From Diphasiastrum complanatum (Eukaryota; Streptophyta; Lycopodiopsida; Lycopodiales; Lycopodiaceae), in the NCBI GenBank assembly GCA_029204225.1, contig CM055092.1:58735296-58799295 (forward strand): 64,000 nt of DNA, read 5' to 3'. Positions 1-64,000 of the stretch are shown in pieces (the stretch's first letter is position 1; each line of letters opens with the position of its first letter). Under the pieces are notes generated by a model. It did no database searches. It was given only the letters and a program-made list of their open reading frames with translations, and had not been told where the DNA came from. Both the position numbers and the translations under genes were made by a program.

Positions 1-339
1 CACAATGCATAGAACGAGCGTGAGGAGGCCGCGACGTCGGGCTTCACTAAAATTGACGCTGGTGAAAGTGCAAAAATTGCGAGGCTCTGTCCAATGCCTT
101 AGAAAATCATTTGTAAGGTACCTTCGCCTTTCTATAAGGGAACCTTCAGCTATTTGTAGGGCACTTTCGGCATTTGGTCTTTGTAAAAATGCGAAGGTAG
201 AACTTTGTCGTATTTTTTGTCTGTTTAAATTTTACTTGTATTTATACAAGTTATGCTACAACATGAGTAAAAATGCAGCAACATGAATGGAAGCAAATTA
301 AAAATAGGATTCAGGAGAGTAGAGAGAATAAATCCAACA
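1..339 (-). repeat. Partial 3' LTR of copia element 1
   Basis: On the minus strand a purine run (AAGGGGGG) just below the RNase H stop is followed by TGTTGGA at 339, the usual polypurine tract/LTR start. A palindromic TATA box (TATAAATA, about 243-250) lies inside. The LTR runs off the window edge. Positions 1-45 recur in reverse complement at 46,411-46,455. Confidence 0.7.
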
Positions 340-346
340 CCCCCCC

Positions 347-886
347 TTAATCTGGATCCGTGAATGCCTCAATCTTCAGACTAAGCAATGCACAAAATTT
401 GTTGTATGCATTGACACTTAATGCCTTTGTAAATATATCTGCAACCATGTCTTGCGTTCGACTTATCTCATTGTTGAGAATTTTGCCCCTGATATAGTGA
501 TATCGGATCTCAATACTCCTAGAGTGAAATCTAGGGTTGGCCGATAAGGTAATGGCACTCTGATTATCACAGAATATTATTGTTGGGATGTACTGATTCA
601 AACTAATGTCTGACAGTACATTTCTCAACCAAAACGCTTCTTTAATAGATTGAGAAGTAGCAATATATTTTGCTTTTGTAGATGAAAGAGCGATAGAGGT
701 TTGCTTACGACTGTTCCATGAGATGGGACCATCGTTGAAGAAGAATGTAAATCCAGATGTGAATTTACGATTGTCTCCATCTCCTCCCCAGCTTGCATCG
801 GAATATCCATTGAGTTGATGAAGACTGTCATTGCTGAGTTCTCCATAGCAGATGCACTGGTCCATGGTAGCTCGAATATACCTCAT
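347..886 (-). pseudogene. Copia element 1, RNase H domain
   Basis: This is the C-terminal RNase H part of a Ty1/copia polyprotein, which removes RNA from the RNA-DNA hybrid during reverse transcription. Visible family motifs are YSDASWGGD near the start, SSTKAKYIA, a DNQSAI block and the terminal VADIFTKAL motif. The frame is open for 179 codons and ends eight bases before the polypurine tract and 3' LTR, which is the normal copia order. The upstream RT part lies in other frames, so the polyprotein is broken. It belongs to the same family as the plus-strand copy at 46.4-49.5 kb. Confidence 0.75.
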
Positions 887-1692
887 GACTCTTATATTGG
901 TGAGTGAGATAATTTACAGTTAACCAGATTATATCTGACAAGAACGTTGTGAAGATACCTTTGTTGAGTAATATAGATTAGTCGTCTCGCTCTGTCTCTG
1001 TGGATCTGAATGTCCAGACAGAAGTAAGCTTCGTCCAGATCAGTCATGTCGAACTAAAAAAAACAACATATGTTAGCATCCTTAACCAAACTGGTATTGT
1101 TGCTGAAAGCAACGTATCATCCACATATAACGTGATAATAATGAAGGATTGTTGCACTGACTTGAAATAAGTGTTGCAATCGGTAGTGTTTGGTTGAAAA
1201 TCTTGTTGGATGAGGAATGTGTTGATCATCTGAAACCAAGCTCTGGAAGACTACTTCAAGCTGTAAAGTGCCTTGTGGAGTTTACAAACATGATTATTCA
1301 TACCTTCCAGAACGTATCCTTCAAGCTGGATCATGTAGATGTCTTCTGCTATAATTCCATTCAGATAAGTTGTTTGTATATCAAGTTGATGCACTTCAAG
1401 GTTGATTGCTGCAGCATATGATAGGAGGGCTCGAATCAATGAATGCTTGACTACTGGACTAAAAGTCTCATTGTAGATTTGATTGAATCCTTCCTTCGAT
1501 CAATCGCTCCATTGGCATTGTACTTGAACTTAAAGATCCATCTGCAATCGATAAGATTGCAGCTAGCAGGAGCTTCGACTAATGACCATGTCTGGTTCTT
1601 GATCAAAGAGGAATACTCTCTGTCCATAGCTTTTCTCTAGAGATCAGAGTCTAGTTGGCTAGGCGCCTCTTCGACTGTATTCGGTTCCTGTA
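887..1692 (-). pseudogene. Copia element 1, reverse transcriptase remnant
   Basis: Read on the minus strand from high to low coordinates, three out-of-register pieces give copia RT motifs. At about 1,640-1,440 there is the N-terminal block NQTWSLVEAP and RWIFKFKYN. At 1,439-1,251 there is VHQLDIQTTYLNG. At 1,229-1,044 there is the catalytic box YVDD. Frameshifts and short deletions separate the pieces, so no functional enzyme is possible. The catalytic aspartates themselves are preserved in this copy. Confidence 0.7.
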
Positions 1693-1699
1693 TTAAAAG

Positions 1700-2680
1700 A
1701 CAAGCAAACTCAGGAGTATATCTTGTGTACTATGTTTGCACTCGGCTTGATCTTCTTGGAAGAATTGTTGGCTGATGATCCATTCATGGAACTTGTTGCT
1801 GGGTAGCAGCAACATCTTTGTCTGACTCGTTGTCATATAGTGGATCAACAATGGACATGCTTGAGCCTGAAGCTCGAATTGGCATGTCAATGGCAGGCAT
1901 TGAAGGTTCTCCTGGAACAATGCCTTTGCCTTTGAAGTCGATGAATTGATCCTCGATAAAGACTGTATTCTGATTGAACAAGATCTGCTGGGTATTGGGG
2001 TCGTACAACTCATAAGTGTTATTAGATGAAGTGTATCCAATCAGGATGGTCTTGAGACCTTGGAAATCGAATTTCTTCCTTGTCTCTTTCAAGATCTGCG
2101 TGTAGGTGATGCATCCGAATACTCGTAGGTTCTTCAAAGAAGGTTTAGAATATGTCCACACTTCATGTGGTGTTTTGCCTGAGAGAGCCTTTGTTGAACA
2201 TCTATTCTAGACGTTAAGTTGCAGTGGAGACAACTTCAGCCCAGAAGCGCTTTGGCAACGATGCATGTGCCAGCATACATTTAGCTGACTCAACAAGGGT
2301 ATGATTCTTCCTCTCGGCTAAGCCATTTGACTGAGGAGAATAAGGAGTGATGAATTGCTGCTCAATGCCTTGGCTCTGGCAGTACTCTTTAAATTCAGTA
2401 GAGATATACTCTCCACCATTGTCAGACCTCAGGGCTTTGATCATCCTTCCAGTCTCTTTCTCTGCATGCTCCTTGAAGATTTTGAAGCAATTGAAAGCTT
2501 ATGGTTTCTTCTTGATAAAATACACCATAGTCCTTCTGGAGAATTCATCAATGAAAGTTATGAAATACTTTGCATCCTTTAGAGAAGGATTCTGCATTGG
2601 GCCACAAATGTCTATATGCACAACATCTAACAATCCTCTAGCCATATGCTGATGGCTTGATCTAAATGGTTTCCTAGCCT
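1700..2680 (-). pseudogene. Copia element 1, integrase remnant
   Basis: The Ty1/copia integrase inserts the cDNA into chromosomes. Visible motifs are LRSDNGGEYIS (second catalytic Asp) and PQSNGLAERKN (catalytic Glu) at 2,214-2,444, then the post-core block LRVFGCITY at 1,784-2,161. A TAA within the core near 2,500 and a frameshift near 2,690 break the frame. The first catalytic Asp sits in an LDVVHIDICGP-like stretch near 2,600-2,630. Confidence 0.7.
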
Positions 2681-2682
2681 GC

Positions 2683-4134
2683 TTACTGAGTAGACAATCT
2701 TGACAGACGGGTAACTCGATCGACTTTACTATCAGGATAGTCTAGATCAAGAACCATAGATTGTTTGAACATTTGTTGTACAGAAGCATGATTCAGATGA
2801 CCAAGTCTATAATGCCAAAATAAACTTTTATTTGTTTGAATACAAGTACTAAGCATCTGACTAGAGGCAGAAAAACAATGACTTAATCTATACAAGTATC
2901 CATGTCTCTTTTCGAGTCCTAAGATCTTGCATGTCCTATCGACTACTTTGCATTGATCACATTCGAATTCTACTTTATGTCCTAGATCTGTGATTCTGCT
3001 TACAAAGAGCAAATTTGTAGACAGATTGGATACATACAAGACTTTAGAAAGTAGCTTACACTGATCATTTGCAAAGCTTAATCTTACAATACCTTCACCT
3101 TTAATAGCTTGTGTGCTATTGTCACCAAGGTGAACGTACTTGTTGGAATTGTAGGGTGTATAGGACTCGAAATAGCCAATGAGGCTGCTCATATGCTGAG
3201 TGGCACCGGAATCCAGGAACCAAGAACTATCATTGGATACTCCTTGATGGCTGGTCATGAAGGCATCATGATCCGCTTCTTGAATGGGCTGTGGAGCTTC
3301 TTCTGTAGCTACATTTGCCACTTGATTTGACTGTCCCTTGCTGTTGTTCTTTGCTTGTAGTATTCGGCAGTCTTGAATCTCGTGGTTGTTTCTCTTGCAG
3401 TATCTATAGAACAACTTTTTCTTAGTCTGCGGGTTTGATTGTTTTTTGTGCTGTGTTGGTTTCTGGTCTTGCTTTGATTGCTTTGGGCCTTTCTTCTTCT
3501 TCTGCTTAGCCGTACCTCTGTTGGTGTATAAGGCGTGAGAATCAGCTGAGAAATTGGAGGCTTCGTTCCTCCGCGTGTCTTCCTGCAACAACATTACAAT
3601 GAATCTTGAAAGAGTCAGCTCTGGATGCATCGTGATGATCATCACCCAACTGTCGTATGAGCTTGACAAGCTTGTAAGCAGTTGCATTATTGCGTCTTGA
3701 TCGTCTATGACAGATCCGACAATGGCCATTTGCTTCAGCAGGTTCTTGAACTGGTTGATGTGATTTTGTAGGGAATCACCATTTGCCATCTTGAGGGAGT
3801 AAAATTTCTTCCTGAGATGTAGCTTGGAAGCTATATCTCGCACTTCGTATAATGTGCTCAAGATGTCCCAGACTTCCTTGGATGTCTGAGCTTCGGACAT
3901 GTGGCCGATTTGAGTATCCGAAATGTTGAGGATGATCAGCGCAAATGTTTTGCCATCCTTCAGCTTCCATCTGGAGATTGCTACGTCGTCAGCTTCGGGT
4001 ATTCCCTCTACACCTATAACAACATCATACAACTCTTTAGCCATTAGCAAGGTTCTAATCTTTAATTTCCACAGATGGTAATTAGCTCCATCAAGCTTGT
4101 CCATGATAGGACTGGCTTTCCCTTGGGAATCCAC
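2683..4134 (-). pseudogene. Copia element 1, gag-protease (483 codons open)
   Basis: This is a Ty1/copia capsid plus aspartic protease. Residues 1-200 are the UBN2-type gag (NYHLWKLKIRTLL, SKEVWDILSTLYE). A zinc knuckle at about 242-257 reads YRYCKRNNHEIQDC, so the first cysteine of the CX2CX4HX4C signature is lost. The protease DSGATQHM box lies near residue 310, and the pre-integrase motif LFWHYRLGHLNH near 430. The codon at the expected start is GTG, not ATG, with no in-frame ATG just upstream. The frame then runs into the broken integrase. No 5' LTR follows above 4,140, so the element is 5' truncated. Confidence 0.8.
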
Positions 4135-4342
4135 ATGGAAGATTAGTCTAGGTGATAGGAGTAACTATTAGTGACTTAAGTATGAAAATTTGGTGCTAAA
4201 TTACAGAACAAGAAGACAATCACTCTATCGGCTAGTAGAGTCTTGTTTCTGTGGAAGCTTATTTGACAAAGGACCCTGCAAAATTTTGGTTGGAACTAAG
4301 ATAGGAAAAGTGCACTTCTCCTAATACGCGCTCTAATTTCCG

Positions 4343-4353
4343 CTATATAAAGG
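4343..4353 (+). promoter_or_regulatory. TATA box upstream of unrecognised family, copy 1
   Basis: CTATATAAAGG stands 5' of copy 1 of the unrecognised family. The same context (an ATAAA run followed about 40 nt later by GAAGCTCT) recurs at 49,573-49,630 upstream of copy 2. This conservation between two diverged copies supports a promoter carried with the unit. Confidence 0.5.
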
Positions 4354-4577
4354 AGAAATTCGAGTCATTTGGCACTTCATTCAGTGAAGCTCTGCCGAAA
4401 AATCCAACGAATTTTCAAAGTGATCAAATTGCGAACAAACTTCTCACCAACCCTCATCTGCTCTCACAGCCAACCGCTATACACTCGGTTTCACCATTTC
4501 CACCTTCATTCTCACAATTTCCGTAGTTTCTCAGTTTTTTAAGCCTTTCGCCCGTTTTTGACGCCTTTTCCACCTTT

Positions 4578-7500
4578 TTGAGCGTCTTATTTTGTCTTTT
4601 TCACATTTCCATCGATAACAATTTTTACCATCTATCTAACATCAGGACTTCTTCTTCCTCTACTAACAATTCTGGCACGAAAAAGGTCATCCAACGGGAG
4701 ATACCTTTTGCCACCCAGATTTGGGCCCTGCCGTCTGATTCCTTGATAAACCCTTGGCTTCAGGCTGCCAGCCCTCGTCTTGAAGCAATGGGCCTTTTCC
4801 AGGCGATTTCTCTTCTAACATGGAGCTAGCTCTCCATGCTTATGCCACGTGGGACGCGCCGAAGTAGCGTTTCCATATCATGTACCAAGGTACTACGTAC
4901 AAGGTACGAATCAATGTTGACTCCATGGTCACTGTCGGCATAGTGTCCGGTGATCGCCAATCCATCTCGCATCGCCAAACTAAAAACCTCTAAAACCTTA
5001 CGTAGCATAAACTGCTCCTGAGCTCCCAGTCAAAACTAACAATAGGTATTTGATAGAGGCTATCAATGATCCCATAATTCAAGTCGTCGCTTACTTGTTG
5101 AACAACTTCTTAGTTGTTTCGACTTTTCGCAAAGATCACATATAGTCCATGCTATTGAGCCAAATCGTGGAGTCCTTCATAGAATTCTCGATCCCCTTGG
5201 TGGTGCCATATGACTGGCATACCTTCCTAATGCATGAGCTCTCCATTGCTATCAAGCCTAACATGCGCGACCGCATCGCCGCTATGGACCCCTGCTCTGT
5301 AACTTTGCATGTGCCCTTCTTGAAGAGAAGGTTCGCGGGTTTAACTTCTCCACCATTCTATCTGCCACTGTTCCACACACTAACTTGTACCCTCCTTCTG
5401 TTGCATCCACCTCCACCCAACCAGCAATTACTGACACAACGGCTGGCAAACACCTGCGTAGCGCAGCCTCATCTTCATCTAGCCCTCCTGCCACCAGACA
5501 ATGCACCGCACCGTCTCAACCCACTTCCGCTTCTTCCACAACCACTGCTTCTGCTTCCGTTCAACCCTTTTGCTACCACCACCACGTCTGCTCCTATTGC
5601 TCCCATACCACCTCATGCAACAACCACTCTCGCATCTTCCATTCCAACCATCACCATCGGTTCTTCCATCCCTCTTGCATCCACTTCTACCTCACTTCTG
5701 CATATCAACCCCCTCGATTCATAGCTTTCTTCCGACACCCTTGCTCGGATGAATCTCATTAACCTTTCACTGCCTCCAAAAGGCTCCTCACCTCCCACGT
5801 CTCCATCCATCCTCCAAATCGTCCTTCAATTCCCCATGGTTCCTATCATCCCCTCATTTGAGCAATCTGTTCTTACACCTCTCCAAACCACCTCTCTCAC
5901 ACCGCCCACCTCACCTTTGAAAGCTGCCGAGGGCGACCAACCGTTGCCTGATGACGCGTTTGGGCAGAATGGAGCATCGCCTAATCGTGCTGATCCCACC
6001 GCACCCGACGACATGTTACCACCCGAAAAGCTAATCGAAAACAACGATGACACAATGCATATCGTCCGAGCTACATGTCACCAAGCCCCAACTAGCACCA
6101 CCATACCGGCCGGTCCCACGGACCTTTCAACAGCCTACCAAATCATGGGCACATTTGTCCAGGAGGCGGTAGCGACAAGAATGATTTTGGACGGCCGAGT
6201 ATTGGAGTTGGCCACGAGCAACACTCAACTGAGAGCAAAAATCGGCCAACCCCAGCAAGATCTGTTGATTGCCCAACAACACGAACAAGGAGAGAAATCA
6301 GAGATGCTGAAACTCAAAAAGCACGAAGCCGATCTCCAAGGGTACATCACAGCCCTTTCAAAGTCTATCACGGACGCTTAGCTAAAGGTCCAGGAGCTCC
6401 AGCAGCAGCTCACACAACGTCTCACTCCGCTCCAGGCACAAATCTCAATGTTGGAAATCGAAAATCTACGTCTGGGAGTGGAAGTGGTAACCCTGCAAAC
6501 CGAAAAGACGGCTTGGATAGCTCAACCGACACCTGCCAACAAACCACTCAGCCAAGCCGAGGTGGATCTTCTCACGCAGTAGGTGAAGGTTTACATAGAC
6601 ACATTCGACAAATACCAGGCCGAATTTGACAATTATCGGTGCGGGGCCATGCAGAAATAAGCACAAGCAAAGAATTCCTCGAAGGCGTGCCAAAGGCACA
6701 TGGAGCAGCAACCTCAACCAGCCCTTGTGGTGATTCCACCGCCACCGATGAAAGATACTACCTTGCCAAGCTCCAGCCAAGACAAGAGAAAACATGCAAA
6801 GCGGTTGAATGTTCGGGCTCATATTTAGTTGATGCCAATGTCCAAGACTTGAGCCAAGAACTAGATCCGAGCCAAAGCCAAGAGGAGCGCCAGGCCTCCA
6901 CATCTCAAGGCTCGAGATCCATATTTGCCAGCCGAGCTTTCCATCGACCAAAGTCCGTGGAGGATAAGATAAACGAATTTTTAGCCAAACATCCCCACGA
7001 GTCCTCACGAGGCGGCTAGCAGATATCCTTTTCTGCCCAAACCATCAAAGGCAACGAGCTGAAAGCCCTTCCAGCGCTACAACCACAACCCGAGTGGCGC
7101 CAACAACTCTTCGAGCGAGACCCTGCGGCCATCAAGGCATATGTGACGAGTCCACGACAATTGAGAGTAAATGCACACTTCTTCCCCTGCACGAGATGAT
7201 CCAAATGGGCAGCGTGTGCACTCCCGCGGACCAGATCACTCTCAATAACTTCAATTGGCCACAAATTCCTTCAGAGCATGGATGAGATACGAATGTAGAT
7301 GCCAAAAGGGCTCTCATCTAGTTTTCCAAAACATATTTCAATTGTCTTGATCCAACAGTCCGCGCGGCCGCCACTTATGCTCGGGACTTAGAATATTTGA
7401 TGGGCATTGAGACCAAATGGGACAACTTTTTCCCTCCCATATTTTTTGATCCGAATAAAGTGCCGGCCTCCGAACAAATTGAAGATCAATTACCCGTGGC

Positions 7501-7654
7501 GCGCGTGTTTGCATCATCCAAAGGATGTGCCCCAATACCAATCAAATATCATATGACTTCTCTTAATGCTATTTTACACCTCAGACTATCTTACCCAGAA
7601 AAGGGTGTCCCAGGTGAAACTATGAGCCTCAGAGTCAAATATGAATCTCCCTGA
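4578..7654 (+). pseudogene. Unrecognised mobile-type protein family, decayed copy 1
   Basis: I do not recognise the family. Several frames, interrupted by stops, align by eye with the region 49.7-50.4 kb. One shared block is NMELALHAYATWDAP (4,817-4,861) with MYQGTTYKVR and TVGIVSG nearby. Another is YLIEAINDPIIQVVA (near 5,045) leading to QIVESF and VVPYD. A low-complexity Ser/Thr/Pro stretch (5,385-5,740), a coiled-coil-like part (5,749-6,590) and a short conserved-looking stretch (7,397-7,654) follow. Copy 2 has no visible counterpart for the later parts, so their membership is inferred. The family may belong to a transposable element, since both copies abut copia fragments. Confidence 0.4.
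5749..6381 (+). pseudogene. Coiled-coil ORF inside copy 1 of unrecognised family
   Basis: An ATG-started frame of 210 codons. The first half is rich in Pro, Ser and Thr. The second half (about residue 130 on) is helical, rich in Gln, Glu, Lys and Leu, with leucines at heptad-like spacing. After the TAG at 6,379 the same frame continues the coiled coil (VQELQQQL, then further Leu/Glu/Lys-rich sequence) to another TAG near 6,580. This suggests the original protein was longer and the stop is a mutation. No catalytic motif is visible. Confidence 0.35.
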
Positions 7655-7660
7655 ACTTTT

Positions 7661-8352
7661 ATAAGCCAAATGGCCTGTGTGAAACCCAGCAAAGAGTTGA
7701 AATTAGGGCTGTGCAAGAGGAACATAAGAACATTCTGCAATCTCAAGATGACAAGCCTCTTCCTGATTGAGAAAACTTATAATCATGTTTTAAAATAAAA
7801 TATTGAACGAAAGGTAAGCTGCAAAATCTCAGCAACATGACAAATCTTATACATCTCAAGAATTTCTGATGCAACAAATCCAAAACAATAAGTGTACAAG
7901 ACTGCAAAGGCACGGTGATACCGAAACTTCGTGAAGGTTGGTTTGCGTTAGTAAAAAACTGAATAGAAGTTTGCAGATAGATGACCTTAAGTGTTTGAGA
8001 CACTAAGACATCAAAATCCAGAAGTCATGACCAATTGATAAAGATTGATCTCCAACTCAGAGTGACCTCTCCTCACTTAAATGCTGCAGTTTCTTAAGCA
8101 GAAGTTACGTTCACATCCTCAGGAAACCTCTTACGTATTTTAAGAATGTCAGCTGAGATCTTCCACATTGCAAAAAATTACACCGTGTTATGTGACACTC
8201 ATGCATCTCAGAAGACTGAAGGTTTACCTCAGCATATGTTAAACTAAAAACTATGATATCACAAAAAGGCCATTCACTGAGGATGACACATGCAGGGTTG
8301 GGTACAGGTTACAAGAGCTCCGTCTATAACGATGTGTACTACAATAACTATT
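7661..8352. other. No gene recognised
   Basis: AT-rich sequence without convincing coding or repeat signals. It separates the decayed copy 1 from a compact hairpin and the 3' end of the cyclophilin gene. Confidence 0.4.
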
Positions 8353-8403
8353 CTCCTAACAATGGAATCACGATCATAAGCATCGTGATTCCATTTTTAG
8401 GAG
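8353..8403. repeat. Compact inverted repeat (22-bp arms, 7-nt loop)
   Basis: Arm 1 is 8,353-8,374 and arm 2 is 8,382-8,403. The inner 14 bp (AATGGAATCACGAT against its complement) pair perfectly, and the full 22 bp have one mismatch. The loop is CATAAGC. It lies about 420 bp beyond the cyclophilin stop codon, so it could be in or near the 3' UTR, or could be a fossil foldback element. Confidence 0.75.
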
Positions 8404-8821
8404 TTGCATCGCCATTACAGAAAGTAAACCAGAAAATCACTTTACCCTCTTTTATGGCAACACGTGCTTTGAAAGTCTGCTACTACTGACCCTGTGCACC
8501 ATTGGGCTTTTCACCAAGACTTGTAAAGAACAAAGACTGCATGCTTCCAACGAAATAACTTGATTGTATTCAACCTCAATGATTTGGATTTTCACCCCCT
8601 TAATCAATTTTATACTACAGGGTCATAAAACACACAGCTCTTCTGGAAAATCGTGCACTCATTCAAGAAAGCTGGGACATCTGCTGCATATTTCTCATCA
8701 CAATATGAAGGCCTCTAGAGCACTACCCTTATTAAAAGCTAAAGCAAACACTTCAGCATTTCTTGGGACCGAAAGATTTCATAACAAGTGTTACTTCTAG
8801 TCAAATCTTCCTACAAGAATG

Positions 8822-9818
8822 TCATGTCACAAGGCCGCTCTTGGTGATTGTAATTTTGGAGTAAGGCTTGTTGAAACCCCTCTCGGCAACTATTGCTCGG
8901 GAATCCCCAATAAGCTTTGCAACCCTGAGAAGAATAAGAAAAGTGATATACATACATTAGAAGACCAGAGAAGGAAAAGTGCATATGCTCGATGAAGCTC
9001 TAAGCAAAATTTCTTCTGCAGACGAAGATTGTTAACATGTGAAGAACAAGAGCACATACTGGAAATAAGGACTGCTTGAGTTATCTTGTACGACTTTCAC
9101 ACTGGCTATCCGTTCCACAACATCCATTCCTTTCAACACCCTCCCTACTACCAAATTGGTCGAATCCAGTTCGGGTGCATCAGCAATTGTAATTGCAAAC
9201 TCTGTGGCATTTGGATCGGGCCGAGATTCCTCCTCAATGATGTCAAATTTACCATCGCGAGCAACAAGTTTGGGCTTTGGTGGAGGCTTGAGAAGATCAA
9301 TGACTACTAGCGAAACAGCAGCTCTCACATTCTTCTTTCTTGAGCCCTTTTTATCCAACTGCTCCATCTCAGCAACTAAGGCATCTGCTGACTGGCCTCC
9401 AGTAATGGTCACTAGGTCTGATGCTCCTCCAGTCAAACTGAATGAGCGTAGCCCAGCATTCTGAATGTAAGATCCTGTTATTTTGTTGAACTCTTTCCGC
9501 CGATATCCTACACCATTCTGACTAGCTGCAAGCTCTGCAAAGCGCTTTGCTCCAATTGGAACATCGTCACCAAAAAGACCAATGATTATCTGTCCTATTG
9601 GTTGCCGGTCTATAGCAACATCAAAAAAGACTTTTTGAGTGATTGCAGGATCGCAATGCCCCATCTGGCATTCATCAGCCCAAGTTAATCTACTATTCTG
9701 CTGACCTTCAAGATAGGTCAAATAGCTCACGACAATAGCAGTTTTTAAGAATGCTGATCTTCGTAGTTGAACGGTATGTGGAACTTCTGCTTTGTCACCA
9801 TCAACTTGCTTAGATAAA
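8822..9818 (-). CDS. Chloroplast (thylakoid-type) cyclophilin, 5' exon(s) missing
   Basis: Cyclophilin-fold peptidyl-prolyl isomerase family, closest from memory to the plant chloroplast CYP26-2 class. Two exons are clear: 9,060-9,818 and 8,822-8,924. The intron 8,925-9,059 has a GTATGT donor and CAG acceptor, and joining restores a Gln codon. The last exon gives VAKLIGDSRAIVAERGF and ends in TGA. The domain starts at KVFFDVAIDRQPIG, then IIGLFGDDVP and ITGSYIQNAG; FDIIEEE, ATEFAIT and VVGRVLKGMDVVE follow. At the position of the usual FHR catalytic arginine the protein reads FNK, so isomerase activity may be weak or absent. Before the domain, RRSAFLKTAIVV looks like a twin-arginine lumen-targeting signal (inference). 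The first exon acceptor is the AG at 9,819-9,820 and the codon phase there is split. I could not place the upstream transit-peptide exon. Confidence 0.85.
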
Positions 9819-9830
9819 CTGCAAATTTGT

Positions 9831-10890
9831 AAACCATACCAATTTTGAGAAGCTTACATGAGTTTTCAATAAACAAAATTTTGAGACTGAGGCTTAAGTC
9901 ACAAAAAAGGAATTGAAAGAAAATGAAGTACCAAATAGTCCAGCTTCATTAGAATTGACAAAACAATGACTTGCTACTACTGATCCTTCCCAGAAGATTC
10001 TGAAAGTATTGCCATCGCAAGGGCAACCTTTCAAAATATTGCGAAAGACCTAAAATAGATGGCCTCAAAATATCATGGGTTGATATACTATGTGAATCGA
10101 AGTTCATTTTTCAGGTTTATGTCACAAAAACAGCATAGAAGTCTATCAGACAGGTTTGAAAGAAGAAACAAGTGAAAAAATATACATGTTATTTAGTCAT
10201 GAAGTTATAGCACTTACCAACCTTAAAAAACGATGGCTGGCACATCGCTTCATAGAGGGTAAGAAGATACTCTTGCAGCTAGTTATGCTATGTCCCCCAA
10301 TAAGTAGCATGCTGGTGAAGGCATCTTTTCCTCTCCTCGAGGTCAAGATTTTGACTTCAAGAAGCAGCACAAAGGGACATCCAAGAGAGGAAAACTAGTT
10401 AGGCTGTATATGTATGATATGAACTAACTGGCTTATAATTCAGCTACATGAAAAGTTCAAAGAAGGCCCAGATCATACATAGCGTACAGAATGTTGTCCC
10501 TTACATATCAAAATTTGTACTTTTCTCCGGAACGACTTTTCTAACGTTCATAAAACTGGAGGAAAATTTGTTCTTCAAAAATATACTTTGCATTTCGTAC
10601 CAAAAGGTACAGAACAGGTGTATCTATGGCCCAGATGTTGTAGCAAATGAAGAGTCATGATACATGCTCAAAGACTATAAAAAGTATAAAACAAGAAATG
10701 GCAATCAAAAGTGGGAAGCAAGCATATTTGGAAGCATGCTTGCAGATTATTTCTGAAGCTTTCTGAATATAGCATGCCACCCAAAGGATTGAAAACTGGC
10801 GGAAACATAACTAAGAAGCACAAGTACAGCATTGAAAAATAGCAATAGAGACCCTGGGGAATGGGACCCAAAAATCCAAAGTGTCCCAAA
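9831..10890 (-). other. Probable 5' intron(s)/exon(s) of the cyclophilin gene
   Basis: A GTAAGT donor-like site on the minus strand near 10,205-10,215 follows an open stretch (SMKRCASHRFLRL in part) that could be a first exon. Its phase does not match the acceptor at 9,819-9,820, so I do not join them. The rest looks intronic or intergenic. Confidence 0.3.
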
Positions 10891-12890
10891 CATAATGTGA
10901 GAGGTGTGTTTTTTCTTTTGAGAGAACTATATCAGTAACTGCCAACGGTCTTATTTTCATTCACTCATAATTCTTTTCTTTGGTGCATAAATTTCTTGAT
11001 TGACTACACCTCTGCAAATTTTTGCATCAAAGGGTTTTATACAAAATAGCTTTAGAATTAAGACAGATCAACATATGACTCCCTTCTAGCCATCCGGTCT
11101 TCTGAGACAATGGCACCCCCCATTAGTTTTGACTTTATTGTCTTTCTGATTAGTAAAATAGGCCTTAAAACCCAAGGGTGAAACAACAATGGCATGGTTT
11201 CAATACTTATCAGAAGCTATTATTAATTTGTCTTGGTTTCTTTTGGGATGAGGGCTGAAATACAAGTGGAGAGAACAAGTGGACAGTGCCATAAAGGAGC
11301 TAAGATAGATTGAATTTCTCAGATGAATTGACTATAGATGCAGCCTGCAGCACTTGGCTTCCAGTGTAGGACCCTTTTTGAGAAAATATAGTTTTCCTTT
11401 TGTAGAGTGCCCTCTTACTTATCCACCTTCGTATTACTGTTAGATTTAGATTGGCTGATGGCATCTGCTGCTCACAAAGTGATTGTGGATCTTCACTGAA
11501 GCACTATCAATTATTATACAAAATCCATTAACTTATAGGTTCTGAACTTGCCACATTTCACTAAAATTGTCAAAGAGGCTCAAGCTCCTGTACAGATTAT
11601 TCTAACAAGAAAATTTAGGCAAAGTTTGACCTTGTAGAATAAATGTAGGAGACCAAGGGAAAGGACTGGCTTATTGATGGCAGATGCCAACATGGTCAAG
11701 ATGAGGCGAAGCTATTGGAGTCCATTGATTTCATAATCTATCAAGAACATGTCAGCATTAGAGTGCTATGTCATTATTCTTTCCAAGTTAGAAAGACATG
11801 CTGCTATCTCTAGTACACATGGTCAAAGCTTATAAAGTAGGTTAAGGACTCTTCAGACGTCACGCTAAGAAGTTCAAACGACAGTAAAAGCCTAATTACA
11901 CACATGAAAATTGTCATGGTGGTGACTTGAGCTGCTGGAGTCCATTAAAAGAAACAAAAATGTGTCACCACACCAGTAGACAGTCTTACTTCCTGCTATA
12001 GCAACATCATTGTTCTATGGACTCAGCAGCAAAAAATTTGAAACATGGTTAGAGCCTGAAGTAGTCAAACTTTTCTCATGGGAAAACCATAACGAGGTGG
12101 ATATCAGCACATTACATCTTTATGAAAGCAATTTATGAATGTATAAGATTTAATCATTAAAAGCTCTAGATAACCATACAAATAGATATGTATTCACATA
12201 AGTATGCCAAACAAACCTAAGTTTATTTAAATGCACACATATAAATATAGTCATAGGCAGATATTTGACTATTATTTTGGTTATCTAAGTCGTGGGACTC
12301 GAAGTTTCCTTACCATCTGGGTATGGACCCTTCTGGAACTTACTGAACGTCATTCAGATTCCTGAAGTCCATCTACCGCTAGTGAGAGCCTGGCTCCTTT
12401 TAGAGCCTTTTATGGCTTCATGCGCTGACGAGTACCATTCATTTGAACCCATGATAGATAAGCGTTCAGCTCTTTCATGACCATCTTTCAGGCTAGTCAG
12501 TGGAAGCCCAAACTTTCCGATTCTTCTATCTTCTCTACTAAATTGAGAATGTCCTTGATCCAAAGCATCTTTCTTCCATGATTGTTTCCTCTGTGTCTAC
12601 ATTGAGCTTGTTCTTTATAGACCTTCACCTGATACAAATATCTCTCATGTTCAATCTGGAATTTGAAACCCGACACATAAGCTTCTGCAACCTAGCTATC
12701 ATGAGGTAAAGCCCCCTCAATCATGTATTTCGGAGTAGGAACAGTAGACAAGCCAAGAAAGAGGGCACAAAGATAACTGAAGCAAAATCAAAACATTCTG
12801 TTGCTTAATCTTACTTACGAGCCAGATAACTTTACCTTCGAACTTATTAGCTCGGACATCCTTTAAAAGTGTTGTGCATTCTTCCCTGGT
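10891..12890. other. No gene recognised
   Basis: About 2 kb of AT-rich sequence. A minus-strand open stretch at 12,354-12,563 (69 codons) has no motif I know. No repeats beyond short homopolymers were seen. Confidence 0.4.
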
Positions 12891-13241
12891 GATCATAGTT
12901 ACCAGGGAACTTGTTCTCACTCCTTGAGAACACGTTCCCACGTTCTCAGACACGAGGAACTTTTGGGAACTCGTTCCCAAGTTCCCAAACACAAGGAACA
13001 ATGTTTCATTTATTTTGCATTTCAGCCTCCTTCAAAATTGTGTAAGTTCATGTATATATATACCTTCAGTTTGAATGTGTGAACCATGAACTTGTTCCAC
13101 AAAATTAGAAACATTACTTTTTTATCATTTTATATTTCAAAATGATCACATGGCATTCCCAAGTTCACACTTTCTCGAAAACGTTCCCATTTCCAAGGGT
13201 CCATATGTTCCCTCATTCCCGTTCCTTGGCAATTATGGATC
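12891..13241. mobile_element. MITE-like element with GTTCCC subterminal repeats
   Basis: The left end (12,891, GATCATAGTTACCAGGGAAC) and the reverse complement of the right end (13,241, GATCCATAATTGCCAAGGAAC-like) form imperfect terminal inverted repeats. Inside both ends are many copies of GTTCCC/GGGAAC, a common subterminal pattern of class II miniature elements. It has no coding capacity and about 350 bp length. Target duplication is not clear. Confidence 0.45.
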
Positions 13242-13419
13242 TCGCTTTACTATTTGTGCCAAAGTGCCTCTTTATTACCAAAATTAAAGTAGGTAGCGTC
13301 ATCCACATTCATAATCTTCGCTTATTGCTCTTGCTTTTCTTCCCGGTCACATCCATCTTCTTTCACCTTTTGTCCTTGTGCCTTGCAAACCTTCCTTTTC
13401 GTGTTCGTTGAAACTTCCA

Positions 13420-14342
13420 CTTGCTGACTTACCACCTTTGTTGTCATCTTCTCTTTTTCTTGCAACAAAGTATTTACTCAATCTTCTTGGCTAAGGTGAT
13501 GGCCCTTTCCAGGTCTTAGAGTTAGAGCAACTCCAATTGAGTCTTCTATATGCACATTCGTCAAATCCTAGACAGAGAATTCCACCAGCATAGCCACTGG
13601 TAAGTTAGATATATGACTACATAATACAGGCAGTCAAGTTACATACTCATTGAGTGATCCCTTGTGCACACAGTTTCTAATTGTGTGGCTCTTCCTGTGC
13701 ATCATGCATAGGTGCAAATCCATTCAAAAACGCCTCCCTGAACTTAGCCCAAGTATCCACAAACGGTAAGTTACTTGCACTTTGTTGCAACCACATGCTA
13801 GACCACCATTTGTATGCCAAACCTCTGAACTTAAGAGTACCAAAAACGATTCTTACTTCATCACCTTATTCTGTGACTCAAACACAATATCCAATTGTCC
13901 AATCCATGAGATAGTCTCTTTCACATTGCCCTTGCCATAGAACCCTAACATAGATAGCAATTCAAAGACGATATCTACTCCTTGCACAATATATTAGTGT
14001 AACTGCAAAACAGGGAAATATATTTGTAGATGAAATCTTTGGCATAGAACTAGGTACCAGTTCACCCACCGTTTGAAAACCCATTACCATATTATCCTCG
14101 AATTTTGCAGATTTGTAAGATATCACCTCTTTTGAGAGACCTGGACTTGCCTCTTGACTATGTTGAGCCATGATCACATCCTTGCGTTTTCCTTTCAAAT
14201 AGGCAAGCTCCATATGGTCATCAGACATGCCAAGTACTGTAGGAATGTCATAATTGATTGTTGTGTGATAGGGAACTCGGCTCCTCTCATGGGTGCTAGA
14301 CAATACTGCATGCAATGATTCCAAAATTCTTAAAAATCCCAA
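13420..14342 (-). pseudogene. Decayed Ty3/gypsy gag
   Basis: Broken minus-strand frames resemble a Ty3/gypsy retrotransposon gag. One piece, near 13,890-13,940, reads ETISWIGQLDIVFESQN. Others, near 13,730-13,830, read WWSSMWLQQSASNLPF, TWAKFREAFLNGF and APMHDAQEE. Upstream (13,962-14,342) is an open stretch with no clear motif that would be the N-terminal region. Several stops and frameshifts are present, and neither LTR nor pol is attached on this strand. Confidence 0.45.
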
Positions 14343-14507
14343 GCCTAGGCTATCATACCTTGTAACAATGCAAATAATACATCAAATAAATCATGATGCA
14401 ACCCTTAACCACCCAACCATGGATGCATACAAGTTGTACACTATGTTGTAATCATAACTACATTCATCACCCCTGTTCTACATCATGTTAGAACAAGGGT
14501 GGAGATG

Positions 14508-16069
14508 TTGAAATTGTGAACCCCTCTTATGCATATTTCACAACTAGAGCTGAATTTAGTAGAAGACACCTCATGCATAACCATAAAGCATGTTTGGCAT
14601 GTGGCTCCTAAGATCATTGGGTCTTGAGGGGTTTCCATGCCCACCTCATAATAATCAATTACTTTTTAGAGTCTGTTGTGCTTGACAAGGAGCTTGAGCC
14701 TTGGACAAGTTCAAGGACAGCCATAGTGTGTGGAAGATTCATCAAAAGTTGAGAGGTATCCAATAAGTGGCACAATACCCCAGTTGGGTTCCAAACCTTA
14801 GTTTGTTCCTTTTGCTATTTTTTGAATCCAATCATGTCTAGTTGTTTTGAAAGGTTGCTTAATGAAGATAGCAACCTTGATGGCACTAACTATAGTGTTT
14901 GGAAGTTCACGATGGAGAACAATTTTGAAGAAAAAGAATGTTGGGACATATTAACAAGTAGAGAACTTATTCCTACATCAGATCCTGATCTCAAGGACTA
15001 TATCAAGAAGGGCAAGGGAGCCTACATAATCATCAATCTCTTTGCGAAGGATAGCAACAATCCTCACACAAGAGAGGCACGATGACCAAATCAAGCTTGG
15101 GCACATATAGCTAGGATTCTTTACTTAAAGAACAAGCATCACTTTCTCATGATGGATTCAGGGGATTCGATAGCTGATAATCTCACAAAGATCCAAGATC
15201 TTTGACACCAACTTGTAGTTGTAGGAGACAGTGTTGCAAATAGGGACTCCGTGCCTATAGTTTTGAATAATCGCCTTATGCTTTTCAAAATTATGTGATG
15301 ATGATTTCTACTAGGGATAAAATCCCTACTTTCGAAGAGTTGTGTGTCTCTTGAAATAGGAGGCAATGAGGAAGGTGAACCTCCCACCGAGGGAGGATTA
15401 CCAAGAGCATGTCTTTGCTTCTAAGAAGAAGCAGTTTACCAAAGGAAAGAAGAAAGATAAAGGCGAACAAAAGGGTTCATCACAGGACAATTTGCAAGCA
15501 TCAAAAGAAAGGATTTGAGCTCTCCACTACACCTCAAAGAAAGGTGATTGCAACTATTGCAAGAAGTATGGCCATTTTGCTTTTGAGTACAGGAAGAAGC
15601 AAGTTGGTCAAAAAAGAGGATCAAAGAAGCATCTGGGAACTATGTTGCTGGAGTTGCAAATGAGGAGCGGAAGCTACATGGCAAATTGAGCTTTTCTCTG
15701 CTGCATTGGCTACACAAACAACTTATGTTGGTTGGTACATTGAATCTAATGCTACAAAGAACATGACTCGTCACAAGGATTGGTTTAGTTCCTTTGAAGA
15801 GTTAAGTGATCATACATGAGGCATGCTTGGGTGACAATTCTACACATAAAGTCAAGGGCAAGGACACAATTGAAGTCAAGCTGTTATTTGGAAAGGTAAA
15901 GGTCATCAAGAATGTCCTTTTCTACCGGGCTTGCAAAGAACCTTCTTTCAGTCAATGCTATCACCAAGCAAAGCATGAAACAAAGTTGACCTTGATGATT
16001 CAGCTTGTGTTGTCAAGCCCGAGTGGCTTGAGGTCCACAAGTTTATCTTTGGCCTTCGTGAATAGTTGA
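14508..16069 (+). pseudogene. Decayed copia gag-protease remnant
   Basis: A possible LTR-like start (TGTTGAAATTGTGAACCC) is at 14,508. Gag begins at 14,822-14,900 with LDGTNYSVWKFTMENNF. A zinc knuckle near 15,545-15,590 reads CNYCKKYGHFAFEY, the last cysteine changed to tyrosine. The protease box near 15,740 reads WYIESNATKNMT where WYIDSGA is expected, so the catalytic Asp is replaced. LGDNSTHKVKGKDTI (15,830) follows as in copia. Several frameshifts and stops are present. No integrase or RT follows, because the next segment is of gypsy type. Confidence 0.6.
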
Positions 16070-16149
16070 GGCCTTCAATTCTTAATGAAGGTTGCAAAAC
16101 CTTGGAAGAGGCAGTTGCAATAGCTCCTGACTTTAAAGGTAATGTGCGC

Positions 16150-17046
16150 AACAAGGCTTAATCTAGAGTGGCAAGTTAACCCCAAAAGAAGGGTTCGTGG
16201 AAGTCTGGCAAGGACTTCTTGCAGAAGGATCCTATAAAAGGCCAAGAAAGACGGATTATGTTCTTTCCGTCTTGGCAAGCATCTTTTCAAGGATTGTCCT
16301 CGACGCATGGGTAAGAACCTCCATGTATTACAGCTGTGTCAAGGTGAGGGCAAGGATGAGGAAATTTTGGATGAGTTATTAGTAGGCGACGATGAGGACA
16401 TTAGACATGTCATGACTATTTCGGTGTAGAAACTTGTTCCACAAGCACAAGTTTGCTTTTTGTCCACCAAGGCGCATGAACCCTATCAGTTTCCAGATAG
16501 TGAATTGATACGCATGAGGGGAAAGCTGCAAGGAAATGACATGCTCGTCTTATTTGACATTGGTTCCTCACACAATATTGTAAATTCATGCGCGATGAAG
16601 AAGCTTCGCTTAGCTACTATTCCTTCTGATTACCAGTATACAGTTGAGATGCTAGATGGTAAGGGAATAGATGTTCGGGATGAGAGGTTTGGGATGAGTG
16701 AGAGAGTCTCTCAAAAGTCTTTGTCTATTCAAAGGTATACCGAGAAGTTTTGTGTCATGTTATGTGAATGTTAATTCTAGTTTTGATTCTAGTTTCCGTA
16801 GTAATCAAATAAGCACACTCACTAATGAACCACAAGCAGCCTTATTTACATTTGCATCCCCCATTGCATATGCATTTTCATTACAACCAAGATGTGACCC
16901 AACAAGTGAGCTATTGCTCAGTTTAGACATTTGTTAATTAGTGACATGCCAGAGGGATTGCCGCCTAGACGAAATGTAGAGCATCGTATTTAGCTCATTC
17001 CAAGGGCAAGTCCGATATGGAGGCCTCCTTATAGGGTGAGCCTAAA
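16150..17046 (+). pseudogene. Decayed Ty3/gypsy gag end, protease and RT start
   Basis: Near 16,260 a broken zinc-knuckle-like stretch (LGKHLFKDCP) is followed by a retropepsin-like piece at 16,505-16,640 (LQGNDMLVLFDIGSSHNIVN). Near 16,940-17,035 the frame reads MPEGLPPRRNVEHRI, a stop, then ASPIWRPPYRVSLKEEE, which is the N-terminal block of Ty3/gypsy reverse transcriptase. Family order (gag, PR, RT) is kept but with frameshifts. The remainder of RT is absent. Confidence 0.55.
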
Positions 17047-17064
17047 AGAGGAGGAGGAAGAACC

Positions 17065-17117
17065 GAACCGCAGTTCAAACCAGGCCGGTTAGAACCGACC
17101 GGTTTGAACCACGGTTC
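17065..17117. repeat. Nested GC-rich inverted repeat next to hAT remnant
   Basis: Arms 17,065-17,081 and 17,101-17,117 pair over 17 bp with two mismatches. The 19-nt loop can itself fold (GGCCGGTT with AACCGACC). Surrounding bases continue the GAACCG theme to about 17,130. Confidence 0.6.
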
Positions 17118-17162
17118 GGGAACCGCGATTCTATCAAACATTGTACTCATGGTTCAAGTACA

Positions 17163-17381
17163 TGCAGATGGAGATGCCTACACTATGGTGGGTTCTTCAC
17201 TGGATTGCTTACCAAGATTAGGGCACACCTACTACGACTGAAAGGGCCAGATGGGGGGCGGGGGTTGGGCATAGCTGCTTGCCCTAGGATAACTGATGAG
17301 GAGGTGCAGAAATTTGTGGATATGTACGGACCTGATGGTGCCTCCACCCGTCCAATGAGACCGTCACAGTTTTGGTCATGA
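17163..17381 (+). pseudogene. hAT transposase N-terminal (BED-like) fragment
   Basis: Open frame to a TGA at 17,379 with CRWRCLHYGGFFTG, KIRAHLLRLKGPDGG, GIAACPRITDEEVQ. This is the arrangement of plant hAT transposase BED-type DNA-binding regions, where a Cys/His segment is followed by RxKxHL and CP motifs. The second half of the enzyme appears at 18,151-18,531. Confidence 0.55.
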
Positions 17382-18150
17382 CTCAGCAGCAGGGGTAGCT
17401 TCAGGATCACATGCGGGGCCTAGTATGTAGGCGGAAGCGTGCACTGTGATGTGCAGAAAATTGCAGGAACTAGACGAGCTAATACAAATCACAGACAACA
17501 CAACAATCAATCGAATGCCTGCACCCAAAACAATGTTAGAAGAACAAAATATCTTTTGTATTTCCTTCTCTTAAAGTGAGTCGACATGCGGCGCCAAACA
17601 ACAACATGAAGCTCCTCTTACGCTTCTCTTTTTCTTGTTATTCTATTTGGATCTTTGTTCCCATACATATTTTCTGCCAAGGGAATTAAAAGATAACTTA
17701 GCTAATCATTACAAGAAAGGTTTGCATTAAACTACCAGCTAACTACGTGTTAACTCTTGTAACGTTGCCTACGGATGATCGTGACAATTTGCGTCTCACG
17801 ATTGCCAAGTTTCGAATTCGATAATTCGAATTACTCGACAGTTCGTTGCTTGACGGTTCGACTCCCACTCAACTGCACAACGGTCCTGTGAGTACGTCGT
17901 TGTGTCCAACTGTAGGTGTCGATGGTGTGTCTCCAACTATCGGTCGTTCAAGGAATGTGTCGAAAAAGTTTGATTGAGTTCACCATTTCCAACATAGTAC
18001 AGGTGCAGTTGTAGCACAGGCAGGCTATGGTTAAGGTCTAGTACACGGTCTTGGACATGTCCTCCAATTCCAACCGCAGTAGCAAGGCCTAGTTCAGGTC
18101 CACAAGTATTACAAGAGGCCACTGGATCAGCGATAGGCTCTTGTGGTCCC
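17382..18150. other. Spacer within hAT remnant
   Basis: About 770 bp between two hAT pieces, without recognisable coding sequence. It may be an insertion (LTR-like texture near 17,450-17,950) or a decayed linker; I cannot define ends. Confidence 0.3.
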
Positions 18151-18531
18151 ATGACATCATCAACAACCGATGCATCATATGCGTCATCAGATCCTGCCAA
18201 AGAGGGAGAGAGAGATCCAACATCTCATGACACTCCATGCTCAGACACGCCCACAGCTCACCCATTCGCAGGGCTACTAGACCACAAGCGACATACGTGC
18301 AGCAGAGAGGGGTTACGTACCCAGGCACCAGCAGACCCTGGAGCGTTGTGGGTGGCAGAGAGAGTTGCACATGCCCACTATACCGGGTAGGTCGGACGAT
18401 TCTTCTACGAGTGCAGCATCCCCTTTGCCATTGTTGACACCTGGGCATTCACGGAGCTTATGACTCTAGTCGCATCAGTGGAATCTTCGTGGAGGCTTCC
18501 CCAAAGAGACACATTGCGAGGGAGCATGCTT
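18151..18531 (+). pseudogene. hAT transposase fragment (second part)
   Basis: One frame with a single TAG near 18,390 reads a Ser/Thr/Pro-rich linker, then VAERVAHAHYTG, stop, VGRFFYECSIPFAIVDTWAF and, further on, WRLPQRDTLRGSML. This matches from memory the conserved plant hAT stretch (RFFY..GIPF...., then a Pro-Ser and LR motif) before the catalytic core. The catalytic DDE core and the dimerisation domain are absent. Confidence 0.55.
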
Positions 18532-18686
18532 TGTTAGGAGGAGCAGACCATCACATGAGAGCTGAGTTCTATTCGCACAAGATGGCAAAGGTAAGAATGT
18601 GTGTAAAACGCGTTTCAAAACGTTACGCACATTATTTGAAAATTTTGCTTTTCTCCCCCTCTACAATAATCTAAAATCTACAAACC

Positions 18687-18857
18687 GTCCCCATGGCAGC
18701 GTGGTGTATGGGTAGAGTTGTTGGATGTGACCGGCAAGGCACGGGCTCGAATCCCAACCGCTGCGTAGTGACATCTTGGGAGCTTGCTTATCACTTGGCG
18801 TTCCCAGGCTGTATATGTTTTGTATACTCACTAATTGCATAACTCTGTATACCAAAA
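18687..18857 (+). mobile_element. tRNA-derived SINE with 14-bp target duplications
   Basis: A tRNA-like head (18,695-18,769) has an A-box-like stretch (TGGTGTATGGGTAGAG) and a B-box (GGGCTCGAATCCC). Its ends GCAGCG and CGCTGC pair as an acceptor stem would. A non-tRNA body and an A-rich tail ending at 18,860 follow. The 14-bp sequence AAAATCTACAAACC is present at 18,673-18,686 and again at 18,858-18,871, a perfect target-site duplication. Confidence 0.8.
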
Positions 18858-18871
18858 AAAATCTACAAACC

Positions 18872-20093
18872 AGATCGAATCGATTGTTAAAAAAAACCAT
18901 TGTATTCTTCCAAAAGTTGTAACGTATGCGCAATCTTTGTCAAACAAAAAGAACAGACCACCAAGGCTCAAAAACATGAACGACGAAATCTAGAGTCTGA
19001 TTTCACTCACTTGTATATGGACATACAAGATTAAAAAGCTTTTCACTACAATCCCTTACTTCAAATCAAAGAAATGATAGTCACTCATAGAATCTGTCGC
19101 TGCTAGAGAGCAAAGCAAGCTAGGTTTTAGAAAAGTTGCCAAAAATATTAAAGCAGCCTATGTATGACTTTATTTTTCACTTATGAAATAGATAATATGC
19201 GTTTAGATCCATACTATGGGAACTATCAGCAAGCTGTAATCTCCATGATATGCCAAGAAATGCACATTATGAAGCTCAATAAATGTCACAAAAATCTTGC
19301 CCAAAAATTACACCTTAAAAGAGGACAAAAGATTCCACCCAAGAGGGCTCTGTATTTTCAGATTCCGTTTGAAGGGGACTCTACATTTTTAAGTTCCATA
19401 CATGAAGGCTTCGCATTTTCAGGGCAGCAAAATTACAACCAATCAAATATTGAAACAGAAAAATCGAGGCTGAATATTACAGTGAATAGTGGTCCCACAG
19501 ACTCGATCTTCACAGTTCAATCCTGTATAATTTGAGCTGACACATATCGAAAACTAGGTCATGGGGTCCCTAAATTCCTATAAAGTTTGAGCTGACACGC
19601 ATTAAGATATTCACTTTGATGTTGTAGCCAGTTAAATGAGCTGGAGTGGATAAATTCGAATGAATGTGACACAAATCTAGTAATTGATATGACTGTATGG
19701 CTCCTACTAGCTATGGGAATATGATCTTACGAACATGATAAAAAATGAGCATAAATTAAAACTCAAACGCATACTTCTTCAAGTACATACGATTATTCCG
19801 ACTTCGACCTACCAGATTCAGGCATTCGTTCTATTATTGTCCAACGGACTGCTTTCATGATGCATTCATAATAAACTCCACAAACAAACAAGGAATATAA
19901 TGAAAACAATCACGAGCTCCAGTGGCCAGCCTCTCAAAATGTAGAAGGCCACAAAAGGCGTACCAGTGAGAATGAGATGATGAATGATGCATCATCGCTG
20001 GCACAGTATAGGCGCTAAGCGGAGGCAATAAAAGCTCAGAGCTCCGCAGGCAGGACGTGAGATGCTCAAACGACACCACATTTCTTTTCATAT
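18872..20093. other. No gene recognised
   Basis: Mixed AT-rich sequence. A plus-strand open stretch at 19,164-19,535 has no known motif and average composition. It is treated as chance. Confidence 0.4.
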
Positions 20094-20118
20094 TCTCTCT
20101 CTCTCTCTCTCTCTCACA

Positions 20119-20165
<47 letters not shown>
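20094..20165. repeat. (CT)n microsatellite, interrupted
   Basis: CT dinucleotides with one CACACA interruption near 20,115-20,120. A second short CT run is at 20,308-20,325. Confidence 0.95.
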
Positions 20166-20168
<3 letters not shown>

Positions 20169-20544
20169 TGTCAGAGTGCGGGATCCATCGTATGAGACAG
20201 GAGTGTGCTGGGCCTCTTGATTTGGGAATCGCAATGCAATCCTTGTTAAACGCAGTCATTTTCCTTGAGTGAAATTTTTCAATGTGACATAATAGTATTA
20301 TTAGGATCTCTCTCTCTCTCTCTCAACTTACATTATTATTGCTATTTTTTCATCTCGTAATGCCAAGTCTTCGATTTTCCTTTTTATTAGTGATGCACTT
20401 TGTATTTGTGATGCACCTCCAGAGGTGGAATTTACTTGCATCTGAAATAAGCATTAGTTCTGTTTAAAATTCTCCTTCTTGAATAAACGCATGAAGGATT
20501 CTGTCGGAATCCATGAGAGATGAGAATCTCAGACTTGTCATTAC

Positions 20545-20644
20545 GCAAGGGAAGGCCCGAACCCCTCGGGCCTTCCGTGCAGGTCGGGCCCTGCCCTCGG
20601 GCAAGGGCCCTCCCAGCAAGAAAGGCCCTCGGGGCAGGGCCTTC
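20545..20644. repeat. GC-rich palindromic block (GGGCCCT motifs)
   Basis: Several overlapping inverted motifs of the GGCCCTCGGG/CCCGAGGGCC type in 100 bp, far more GC-rich than the surroundings. The gag-only LTR element is inserted at its right edge. A similar GC-rich texture recurs at 56,240-56,350. Confidence 0.6.
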
Positions 20645-21560
20645 TGTTGCGTCGGCGCCTCAAAGAGGCGCTGGGACTTGAGCGGTTTCCCCAACACGCG
20701 CTTAAGTCTAACATTTATCCATCATGCACTTATGTAAAAGCCAACTCAGAAACGTAACAAGCTTAACCATTCGGACTTAAGAAAACTGGAATCCCAACCA
20801 ACCCAAAAGCCAACTCAGAATCCGTCCCCAAAAGGTAACCAAAGGCAAAGACAAGCCACACATGAAACCCAAGGCATAGTAGTCGCCAAACTGACCAATT
20901 GGCATAGCGGCAAGCCACACGTCGATGACGAGGACCCTTAGGCGCCGGCGATGCAAAAAGGTTGTAGTAAGGGTCCTTCGACTTGGACCGGTCCCGGAGG
21001 CGAAACTGAAACGGTAATCATCCCCAAGGATCAACTTTATTAGATTTGGAAGAGGTTACATTCATACATAGACTGACCGGTCTCGGGGCCACCAACACGT
21101 GCGGGGCATTGTGCCTGGCTCGTGCTGGTAGAGGGAGCTGAGACCTGGCGACTGGATTCCTGGCGCTGGTTGAGCTGCCCAAGTTTCTGTCTACCGGACT
21201 CCCCCTATAGTTCTGCTGTGATTCGGCGCACTCCCTCTGGTTTGAAACATAGTGCTTTCTGGTAAAGCACGCTTTTTAGGACTTAGTTTTTATTTTGTTG
21301 ATTAAGCCTAGCAAGCCTGGCAGAATCAGTTTGGCTCCCAGACATGGGTCCGGGAGCCGTCCCGGCGGCAGAATCAACTTGCTTCCTAACTAGGCCATGA
21401 CTCGAGCTCCAGAGCTAGCTCATGACTTGTGACTACTTGACTGGCTCACCACAGGTCGGAGGCTCAGTCCTTGACGTTCTAACTTGCTCTGGGACCTTAG
21501 AGAGTCACCCCATAGAGTCTTACAGGGCACGCTGGGTGCACCCGAGTCAGCTTTACAACA
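20645..21560 (-). repeat. 3' LTR of the gag-only element
   Basis: 916 bp. It matches 24,971-25,888 along its whole length with scattered substitutions and small indels. Confidence 0.9.
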
Positions 21561-21924
21561 TCCTTCCCTCGTTTGAGAAAGCTGATGTCCTCATCAGGGC
21601 CAAACTAGAACCTAAGACTCATGGCACGGGCTTAATTCACCGGCCAGACTTTATTCACATATACAAGGGCACGGGCTTGATTCACCGGCCAAAGGAGACC
21701 AACTGTAAAGAGAAGTAAAAACATTGTGTTTGCACCCAGCACAGGAAAAGTGTGGATCTAGTTCACTTACGTAAAACCTGTGTAAAACTGTTGCACTTAG
21801 ACATTAGACTGAAGCACTCCTCGATGAGAAATGCGGCTTACTTTATTAACATGAAAGAAAAAAGTACTTACGGCTCCCTTAAGCCTCAGATATGTCGTTT
21901 TCGTCACACGTCTGGATGAGTCCC

Positions 21925-22695
21925 CTAGGACTCTAGATTTTTCGTTTGGTCGCCCAGGTTGAGCTCCTTGAGCTCTGCATCGGCACTTAGATTCACCTTT
22001 GATGTAGAAGCTGCAGGCAATGTTGGCTCCATTTGACCTCGCATCAGCTGGTTTGTCACTGCTGGATGTCCTTCGTTAAAGAGGTGAGCTTTCACTTGGT
22101 CACACAAGTTGAGCTCCTTGAGCTCTACATCGGCACTTGAATTCACCTTTGATGTAGAAACTGCAGGCAATGTTGGATCCATTTGGTCCCGTGTCAGCTG
22201 GTTTGTCACTGTTGGCTGCCCTTCGTTAAATAGGTGAATGAGATTGTGAGGGATGGTTGGCTCAGGTTCATTTGTGTCGTTCTTTTCTAGTTGGTCCCCT
22301 GGCATAGCTCTGATGACACAAGGTCTCCTGCCATTATATAATAACACAAGGTTAACCCCTTTTGCCAAGAAGGCCACCACATGTTCGTTAAACCAGCTTA
22401 ATCCCAAAATAGCGTCGAAGGCATCCATCTTCAAGATTGTGAACGTTAGTCGATTCTTCCAGGTTCCCAGGGAGATTGGTAAGTTGGTTGCCAATCTACA
22501 AGTGGTCATTGTACCTTTCGCGGTCTTCACACAAATAGGAGTCACATTTTCTTCACATTGGATGTCCAATTCCCCTGTCAGTTTTTCTGACAAGTAGTTA
22601 TGTGACGCTCTCAGGTCTACCATGAAGTAAATAATCCTGCCTTGAATACAGCCTTTCAGGTACAGTAACTTTGATCCTCTCGCAGGAATCGCCAT
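21925..22695 (-). pseudogene. Aspartic protease region of the gag-only element
   Basis: 256 open codons after ATG. The retropepsin-like core starts at about residue 15 (LKGCIQGRIIYFMVDLRASHN). The usual VDSGASHN box reads VDLRASHN, so the catalytic loop is altered (Ser-Gly to Leu-Arg). ILGLSWFNEH at about residue 95 matches the conserved flap/ILG region. The C-terminal third consists of two copies of a 50-residue unit (LFNEG...ELKELNL). The reading frame continues from gag, separated by a TAG near 22,704. Confidence 0.65.
21959..22258. repeat. 150-bp tandem duplication in the protease ORF
   Basis: The block that starts TTGAGCTCCTTGAGCTCT at 21,959 recurs at 22,109, giving a period of 150 bp. 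The encoded units differ at several residues, so the duplication is old or was under constraint. Confidence 0.85.
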
Positions 22696-22742
22696 GAGAT
22701 GTTCACGATACGCCGCAAGTGCCTTTATCTATTGTAAGGCAT

Positions 22743-24137
22743 TCAGGTCAGACTCCGTCGAATCCGTTTCTGGGTCCTCTTCGTCATCATGTTCACCATC
22801 TTCTTGATCAAATGCCTCTCTCTCCATCCTATCAAATCGTTCAATGGCAGCCATGATTTGCTTGTTCCATGGTTTGGGGCATGACCTCCAAGAGTGACCT
22901 TGCTAATGACAGTTGAAGCAGCGCATGGAACTGCCCACTGTTGGTGAGCTGTTGCTGTGACTAGCTGAAGGTCCAACATTGTTTCTTCTCTGGAACGTGT
23001 TCCCTCCATTGTTGCCTTGGTTGCCAAACCATGTTTTTGTTGGGAATTTGTTCATGCTACTCGAGGCTTGGTTGCCATTTGAAGCTGAGTCCCCCCTTGA
23101 AAATAAGCTCGGACTCGGTCTGGATCCACTAAATACTCTTGTTGAGGTTGAGGGAGCAGCTGGTGCCAATGTGCTCTCATAATCACAAACCATTTCAGCC
23201 GCCCAAATAGTTGAATTGAAATCATGGGGCATGTAGTTGTCTATTGCACGCCGGGTCCAAGACTGCATTCCAGACAAGAGGTAATGAGTTTTGTCCGCCT
23301 TGGACATATCTTCAATAACCCATACACTCTGTCTAAATTTATTGAGGTACTCTCGCAATGACCCTTTCTACTTGAGCCCTGATAATTTTGTCCTCAATCT
23401 CATGTGTGAATCCTTCGGTATGAACTCCTCTCGTAACGCGGTTTTGAATGCGTCCCATGTCTGGAAATGCATTCCTGCCATCCGGTACCAATTTGTAGTG
23501 TAGCCCTCAAAATATGCTAATGCCAAGTCTGTTCTTTCTTCCTCAGGAGTGTTCATCAGACAGAAGTAATGGTCCATGTGAAACAACCAATCTTCCACAA
23601 TTCAAATGTCACGCTCTCCTTTGAAAGTAGGTAGTGCTTTTACTTTGGCAATCTTCTTTGGGCCTTCTGTGTTTCGCGCTCGTGGTTCTCTTGGTATCTG
23701 TGGAGGAGGCGCCACTGCATTCCCTCTAGTTGTCTCCAACTTTTCAAACTTGGCTTCGAGCTGTGTTAGCTCGTCTCTCATTTCTCTAGCAAGGTCGAAT
23801 TGAGTAAGGTTCATGGCTCGCAGGGATGTTTGCCATTTTTTCCTTTCTGTTTCTCTGTCCTTCTTCACCTCACTAAGCATAGCTGCATTGCGCTTGATAA
23901 GTATTGCCGCATCTTCACTTCAAAGAGGTCTTGTTGCGCCTCTGGCAAGGGTTCATCTCTTGGTGTAGGTTCAAAAGGGCCACCCATCTCTTCTTGGAGA
24001 GGCGCCACTGTGGAGTGCATACGCTCTTTCTTTCTTGACTTGGACCTGGTGCCATCTCGATGCATGCGAGAGCCGTATTCTCGAGCCTGCTCCTCTCCGT
24101 CCGTCAATGCTCGTAACTCATCAAGGTGGTCCTCCAT
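22743..24137 (-). pseudogene. Gag of the gag-only element (Ty3/gypsy type)
   Basis: Read from 24,137 downwards: an acidic N-terminal part (MEDHLDELRALTDGEEQ), a frameshift near 23,880, a coiled-coil stretch (LTQLEAKFEKLETT), then the Ty3/gypsy gag core at 23,598-23,200 (VEDWLFHMDHYF, WDAFKTALREEFIP, SLREYLNKFRQ). A Ser/Asn-rich linker leads to a zinc knuckle near 22,870-22,925 reading CFNCH, stop, QGHSWRSC. Internal stops are a TGA at about 23,600 and TAGs at about 23,365 and 22,912. No pol follows. Confidence 0.75.
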
Positions 24138-24142
24138 TATAG

Positions 24143-24956
24143 TAAGAGGTGTACTTCCAGCAGATTATTGCCTCAATCCTTTTTATTTTTGAAAACTCTC
24201 CCTTCTGTCGGCCGGGCCCCACAGCTCTCTTTTCTTCTTTATTAAATCAGCTTCAATGAAAATATCCCCTCCTCAAACTTAGCACGCTCACATCACCTGA
24301 GAGCCAAGTAGGAACTAGGTCATTTGTGTCCAAGCAAGCACACAACAAACGGAACATACCAACCAAAGCAAACACAAAGGATCCCTCTCAAACCACAATC
24401 CCCCCTGAGACCGGACGTAGGACCTTTGCCTAGCCGCGCCCACACAAATCTATCACAGAATTAGCCCATGGGGAAATATCCATCCAACCACCGTGCTTTC
24501 ACCATTAAGCAGCACATTGCCTCAGTCACGCCCCACTACTTTTTGGTCGATAGCTCTTATAGCTAAACAATCGGCAGCTATCCCGCACCGGGAGCTAACC
24601 ACCCGTGCTTTACATCCGAATTCGAGCAGCATCTCTGTATCAATGGTTAACCCGTACAGTTCGAATATGTCACCCCGCACCCCACAAGGCACAGACCGTG
24701 CTTTCACCAACCTAATGGCAGCACATTGCCTCATCTGTCCTACGTGCAGACGGCGCCAAGCCCGAACCAAGGAAACTGACCGTGTTTACACCTCAAGGGC
24801 AACACCTTGCCTCATCAAGTCCCCCGTTATTCCGACCACCCCGACCGTGGACGCACCCGTGCTTACACTGTGGGCAGCACCTTGCACAACGGTTGTCCTG
24901 ACAAATCCTAAGACGTGGCCATCCCTGTGAGACTTGCGTAGCTGACCGGCTAGTCG
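24143..24956 (-). repeat. Leader of the gag-only element with five degenerate repeats
   Basis: Between primer site and gag, a motif CCGTGCTTtCACC (plus-strand reading), mostly followed by GCAGCACATTGCCTCA-like sequence, starts at 24,491, 24,603, 24,696, 24,780 and 24,857. Intervals fall steadily from 112 to 77 bp. Confidence 0.6.
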
Positions 24957-24968
24957 GCTCTGATACCA
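24957..24968 (-). other. Primer binding site (initiator tRNA-Met)
   Basis: TGGTATCAGAGC on the minus strand, two bases inside the 5' LTR. Confidence 0.85.
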
Positions 24969-24970
24969 CA

Positions 24971-25888
24971 TGTTGCGCCGACGCCTCAAAGGGGCGCTGG
25001 GACTTGAGCGGTTTCCCCAACACGCGCTTAAGTCTAACATTCATCCATCATGCACTTACGTAAAAGCCAACTCAGAAACGTAACAAGCTTAATTATTCGG
25101 ACTTTAGAAAACTGGAATCCCAACCAACCCGAAAGCCAACTCAGAATCCGTCCCCAAAGCTAACCAAAGGCAAAGACAAGCCACACATGAAACCCAAGGC
25201 ATAGTAGTTGCCAAATTGACCAATTGGCATAGCGGCAAGCCACACGTCGATGACGAGGATCCTTAGGCGCTGGCGACGCAAAAAGGTTGTAGTAAGGGTC
25301 CTTCCACTTGGACCAGTCCCCGAGGCGAAACCGAAATGGTAATCATCCCCAAGGATCAACTTTATTAAATTTGGAAGAGGTTACATTCATACATAGACTG
25401 ACCGGTCTCGGGGCCACCAACACGTGCTGGGCATTGTGCCTGGCTCGTGCTGGTAGAGGGAGCTGAGACCTGGCGACTGGATTCCTGGCGCTGGTTGAGC
25501 TGCCCAAGTTTCTGTCTGCCAGACTCCCCCTATAGTTCTGCTGTGATTCGGCGCACTCCCTCTGGTTTGAAACATAGTGCTTTCTGGTAAAGCACGCTTT
25601 TTAGGACTTAGTTTTTATTTTGCTGATTAAGCCTGGCAAGCCTGGCAGAATCAGTCTGGCTCCCGGACATGGGTCCCGGGAGTCATCCCGGCCGCAGAAT
25701 CAACTTGCTTCCTGACTAGGCCATGACTCGAGCTCCAGAGCTAGCTCATGACTTGTGACTACTTGACTAGCTCACCACAGGTCGGAGGCTCAGTCCTTGA
25801 CGTTCTAACTTGCTCTGGGACCTTAGAGAGTGTCACCGCTTAGAGTCTTACAGGGCAGGCTGGGTGCACCCGAGTCAGCTTTACAACA
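24971..25888 (-). repeat. 5' LTR of the gag-only element
   Basis: 918 bp, the partner of 20,645-21,560. It is followed outside by the target duplication CCTTC. Confidence 0.9.
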
Positions 25889-25990
25889 CCTTCCCCCCCA
25901 CAAAACCCTAAACAAAATGTAATCCTAAAATTCCCTGCTCTCTCTCACCTCCCTCCCTCTCCGCTCTCTCACCTCCCATCTCTCTCCTTC

Positions 25991-26204
<214 letters not shown>

Positions 26205-26410
26205 ATCCTTATAATTTGTCACATCTCCTACGTCGCTGCTCCAAAACGCAAACAGAATCTATCAATTCCGCTTATCTGCTCAGCTTTTAATAATCTTCAC
26301 AACAAAACAAAAAAAACAACCAAAACTCTCCTTCAAACGTATCCCAAACCAAGCTATCTTTTTCTGCACATCATCACCACTGAACTTGCACTACATCGAT
26401 CCTCTCCAAA

Positions 26411-26648
<238 letters not shown>

Positions 26649-26808
26649 ATGTTTCCAGACATTTCTAAAAGCACGTGTTCTCTCTCAAAAATCAATGTGT
26701 GCCTTTCAATCCATATCAATTGCCCTTCAAGTGGCCATCAAATATGTTCTAGGGCAAACGTGGACCAATGAAATTCTAGAAAACCCATTTTGTCTAACTG
26801 GGGTGACA

Positions 26809-26925
<117 letters not shown>

Positions 26926-26993
26926 ATACCTCACTATATCTCTAATTTTAACCTAAGAACCCCCAAAAAAATCCTATAAAAAAACCACGCATG

Positions 26994-27152
<159 letters not shown>

Positions 27153-27317
27153 GGATCTCTCCCTCTCAATATTTCTTTCTAGAAGTTTCCAAAAGCACGT
27201 TCTTTGAAGCAGGTTCTCTCTCTAACATGTTGCCCTTCAACTCCATTTCTATTGCTATTCAAGTGCCCATCAAATACGTTTTAGGGCAAACGTTGCCCAA
27301 TTGTAAGAAGATAGATT

Positions 27318-27640
27318 GATTCAGTAAGTAGCATGTACAAATCAGATGATAAGAGCACAAATCAATAGCGGATGAAACTGCGTACTCTAAACTATGTCTG
27401 AGTAACCGAAAAACTTTGTATGAGTTTGCTAGTAAGGAGTAAGCGCTAATAGCAATACTCTAATAGAGCTCTGAAAAACTTTCTAGAGACTATAGAAGTC
27501 TTTAATGATCAGCTATTTATACTAAAGCAGTTTAAGCTCATCCGGTAGGACAATTAATCAGGTTGTAGATCACAATTGGTAGTTAGCCGTAATATGTGCT
27601 ATCATACATCCAGTTAGAACTTTCCGGCAATTTACTTGCA
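27318..27640 (-). repeat. Diverged copia-B-type LTR fragment
   Basis: Aligns by eye with 28,493-28,810 (GATTCAGTA, CTCTAAACTAT, TAAGCGC.AATAGCAATA, CTATTTATACTA in the same order). TATAAATAG lies on the minus strand. Confidence 0.55.
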
Positions 27641-28190
27641 AAGCAGTTAGGGCAAGTCTTTGTAAGTTGTTCTAAATGCCCATAATGTTGCATGAAATTT
27701 ATGTTCCCAATCAGAATGACTTGCTTCCACTGTTTTTGTCATAATATTGTAGAGAATCTTATTGGAAGATTCTGCTTGTCCATTACCCCTCAGATAATAT
27801 GGAGTACTAAACCGATGAATAACAAAAAATTCTTCCAACAGACACTTTATCGTTTGGTTGACAAAGTGTGTTCCATGATCACTCACGATCGCTCATGATC
27901 TCTATAGGACATCCAAATCTAACAATGATACTTTCATATAAGAACTTGGTCGTAGTCTTTGCTTTGACAACTCAGACTGCTCTTGCTTTGACCCACTTGG
28001 TCATATAATCTGTTGCTACGATGATATATTTGGCTTGCGATCCTCTTGCCGCGGGATGAATAGGACCAACATAGTCAAGTCCCCATTTCTCAAACGGTGC
28101 TTGTGATAGAACCGGATGAAAAGACTCATAGTTCTGCTTTGTAGGGTGACGTGCTCATTGACATACATTTTTGGAAAGAGGTGTATAAAA
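27641..28190 (-). pseudogene. Ty3/gypsy integrase core fragment
   Basis: Minus-strand reading from 28,150 downwards: ARHPTKQNYESF, FEKWGLDYVGPIHPAARG (first catalytic Asp), VATDYMTKWV, IEIMSD then SDHGTHF (second Asp, with a short local duplication at about 27,875-27,900 that shifts the frame), TPYYLRGNGQAESSNK (catalytic Glu), FHATLWAFRTTYK. All three acidic residues are visible, but the frame is broken and no other gypsy domain is adjacent. The fragment lies between two copia-type LTR pieces. Confidence 0.7.
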
Positions 28191-28191
28191 G

Positions 28192-29394
28192 ATAGGTCGA
28201 TAAGATTCGAATAAAAAGAATTCGAACGACAAGAAAGAAAACTTATCGTGTGCAGCGGAATAATCTATCTTCCTCTTTCTTCATGCATGACTACGCCTAT
28301 CAATTTCAAACAAAACAATAGTGATAAAAATCATATTCGATCTTATAGTAACTAACTTTAAAATCATTAGTACTACAATATTACGTAGCCAAACATTTAA
28401 AGCATTGAATTATCAGACAAATAATCAGTCACGAAGAACTACAGTAACGCATACATTTTGAGACAAAGCTGAACGCAATAAAAGATAGTATTGATTCAGT
28501 ATGAAAGCGAACATATGTAAATGAGTACAACAAGTTGCGGATCGAAGCCACATACACTAAACTATTTCTGAACGACTAAATAAAAGTCTGAATTAAGCGT
28601 AACTACTGATAAGCAGTAAGCGCAATAGCAATATCTAATCAACTCTAAAGAACTGAGCTAGAATGCTGAAGAGTGTTCAAGCTCGCAGGCTTGAGAGAAA
28701 GCTAACTATTCAATACTTGATCTGAGTTAAGATGTTGAAATATGACAACTATTTATACTAGGTAATTAGGTCGTCAAATGCAGCTGCCAATTGGCTGGAG
28801 TCTGCTGGCATTCATCCAGTTCTTTTCAGAAGCTGCTTGTTGATAAGCGGTGACATTTGGCCACACTCTGTAGAAATGAACGTAACTGTTATCAGGGAGA
28901 AAGCGAAAAGTACGAGTTTTGTGAGAAATACGATAGTGTCGCAAAATCTCATTTTTTGAATATTGGGGTAGCTCCACACTTTGCCAAAGTCATTTCCTTA
29001 ACATTTGAGGCACTTTGAAAAATGCAAAAAATACGACACTGCATTTATACTCACAATTCCTAAGAGACAAAAAATGCGAAAAACGCGACACTGCATTTTT
29101 ACTCGCAATTCCTGACAGACGAAAAAGGCGAAAAATGTGACACTGTTTTTTTACTCGCAATTTTTTACTGTGTCGCTTTAAGAGAAATTGACAATAGCCA
29201 AAAGGCAATAGTGTCGGGTTTTGTAGTGAGAGAAAACTCCCGACATTGTTGTCAAACTCCATGTATTTCTGTGTAAAAACACTTGTAATTTTACAGACTG
29301 TGTAAAACACGGAAGAATCCGCATAACTGGATAAACAGTTGGATGAAGATTAAAAACCGATTAGTCGATTAGTAGGAAGAAGAATAATCCAACA
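28192..29394 (-). repeat. 3' LTR of copia B
   Basis: On the minus strand a tract AAGGGGGAG is followed by TGTTGGA at 29,394, the LTR start. A TATA box (TATAAATAG) lies near 28,750-28,760. The low-coordinate end is approximate. The sequence 28,403-28,555 recurs at 46,262-46,413 and resembles 27,318-27,640. Confidence 0.6.
29034..29190. repeat. Three tandem 52-bp units in the LTR U3
   Basis: Copies of (C/T)GACACTG followed by an ACTC(A/G)CAATT block start at 29,034, 29,086 and 29,138, exactly 52 bp apart. Confidence 0.85.
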
Positions 29395-29911
29395 CTCCCC
29401 CTTAATCTGAATCCATGAATGCCTTGACCTTTAAATTTAGTTCTACACAGAAATTTCTGTGTGCATTCAAGTTAATGCTTTAGTGAAAATATTTGTTGTC
29501 AAATCTGGCGTTTGACAGTATTGCAATCTGACCTCTTTGTTGAGAACTTTGTTTATGACATAATGATACTTCAATTCAATGTGTTTACTCCTAGAATGAA
29601 ATCTAGAGTTGGCTGATAAGACAATGGCACCTTGATTATCACAAAATATTAATGTCGGAGCTTATTGACTCGAACTGATATCTGAAAGTAAGTTTCTCAA
29701 CCAAATCGCTTCCTTTGTAGCTTATGAGGCTGTGATATACTCTGATTTTGTAGAAGATAGAACTATCAAAGATTGCTTGTGACTGTTCTAAGAAATTGGA
29801 CCATTGTTGAGGAAGAATGTAAATTCGAAAGTGGATTTACGAGTGTCTACATCTCCTGCCCAACTTGCATCTGTAAAACCAATGAGTAGATTGAGTTTGT
29901 CGTTGTCGACT
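29395..29911 (-). pseudogene. Copia B RNase H, C-terminal part
   Basis: Minus-strand reading gives DNDKLNLLIGFTDASWAGD, DTRKSTFEFTFFLNNGPIS, SSTKSEYITAS, IFCDNQGAIVLSANSRFHSR, KHIELKYHYV and NIFTKALT. These are the copia RNase H motifs in order, with stops (for example in GPIS*NSHKQ). The domain is cut at 29,911 by the chromovirus and resumes at 41,868. Confidence 0.75.
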
Positions 29912-30463
29912 TGTCATGTGCCAACCTTAGCATTCAAACATCTAATCCATTCATTAAACATCAAATTACAATGGAAATGCAAGAAATCAAGAAACTAGTT
30001 AAAAATCAAGAAGATAGCTAAAAGTAGCAAAACTTCACCAAATTAGGCAAAGTAAGGTATCTTTATTCATGATTATTGATCATTCACAAGATAGGGGCCT
30101 GATTCTAGGGCATGATCATAGCTCTCATGTGATTTTAGGCACATGAACCACTTTCTTCATCAAGAAAGCTCTCAAAGAGAAGCCCCAAGATCTCCTAAAA
30201 CTCAAATTACAAAATAAACAATAGCCTCCAAATTTAACACGACCTCATCTATTTATAATGGTCATTTGTGCCTCTACTATAAGTTTGGGGCCTTATTTAG
30301 CTAAATTGGGCCTTACAACCATTATTACAATTCCGCTCTAGCGAAGTTGTTTGAACCACTTTATTAATTGTCCTATTGACTAGTTCTAATCTAATTTAGC
30401 TCCATGGCTATATCTGGCAATTCATTAGTAAGCTCATGGGCTAATTACATGCAGCACATGACA
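29912..30463 (-). repeat. 3' LTR of the chromovirus
   Basis: 552 bp, partner of 41,316-41,867. Confidence 0.9.
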
Positions 30464-30499
30464 CTCCCCCTATTTTAAGCATTTTTGCCCTAAAAAATG

Positions 30500-30851
30500 A
30501 AGACCATGTAGTTTTTCGTCAAGTGTCGTGCTCCATAAGGCCTCTAGTTGTCTCCAAAATTGTAGGCCATCTCCTTAGGTAGGAATGATCTTTCCACATG
30601 TTGTCTTCCAGAGGTAGTCCTTTCCATTTGATCAGGTATTGTTGTATTCGCTTCCCATTTCATAACTCTTTATCTCGATAACCCACAACTGCCTCTGGTT
30701 CTACTTCCAACTTCCCCTCTTCATTGATTGGTGGTAGTTCAACCACTCTTTGAACATTTTTTTCGATATGTTTCTTCAACAGGCTGACATGGAACACGTT
30801 ATGCATTTTTGTTATGGTTGGTAAGTCCAGTTCATATGCTAGTTCACCCAC
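30500..30851 (-). pseudogene. Chromovirus integrase C-terminus and chromodomain
   Basis: GELAYELDLP, MHNVFHVSLLKKH (integrase C-terminal GPY/F region), then after a stop IQQYLIKWKGLPLEDNMW and SYLRRWPTILE, which has the (Y)L(I)KWKGL...W pattern of a chromodomain. Chromodomains direct integration to heterochromatin by binding methylated histone H3 (established for the family). One TAG precedes the domain. Confidence 0.75.
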
Positions 30852-30863
30852 CCTTTTGAGGAT

Positions 30864-31640
30864 TCAATATGGCCCATAGAATCGTGGAGATAGCTTCTCG
30901 CTCTTGGTTTTCTTTAATACTGATTGGCGATAGGGCTGTAATCGTAAATACACATAATTCCCTTCGTGGAATTCCCTAAATGATTGAATTTTGTCCGTGT
31001 AATATTTCATCTTTTGTTGAGCTTCTTGCATATGATCCTGATTCGCCTCAAGGATGTTTTGCATGTTTTGCAGTTCATCTGCTACTGCCGCCACGGTTAC
31101 GTGCAACCATTGATTTACCCTTTCAGTCTGTCCATCAGTCTCTGGGTGAAATGCAGTGCTCAGACATAGTTTGGTCTTTAGTTTTTCCATCATCTCCTTC
31201 CAAAACTGTTTAGCAAATCTTGGATCTCTGTCACACACTATTTCCTTTGGTAGTCCATGCAATTTAAAAATATTTTTAAAAAATAGTTGTGCCACCTGTG
31301 CTGCACCATAAGTGAACTTGTAGGGAATGAAATGGACATATTTCGTCAACCGGTCCACCACTACATGAATTTCATTGAATCCTCCCAATGTTGTTGGAAG
31401 GGATGGGATGAAATCCATACTGATACTTTCCCATCGTTGAGAAGGAACCGATAGTGGTTGTAACAACCCAGGTTTCTTCACATGTTCTCATTTATGGATC
31501 TGGCAGGAGGTGCATTCCCTAACCAACTTGTAGATATCTTGCTTCATTCCTTGCCATTTGAAAAGACTTTTAGCTTTTTGATAGGTCTTTAGTATTCCCG
31601 AATGACCAGCACTAGGAGACGAATGTAGTTCATAAAAATC
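30864..31640 (-). pseudogene. Chromovirus integrase
   Basis: A zinc-binding part (GHSGILKTYQKAK ... CTSCQIHK, then a stop) is followed from 31,481 by PLSVPSQRWESISMDFIPSLP (first Asp), EIVCDRDPRF (second Asp) and FHPETDGQTERVNQ (Glu). Directly after the Glu helix the sequence jumps to DELQNMQNILEANQ, so about 70 residues usually found between the core and the tail are missing. HEGNYVYLRLQPYRQ and LSPRFYGPY mark the C-terminal domain. Confidence 0.8.
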
Positions 31641-32658
31641 TGAGGTACCAACTTTGAATTTGGCACTAGGACTATTCTTTTATTGTCATATACCAAAATT
31701 CTGTCTTTAAGTTGGTGATGAGATTGTTCTCCAACTTTGGGATCCGATAAGCTTTCCAATTTGCGTCACAACTACATCTTTAGTATACTCATCCAAGATG
31801 ATGGACTTCCAGTCATTTTCCAAAGAAATGAGGGGATTCATTTTTCTATCATGCAACATAACCCTTGTGAGGCCTGATCTTGTTTTGTGGACATACAATT
31901 TTCCTTTGCATCTTGGAGAACAGTTATATACTCCTCTAAGGATTCGCCTGTATCACTCATTTGCATTCTCCACAACCTTGATAAAGCATCAGCAGCTTGG
32001 TTTTCCCTGCCCTTGAGATATTCAATAACAAAGTCATATGCTTGAACTTGTGCCAACCATCTCTTTTGTTTGTCCGTAAGCTGCTTCTGACTTAAGAAAT
32101 ACTGAAGCTATGGTGATCACTTTTAATGATGAATTTCGACCCATAAAGGTAGTGTCGCCATTTTTTCAAGGCATGAACTATAGCTAGCATCTCCTTGTCA
32201 TGCGTAGGATATGACATCTCCTTGTCGGTCAATTTTCAACTCTCATAGGCAATCACACCATCCTTCTGACTTAGTGTGGCTCTTAATCCACTTCCACTTG
32301 CATCAACAGTCACCTTGAAAGGTAAATTGAAGTATGGTTGTACCAAAACTGGAGCATTCACCAAGGCCTCCTTTAATTGATCGAAGCTTCTCTGAGCATC
32401 TTCACTCCATTCGAATTTTTCTTTTCGCAACAAGTGTGTGAGCGTTGTTGCTATCTTTGAAAAATTGAATATAAATCATCGATAATAAGATGCAAATCCC
32501 AAAAATCCTCTTAAATGTCGCAAAGTTTTAGGGCTCTTCCAATTTTTAACCACTTTGACCTTACGTTGATCCACCTTAATGCCATCTTTAGTCACCATAT
32601 GCCCCAAATACTCAATCTCTTGTCGGGCGAACTCACACTTTGACATCTTGGCAAACAA
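31641..32658 (-). pseudogene. Chromovirus RNase H and connection domain
   Basis: Pieces in order on the minus strand: KCEFARQEIEYLGHMVTKDG and LRHLRGFLGFASYYR (32,476-32,658), FEWSEDAQRSFDQLKEAL and VTVDASGSGLRATLSQ (32,236-32,433, RNase H start with catalytic Asp), and VIEYLKGRENQAADALSR (31,990-32,040, RNase H end). Frameshifts separate them. Confidence 0.8.
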
Positions 32659-32667
32659 CTTATATTC

Positions 32668-33274
32668 TCACAACAATTCCAAAACCACTTCCAGGTGCTG
32701 AGCATGTTCTTTTAAGTTCCGGCTATAAATCAGTATTACCAAGATGAATTTGTACAAGTATGGCCCAAAGATTCGATTCATCAATGCTTGGAAGGTAGCC
32801 GGTGCATTTGTTAAACCAAAAGGCATAACTTTGATTTGATAATGCCCCCTGTCTATTCGAAAAGTAGTCTTGTGTTGATCCTCCTCACTTACCTTAATTT
32901 GATGATACCCAGAACGGAGATCAATCTTTGAAAACACTTGTGCTCCTTTAAGGGCATCTAATAAGTCATCGACCCGAGGGATTGGGAATCTATTCTTGAT
33001 GGTAATCTTATTGAGTGCTCGATAATCTATGCACATTCGAAATGTACCATCTTTTTTTTTTAACAAGAAGAACAGGTGAGGCGAAAGGCGATTTGCTCAG
33101 ACTAATGAACTCTTGATCAAGTAATTCTTGGACCAGTTTTTGAACTTCTTCCCTTTCTAGTTGTGATAACCTGTAAGGAGGAATATTAATTGGCTTTGAA
33201 CCGGGTTCAAGTTCTATGACATGGTCCACGAATCTAGTTGGAGGATCCCCTTTTGGTAATGTGTTTGGAAACAC
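32668..33274 (-). pseudogene. Chromovirus reverse transcriptase, catalytic box deleted
   Basis: PPTRFVDHVIELEPG, PINIPPYRLS and VQELLDQEFI (33,274-33,070) lead to a frame slip at the T10 homopolymer (33,052-33,061). The next frame reads [56 protein letters not shown] and [10 protein letters not shown]. Family members have two Asp residues between LV and ILIYS, and here both are gone by a short in-frame deletion near 32,735-32,745. Confidence 0.85.
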
Positions 33275-33484
33275 ATCTTTATGCTTGTCTAAAACTTGCT
33301 ATATCTTTGTATTCATAGGCTTTGCATCGACTTCTTTAATTTTACTCTCATCCATTTCCAGTTTCAGTAGGAACATATCTACATGCTTTCGAGATATGCG
33401 TCGAGCTTGTGCGTTAGTAATTAGGCGTAAATAGGAACCTGATTCTTCTTTCCTGCAGCTATGAATCTCAAAAGTTTTCCCTGA

Positions 33485-33883
33485 CTATACGAAATGCATT
33501 GGTCCCTGCTCAAAATTAAAGGTAACATCACCCAACGTCTGTAACCACTCGACACCAAGTATCATATCGATATGACCCATGTCGACCACATGGAAGTTTG
33601 ATTTAAACTCGTAGTTTCCCATTTGAATCTTAGATTTGGTTGTGATTCTATCCCAATTGATGAAATTTCCATCAGCAATATGTACTCTTAATGGCTTTAG
33701 AATCTTCACAGTAGCTATATTACAACTCCTGATTGAACGACTATTGAAAAAGTTATGCGTACTTCCACTATCAACTAGAATATAAATATCTCTACCATTA
33801 ATTTTTGCTTTAATACGGAAAGTCTTAGCAGAATGAGAACCATTAAATGCGTTTAAGGACATGAACATGAGTGATGCATCCAT
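33485..33883 (-). pseudogene. Chromovirus aspartic protease
   Basis: 132 open codons. FRIKAKINGRDIYILVDSGS then THNFF holds the intact D-S-G catalytic triad of a retropepsin, and ILGVEWLQTLG is the conserved ILG..WL region. It matures the polyprotein in an active element. The flanking gag and RT frames are broken. Confidence 0.8.
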
Positions 33884-34069
33884 GTCCTTCCTATCGACGC
33901 ATTTTTGTCATCTCTCGTTATCAATCTGCAATTCTTCGTCATCAATCGAGTCACATTGACGTTCTTGCGCATTTGAATGTCATCTTCACTCAATAAATTT
34001 TTAACTTCCTCTTCGCCTGATTGATTTTCCTCATTGGGATTTCCTCTCATAGCCATTAATCGAATCTCT

Positions 34070-35167
34070 TGTTTACAAAATTTACATACCTTCCAATGAT
34101 CCTTGTCATATTTCTCCTAGCATCTGAAGCAAAGCCCCAATGCTCTAACTTTCCTCTCTTGGTTGTCCGATAGTCTCTGAACAGGTCTTGGCTTTTGACT
34201 GCCTATCATTGTAGATACCATTCTCTTCCCAGCAACTTTGGTTCCCGGTTTATCGCCAATTTTGACTGTTGGATAATGCACAATAGTACCTTTGTTGGTA
34301 TTATTGTCATTTTTGTTATCCTTGAAGACTCCAGTTGAGATGTTCGACTTATAAAATGACTGGTACCAGACTGAGACTTTGGAGCCCCAAACGTATTATA
34401 AGATGTGTTGATTGCAATTGTCCCTTGTTTTTGGTACATTTTTTTCGTCGAAGGGAATTTCTATTCATGGATCAAAGCTAATTGCATTGCTGAATCCAAT
34501 CTTGTAGATCTAGCTGCTTCCACATCAGCACCAATTTGAGGTTGTAGCCCATAGATATATCAGTGTAAATGTGCACTTTCGTCCAGTTTGACCTTAAGCG
34601 TCAATTGCCAAATTCATGATTATAATCTTGGACTGAGCTCGTTTGCTGAACTGAACACCAACCTTGAAAGAACATTTTCTCTTGAAATGGATTAAAAAAA
34701 ACCTTAGTACACAACTGTTTGAACTCCAACCAATTGTATATTGTTGGTTGAACATGTGGATCAGCCTCAACTTTCTTCCACCAAACATAAGCTGGACCCT
34801 TGAAGTGTAGTGAAGCATAAGCAATCTTCGCTTGATCAGTCCTTGGAAATAATTGGAAATATTTATCCAATTTTTGTAGCCATTCTTCCACCTCTATAGT
34901 ATCGATGTTTCCACTGAAGTTAGGCATGAAGATTTTATCTTTAAAATCATTACCATCTCTCTTAAAACCTTGATACTTTCAAGCGCAATCCATAATACTC
35001 ATATGAGTATTAAAATTCACCGCATTCCGATAATGAGGTGGCAATTTGTTGTATGACTCGAGCTCTTGTAGTACCCACTGTTGTGAATCTTGAACAGCCA
35101 CACCAACAGGATGAAGTCCAGAAGCTTGAAGTGGAAAATCATTTGGTGTTGGAATAGTTGGTTGCAA
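34070..35167 (-). pseudogene. Chromovirus gag
   Basis: The gag core at 34,601-34,927 shows EVEEWLQKLDKYFQLF, AYASLHFKGPAYVWW and WLEFKQLCTKVF. Upstream (34,979-35,167) is a short frame with QQWVLQELESYNKLPPHYR. A zinc-knuckle relict near 34,080-34,140 reads LCFRC, stop, EKYDKDHWKVC. Multiple stops and shifts are present. Confidence 0.7.
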
Positions 35168-35671
35168 TCAAATAGGTTGATCATCACATACTTGTTGCTT
35201 TTCTTTCTTGTTTTGTATTGTCTCTAGATGACCATAATTACCTTGACCTGGATTTGCAGATGTTGAAGCATTTAGGAAAGAAGAAGGGTTCTGACCTTGA
35301 TAAACATCTTGTTTTTGTAAAGTAGTACCCATTAGAGATTCAAAACATTACATCATCAACTCTAACATCTTCTCCCAACGTTGATCCAAACTTTCCTACA
35401 TTTGCTGCCATGTTTGTTTATTCACTTCGGTAGTGTCTTGTATAGCAGTTAAAACTTTGATTAATATTTTCTCTGTTCCAGGTGGATTCTCATTGATAGG
35501 AACTTCTTTGGTATTAATTTTTTTTTTGCGGTGCCATATTATTGAACTCAACGTAATAATCACTTTTGCTTTTTACTGCGTTGAAATCCGAGGTCACACA
35601 AAGAAGTTATGAGAATTCACAGAATTCAAAAAAAAAATTCAATGTATATAAGAACTTAGAAAAGGGAAAAC

Positions 35672-36325
35672 TGTGAGAGATTTCAACTAGTTTAGTCTAG
35701 TTTAGTCACATTTTGGTAAATTGTCAATAAGAGGCCAAAACTCATTTTAGACTTAGAGATAAACTTTTTGAAGTTATATTAGTTTAAAATACATTCAATA
35801 AACACTTTTGGAAAGTGTGGGAAAGTTGGTAGTCGAGTTTGAGAGAGATTCAAATTTGAACTTTGGGTACATTGAATCTAGACCCAAAAATAGTAGGGTT
35901 TACATTTTGGAGGGAAAGCCAAGTGGCCAAATAGGTTTTGGAAACTCTATAAAAGGATGTAACTCACGAAGAGACACATCTTCTCTCTTCTCTCTCTCAT
36001 TTCATCATTATACATGGTTCTCTTTGGGTTCTACTACTCATTGGTGAACTATCTTGGTGTTATCTTGCAATTCTATGTGTAGAATGATCATTTGTTGTTA
36101 TTTTCGGTTTCACACGTGTGAAATATAGTAGGGTACTGTAATTGTACAGACACCAAACATATTTTATGTTTTGGTTCATGTTTGATCAATATCTCTTAGA
36201 GTTTGCATCTCATTTTGTATGTAGATGCTGATTTTTCTACATTGGCAGGATTGTTGGTTTTCTCCTTATTGTAACCAAAGATTTGGGACATGGATTGGAT
36301 CTTGAATGATCTGAAATCCTTCACA
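35672..36325 (+). repeat. 5' LTR of the young element
   Basis: Contains the TATA box CTATAAAAGGA at about 35,949. A 79-codon frame inside (35,808-36,047) is kept in both LTRs but looks incidental. Confidence 0.95.
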
Positions 36326-36337
36326 TGGTATCAGAGC
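36326..36337 (+). other. Primer binding site (initiator tRNA-Met)
   Basis: TGGTATCAGAGC directly after the 5' LTR. Confidence 0.9.
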
Positions 36338-36907
36338 TCTTGTGTTTCAGGTTATGAAAGGATCAGCCATCTTTAGCAAGGATTTGGAGGAGTTACCAAT
36401 GCTAGAGCATGCTAGATTGATCTCTACTCAAAAATCAGCATTTTTGCATGTGTAGAATTGATCTTTTGTAAGTCAAAACTCAATATAGGGTTATATACTT
36501 GATCAATTCCGATTTCACACTTGGTTTACTGGATTTAGATGATATTTGGTGCATTAGGAAGGTCTCATTGGAGTTTACAAGAAATTGCATGTAGAATTTG
36601 AGATATTCAATTTTTTGTTATTTTGTCAAAACCCTAATTTTGATTGGATCTCTAGTTTGTGAGGTTACTGAACTTCATTTGAGTGTGTTTCATTCTTAGG
36701 AAGTGGCAAGAATCATTAGATTGAGGATAGATCATAGGTTAATCAAGATTTCACTATTCTATGTGTTGATTTTCTAGTTAGTAGTGCTAGAAGAGATTTG
36801 AGAGGTTCCATATCTTTGTGATTTCTTCTTGAGCTCATTTGTTGACATTCAAGAGAGTGCTTTGTGCATTGGAACAGGTTGAAAGAAGAAGATCATGTCA
36901 CTTCAAC

Positions 36908-38839
36908 ATGGCTACAAGTGGTGGATTTATGTTGGAGAGCAATGATAGGCTTACCTCAATCAACTATTCTACTTGGAAGGTGAGGATGGAGTCCTTATTG
37001 GAGATGAATGAGTTGATGGAGATTGTTGCAGGTGTGGAGGAGAGACCTCAAGCACTTTAAGATCAAGTGAGGTATGACAAGAGAGCAAAGAAAGCTCTAA
37101 AGATGAATGTTACCAATGAACTTCTCAAGGAAGTTGGTAAGTGCACATCATCTTTGGAGGCTTGGGAAGCTTTGAATAAGCTTTATGAATCCAAGTCTAC
37201 ATCAAAAGTGCTTACTCTTAGGAGGCAAATCTTTCAAAGTTTGCAAAAGAAGGAAGAGAGTACTCATGCTTTTGTTTTGAGGGTTAAAGCATTCAATGAT
37301 GAGTTAGCATGTATTGATGAAAGCATTAAGGAGGTAGAACTTGTTCAAGTTATACTTAATGGCTTGTTGGATGATCATGCTAATCTTGTTCAAAGTTTTG
37401 CTATTCAAAAGACTTTGCAAAGTATTGTGGATTTGCAAAAGATCTTGGTGAATGAGGAGTATAGGCTTCAATCAAGAAGAGGTGGATCTACATCGACATC
37501 TCATTATGAAGAGGAGGCTATGTTCATCAAAGGCAAGTTCAAGGGCAAAGGCAAAGGCAAGTGGTCTAAAGGGCAAGATCAAGGTGAGACTTTCTCTTTT
37601 GGAAAAAAGAAAGATAAGTCTAAGTTGAAATGCTTTTATTGTGGAATCAAAGGGCATTTTGCAAATGAATGTTTGAAGAAGCAAAGAGATGAAGGTAGCA
37701 AGCAAATCAACTTTACTACTAATGATGAGGATCTAGGTGGTGGTGATTCTCTTTTGATGTGTTCTTCAAGTTCAATGTCAAGTGAAGGTGACAAAGATTC
37801 ATGGTGGATTGATAGTGGAGCTAGTTCACACATGACTAGTCACAAGGAGTTCTTTACTTCTTTGGTCACTTATGATGGAGCCAAGAAAACAATTCACATG
37901 GCCAATGGTGGTGAGTGTGTGATTGAAGGTATTGGTTCAATTCCTATTTGTCTCTCTACTAATAGGAAAGCAAGACTTGATGGTGTTCTTTACATTACTT
38001 CACTTTCAAAGGATTTGCTAAGTGTTGGTCAAATGATAAAGAAAGGATACATGGTAAAGTTTGGTGGTGATGCTTGTTTCATTACAAAGAAAGAAATCTT
38101 GGTTGCTAGGGGCAATAAACAAGGTAGACTTTTCAAGCTTGATGCTTCTGTTATGGCTAACAAAAAGGATGGAATGGAAAAGGAGATTGGTCTCAACTTT
38201 CCAAAGTTCCCTTTTAGCATCAATAAGATTGGTGGATCTTCTGCAAAGTCTAACAAGCTTCCTTATGCTAGATCTAGGTCAAGATCTAATATGCTTCTTG
38301 GAGATGTTCATCTTTGTGCTAACTTGGCTAGTCTTGAGGATAATGATGGTGTTTCAATGGTTCTTCATGGCAAGTGCAAGCATGCAAAAGGTAAGGAAAG
38401 AGCTAACTTCATCAATGGAGGTGGTGAAGGTTCTTCCTTGGAAAAGATTGTTGCTAATGATTTCTTTGATCATATGGAAAAAGATGTTGCTAGGTGCATT
38501 CATGAAGGAGGTGGTTCTTCTACATTCTTTTGTGATGAGTCCAAGAAAGTCATTTTTGCAGCAAGTGGATTCACATTTCTTCATAAAGAAAGTAGATCAA
38601 ATGGTTCTATCAAGAGACTTGGTGAGGGAGATAGTCACAAGTCAAGAAGAAGAGAAGTATGTGAAGAGTTCAAAGTAGGATGTACTTTGAATGATGTCAT
38701 TGTGAATGATAGTGAGGAAGAATCATTATCATATGATTCATTACCTAAAACATTGAGTAGAAGTTCTTCTTTGAAAAAAGAGAGTACTTCAATCATCCTT
38801 ATGTTGAAGGTACTAATCATATCTTTTCATGGCTTCTAA
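36908..38839 (+). pseudogene. Young element ORF1: gag-protease with novel C-terminus
   Basis: Starts at ATG 36,908 (MATSGG). One TAA at 37,058-37,060 interrupts the frame after 50 codons, and the same frame then stays open to 38,839. Order: DUF4219-like INYSTWKVRMESLLEMNEL, UBN2-type gag (LEAWEALNKLYESKS), a basic Lys/Gly stretch, an intact zinc knuckle CFYCGIKGHFANEC (37,631-37,672), an intact protease box WWIDSGASSHMTSH (about 37,801-37,842) and LSKDLLSVGQM. The last 230 or so residues, where GAG-pre-integrase and integrase should begin, are unlike copia: RSRSRSN, LHGKCKHAKGKER, Ser-rich and acidic stretches. The stop overlaps the ORF2 start by 11 nt. Confidence 0.8.
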
Positions 38840-39926
38840 TGTTTTTGAGGTTTCTACTTTTTATGATGCAATCATTAAGAGGGATTCTTATGAAGGAAAG
38901 AGCAATGGAAAACTGGTTCTTGGGAAGATCCAAGACATGGATCTCACATATCTTCATCAACTCAAAGGATTCTATGATCGTGAATTGATCACTCATGATC
39001 GAGATGGCAAAAGGTTGGTTGGAGAAGACTACATGGAACAAATCGAGAGGCAATTTCTTCAAGACAAGGGAGATCTCATTGGTGAGCTTATTGAGGTTTT
39101 GTATGAACTCAAGAGGGCTGGATTTCTTAGGTTTGATACTCATCTTCACCTACTCTACTTCGTGTTGGATGGAAAGTTTGGAATCTATCTTTTGATTTAT
39201 GATGGTGACATTGTTTTCACTAACCTTTGTGGAAATTCGAGATCAAGCATTGATGAGATCTTGTTGGATCTAGATCATATGTTTGAAAGAGATTATTTCC
39301 AGAGGTTCAGGTCTGAAGATATTCATATCTTTGATATCTTTGATGATCAAGAGAAAGGTAAGCAAGTGAAAGCGACACACTTTGCTTTACTCACATGTTT
39401 TGGAGAATTTTCTTATGTAGATGATGCTATGCAAGTGGATATTGGTTCTCATGGTTTTCATACTGGAAAAGCAAGTAATGGATCTGGAAAACAAAGTTTG
39501 TTCAATGACTTTGATGATCAAGAGGAAGATCAAGAGGTTGGTCTCAAAGGGCTTCAACAACACAAAAGGAAAGGTGGCAATTTGGAGCTAGTCAAGAGCA
39601 TCAAAGGAAGGTTATTTGGCAAAGATGTTATGGATCTGTTTTTGCAACTTATTGAAGACTCAAGTAAGGTCAAAGGAGCAGCAAGGAAGTGTTTTTCAAG
39701 TTTACTTTACTTGTTCTATCTCATGTTTGAGCGATTTCATGTGGATGTGTGCAAATTGTCAAGATATGGACAAACTAGCTACATTGTCTTGCAATATCTT
39801 ATTGTTGGAGTTGTACTAGCATTCTTGGCTGGTTTTGCTGATGGAAATGAGGCTAATGGAGGCTCATTATATCACTCATCCATGATCAAGTTCTCAAGTG
39901 TTGAGCTACTTGGTGCCAATACTTGA
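38829..39926 (+). CDS. Young element ORF2, 365 aa, unknown
   Basis: ATG at 38,829 lies within the last four codons of ORF1, in the +1 frame relative to it. The whole 365 codons are open. I recognise no family with confidence. Around residues 85-130 a stretch with ELIEVLYELKRAGFLRFDTH, LDGKFGIYLLIYDGDI and later LDHMFERDYFQRFRSEDI loosely recalls a kinase catalytic loop and following segment, but HRD and DFG motifs are not present, so this is speculative. It is acidic in the middle (DDQEEDQE). A hydrophobic segment near residues 320-340 (YIVLQYLIVGVVLAFLAGF) could span a membrane. No RT, RNase H or integrase motif is present. It may be a captured host gene or a new accessory protein. Confidence 0.55.
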   Translation: MASNVFEVSTFYDAIIKRDSYEGKSNGKLVLGKIQDMDLTYLHQLKGFYDRELITHDRDGKRLVGEDYMEQIERQFLQDKGDLIGELIEVLYELKRAGFLRFDTHLHLLYFVLDGKFGIYLLIYDGDIVFTNLCGNSRSSIDEILLDLDHMFERDYFQRFRSEDIHIFDIFDDQEKGKQVKATHFALLTCFGEFSYVDDAMQVDIGSHGFHTGKASNGSGKQSLFNDFDDQEEDQEVGLKGLQQHKRKGGNLELVKSIKGRLFGKDVMDLFLQLIEDSSKVKGAARKCFSSLLYLFYLMFERFHVDVCKLSRYGQTSYIVLQYLIVGVVLAFLAGFADGNEANGGSLYHSSMIKFSSVELLGANT

Positions 39927-39949
39927 GATTGTCAATTTTTGGTGAATTT

Positions 39950-40480
39950 ATGGTCATTTTCTTGTGTCAAGTAGATCTTGAAGATGGACTAGTGCAACCT
40001 ACTTGGTTTATGGAGTCATGTGGTGCTAGATTTGCATCATTAATGTACTCACCTACTCATGGATTTCCAAGGTTTGATGGTTTCTTGTGGCAAGATGGAG
40101 ATGGAGGCTCATTCATGGAGTTTTATGGTGGAGACATATCAAGAAAGGACAAAGTTGGAGGACACAAGCAAGCAAATGGTCATCACTCACATTTATTGTT
40201 TGGTTGCTGTAATTTTCCAGAGAGTACAAAGTTTGAAACATGGAGGAATCATCTCATTCACATTCTATTTGGTTCTTCATGTTCTAGTTATATCTTGATG
40301 TGCAAAATTGATGTAAGAAATAGTGAAGCATCCAATTTGGACACTATTCTCTATATCAATTATGAAAGATACTTTAGAACCTTAGAAAGAAGATCTATAC
40401 TTAGGATGGAGATCATTCTAAAGTTGGATCAAAGTTCTATTGTCAAAACTATGCCAAAACTAGTTGAAGAGGGAGTGTGA
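39950..40480 (+). CDS. Young element ORF3, about 176 aa, unknown
   Basis: The open frame begins at 39,923, overlapping the end of ORF2 in the -1 frame. The first ATG is 39,950. It ends inside the first bases of the 3' LTR. There is a Gly/Asp/Phe-rich middle (WQDGDGGSFMEFYGGDIS) and a His-rich part. TKFETWRNHL near residue 100 faintly recalls the tail of copia RNase H (KFExxRxxL), which might be the only relic of pol. No firm assignment. Confidence 0.45.
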   Translation: MVIFLCQVDLEDGLVQPTWFMESCGARFASLMYSPTHGFPRFDGFLWQDGDGGSFMEFYGGDISRKDKVGGHKQANGHHSHLLFGCCNFPESTKFETWRNHLIHILFGSSCSSYILMCKIDVRNSEASNLDTILYINYERYFRTLERRSILRMEIILKLDQSSIVKTMPKLVEEGV

Positions 40481-41129
40481 GAGATTTCAACTAGTTTAGT
40501 CTAGTTTAGTCACATTTTGATAAATTGTCAATAAGAGGCCAAAACTCATTTTAGACTTAGAGATAAACTTTTTGAAGTTATATTAGTTTAAAATACATTC
40601 AATAAACACTTTTGGAAAGTGTGGGAAAGTTGGTATTCGAGTTTGAGAGAGATTCAAATTTGAACTTTGGGTACATTGAATCTAGACCCAAAAATAGTAG
40701 GGTTTACATTTTGGAAGGAAAGCCAAGTGGCCAAATAGGTTTTGGAAACTCTATAAAAGGATGTAACTCATGGAGAGACACATCTTCTCTCTTCTCTCTC
40801 TCATTTCATCATTATACATGGTTCTCTTTGGGTTCTACTACTCATTGGTGCACTATCTTGGTGTTATCTTGCAATTCTATGTGTAGAATGATCATTTGTT
40901 GCTATTTTCGGTTTCACACGTGTGAAATACAGTAGGGTACTGTAATTGTACGGACAACAAACATATTTTATGTTTTGGTTCATGTTTGATCAATATCTCT
41001 TAGAGTTTGCATCTCATTTTGTATGTAGATGCTGATTTTTCTACATTGGCAGGATTGTTGGTTTGCTCCTTATTGTAACCAAAGATTTGGGACATGGATT
41101 GGATCTTGAATGATCTGAAATTCTTCACA
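40476..41129 (+). repeat. 3' LTR of the young element
   Basis: Preceded by GAAGAGGGAG (polypurine tract). Same length as the 5' LTR. Confidence 0.95.
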
Positions 41130-41315
41130 GAAACGACAAATAGAAAAAATAAAATAAAATTGGAGGAATTTACAGAAGTAAAGCTATTGTATTGAGCTCA
41201 AAGAACTGAGCACTTTTTGCTCGTGCAGTACCGAAATCCGGGATCATATAAAAAAGTTATGGAAGTTTGAAAAACTTGGTGGAGAACAAGAAATGAACGA
41301 ACTTAGAAATAAAAT

Positions 41316-41867
41316 TGTCATGTGCCAACCTTAGCATTCAAACATCTAATCCATTCATTAAACACCAAATTACAATGGAAATGCAAGAAATCAAGAAATT
41401 AGTCAAAAATCAAGAAGATAGCTAAAAGTAGCAAAACTTCACAAAATTAGGCAAAGTAAGGTATCTTTATTCATGATTATTGATCATTCACATGATAGGG
41501 GCCTAATTCTAGAGCATGATCATAGCTCTCATGTGATTTTAGGCACATGAACCACTTTCTTCATCAAGAAAGGTCTCAAAGAGAAGCTCCAAGAACACAA
41601 AATTACAAAATGAACAATAGCCTCCAAATTTAGCACGATCTCAGCTATTTATAGTGGTCATTTGTGCCTCTACTATGAGTTTGGGGCCTTATTTAGCTAA
41701 ATTGGGCCTTACAACCATTATTATTGTTCCGCTATTCTCAATTCTAGCGAGGTTGTTTGAACCACTTTATTAACTGTCCTATTGACTAGTTCTAATCTAA
41801 TTTAGCTCCATGGCTATATCTGGCAATTTTAGTAAGCTCATGGGCTAATTACATGTAGCACATGACA
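41316..41867 (-). repeat. 5' LTR of the chromovirus
   Basis: 552 bp, partner of 29,912-30,463. A canonical tRNA-Met primer site is not visible next to it. The leader 41,130-41,315 shares diverged motifs with 35,540-35,671. Confidence 0.85.
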
Positions 41868-42990
41868 TGACTGATCCATAACAAATGCAAAAGTCCATAG
41901 TAGCTCAAAGATATCTCATGACTCTGATAAGAGCCTTCCAATGTGTTACACCAGAGTTGGTCATATACTAACTTAGGAAGCTAATTGCAAAAGCTATGTC
42001 TGGTCTGGTACAGATCATTGTGTACATAAGAGATCCTATTATCGAATGATAAGGATACTCACGCATTTGCTCCTCTTCGATTGTTCGGGGACACTGGTCC
42101 TTCGACAATTTGAGACCTAGTTCCATTGGTGAGAGAGCTAACTTGCAATTAACCAGATTATATCTGACTAACATGTAATGTAGATCAACTTTCGATTTCT
42201 GTCTCTGTGGATTTGTATACCAAGGCATAAATGAGCTTCGCCCAGAACGGCCATGTCAAATTCAGAAGATAACATTGACTTGCCTTTTTATCAGATCAAT
42301 ACTGTTGCTGAAGAGCAATGTGTTGTCCACATACAAAGTGATAATGATAAAAGATTGTTGCACAGTCTTGAAGTAAACGTTTGAATCTGAAGAGCTAGGT
42401 GTGTAGCCGTGATCAATAAGGAAAGTATTGATCCTTTGAAACCAAGCTTGAGCAGATTGCTTCAAGCCATAAAGTGCTTTATAGAGTTTATACACATGAT
42501 TGTGTTTACCCTTGATAATATAACCTTCGTGTTGCACCATGTGAATGTCTTCTTCAATAACTCCATTGAGATATGTTGTCTATACATCCATTTGATGTAT
42601 TTCCAAATCTGCTACAGTAGCAAACAATAATAAAAGTCAAATAGAAGAATGCTTGATTACTAGACTGAAAGTCTTAGTGTAATCAACATTGTATACCTGA
42701 GAAAATCCTCTGGCAATAAGTCGGGCTTTTCTTCTGTTGATGCTTCCGTCTGCTTTGTACTTGAACTTTGAAAATCCATTTGCAATCAACTACGTTTCTG
42801 CTAGCAAGTAATTCGACAATCGTCCATGTCTAGTTCTTGATAAGAGATGAATACTCTTTATCCATAGCTTCTTTCCAGAGATCGAAATCTGGCTGACTGA
42901 GTGCCTCTTCGACAGTCGTCAGCTCATGAATAAGATAGGCTGCAGACTAAAAAATATACTTGATAGGTGGTCTACTAGCTCTTGTCGATC
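41868..42990 (-). pseudogene. Copia B RNase H start and reverse transcriptase
   Basis: Continues the copia B reading interrupted at 29,911. TATGGATCAGTC joins on to the DNDKLN stretch beyond the insertion. Visible motifs are MICTRPDIAFAISFLS, MREYPYHSIIGSLMY, KLYKALYGLKQSAQAWFQR and IITLYVDNTLLFS. The catalytic box is YVDN, so the second catalytic Asp is lost. Stops and shifts are present throughout. Confidence 0.75.
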
Positions 42991-43058
42991 TTCTGAGTGA
43001 TAGAGGAAGTTGATCATTTTCATCATGTTGTAGTTGCTAAATTGCAACATCATCATTT

Positions 43059-44266
43059 TCAGATTCGCCATTGATGTGTTGTTCGTCGAAAATAGATGAT
43101 AGGAATAGTCGACTGAAGAACTGAAAAATTTGATATGTCGAACGAGTCAGACAAGTCGGCTACATGGGCACTGCCTTTTCCTGTGAGGCCGATAAACTGA
43201 TCTTCGATGAAGATGACATCCAGACTAGTGAATATCTTCAAATCGCTGGGATCGAACAACTTATAGGCTTGATCTGAAGTAGTGTAGCTGGTGAAAATAC
43301 ATTTGATACTCTGGAAGTCGAGCTTCTTCAAGAGATCATGAGGAATCTGTGCATAAGCAGTACATCCAAAAACTTGTAAGTTTGATAAAGAAGGTTTGGT
43401 ACCTATCCAAACTTCGAATGGTGTTTTGTCTGAGAGACCTTTAGTAGGACATTTGTTCTGAATATAGGTTTCTGTTGAAACAGCAAGGACTTTGGAAGTG
43501 TCACATGTGATAACATGCACTTTGCCGATTCGACTAAGGTTCTGTTCTTTCTCTCAGCAAGACCATTTGACTGAGGCGAATAGGAGGTAATGTATTGTTG
43601 TTCAATGTCATTGTTAAGGCAATACTCCTTGAATTTAGTAGAGATGTATTCTCCCCCATTGTCGGACCTCAGTGTTTTGATTCGTTTACCAATCTGATTT
43701 TCTGCATGCTCTTTGAATTGTCTGAACTTGATGAAAGCTTCTGATTTTTGTTTAATGAAGTAAACAGTTGTTTTTCGAGAGAATTTGTCAATAAAGGTAA
43801 TGAAATACTTTGCATCTAACAATGATGGAGTTTGCATACGTCCACATATATATGAATGAACAACATCTAACATACCTTTTGCTACATGCCTATGACTCGA
43901 TCTAAAAGGAATCCTAGTCTGCTTTCCAAGGATGTAGACATGGAGATCGACTTTACCATAAGGATAGTCAAGATCAAGTACTAGGGATTGTTTGGACATG
44001 TTCGAAACATATGCATAATTCAAGTGTCCTAAGCGATGATGCCATAACAATGGTTTATTGACAAGAACAGAGGTTTTCAAATCTTGACTAGAATCAGAAT
44101 AACAATGTGCCAATCTATATAAGTATCCATGCCTTCTGCCGAGTGCAAGGATCTTATTACTCCTATCGATAATTCGACATTGATCAGACTCAAACTCCAC
44201 CTTATGACCTAAATCTGTAATTCTACTTACTGATAACAGCTTTGTAGAGAGTTTAGGAATATACAT
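43059..44266 (-). pseudogene. Copia B integrase
   Basis: A 287-codon open stretch begins in the pre-integrase region (LLWHHRLGHLNYAYV). The cysteine pair of the zinc-binding part is missing (LHVYILGKQTR where C..C is usual). GMLDVVHSYICG, LRSDNGGEYIS and PQSNGLAERKNR provide D, D and E. A frameshift near 43,450 leads to the next frame (43,520-43,059: LQVFGCTAYAQIP, VIFIEDQFIGL). Confidence 0.75.
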
Positions 44267-44420
44267 GACTTATGACAGTAGTTTGAATTGATCATGCTGG
44301 AATCTTAATCTTACAGTACCTTCGCCTTCGATAGTGTGAGTGCTATCATCACCAAGATGAACATACTTCTTTGTGTTGTAAGGCGTATAGGATTGGAATA
44401 TCTCACAATGATTGGTCATA
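44267..44420 (-). pseudogene. Copia B protease end (5' truncation point)
   Basis: Minus-strand reading HMTNHCEIFQSYTPY, YVHLGDDSTHTIEGEG, VRLRFQHDQFKLLS joins the integrase frame after a stop. The homology ends just before the expected DSGATQ, so gag, the active site and the 5' LTR are gone. Confidence 0.65.
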
Positions 44421-44779
44421 TGTTATTTACTAAAATTAGTAGTTAAAATGGAGAGTGAAATATGAAGCCAAATCAATGAGGACATACCCCCTCTGATATA
44501 CATTGAATATAGCAGTTTAAAATTGTCACCTTTTTGTGAATGGTCAATAAACTAGTTGAGTTTCTCTATGACGACTAAATTTCCATTGACTTTCAATGTA
44601 GTTAATTCTGTCATGGGTGTCACTCAGTATCCACATGTCCCATTAATTGATTGTGGTCTAAGTGTCAACTTCAAATGAATTTCACTAAACTAACTAGTTC
44701 GATCATAACTTTTGAGTTCAACTAGCTACGCATCAATATACTACAAGCTTATAATGCACTTACTATATCATTGAGATAA

Positions 44780-44985
44780 ATTATAACAATGCATTCACAT
44801 TCATCTTGATAATGTGTAGGGATTTCTTTGCCCTCTTATCATACCTCAATTGCTCTTGAGGTGCCAAAAGTCTCTCCTCCACACCTACAACAATATCCAT
44901 CAACTCATTCATCTCTAGCAAGGACTCCATCCTCACCTTCTAAGTTGAATAATTGCTTGATGTAAGCTATATGTCCATGACATGT
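44780..44985 (-). pseudogene. Relict gag related to the young element
   Basis: Minus-strand reading has KVRMESLLEMNELMDIVVGV, then APQEQLRYDKRAKKSL, nearly the same as the start of ORF1 of the young element (positions 36,960-37,110). It has stops and no LTRs. At the place of the TAA in the young element this relict is open. Confidence 0.7.
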
Positions 44986-46248
<1,263 letters not shown>

Positions 46249-46254
46249 TGTGCA

Positions 46255-46412
46255 TGTGTGAGCATGCATTGAATTATCAGACAAATAATCAGTCGCGAAG
46301 AATTACAGAAATTCATACATTTTGAGACAAAGCTGAACGCAATCAAATATAGTATTGATTCAGTATGAAAGCGAAGCAGATGTAAATGAGTACAACAAGT
46401 TGCGGATCGAAG
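46255..46412 (-). repeat. Copia-B-type LTR fragment
   Basis: Matches 28,403-28,555 in the same orientation, with few differences (CATTGAATTATCAGACAAAT start, GTTGCGGATCGAAGCC end). It then joins a plus-strand segment of copia 1 type at 46,411. Confidence 0.75.
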
Positions 46413-47225
46413 CCCGACGTCACGGCCTCCTCACGCTCGTTCCATGCACTGTGCAATTAGATTTGACAACAACAACAGCCACCAATTACCATCTGTGAAA
46501 ATTTAAGATGAGAACCGTGCTAATGGCCAAGGAGTTGTATGACGTTGTTACAGGTGCAGAGGGGAAACCCAAAGCCGACGACGCGACAATCTCCAGATGG
46601 AAGCTGAAGGATGGCAAAGCATTTGCGTTGATCATCCCCAACATTTTGGATACTCAGATCAGTCAGGTGTATGAAGCTCAGACATCCAAAGAAGTCTGGG
46701 ACATCTTGAGCACATTATACGAAGTGCGAGATATAGTTTCCAAGCTAAATCTCAAGAAGAAATTTTACTCTCTCAAGATGGCAAATGGTGATTCCCTGCA
46801 GAATCACATCAACTAGTTCAAGAACCCGCTAAAACAAATGGCCGCTGTCGGATCTGTCATAGACGATCAAGATGTAGTAATGCAACTGCTTACAAGCTTG
46901 CCAAGCTCATACGACGGCTGGGTGATGATCATCACGACGCATCCAGAGCTGACTCTTTCAAGAGTCATTGCAATGTTGTTGCAGAAAGACACGCGGATGA
47001 ATGAAGCCTCTAGTTCTTCAGCTGATTCTCATGCCTTGTATACCAACAAAGGCACAACTAAGAAGAAGAAGAAGAAAGGCCCGAAGCAATCAAAGCAATA
47101 CTAGAAACCAACACAGCACAAAGAACAATCAAATCTGCATACTAAGAAGAAGTTGTTCTGTAGATACTCAGGAGAAACAACCACGAGATTCAAGACTGTT
47201 GAGTACTACAAGCAAAGAACAATAG
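46411..47225 (+). pseudogene. Copia C gag (sister of copia 1)
   Basis: 46,411-46,455 matches the reverse complement of the first 45 bases of the window. Gag homology starts about 46,483 with TNYHL, then a TGA where copia 1 has Trp, then LLMAKELYDVV-like sequence, SKEVWDILSTLYEVRD and SLQNHIN, followed by TAG. LTSLPSSYDGWVMI and the Lys-rich region follow. The zinc knuckle region (about 47,150-47,210) is frameshifted and unrecognisable. Confidence 0.75.
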
Positions 47226-47244
47226 CAAGGGACAGTCAAATCGA

Positions 47245-47826
47245 GTGGCCAATGTAGCTACAGAAGCTCCACAGCCCATTCAAGAAGCGGATCATGATGC
47301 TTTCATGACCAACTATCAAGAAGCATCCAACGACAGTTCTTGGTTCCTAGATTCTGGTGCCACTCAGCATATGGCCAGTCTCATTGGTTGTTTTGAGTCC
47401 TATACACCCTATAGTACCAGCAAATACGTTCACCTTGGCGATAATAGCACACAAGCTATTAAAGGTGAAGGTACTGTAAGATTAAGCTTTGCAAATGATC
47501 AATCTAAGCTACTTTCTAAAGTCCTATATGTACCCAATCTATCTACAAATCTGCTCTTTGTAAGCAGAATCACAGATCTAGGACATAAAGTAGAATTCGA
47601 ATGTGATCAATGCAAAGTAGTTGATAGGACAGGCAAGATCTTAGCACTCGAAAAGAGGCATGGATACTTGTATAGATTAAGTCATTGCTTTTCTACCTCT
47701 AGTCAGGCGTTCAATACTTCTGTTCAAGCAAATAAAAGTTTACTTTGGCATTATAGACTTGGTCACTTGAATCATGCTGCTGTACAACAAATGTCTAAAC
47801 ATTCTATTGTTCTTAATCTAGACTAG
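47245..47826 (+). pseudogene. Copia C protease and pre-integrase
   Basis: 193 open codons. SSWFLDSGATQHM keeps the protease triad. YVHLGDNSTQAIKGEGTV, VLYVPNLSTNLLFVSR and SLLWHYRLGHLNHAAVQQM follow. It ends at a TAG where copia 1 reads Tyr. Residue identity with copia 1 is high. Confidence 0.8.
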
Positions 47827-48275
47827 CCTGATAGTAAAGTCGAGTTACTTGTCTGTCAAGACTGTTTAGTTGGTAAACAGGCTAGGAAACCATTTAGATC
47901 AAGCCATCAATATACTGCTAGAGGATTGTTAGATGTTGTACATACAAACATTTGTTGCCTTATGAAGAATCCTTCTCTGAAGGATGCAAAGTATTTCATA
48001 ACTTTTATTGATGAATTCTCCAAAAGGACTATGGTGTATTTTATCCAGAAGAAATCAGAAGCTTTCAATTGCTTCAGAATCTTCAAGGAGCGTGCAGAAA
48101 AAGAGACTGGAAGGACAATCAAGGCCTTGAGGTCTGACAATGGTGGAGTATACATCTCTACTGAATTTAAGGAGTATTGCCAGAGCCAAGACATTGAGTA
48201 GCAATTCATCACTCCTTATAGTCCTCAGTCAAATGGCTTGGCCAAGAGGAAGAACCGTACTTTGGTTGAATGACA
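47827..48275 (+). pseudogene. Copia C integrase, catalytic Glu changed
   Basis: VCQDCLVGKQARKPFRSSHQ shows the zinc-binding cysteines. GLLDVVHTNIC and ALRSDNGGVYIS supply both Asp residues. PQSNGLAKRKNRTL has Lys where the catalytic Glu stands in copia 1 (LAERKN). A TAG sits in IE*QFITP. After TLVE the sequence jumps to the RASGSS stretch, which in copia 1 lies about 150 codons later: an internal deletion. Confidence 0.8.
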
Positions 48276-49490
48276 CGACAATCCGAGCTTCAGGCTCAAG
48301 CGTGTCCATTGTCGATCCACTACTTGACAGCGAGTCAGATGAAGATGTTGCTGCTACCCAACAACAAGTCCCAAGAGTGGTTCATCAATCAATTCCTCCC
48401 AGAAGATCAAGCCGAGTGCGCACACAGCCCACAAGGTATACTCTTGAGTCTGCATGACTCTTGATACAGGAACCGACAACAGTTGAAGAGACACTTAGCC
48501 AACCAGACTCTGATATATGATGAGAAACCATGGACAGAGAGTATTTCTCTCTGATCAAGAACCAGACATGGTCATTAGTCGAAGCTCCTTCTGACTGCAA
48601 TATCATCGATTGAAAATGGATCTTTAAGATCAAGTACAATGCCAATGGAGCGATTGATCGAAGGAAGACAAGACTGGTAGCACGAGAATTCATTCAGATC
48701 CACAACGTTGACTATAGTGAGACTTTCAGTCCAATAGTCAAGCATTCATCGATCTGAGCCCTCCTATCATATGCTGCAGCAGTCGACCTTGATGTGCATT
48801 AACTTGATGTGTAAACAGCTTATCTGAATGGAGTTATACAAGAAGACATCTACATGATCCAGCCCGAAGGATATATTCTAGAAGGTATGAAGAATCATGT
48901 TTGTAAGCTCCATAAGGCAATACGGCTTGAAACAGTCTGCCAGAGCTTGGTTTCAGAGGATCAACACATTCCTCATCGAACAAGGTTTCCAACCAAGCAC
49001 TGTTGATTGCAATGTCTATTCCAAGTTGGTGCAACAATCCTTCATTATCATCACCTTATACATGGATGATACGTTGCTTTTCAGCAACAATACCAATTTA
49101 GTTAAGGATACTAAACAGATGCTATTTTTTTGAGATCGACATGACTGATCTGGGTCAAGCTCACTTGTGTCTGGGCATTCAAATCCATAGAGATAGAGCG
49201 AGACGATTGATTTATACTACTCAACTAAGGTATCTTCAAAATGTTCTTGACAGATATAATCTAATGAACTGTAAGTTAGCTCACTCACCGATGGATCCAG
49301 GCCTGTGTTTGTCAAAGGACCAATGTCCCCAGACCAAGCAGGATGAGGAGCAGATGAGAGAGTATCCTTATCGATCGATACTTGGGTCTCTCATGTACAG
49401 CAATGGTCTGTACAAGACCTAACATCTCTTTTGCGGTAAGCTCACTCAGCCAATATATGGCTCGCTACCACCATGTATTAAAGGCTTTAA
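48276..49490 (+). pseudogene. Copia C reverse transcriptase, truncated
   Basis: RASGSSVSIVDPLLDSESDEDV, then NQTWSLVEAPSDCNIID, KHSSI, QSARAWFQRINTFL, IITLYMDDTLLFSN (catalytic YMDD intact), MTDLGQAHLCLGIQIHRDR, DQCPQTKQDEEQMREYPYRS, and after a shift MVCTRPNISFAVSSLSQYMA. Homology ends near 49,490. RNase H and the 3' LTR are missing. Confidence 0.75.
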
Positions 49491-49715
49491 AATTATCATA
49501 TTCTTGTGTCCGCTCACCAGTAGTGCACGCATAGAGATAATTGAAAGGCTCGCTTTAATATTCTCCAACAAAATTAGCCCATAAAAGAGCTGAATTTGAT
49601 TTCACTTCTCACTTGTGCTAGCGAAGCTCTTGCAAATTTTTTCCACGACCAAACTTTTTCGAAGCATTCTGATACACTCTCACGCCTTCTGTTCTCAGTT
49701 TTACTTATTGCCATC

Positions 49716-50105
49716 ATGTCTTCTAGTGATACTAGTGTCTCACCTTGCTCAGTTGTTCTACGTGATGTTCCGACCTCAACGGACATCATGTCACTTCCTA
49801 GCACAAGAAAGGTGGCGAAATGGATGAACGTCACAACAATGGGGATCCATGTGCGTGACTTTTCAAACAAAATCAATATGGAATTTATCACCATGGTATT
49901 TAGTACTTGGAATGAAGCCAAGGCTAAGTTTTACATCACTTTTCAGGGAGTTACCCACAAGGTGCGGGTCATTGAGGCCGCCCTTGCTACCGTAGGTATC
50001 ATTTATGGGCCTCGTCCAACCCCATCTCATAAACAGGCCAAGTCAATAATCAAACCTTTTGTTGATTCTACTATCAATCAGTACCACACAAATGATGGTT
50101 ATTAG
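49716..50105 (+). CDS. Unrecognised family copy 2, first exon-like ORF (129 aa)
   Basis: ATG at 49,716 (MSSSDTSVSPCS). Residues 55-110 (NMEFITMVFSTWNEAKAKF, ITFQGVTHKVRV, ALATVGIIYGP, PSHKQAKSI) align by eye with the decayed copy 1 at 4,817-5,000. After the stop the next frame (LLEAIRDLILHVVAQLPNNF, HRLVESNYELDKGTVQPYD) aligns with 5,042-5,215. The unit has an upstream ATAAAAGAG box at about 49,573, as in copy 1. No known domain. It ends against a copia fragment at about 50,567. Confidence 0.45.
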   Translation: MSSSDTSVSPCSVVLRDVPTSTDIMSLPSTRKVAKWMNVTTMGIHVRDFSNKINMEFITMVFSTWNEAKAKFYITFQGVTHKVRVIEAALATVGIIYGPRPTPSHKQAKSIIKPFVDSTINQYHTNDGY

Positions 50106-50560
50106 AAGCCATTAGAGATCTTATCCTCCATGTTGTCGCACAACTACCGAACAACTTCATGATGGTTGGCAACCTCATGAAGGAAATGATCTCTTCCCAT
50201 ATCCTCCATCGCTTGGTCGAATCTAACTATGAGTTAGATAAGGGGACCGTGCAACCTTATGACTGAAGAGAGCTATCAAGAGTAACACCAAACAATAGTT
50301 TTCTACCAGCTCTCCTCTGTCCTCCTTGGCCGCCTCGTATTTAGTCAACAAAGTTCATGGTTTCATGCTACAATGTAGCACCAACTGAATCGTCCCGCCA
50401 AGATCCAGCTCCGAGAGTCGTCGTCGAGTACAAAGCGAGATTGTCGCACCCACCTTGCCTCCTGCATCTTGACATATTACTCAGTCACCACCTTCAGCTA
50501 CGCCCATACCCCTGCTGCAACTGGCTCTGCACTACCCATTCCCCCAGCCACCGCAGCCAC
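50106..50560 (+). pseudogene. Unrecognised family copy 2, downstream part
   Basis: Frames with stops. The first 140 bases continue the alignment with copy 1. The remainder (to 50,560) is Pro/Ser/His-rich, comparable in composition to 5,385-5,740 of copy 1. Confidence 0.4.
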
Positions 50561-50567
50561 CCTCACG

Positions 50568-51425
50568 TCTGAATGGAGTTATCGAAGAAGATATTTACAT
50601 GATGCAACTCGAAGGTTATAATCGAAGGCAAATTGAATCATGTATGTGAACTCCCTAAAGCACTTTATGGCTTGAAGCAATCTGCTCGAGCATGGTTTCA
50701 AAGGATCAACACTTTTATTATCAATCACAGTTATAAACCAAGCACTTCAGATTCTAATGTCTACTTCAAGTCAGTGCAACATTCTTTTATTCAACACATT
50801 CTTTTCAGCAACGATATCTATATAATAAAAGGAGCTAAGACAATGTTATCTTCTGAATTTGACATGACTGATCTGGGCAAAGCTCATTACTGTCTAGGTA
50901 TTCAAATCCAAAGAGACAGAAAACATAAGTTGATTTATATCACTCAGCAAAGATACATTCACAATGTCTTAATCAGATATAATATGATGAATTGCAAATT
51001 AGCTCACTCACCGATGGACCCAGTATTCAAGATGTCGAAGGACCAATGTCCTTGAATAATCGAAGAGAAGGAGCAAATGCGTGAGTATCCTTATCATTCA
51101 ATAATAGGATGATCTCTTATGTACGCAATGATTTGTACCAGACCAGACATAACTTTTGTAGTTAGTTCCTTAAGTCAATTCATGACTAATCTTGGTATTA
51201 CACATTGGAAGGCTCTTATTAGAGTTTTGAGATATATTCGAGCTATTATGGAATTTTGCATTTGTTATGGAGTAGTCGACAACGACAAACTCAATATTCC
51301 CAATGGTTATTCAGGTGCAAGTTGGGCAGGAGATGTAGACACTAAAAAATCCAATCATGGATTTAAATTCTTCCTCAACAATGGTCCTATTTCATGGAAC
51401 AGTTCCAAGAAAACTTCGATTATAA
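50568..51425 (+). pseudogene. Copia D: RT to RNase H fragment (copia B family)
   Basis: Begins inside RT (LNGVIEEDIYMMQLEGY), then VCELPKALYGLKQSARAWF, VQHSFIQHILFSND where VDD should lie (catalytic box deleted), EFDMTDLGKAHYCLGIQIQ, DQCP then a stop, MICTRPDITFVVSSLSQFM, LRYIRAIMEFCICYGVVDND, GYSGASWAGDVDTKKSNHGF (RNase H, first Asp changed to Gly) and GPISWNSSKKTSI. It is cut at about 51,425. Confidence 0.75.
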
Positions 51426-51430
51426 AGTCC

Positions 51431-51955
51431 TACACACATGATACTGATCTAAACATACCAATCAAAGCAAAAACACAAGGGAATGGGTGGTAGATAAACC
51501 AAACCAACCAAACGTAGATTGTATGGATCTAGCCCCCAAGCCATGGATCAATCCCAGTCATGAAAAGAGGAATCACACTAGCAGCATGTAGCTACCAATC
51601 ACAAAATCAAGCATACACTAGTGAGAGCCCAATAGACATACTTATACCCTCCAAGGCCCATGCACCACTAGTAGTGCACTGTGACACCTCACTGGACACC
51701 TCTGCAGCCTATATGGGCCACGTCATCCAGTTCCCTAATGACTCACTGATAGACCCATACCAACTCCACTACCATGCATTTAGGCCTACAACCATTAATT
51801 ATGACCATGTACAGATAAGGGCCCCAATTCCCTTATAGTCACAATTAACTTATGAGTTGTTGGTCTACTGATCCCTAGCATCACTATCTTAGAGAGAAAG
51901 TGCAAAGCAAGGAAATTTCATTGGTTTACTATAGGACAGAGTTATAGACAGCAAA
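51431..51955. other. No gene recognised; possible LTR-derived spacer
   Basis: About 520 bp between two copia fragments, without motif. A 92-codon open stretch (51,560-51,838) looks incidental. Confidence 0.3.
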
Positions 51956-51959
51956 TTAC

Positions 51960-52053
51960 TTCACCAAGGCTCTAACAAAGGAGCATCATCTCAGATATAC
52001 CAACCTACTAAATCTGAAGATCAAAATTTTTCAGTATCCACATTAAGAGGGAG
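51960..52053 (+). pseudogene. Copia RNase H tail and polypurine tract
   Basis: ANYFTKALTKEHHLRYTNLL matches the end of copia RNase H (the ADxxTKAL motif). AAGAGGGAG ends at 52,053 directly before an LTR. Confidence 0.65.
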
Positions 52054-53244
52054 TATTGGAATTCATGCTCAAGCCCAATTCCATTAGGTAACGAGCATCC
52101 TGAAACCTGTCCATACTTATTCTGAAATACTACCCAAAATATAAAGACTCGAAGCTTTAGCAAAGGATAAAAAGAATTTAGGATCAAATTTTTTAGACCC
52201 AAGACTATTTTTTGACCCAATGTCATTTTTGTCAAAGAGAGATTTTTCAACCCGGAGTAGGGTCGGATCGGTTCTAATTTTTCCAACCCTGGATCGGATC
52301 GAATCGGGTTTGAGTTTTTCGACCCTGGAAAAATCCGAGCTTTTGTACTGTCAACTCGGAAATCCGACCCACGTCGCGACGTTGACATTCTGCCTACTCA
52401 TGTACATATAGTCACTGTAAAATGACGGCTACCTACGTAGTTAATTAAGTAGATTAATGTTAGTTTTCAATGTACTGATCATATGACTTCCAATCATCAA
52501 AGAAGATTTGCATTGGAGTCAACGCACCTGCAGGCGTTATGTAGTAAATATAGCCAAGTTCAATTTTTAGCCTCTTAAGTTTTTGAATAGCTATCAACAA
52601 ACTTAGCTGAAGACTAATTAGCGCTCATTGATTAGCGCCAACTTCAAGCTCTTGTGCTCAGTTTTGATTACTATTAGAGTGCAATTTTTTTCTATCTTTT
52701 GGTTCCATTGCGCATTGTAATATTCGTTTCATCTTGAACTCATAGCTGGTAACTGACGCACTACCGATCTATCTCCATTTCCTCATCACTTTCGCTGCTC
52801 ACCACGTTTAGCTGTTACAGATTGTAGTTAGCTTTGTGAGCACGCGCTTTCATCTGCTATTGTTTTTGGCTCACTAGCATCATCTGACTTGTATTTCTAT
52901 ACGTTTAATCTGAATAAATTACTGTCTGGTTTTGCGTTCAGATTTTGTCACTAGTGTTGCATGCTTTTCGCTTTCTGCCTGACTCTCTAATTATTTCATC
53001 CGACTGTCTATTTTTCGCTTTCGCATAAACACAATTAAGCTCTATTTTGTGTTCGCATACTATTCTAGTAGTGCACGCACTGAGGGAATCAGTCGACCAC
53101 CACTTCCATGCGGTAGTATGATTGTTCAAATCCGATTGTTCGTCGACCTATCAATCCGAATCCATTTTCTGGATTATCCTATTTCCCCGAAAGCATTAGA
53201 GTTGATAAATAATTAATTCTGAAACGCCTACACCACCCCCAACA
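52054..53244 (+). repeat. LTR flanked by a polypurine tract and a primer site
   Basis: Starts TATTGG (TG mutated to TA) and ends CCAACA, i.e. an original TGTTGG...CCAACA. AAGAGGGAG precedes it and TGGTATTAGAG follows at 53,247. Length 1,191 bp. Confidence 0.65.
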
Positions 53245-53246
53245 AG

Positions 53247-53258
53247 TGGTATTAGAGT
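53247..53258 (+). other. Degenerate primer binding site
   Basis: TGGTATTAGAGT against the usual TGGTATCAGAGC, two bases after the LTR end. Confidence 0.6.
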
Positions 53259-53373
53259 TATCAAGCGTGAACCCAACAAATTCCACCACCATGAAGTAAA
53301 AAGCAAGAAGATACTACCAAAAAGTTGCAAACATGCAAAAGCTGACTCCACCTTCTAATTGATGCAAGGTCGT

Positions 53374-53385
53374 GCTCTGATACCA
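53374..53385 (-). other. Primer binding site of a second, minus-strand element
   Basis: TGGTATCAGAGC on the minus strand. Adjacent to the right (53,387) is TGTAATGATCGCC, the expected inner LTR end (CATTACA on the minus strand). The far end of that LTR was not found. Confidence 0.6.
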
Positions 53386-53386
53386 T

Positions 53387-55235
53387 TGTAATGATCGCCA
53401 AGAGAAGATTTTCTAGATCCTATTGCATGCACCAAAAGGATGACTGTGGAGCCAAACCACCCAACCAACTGGAAAATGAGAGTCAAAACCCTAACAACTT
53501 CACCTCTGAGCCACAATGATTGAATGCATGAGAAGAGAGGATCCTGACAACTAGAACTGAAAAAGAGGTTATAGAGATGGGCTTGGTCCTACTAGATATT
53601 AGCCAAGGAATATTCCATGTAGGATCCCCAATTCCAACCCAATTGCTCTTGATATCAGATATTCATGCACTAAAAGTAGTCAATCACCATGGATTAGCTC
53701 CATATGTCCTAATTTGAGCGTACGGGCCCTCACAATGTTATTAAATCCATTTCTAGCCTAGTCTACAATGGCGAGGCATAATTAATAAACTCGTACATTG
53801 GAGTACCGAATATCCACGTCAAGGACTATTCCAAATCTTTTATATTGGACATGGACGTAACACTTATCATCTAGAAGTTTGTTGTATCTCTCGGACAACT
53901 GATGTATCTATTGAAGAAATCGTTATACATAAGAGGAGGGTTGTGCTTCAGTTTGAGGATTGCACAAGAATTCAAGTGATTTTATAAGTGACAAAAAAAC
54001 CATAGATTAAAAGACACGATAAAGCATTGGTAGAGGGAATTGAAAACAATAGATGGACCTAGAATGTAATGAGTACTGCACCCTCTCCAAGATTTGTTCC
54101 TTTGCCTAGCCCTTTGACTTGCAGCCTATTTTTTGGACCTTGGCAAGTGAGTTGACAAGCAATGGACCATCCTACTTTCATACTTGGCTCTTTAGTGCGA
54201 AATGGAGGGCCACAGTATGATTGCTCATTTTGAATCATTGCCATATCATTGGTCCAGTTTTTTCAACTTGCCCCTTGGAAACTCAACATGCTAGGCAAGG
54301 TCCCCTTCCAAAAATTGGGCTTGACTTAATTGCCCCTACATGGCAAGGTCCCATGCCACCTCATTTGCCACATGGTGGCAACTCAATGTAAGTCTAAAAG
54401 GGGAGAAGACCATTTTTCCTCCATAGACCATGGGAGAATTTCATTTTGAATTTGGGACTCGCCAGACAATGTAGTCTGAAACAATTCTTACTTTGTCATG
54501 TATTCTTCTAGTGTGGTTTAGCTATTCCAGTCATGTACATGATTGGACTGATCTCAAATTAAAATCTCGTAAGGAGGTCTGTAGGCTTATCTCAACTCGT
54601 AAATTAACTATGGTTGTGAGGGGTTGTGGCTCTCATGGTATGAAAGGCATACTTAATGGTTAGACGCCTAGAACTCTAGATTGCAGATTGGTCGTGAAAT
54701 AGATGAGGTGGCCCAATTAGGCTGCTGATGTGTCCCAGAGAGGAGGAGCCTTGAAGGGTATAAGTATACCCATAGGCCTTTCATGGGGAGAGAGCTCGAT
54801 TTGGTGATTAGTTACATGCTGCTGGAGTGACATCTCTCTCTTGGGGGCTAAATCCCTTTGATCTAGATTTGGTTGGGTAAGTTTGTCCACCATTTGATTC
54901 CATTTGTTTCTATTGGCTCAACATCCTAGTCTTAAATCCTTGGAAGGAGGTTCTCATACACATCACATTCAGCTTTCTCAAATTTTGTTCCAAATGCTCC
55001 ATCCCTATTCCAGCCCCTAGTTGCTTTTATGTTTTCTTTTCTCTCTCGAAGCAATCTATTGGGTATAAATTATGAGCATTAATGGGGGCCAAACTAGCTC
55101 TTATTGGTTATAGATCCTAGTATCATAAAGTCATATACTAGTTGCATCAATTCCTTGATGAATGAGCGGCTCGACAACTATATACCTGCCCTTGAAATCA
55201 TATTTTCAAGAGCTTGGGCCCGAGATGAGTTTTAG

Positions 55236-55237
<2 letters not shown>
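53387..55237. other. LTR-like start, then unassigned sequence
   Basis: The first several hundred bases are probably LTR of a minus-strand element. The remainder shows no coding motif. Confidence 0.35.

Positions 55238-55307
<70 letters not shown>
55238..55307. repeat. (GA)n microsatellite, 70 bp
   Basis: Pure GA run. Confidence 0.97.
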
Positions 55308-55310
<3 letters not shown>

Positions 55311-56530
55311 CATCCCAAATTTTTATGAACATTTTATGAGTTGTAAATTGATTTTAAAACCTTTTATGGATTTCAAGATTTCAGAATGTATCACATGTCA
55401 ATTTCGAAAATGCTAATCTACTTTATATTTAATTTTACAATCTTTTTTTAATAAACAATTTGCTCACAAAAGTGAAACCATAATTTTAGAGAGAACGAAG
55501 CTTTTGCATGATTTAATGCAATTGAAACACAAGTGGAATGCCAAAACAAGTTCATTTTTTTCTTTTTCCTTTTGTTAACATTGGCGTAGACTTTAAAATG
55601 CAGGCCTGAAGCCATGTCCCCTTCTCAAAGCATTCCCATTTACCACCAATCCTTCCTCTTTATTTAAACGTAATGGATTCTTTGTGTTGATTACGCCCAA
55701 TTTTTGGGCTTTTTAAAAAGCATAAAATGTCACTGAATTTTCTAAAAAAAATTTCAAAATTCTGAAGCCCATTCCAGAAGCGCGTCAGACTGTGTGTCAG
55801 TCCGCGTTAGATTGCGTGCATCAGACTGCCATGTGGCAGTTTTTCATTGGTCCAAAAAACCCAAACTGATGATTATGCTTTGTAAATGGCATGTGAAAAA
55901 GTCAAAGACTCCATTACGCAATGGAATGAGCCGGGCACAACCCATTCTGCCCGGTTCGGCTTTCCAAAAAAATCTAGGCTCGGCCCCTCCGGGCCTCGCC
56001 CAATGGCCTATGCCCTGCTCCTTCCATAATACTTAATCTTAGTTTTGATTGTTTAATGAAAAGAATGGCACGTGTTGCCTTCCACAACATAATTTGTGGG
56101 AGCAAAAGTTTCATGGCAAAAAGATTTTACACATAACCCCCCCCCCAAAGAAAAGGTGTGTAAAAAAAAATTACACAAAACAAATATTAAAAAAAAAAAA
56201 GTTTTAAAAAAATCACGTCATGAAGGATGTCTCTTTGGGGAAAGGGTTTCTCCCCTCGGCTACCGCCCTTGGGGGATGCCCTTCCTGGTTCAATGCCCTC
56301 AGGGCAACCTCCGCCCCCCCCCCCCCCCCCCCCCCACCGCGCACTGCCCGCGCGTGGGAAGGGTTTGGCCTCGGTGCACTATAACTATAACTAAAACAAG
56401 AACAAAAACCTAAAACATGCCGAAGTAAGAGAGGAGCCGGACCCCTGGAGGCTGGCGCATATAATAGCACCGAAAGAGGGCAGGGGCAGTTTTGGTTTCA
56501 AAACAAAACGAAGTGAGTTGAAATAACGAG
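55308..56530. other. Unassigned; GC-rich block with C22 run
   Basis: Contains A-rich runs near 56,165-56,210, a GC-rich block 56,240-56,350 with palindromic CCCTCAGGG-type motifs, and a C homopolymer at 56,314-56,335. No gene recognised. Confidence 0.45.
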
Positions 56531-56533
56531 CCA

Positions 56534-56882
56534 CCACGTGGCCAAATCAATACGTCATAGGCGAAACTAAGCAACGTGTTTTCATAGCTCGTTGCCACGT
56601 GGGTACTAGCAGTTTTGTCCATCAGAGGCCCTAAACTTTAGGGCTCCGGAAAATAAACGTAAAGCCGGGAAAAGTAATTAAACAGGAGAGTGGTAGACCT
56701 CCTCCTGTCTACAGTTATATATATTCTTAAAAATTGAAAGAGGTCAGTCACGAGAATTGAAGATGTTCGCTACCTCTTACTTAAAGACTCTCAAACCCCA
56801 TGCCCATTGCCAATGGGCCCATGCGGCGGACTTATAGGCACGATATAATTTCACCTTCATCCACTTAAATGTTGCCACGTGG
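56534..56882 (+). promoter_or_regulatory. Three CCACGTGG G-boxes upstream of the repeat-protein gene
   Basis: CCACGTGG at 56,534-56,541, 56,595-56,602 and 56,875-56,882. The last two share the 12-mer GTTGCCACGTGG. G-boxes bind bZIP and bHLH factors in plants (light, ABA or stress control); that they act here is inference. Confidence 0.55.
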
Positions 56883-57010
56883 AAAATTGGACTCTTGCAT
56901 AAAATTGTGATAAAATCGAAACGTTTACTGCACAGAATCCAACGGTGCGGGCTTTGAATGGTAATAGCCATGCCTCGACGGCGCAGGGCATGGCATGGGC
57001 CATAATCATA

Positions 57011-57022
57011 TATATTATAAAG
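57011..57022 (+). promoter_or_regulatory. Probable TATA region and uATG-rich leader
   Basis: TATATTATAAAG stands about 450 bp before the start codon at 57,462. The leader carries a GA-rich run (57,149-57,180) and several upstream ATGs with short frames (for example near 57,131, 57,212, 57,241 and 57,266), which would dampen translation unless spliced out. Confidence 0.4.
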
Positions 57023-57461
57023 AAATAATATATTGGAAGAAGTATGAAGTGAGGGCAGTAGTAGTAGTAGTTAGGTTGCTTCTTGCTCTCTGCATTTTTG
57101 TTCAGTGCTGCTGCATACATAAATAGATACATGGTAGTAGTGTGAGAGAAAGGAGAGAGAGAGAGAGAGGAGAGGAGAAGGGAGGTGCGAGGCTGAGTGA
57201 GAGAGAAGGAAGATGATGAAGTAATTGGTTTAGAAGGGAAATGTATGTTTGGCATTGCAGAAGTCATGGAGCAGTTGCATTGATAGGAGGCGCTTCCATA
57301 ACAAACTCCATTCTTCTGCTACATCTTGAAATGAAAATGTGAATTGGGCAAAGTGAAGATTATGATGTGCTGCTGAAGGCGCCTCTAGGAAGGACGCGTG
57401 GTGTCTTTGTTTCTTTCTCTGTTGAGGAACGGCACAAATATTGAACAAAGAATTAGTGGTC

Positions 57462-59180
57462 ATGGCTTTCTATTCCAATCACATGGGGGAAGAAAGCGAG
57501 CAGCAGGAGCTGCAAGGGCGAGAAACATTTGACGTGACAGAATACAGATTGCGCCAACAAGCCATGGCAATGACTGAACATAGACCAATGCCTCATAATT
57601 TTATTAGCTTTCCAGATCAAAGATTGCGACAGGAAAGAGCGCAGATGATGGCCGATAGGCTGCAGCAAGAAGCTCTGGATTTTGCACATTACCGGCAGCC
57701 AGGCAATAGTAATGATCAGATACTTGGAAGATTGCAGCCGGAAACAGTGGAGATTCTGGAGCATAGAATGCGGCAGGAAGCCATGCAAATAGCATCAGCT
57801 AGGCTGCAGCGGGAACACAGCATGCAAATGGAAGGGAACAGGCTGCGTCAGGAAGCGTCAGCGCTTGTTGAGCATAGGTTAAGGTTGGAAGGGATTCATG
57901 TGATGGAAGGAGAGAGGCTACGGCAAGAAGCTTTGGCTTTTGTGGAGCACAGGTTGAGGCAGGAAGGCATGGAGATGGCAGGTGAGAGATTGCTGCAGGA
58001 AGTGTTAGTGCTCTTGGAGCATCGGCTGCGGCAAGAAGAAATGCAGGGTGGGCATCATAGATTACATCAGGTAGGCTTAGAGATAGGAGGAAATTACAGA
58101 GTGCAGCAGGGAGCTTTGGGTGTGGGAGAGCAGAGGTTACAAGAGGATTTTGAGATTGAGGGTGATAAGATGCATTGTGAAAGTTTGGAAGAGGGCTCAG
58201 CCCAAGAGGAAGATGATGAGTATGGGTATGGGGAGCACAGGCTGCCAATCCTCGAGTTGGCTGATCGTAGGATGCACCAGGGACAGAGCTATGTAGAGCA
58301 CACGATGCGAGAGGAGCGGGATGATTACGAGGAGCGCAGCCTGCACCACATGAGCTTGGAGATGAGGGGCCATAGGGTTCCTCCTCAAGAAACCTACGCA
58401 GGCCACGGGTTGCAGACCCAAAGATTGGAAGTGGAGGAGCAAGGGATGCAGCAGGAAGAGGAAGAGGAAGAGCAAGAGGGTACATCGCACAGGCTGCAAG
58501 ATGGAAACTTAGAGATGGAGGAGCAGGAAGTAAACCTGAATGAGGAAAGGTATGCACAGACCACGCTGGAGCATGACAGTTCGGAGATTGGGAGGCATCG
58601 GTTCCATCAGGAAGAGGAACAGTTTGTAAAAGAAGGTTTGCAGAATGGAAACTTAGCGATAGATGAGCAAAGATTTTCTCGTGACCATGGTGATTATCAG
58701 GAGCACGACCATCAGAATGAAGCCTTGGAATTGCGGAATGAGATGCAAGAGGATAAGTTGGAAAACATTCTGGAGATGCAAGATGAGAGAATGCAGGAGG
58801 GTGAGCAGATTGGAGAGCACTTAATACAGCATGAAGGCTCGGATATAGAAAATAGGATGCAGCAGGAGAATGAGCAGACGGAGGACTTTACTCGAAGCAA
58901 TCGCGCCATCCCTCCACAAGTCCGAAAAGCAATTCTGGCTGTTTTGATGGCTGTCTTAGCGGTGCTCATGATGCTGGTGCATCACCTCCAACAGCAGCGA
59001 GCAAGGAGATGGGAAGAGAGTTTCTTTGACACCTGCGGTCTTGAAACAGACGAATTGATGGTTGCTGCAATGTTACAACTTCATCAAATGCAAACACTAG
59101 CAAGCAGCCTATCTGCTGAGTTTGAAGATGACAATACATTAGAGGAAGAATATGGAAGTGATTTTGAAAGTGATGCATAG
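57462..59180 (+). CDS. 12-residue tandem-repeat protein with C-terminal membrane segment
   Basis: 572 aa from the first in-frame ATG (MAFYSNHMGEES); no intron is needed. I do not recognise a family. From residue 54 to about 237 a unit of the form RLRQExxxxxxE recurs every 12 or 13 residues (Arg of each unit at 54, 66, 78, 90, 102, 114, 127, 139, 152, 164, 176, 188, 200, 213, 225), about 15 units. The best preserved are EHRLRQE and ERLRQEAL. The middle (240-480) is very acidic with degenerate units (EEEEEEQEG at 332-340). Residues 489-506 (KAILAVLMAVLAVLMMLV) form one hydrophobic segment flanked by RK before and RARRW after. The acidic tail ends EEEYGSDFESDA. The likely product is a long helical, membrane-anchored protein; N-terminal side topology is unknown. 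No signal peptide is seen. Codon usage is GC-richer than nearby transposons, and the long open frame beside promoter motifs argues for a real gene. Confidence 0.75.
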   Translation: MAFYSNHMGEESEQQELQGRETFDVTEYRLRQQAMAMTEHRPMPHNFISFPDQRLRQERAQMMADRLQQEALDFAHYRQPGNSNDQILGRLQPETVEILEHRMRQEAMQIASARLQREHSMQMEGNRLRQEASALVEHRLRLEGIHVMEGERLRQEALAFVEHRLRQEGMEMAGERLLQEVLVLLEHRLRQEEMQGGHHRLHQVGLEIGGNYRVQQGALGVGEQRLQEDFEIEGDKMHCESLEEGSAQEEDDEYGYGEHRLPILELADRRMHQGQSYVEHTMREERDDYEERSLHHMSLEMRGHRVPPQETYAGHGLQTQRLEVEEQGMQQEEEEEEQEGTSHRLQDGNLEMEEQEVNLNEERYAQTTLEHDSSEIGRHRFHQEEEQFVKEGLQNGNLAIDEQRFSRDHGDYQEHDHQNEALELRNEMQEDKLENILEMQDERMQEGEQIGEHLIQHEGSDIENRMQQENEQTEDFTRSNRAIPPQVRKAILAVLMAVLAVLMMLVHHLQQQRARRWEESFFDTCGLETDELMVAAMLQLHQMQTLASSLSAEFEDDNTLEEEYGSDFESDA

Positions 59181-59587
59181 GAAAGCATAAGTTATTGGCA
59201 TCAATGCGACCTCAGGCAAGCCTAGTAGCTGAGTATGGACTTTGATTTTTTGTGTCATTTTTAAGGATGTTAAAATTTTGCAGTCTGTCTTCTGACATCC
59301 CATTCAAGAAAGTGCTTTACCACTTTGAGTGACAGATTCACCAAGGCAGAAAACCTTTACCTGCTCGCATTTTACTTTAGAGCTTCTTTGTTAGGAGGAA
59401 TGGATTTGTAGAGCAAGATCTTTGCCTGGAACGAGCAAAATTTAAGCAATGAATGACTGCTGAATGCTGTTGTATTATTTAGGGTTTCTTTGACGTGTCT
59501 TGAAAGTTCAGGTGTATGCTTACTTTTTGGGGTCAACGTTACAGGGCTTTATTACCGATATTCTACATTCAAGGCTGCTTGCTGCAA

Positions 59588-59911
59588 TGTTTCATCGAAA
59601 CACGTTTCGAACAAAGAAACACGTTTGAAACGTTCTAAACCACTGTTAAAAAACCGCAAATTTTTTTGATTGAGGAAAGTGACCACACACAGTTTCTCCT
59701 CTTGAAATTACATTCTCTAGAGCATTCTCATGAAATTGGATGTATCTACTTGGTACTATTCTTTTTATGACATGTCTAAACCCCAAAAAACCCATAAAAA
59801 CAAATCTTCCAAAAAAAAAAAAACCCTAAAAAAGTTTCGAACCTGAACCTCCCATTTCAAACGTGTTTTAAATGCATTTCTAAACGACGAACGAAACGGA
59901 CCCATGAAACA
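59588..59911. mobile_element. MITE-like element with GTTTCGAA repeats
   Basis: TGTTTCAT at 59,588 and ATGAAACA ending at 59,911 are inverted. CGTTTCG/CGAAACG motifs repeat inside both ends, the same build as the element at 12,891-13,241 but with different sequence. It lies about 400 bp after the stop codon of the repeat-protein gene. Target duplication is unclear. Confidence 0.45.
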
Positions 59912-62900
59912 CTATAATAAATCCATATCTATGTATGTGCCTTCAAGTTTGAAAACGTTCCTATGGCTTTCATTGAAAAAAATGGGCACCGTTCTACAGA
60001 GGTGAAAATTTCAGCATACCCTCATTTGCTGCAGGTGCATTGCTTGTCATATTCTGTAACAAAGTATTGCTAATTTGTGTGCTCGTAAGTACCTCATTCA
60101 AAAGTTTCTACATTAGGCTGAGAAGCAAGGAAATTTGTGTGCTCATAAGTACCTCATTCAAAAGTTCTACATTAGACGGAAGTGTTTGGGCTGAGAAGCA
60201 AGGAAGATAACACCAAGATTTGCTTTAGCATGGCGCTTGAAACTAAAATCTGTTGAGAATTTTTGTCTTGCTTCCAAGAATTAAAGGTGCACATAAGAAA
60301 AAAGCTTTCCTCTCTTTTTGAATGCTTTCAAGACTGGCACTTAGTCCCCGTCTTGCTCTTATGCATATGCTATTGGACCTTAGTTAAAGCTTTTCTGTTT
60401 TGTATGGTTCTTCACATGCTCAACTACTAAAAAAAGGACAAGGCAGAATGTACGAATGTATGTTGTTCTCTGTCTGGCTACTTTTTTGGATGTATTTTCA
60501 ACCTCTCGTTCCAAACACCTTGTTTGATCATGATTAGTTTTCTCAGCACCACTATCTTATTTTCTACAGTAGGATTTGGTACAGCTATTAGGAAAGTCAG
60601 TCATTGCATCAACATACTATATGCCTAAATACACTCTCTAGAAAGTGTTCTTTTCTGCAGACCAGCCCTGAGTGTGATCTTCAAGGATAATTGAAAATTT
60701 GACTGCCTGATTGCCTAGAGCTTTCATTGTTGAATAGTGGTCAAACATAATTAGCATGTTCATCTAACCAACAAAGATGAGTCCATTGATTTCAATTCTT
60801 GTTTTTAAAATCCTCAAGGCTGGATGTGTGCTTGTAGTTTCATGCAGTTTGTGTTTCCTTTGTGGGTGTGCTTGCTTTTTTGAAAGGTGGAAATCTGCCA
60901 GTATTGTATTTACTTACATATTTGCAAAAAAGGGTATTTCATGTTTTACCTGTTAACTATCATTTTCTATTTAGATCCTGCTTTTATACACAAATGAACT
61001 CAAGGTCCATCTCGAGTTGCATCGTTGAGGTTTGTACTGTGCTGAAAACTATTTTAATGTCTCTTTGTTCCCAGATTGTTAGTCAACTATTTGTGCTTGA
61101 CCAATAGGTCACAAGGATTTACTTCGCAAAAAATATAATGCTGTTATTGTAGATTTTACCTTTTGATATGATAGTCTATGTACAAATACCCTATTTGTTT
61201 AAGGTTTCTGTCCCAATGTCAAATGTGCACAACAAGACACTTCCACTTACTTCCACTTCTACAGAGGAAGCAAAATTGTATGTTGATTTAGAAAAGGAAG
61301 GCATATGATGATGTGTCTAGTAATTGCACTTATCATAGCGAGTGCATGTTAGATTAGAAAAATGTAGCTATGTGGATTGAATAACAATCACCCAGGATGT
61401 TTGCATTTGCTGATGGTTTTTTTGTTCTTCATTTCATGTTTTAGCAGGTCTTTTTTCTAAGAATCTTTAATATCATGTATAATTTGTTAAAAGAATATAC
61501 ACTGAAGTGGGAACAAGAAATTTGCACCTCACCTTTGATATCATCATGTGGAATTCGTTTCTTTCTAGGAGTTTTTAATGAATCTTCATTATCTTTTGCA
61601 ATTTGCTATAGTTGTGCAGTGAAGTGGATACAAGGAACTGGCATTCCTCTACTTTTGTACCAAGAGGCTACAACATGTAGTCATCTGATATAAAACATTA
61701 TTAAACTTGGATTATGCTCATTGGGAGATTTTTGTACGCATGAGCTTGGGGCAATTGGCCTATTCCACATTGCACAAGCCTGTTCAAAGTGTGCCCTTCA
61801 CAGATTTCAGGTCATGGGTAGGAAGAGGAATTGTGAGACAATTGTGTGAGATGAACTTGGCAGGCACGAATCACATTGATCCTATAGCTTTCTAAGCATG
61901 CAAATCTATTTTATTCAAAAACTTGTTGCTCATTTGTTAACATTGAAGGGGAAGGTGTCGAGCTCCAAGTAACAGAGTAAAGTTGGGATGCCTTACCAAA
62001 AGTTGGGGTTGCATCTTAACAAGTCTGCCAACTTTTTCATGGTTATAGAATTTCCATGTGTTGTAAGGAATTGCAGATATCAATGCTATAAGACCTAGTT
62101 TAAGTATGAAATCTTATAATGTTCATATGTATTGGTATAGTGAATTTTTAGTTTCATGTGGCATTGATCTCATTTAGGGCATTATTTTATAATTTGAGTT
62201 GAAACTTTCAAAATGATGTTTTTTTTCCGCCTTCTTGAGTGGCTATAAAGAATATTGACAACTAAATAAATTGTTGGATTATATCTCAAATAGTCGAACA
62301 TCCATCTTCGAACTCATCAAGTTGCTACAATTATCAAAACCAAAGGAGAAAAGATGAGTGCTACATTGAACACATGGCAACATCATATGAAAGTTCACGG
62401 AGGTAAAGAAGAATTTAGTCCCACCACTTTACTTTTGTCACCCCTCGGTCTATTTTTAGAGGAGCTAGAACTTGCTTTGTCTCGTTCTTGCTCCTTTATA
62501 ATTGTAATATTCCTTACATGTTGCTTGCTATGAACTTTTCTTTAATGGTAACAAAATTAATAACTTGTGGTGCTAATCAAAAGATGGCTCAATGATAATT
62601 GACCTCTTGGTCTAGGTTTTTAAAAAAACCCCTATATTATGTATGGAAGTTTTGCTTTAGGACACAAGTCTTGGTTTTAAGAGCTCATCACCCTACTCAG
62701 ATTGTCTTCTTTGTCATGATGAGGATGAAATTTTATAGCCAACTTCTAGTTCGTTGTCAATCCTCGCTTCGAGATCAATTTTAAAAAGCTCTCTCGCACC
62801 ACCCTATTTAAATACACCCATTCCCAGTAGTTTTCAAACCCTCATTGTTACGTCCTTGTCAAGTTACCACTGGAATAATCCCAAACATGAGGGCTTCCAG

Positions 62901-64000
62901 TTGTCGAGATTTTTAGTTGCGCCTCAAAAAATTTCATTCAAGGCCAATCTTGTAATTAATAACCTTGAGGAGGCCCATCCACTTCAACTGTGACATGTGG
63001 ACAATAAATGGTGTTTGATGGCTATACGCATGATGAGAGATATCAACGATAACTATAGTTATGTTTGGAGTTGGATGAACATATGCATGGGCACTCTTGG
63101 GTCTATATAGGACACTCTTGGGTTGGTTGAAACGCCTTTTGGCCTTCGAATTGAGCTATCAAACTCTCCTTGAAGTTTCTTGCTAGAGTGCCCTTCATAA
63201 ACTTAATTTTGCTCGTTTCTCTTGCATATTGCTCATAAGAACTTGATTATATCCTATACTGATCTTTGATGCATCCTTATAGGTTGTTGTTGATGACTCT
63301 AAGAGCATGTGAAACCTATCAGTCGTTTTGCATCTATGCCTCTTGGAAAAGTGCGGACCTCACTATTTTTTTATGCTTTATAGCTTACATGTGTGGAAAG
63401 TATGGCCCAGGGTGATGTGGTACACCTCTTGATGACCTCACATTTCATTGTGCTACAACTTACAATGTCCAACTTGGTGTTATGTAGCCAAACTTGTCGA
63501 CATTTAAACTTTTGGCAATTTTTTGTTAGATATTTTTAGAATTTTCACAAGGGTTTTGATCGCATGCCAAAAAAAGCACAATATGTGGTGTCACTCATCT
63601 AAATAATCGGATTCTGCGTTAATTTGAGTGTTTAGAGACGAGCATGATTGGAGTACAATAATTTTGAGCAATGTTAAACCATATAAATATTCTTTTTAGC
63701 TTACCAATAAAAATTGCAGTTCACGATTTTGAATGAATAATTTATATAATAATTCAAGTAATTGACGATTGTATGTCAATGTTAGCATGTCATGCATACT
63801 TGTATTGATATCTATTTAGTAATGGCTAATGATGGAAATTGACTATTAGAAATCAATTTTTATTATTTTTGAAATTCAATTAGGATTTTGTTTTGGAGAC
63901 AAATTTCGAAATAGAGTTCAAAGAGGGTGATATAATTCCAAGATTTCTAAACTTACTTTTTGGAGATAAATTTGGATTTTGACAAAATGCATTTGAATAA
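59912..64000. other. No gene recognised
   Basis: AT-rich sequence with only short open stretches. A 60-bp tandem duplication is at 60,072-60,190. Nothing else is supportable. Confidence 0.45.
60072..60190. repeat. 60-bp tandem duplication
   Basis: AATTTGTGTGCTC at 60,072 recurs at 60,132 with the following TAAGTACCTCATTCAAAAG; part of a third unit (GGCTGAGAAGCAAGGAA) follows at 60,189. Confidence 0.85.

Follow-up and report, generated by a model that had tools for sequence, protein, structure and literature searches.

A clubmoss Ty1/copia element with gag, protease and a long open module in place of a working pol

TR-GAG elements, which the cited passages of PMC6022998 define as LTR elements with GAG alone or with GAG and an AP domain, are the closest described counterpart of an LTR retrotransposon in the clubmoss Diphasiastrum complanatum. 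Like the TR-GAG element AT5TE33540 of Arabidopsis, as described in the cited part of PMC8704663, the clubmoss element combines LTRs and gag (with protease in family A) with the lack of a working pol, and it shares recent mobility and a presumed helper in trans with TR-GAGs as these two sources portray them (PMC6022998, PMC8704663). In the same passages TR-GAGs are described with a single gag ORF or with gag and AP, whereas the clubmoss element carries about 760 extra, neutrally drifting open codons. Its two families fall within the TR-GAG definition; their frames of 1203 and 1053 codons exceed the described type without breaking any criterion laid down for it. Operationally the element is a TR-GAG, and its novelty lies in the open frame that drifts neutrally.

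Dasheng/RIRE2 of rice and a non-autonomous soybean family are named in the cited part of PMC3701649. Such high-copy non-autonomous elements use an autonomous partner, as presumed here, and exchange parts between families by LTR swapping. Unlike them, the clubmoss element retains a constrained gag, its 3' module is the part exchanged, and a still incomplete hunt found no LTR-matched partner. In one helper-dependent RNA derived from a plant RNA virus the openness of a frame may outweigh the protein it encodes, but this RNA is not a genomic retroelement.

The window element and its two families

The window, a stretch of 64,000 nucleotides of D. complanatum DNA, contains the LTR element at 35672-41129 on the + strand (Table 1). 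The earlier note's reading of a non-autonomous, recently mobile lineage is supported. The LTRs are near-identical, with exactly 12 mismatches over 654 aligned bases (eight of them transitions; K2P 0.0186), the primer site TGGTATCAGAGC, which we take to be of the initiator-Met tRNA type, and the polypurine tract GAAGAGGGAG are in place, and Pfam matches to zf-CCHC and Pol_BBD confirm the zinc knuckle and protease. Target repeats of the window copy differ at one base (AAAAC versus GAAAC); the duplication is exact in three of four other two-LTR loci (L009, L011 and L012) and has one mismatch in L010. L011 and L012 seem to stem from a single insertion that was duplicated. Paired TG..CA LTRs, primer-binding site, polypurine tract and target-site duplication identify an LTR retrotransposon, and its gag (E 1e-46) and protease (E 3e-33) match profiles of 34 Ty1/copia polyproteins.

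Table 1. Features of the element, in window coordinates
Feature	Position	Strand	Basis or remark
Left target-site repeat AAAAC	35667-35671		
5' LTR, 654 bp	35672-36325	+	TG..CA ends
TATA-like TATAAAAGG in 5' LTR	at 35948	+	
Primer-binding site, beginning TGGTATCAGAGC	36326-36340	+	directly 3' of 5' LTR
Untranslated leader	36341-36907	+	other fetched copies mostly 93-98%
gag, first 50 codons	36908-37057	+	DUF4219 (Pfam); cut off by in-frame stop
gag-to-protease part of ORF1	37061-38150	+	Pfam
gag (Retrotran_gag_2)	37076-37477	+	Pfam
CCHC zinc knuckle (zf-CCHC)	37628-37672	+	Pfam
Protease region (Pol_BBD)	37802-38050	+	Pfam; contains WWIDSGASSHM
Start of pol-replacing module (ORF1 tail, novA)	38151-38836	+	no significant Pfam family
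ORF2, module middle	38829-39926	+	different frame in window copy
Probable eroded reverse transcriptase	39012-39323 (approximate limits)	+	profile comparison
ORF3, module end	39923-40480	+	stop within first 3' LTR bases
Polypurine tract GAAGAGGGAG	40466-40475	+	identical in family B
3' LTR	40476-41129	+	
Right target-site repeat GAAAC	41130-41134		

The window copy has open frames at 37061-38836, 38817-39923 and 39905-40477, with overlaps of 20 nt at the first junction and 19 nt at the second; ORF1, ORF2 and ORF3 are therefore one long frame broken twice rather than two additional genes. When other copies are aligned, 12 of 16 rows at the first break and 8 of 16 at the second differ by one base in length from the window copy, though some rows do not span both breaks. 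The window copy also bears an in-frame gag stop at 37058-37060. ORF lengths within 38150-40475 lie beyond chance, being reached in 0 of 2000 sequences under each of three Markov models. Pfam detects no integrase, reverse transcriptase (RT) or RNase H in the window element and no family of these three in the A and B pieces; neither family has the YVDD RT, integrase and RNase H of an autonomous copia element. Neither A nor B has a readable pol, and a relative, family D, shows the IN-RT-RNH order. The two ORFs of unknown kind described in the earlier note are in reality a single frame, part of it probably eroded RT, and its report of a missing pol stands for working integrase, RT and RNase H, but not for the probable RT relict.

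Family A, to which the window element belongs, has a single 1203-codon frame that is stop-free in 16 of 112 scored copies, and family B a single 1053-codon frame, without protease, that is stop-free in about 86 of 108. Each family numbers at least 100 copies of close similarity, and the two share their 3' module although the gag preceding it and the LTRs have diverged. Five family A LTR pairs differ by 5-12 mismatches, and the LTRs of two family B copies are identical over 378/378 and 377/377 compared bases. The extra frame recurs in other copies, with ORF2 matches in 112 of 112 scored at 88-100% identity and ORF2 together with ORF3 in 13 of 20 fetched LTR loci. The 20 fetched loci do not carry a normal copia pol at this place. 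L023 alone has integrase/RT there, interrupted by stops and joined at what looks by eye like an out-of-register junction, and it was therefore treated as a fusion and rejected as an autonomous partner. In L014 and L015 the sequence likewise continues into the end of a decayed RNase H, and L021 and L027 each consist of a solo LTR. A scan of viral contigs confirmed no relative.

Probable traces of pol, and related copia families

The middle of the module is probably an eroded RT. In comparisons with 34 full-length copia polyproteins, the RT-like stretch, which lies at the collinear place, reaches z 5.8 in family A, exceeding all 200 shuffles. In family B it reaches z 1.9 (p 0.055) under one gap setting and 0.7 (p 0.24) under another; the YVDD place reads YDGD in A (39198-39209) and YDGG in B. 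The resemblance to RT was noticed by eye; small profiles combining copias of the window with several database proteins did not pick it up, and HMMER scored the whole module at 1.3 bits, with a shuffle maximum of 4.3. Pairwise tests against family D are weak (p 0.02-0.11 for A, 0.18-0.40 for B), for which reason the relict is graded as probable. Over the rest of the module, copia polyprotein profiles detect no pol origin. An eroded RT in this position suggests that pol decayed in place inside the module while the frame stayed open.

Two further Ty1/copia families of the same genome, C and D, share 44-45% of 174 and 170 residues with A in the region of zinc knuckle, protease and pre-integrase, and P0014, the best database match carrying pol, is 33% identical. 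Family C shows the eroded end of an integrase (E 3e-9); D has integrase, RT (YVDD) and RNase H. The start of the D LTR has no resemblance to LTR-A, so D is considered a relative rather than a demonstrated partner. A still incomplete hunt for the autonomous partner with similar LTRs that the earlier note proposed looking for did not find one.

Selection on gag and on the module

Both families encode their own constrained Gag, and A a protease as well, and a recognisable working pol is absent from both. Between A and B, dN/dS is 0.13 over gag and zinc knuckle (238 codons) and 0.82 over the 543 of about 760 module codons compared, so that a value well below 1 holds for gag but the module is indistinguishable from neutral (neutral simulation mean 0.85, 0.64-1.12); other A copies give similar values. 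Two source lineages underlie the A-B comparison, and members of one family are not independent of each other; L010 was picked for being open, and the genomic copies include some post-insertion changes. Substitutions at codon positions 1/2/3 number 48/34/118 in gag and 71/82/70 in the module (third versus first plus second, Fisher p 1.2e-8), and the A-B' and B-B' module comparisons likewise have flat codon positions and near-neutral dN/dS. Among 17 rows within A, shared changes are N12/S13 (0.24) in gag and N56/S19 (0.80) in the module (gag versus module, p 0.024), without a shared stop in the module; ORF3 has an odd 13N/1S.

The A and B modules differ at 313 of 1629 compared bases and by seven indels, with no frame break and no stop, against a mean of 11.9 and a minimum of 3 stops in 500 runs of the neutral simulation. 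All seven indels are multiples of 3, for which p is 0.0005 if each had a chance of one third; as the two pieces had themselves been cut in frame, just six are free and p becomes about 0.0014. Statistically, amino-acid changes in the module look neutral, and yet none of the copies compared contains a stop or an indel that breaks the frame. The ORFs stay open without detectable overall protein-level constraint, and a mild constraint may act. From neutrality, missing stops and in-frame indels together, selection seems to keep the module frame open rather than to preserve its protein.

Neutral drift also fits an ordinary TR-GAG deletion derivative, whose open frame would be an unselected leftover too recent to have broken. 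The families are young by their LTRs, and gag or gag plus protease alone satisfies the TR-GAG definition, yet two modules this far apart have accumulated neither stop nor frame break, and the RT relict has decayed nearly to the detection limit in a frame that is still open; we consider this reading unlikely. Somewhat less likely again is a real, fast-evolving accessory protein fused behind Gag-protease, for example envelope-like, capsid-modifying or silencing-suppressing. The long frame in both families, hydrophobic stretches seen by eye at the ORF2 C-terminus and the lower ratio of shared ORF2 changes within A (26N/13S, 0.54) would suit it, but codon positions are flat and dN/dS near neutral in all three family comparisons, the module lacks a significant family and ORF2 a confident fold (AF2 pLDDT 29), and large in-frame insertions and deletions and a relocated segment are tolerated. 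Retention for an RNA function such as packaging or dimerisation, slowing all codon positions alike, could account for a module dS (0.26) far under that of gag (1.57); it leaves missing stops and in-frame indels unexplained, however, and the divergence drops at the gag/protease border, as recombination predicts, which makes it improbable. Capture of host gene fragments, of which Bs1 is an example by transduction, is very improbable: one database protein matching ORF2 makes an unannotated clubmoss source conceivable and pol similarity is undetectable over most of the module, but that sole match, obtained with proteins of 201-638 aa at a cut-off of E <= 0.01, belongs to another element copy, leaving the earlier suggestion of host-gene capture unsupported, and the RT-like stretch is collinear.

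Proposed selection for an open frame, not for its protein

The best explanation, held with moderate confidence, is a non-autonomous, TR-GAG-like Ty1/copia lineage in which a neutrally drifting frame is kept open and pol would act in trans. Reverse transcription and integration would be supplied by a pol-bearing relative such as D, and the module may have moved between gag lineages through template switching. If genomic RNA doubles as gag mRNA, the open frame would have a reason: translation through to the 3' LTR would leave a 3' UTR of roughly the LTR's U3-R part, instead of about 2.6 kb more. According to the cited part of PMC5031192, plant nonsense-mediated decay (NMD) senses the 3' UTR length of viral RNA. 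We prefer a mechanism in which the stop codon adjoining the 3' LTR would spare the RNA from NMD; alternatively, ribosome transit might otherwise protect or package it. More tentatively, the eroded pol may serve as translated filler shielding the RNA, for example from NMD, with selection for the frame and not the protein and with spread of the module between gag families.

An open frame is normally read as evidence that a protein with a function is made, and here about 760 open codons persist in very successful elements with no detectable overall protein constraint. If the explanation holds, selection on translatability would be separable from selection on the product, and the families would offer a natural test of plant RNA surveillance shaping retroelements. 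It would also counsel caution in calling long mobile-element ORFs genes; P0001, for example, is annotated as a clubmoss protein.

Structure of the window element

The LTR mismatch count of the earlier note was confirmed, and the primer site, polypurine tract, zinc knuckle and protease region that it described are all present. Pfam detected DUF4219, Retrotran_gag_2, zf-CCHC and Pol_BBD (protease-region family) and gave no match to integrase, RT or RNase H in the element. The proposed layout of gag-protease plus two extra ORFs gives way to one reading frame, broken in this damaged copy into three long open pieces that each overlap the next by about 20 nt; the copy's gag is stopped after 50 codons. 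Their lengths are far beyond chance (0/2000 in each of three Markov models). The pol-replacing region behind gag-protease, composed of the ORF1 tail (novA), ORF2 and ORF3, is termed the module.

Features of the element and of the surrounding window
Feature	Window position	Strand	Details
LTR element	35672-41129		two 654-bp LTRs, 12 mismatches, K2P 0.0186
Primer site of the element			TGGTATCAGAGC
Polypurine tract of the element			GAAGAGGGAG
Target-site repeat of the element			5 bp, one mismatch
gag fragment	44817-44967	-	151 bp, 85% identical to the element's family; within otherwise decayed sequence
579-aa ORF	57441-59180	+	rich in repeated HRLRQE.. units; 75-bp unit in its DNA, 1.9 copies; no Pfam family; long antisense ORF
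Cyclophilin-type peptidyl-prolyl isomerase domain	9032-9730	-	Pfam E 7.9e-16

Copies and relatives of the element

A genome search with the LTR of the element's family, A, scored 40 of 2855 first-look candidates, 97-100% identical; first-look numbers, here and for the ORF2, B and D searches, are word matches, not copies. ORF2 and ORF3 are present in 13 of the 20 loci fetched around LTR matches; L012 and L020, which belong to these 13, are apparent duplicates of L011 and L018. The other seven comprise one edge-cut locus, one with an interrupted gag and the rest beyond the edge, a likely duplicate pair (L014 and L015) leading into decayed RNase H, one leading into decayed copia pol, and two solo LTRs. 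The ORF2 search scored 112 of 15,031 first-look candidates at 88-100% identity; in 16 of these, a 1203-codon frame (stop to stop) is uninterrupted. Both searches bear out retention of the extra ORFs in other A copies. The sole ORF2 match in the protein database at E ≤ 0.01, the D. complanatum hypothetical protein P0001, is another, shortened copy of A.

The gag search returned P0002, which in the D. complanatum genome corresponds to a second non-autonomous family, B. Of 124,605 first-look candidates, 108 were scored (98-99% identity), and 86 of these have a stop-free 1053-codon frame. Family B consists of gag, no protease domain, and then the same module as A; its LTR is homologous to that of A at low similarity only (z 7.1), and the LTRs of two sampled copies are identical across all 378 and 377 comparable bases. 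A third relative, B' (L019:5629-7614), carries protease and module, its frame already broken in the L019 copy. The segment at the ORF3 start in A sits inside novA in B and B'.

Loci L011 and L012 (C12:18.36 and 18.46 Mb, about 102 kb apart) share the CGGGA target-site repeat and LTR divergence, and are probably a segmental duplication. The very similar pairs L014/L015 and L018/L020, each on a chromosome-size and a small contig, are possible haplotigs left in the assembly. At L023 (C5:42337806 onward), an A LTR-leader-gag-protease is joined at KLPY to decayed copia integrase/RT with stops, an arrangement suggesting that an A copy and an old copia became fused.

Selection, exchange and the open frame

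Natural open copies of A (L010) and B (L036, L048) were compared. Gag with the zinc knuckle yields dS 1.57, dN 0.21 and a ratio of 0.13 (238 codons), and the module dS 0.26, dN 0.21 and a ratio of 0.82 (543 codons; its six segments span 0.68-0.98). The dN/dS test called for in the earlier note puts gag well below 1; the module value is ordinary for no constraint, lying within the range of a neutral simulation (0.85, 0.64-1.12; P 0.43 for the observed ratio), yet the module contains 0 stops versus an average of 11.9, and never fewer than 3, over 500 runs. Counted at first, second and third codon positions, substitutions number 48/34/118 for gag and, over 419 codons, 71/82/70 for the module, whose seven indels measure 90, 9, 3, 36, 3, 9 and 162 bases. 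Ratios from other A copies against B agree, at 0.80-0.95 for the ORF2 piece (four copies) and 0.12-0.14 for gag (five), as do comparisons with B' (module 0.91, 0.99 and 0.89; gag 0.23 and 0.16; protease 0.47), although the decay of the B' copy calls for caution.

Within A, changes common to at least two of 17 rows were counted, leaving out L012, L021, L027 and L029 and, after a 19-row version, the duplicates L014 and L020. Shared changes number 12N/13S in gag (0.24), 10N/5S in protease (0.57) and 56N/19S in the module (0.80), gag differing from module at p 0.024; shared and singleton module changes are alike (p 0.54). The two shared stops in ORF2 of the 19-row version disappeared once the duplicates were removed, and the 17 rows hold no shared stop in the module. 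ORF2 shared changes alone give 0.54 and ORF3 13N/1S, from which mild or uneven protein constraint on the module may follow. Where an indel occurs in at least three A rows, its length is divisible by three, with the sites of the window copy's own two frame breaks as the exceptions.

Because synonymous A-B divergence is six-fold lower in the module than in gag, and raw divergence between A and B' drops near the zinc knuckle end, the gag lineages appear to have exchanged the 3' module after they split, presumably by template switching.

We propose NMD evasion as a concrete reason why a meaningless frame would stay open. The element encodes Gag and would have to borrow pol, its RNA serving as both mRNA and genome, and a stop after gag-protease would add about 2.6 kb of 3' UTR. 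With the frame open, A has its stop codon within the first bases of the 3' LTR, and B 13 bases upstream of its 3' LTR. According to a review, whether plant NMD acts against a viral RNA depends on the length of its 3' UTR, and a virus with one ORF and a short 3' UTR was able to escape (PMC5031192). Titles and abstract openings in open-licence literature gave no description of the A family or of LTR elements that keep a frame open while its protein is unconstrained.

Identity of the module and candidate pol donors

Module pieces of A, B and P0001 match no significant Pfam family, the best match, I-HmuI_NUMOD-like, being at chance level (15.6 bits vs a cut-off of 27), and a previous search with small profiles detected no RT. 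A pol profile of 898 columns was derived from 34 copia polyproteins; against it, the opening part of A ORF2 scored 57.0 versus 33.6 ± 4.0 for shuffles (n=200), above 200/200 (z 5.8; z 5.4 when gaps were looser). For B the match ends at the same profile column but is weaker (z 1.9, p 0.055; looser gaps z 0.7, p 0.24), and no score against this profile came from the integrase-side part, the RNase-H-side part, the end piece of B or reversed A. By HMMER, the whole A module reaches 1.3 bits (400 shuffles: 95th percentile -0.9, maximum 4.3), and isolated pieces in a two-sequence search reach E 9e-4 (A) and 0.028 (B). YDGD or YDGG stands where YVDD would be expected, and pairwise support against the RT of a copia relative, family D, is weak (p 0.02-0.11 for A, 0.18-0.40 for B). 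On balance, the module probably contains an eroded RT; the earlier claim that pol is absent holds at the level of Pfam domains but not for this probable remnant within ORF2. AlphaFold2 of ORF2 (7 rows) gave pLDDT 29 and pTM 0.23.

Matches to the A gag-protease came from 51 proteins, with 19-32% identity in the matching part; the majority are copia polyproteins containing pol domains. Family D (108 scored of 156,162 first-look candidates) is closer and in the same genome, its identity to A being 45% across 170 residues, compared with 33% for the database protein P0014. In the stretch fetched from one D copy, a natural 709-codon frame encodes an integrase end, a YVDD-containing RT and RNase H; because the LTR start of D does not resemble that of A, D shows only that pol-bearing relatives exist. 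In another copia relative, family C (L018/L033), an eroded integrase end (E 3e-9, seven-sequence search) follows a gag-protease related to that of A (44%). At L018:7275-9500, with L033, the C gag-protease occurs twice in tandem (about 82% over 1079 bp), followed by the open, eroded integrase end.
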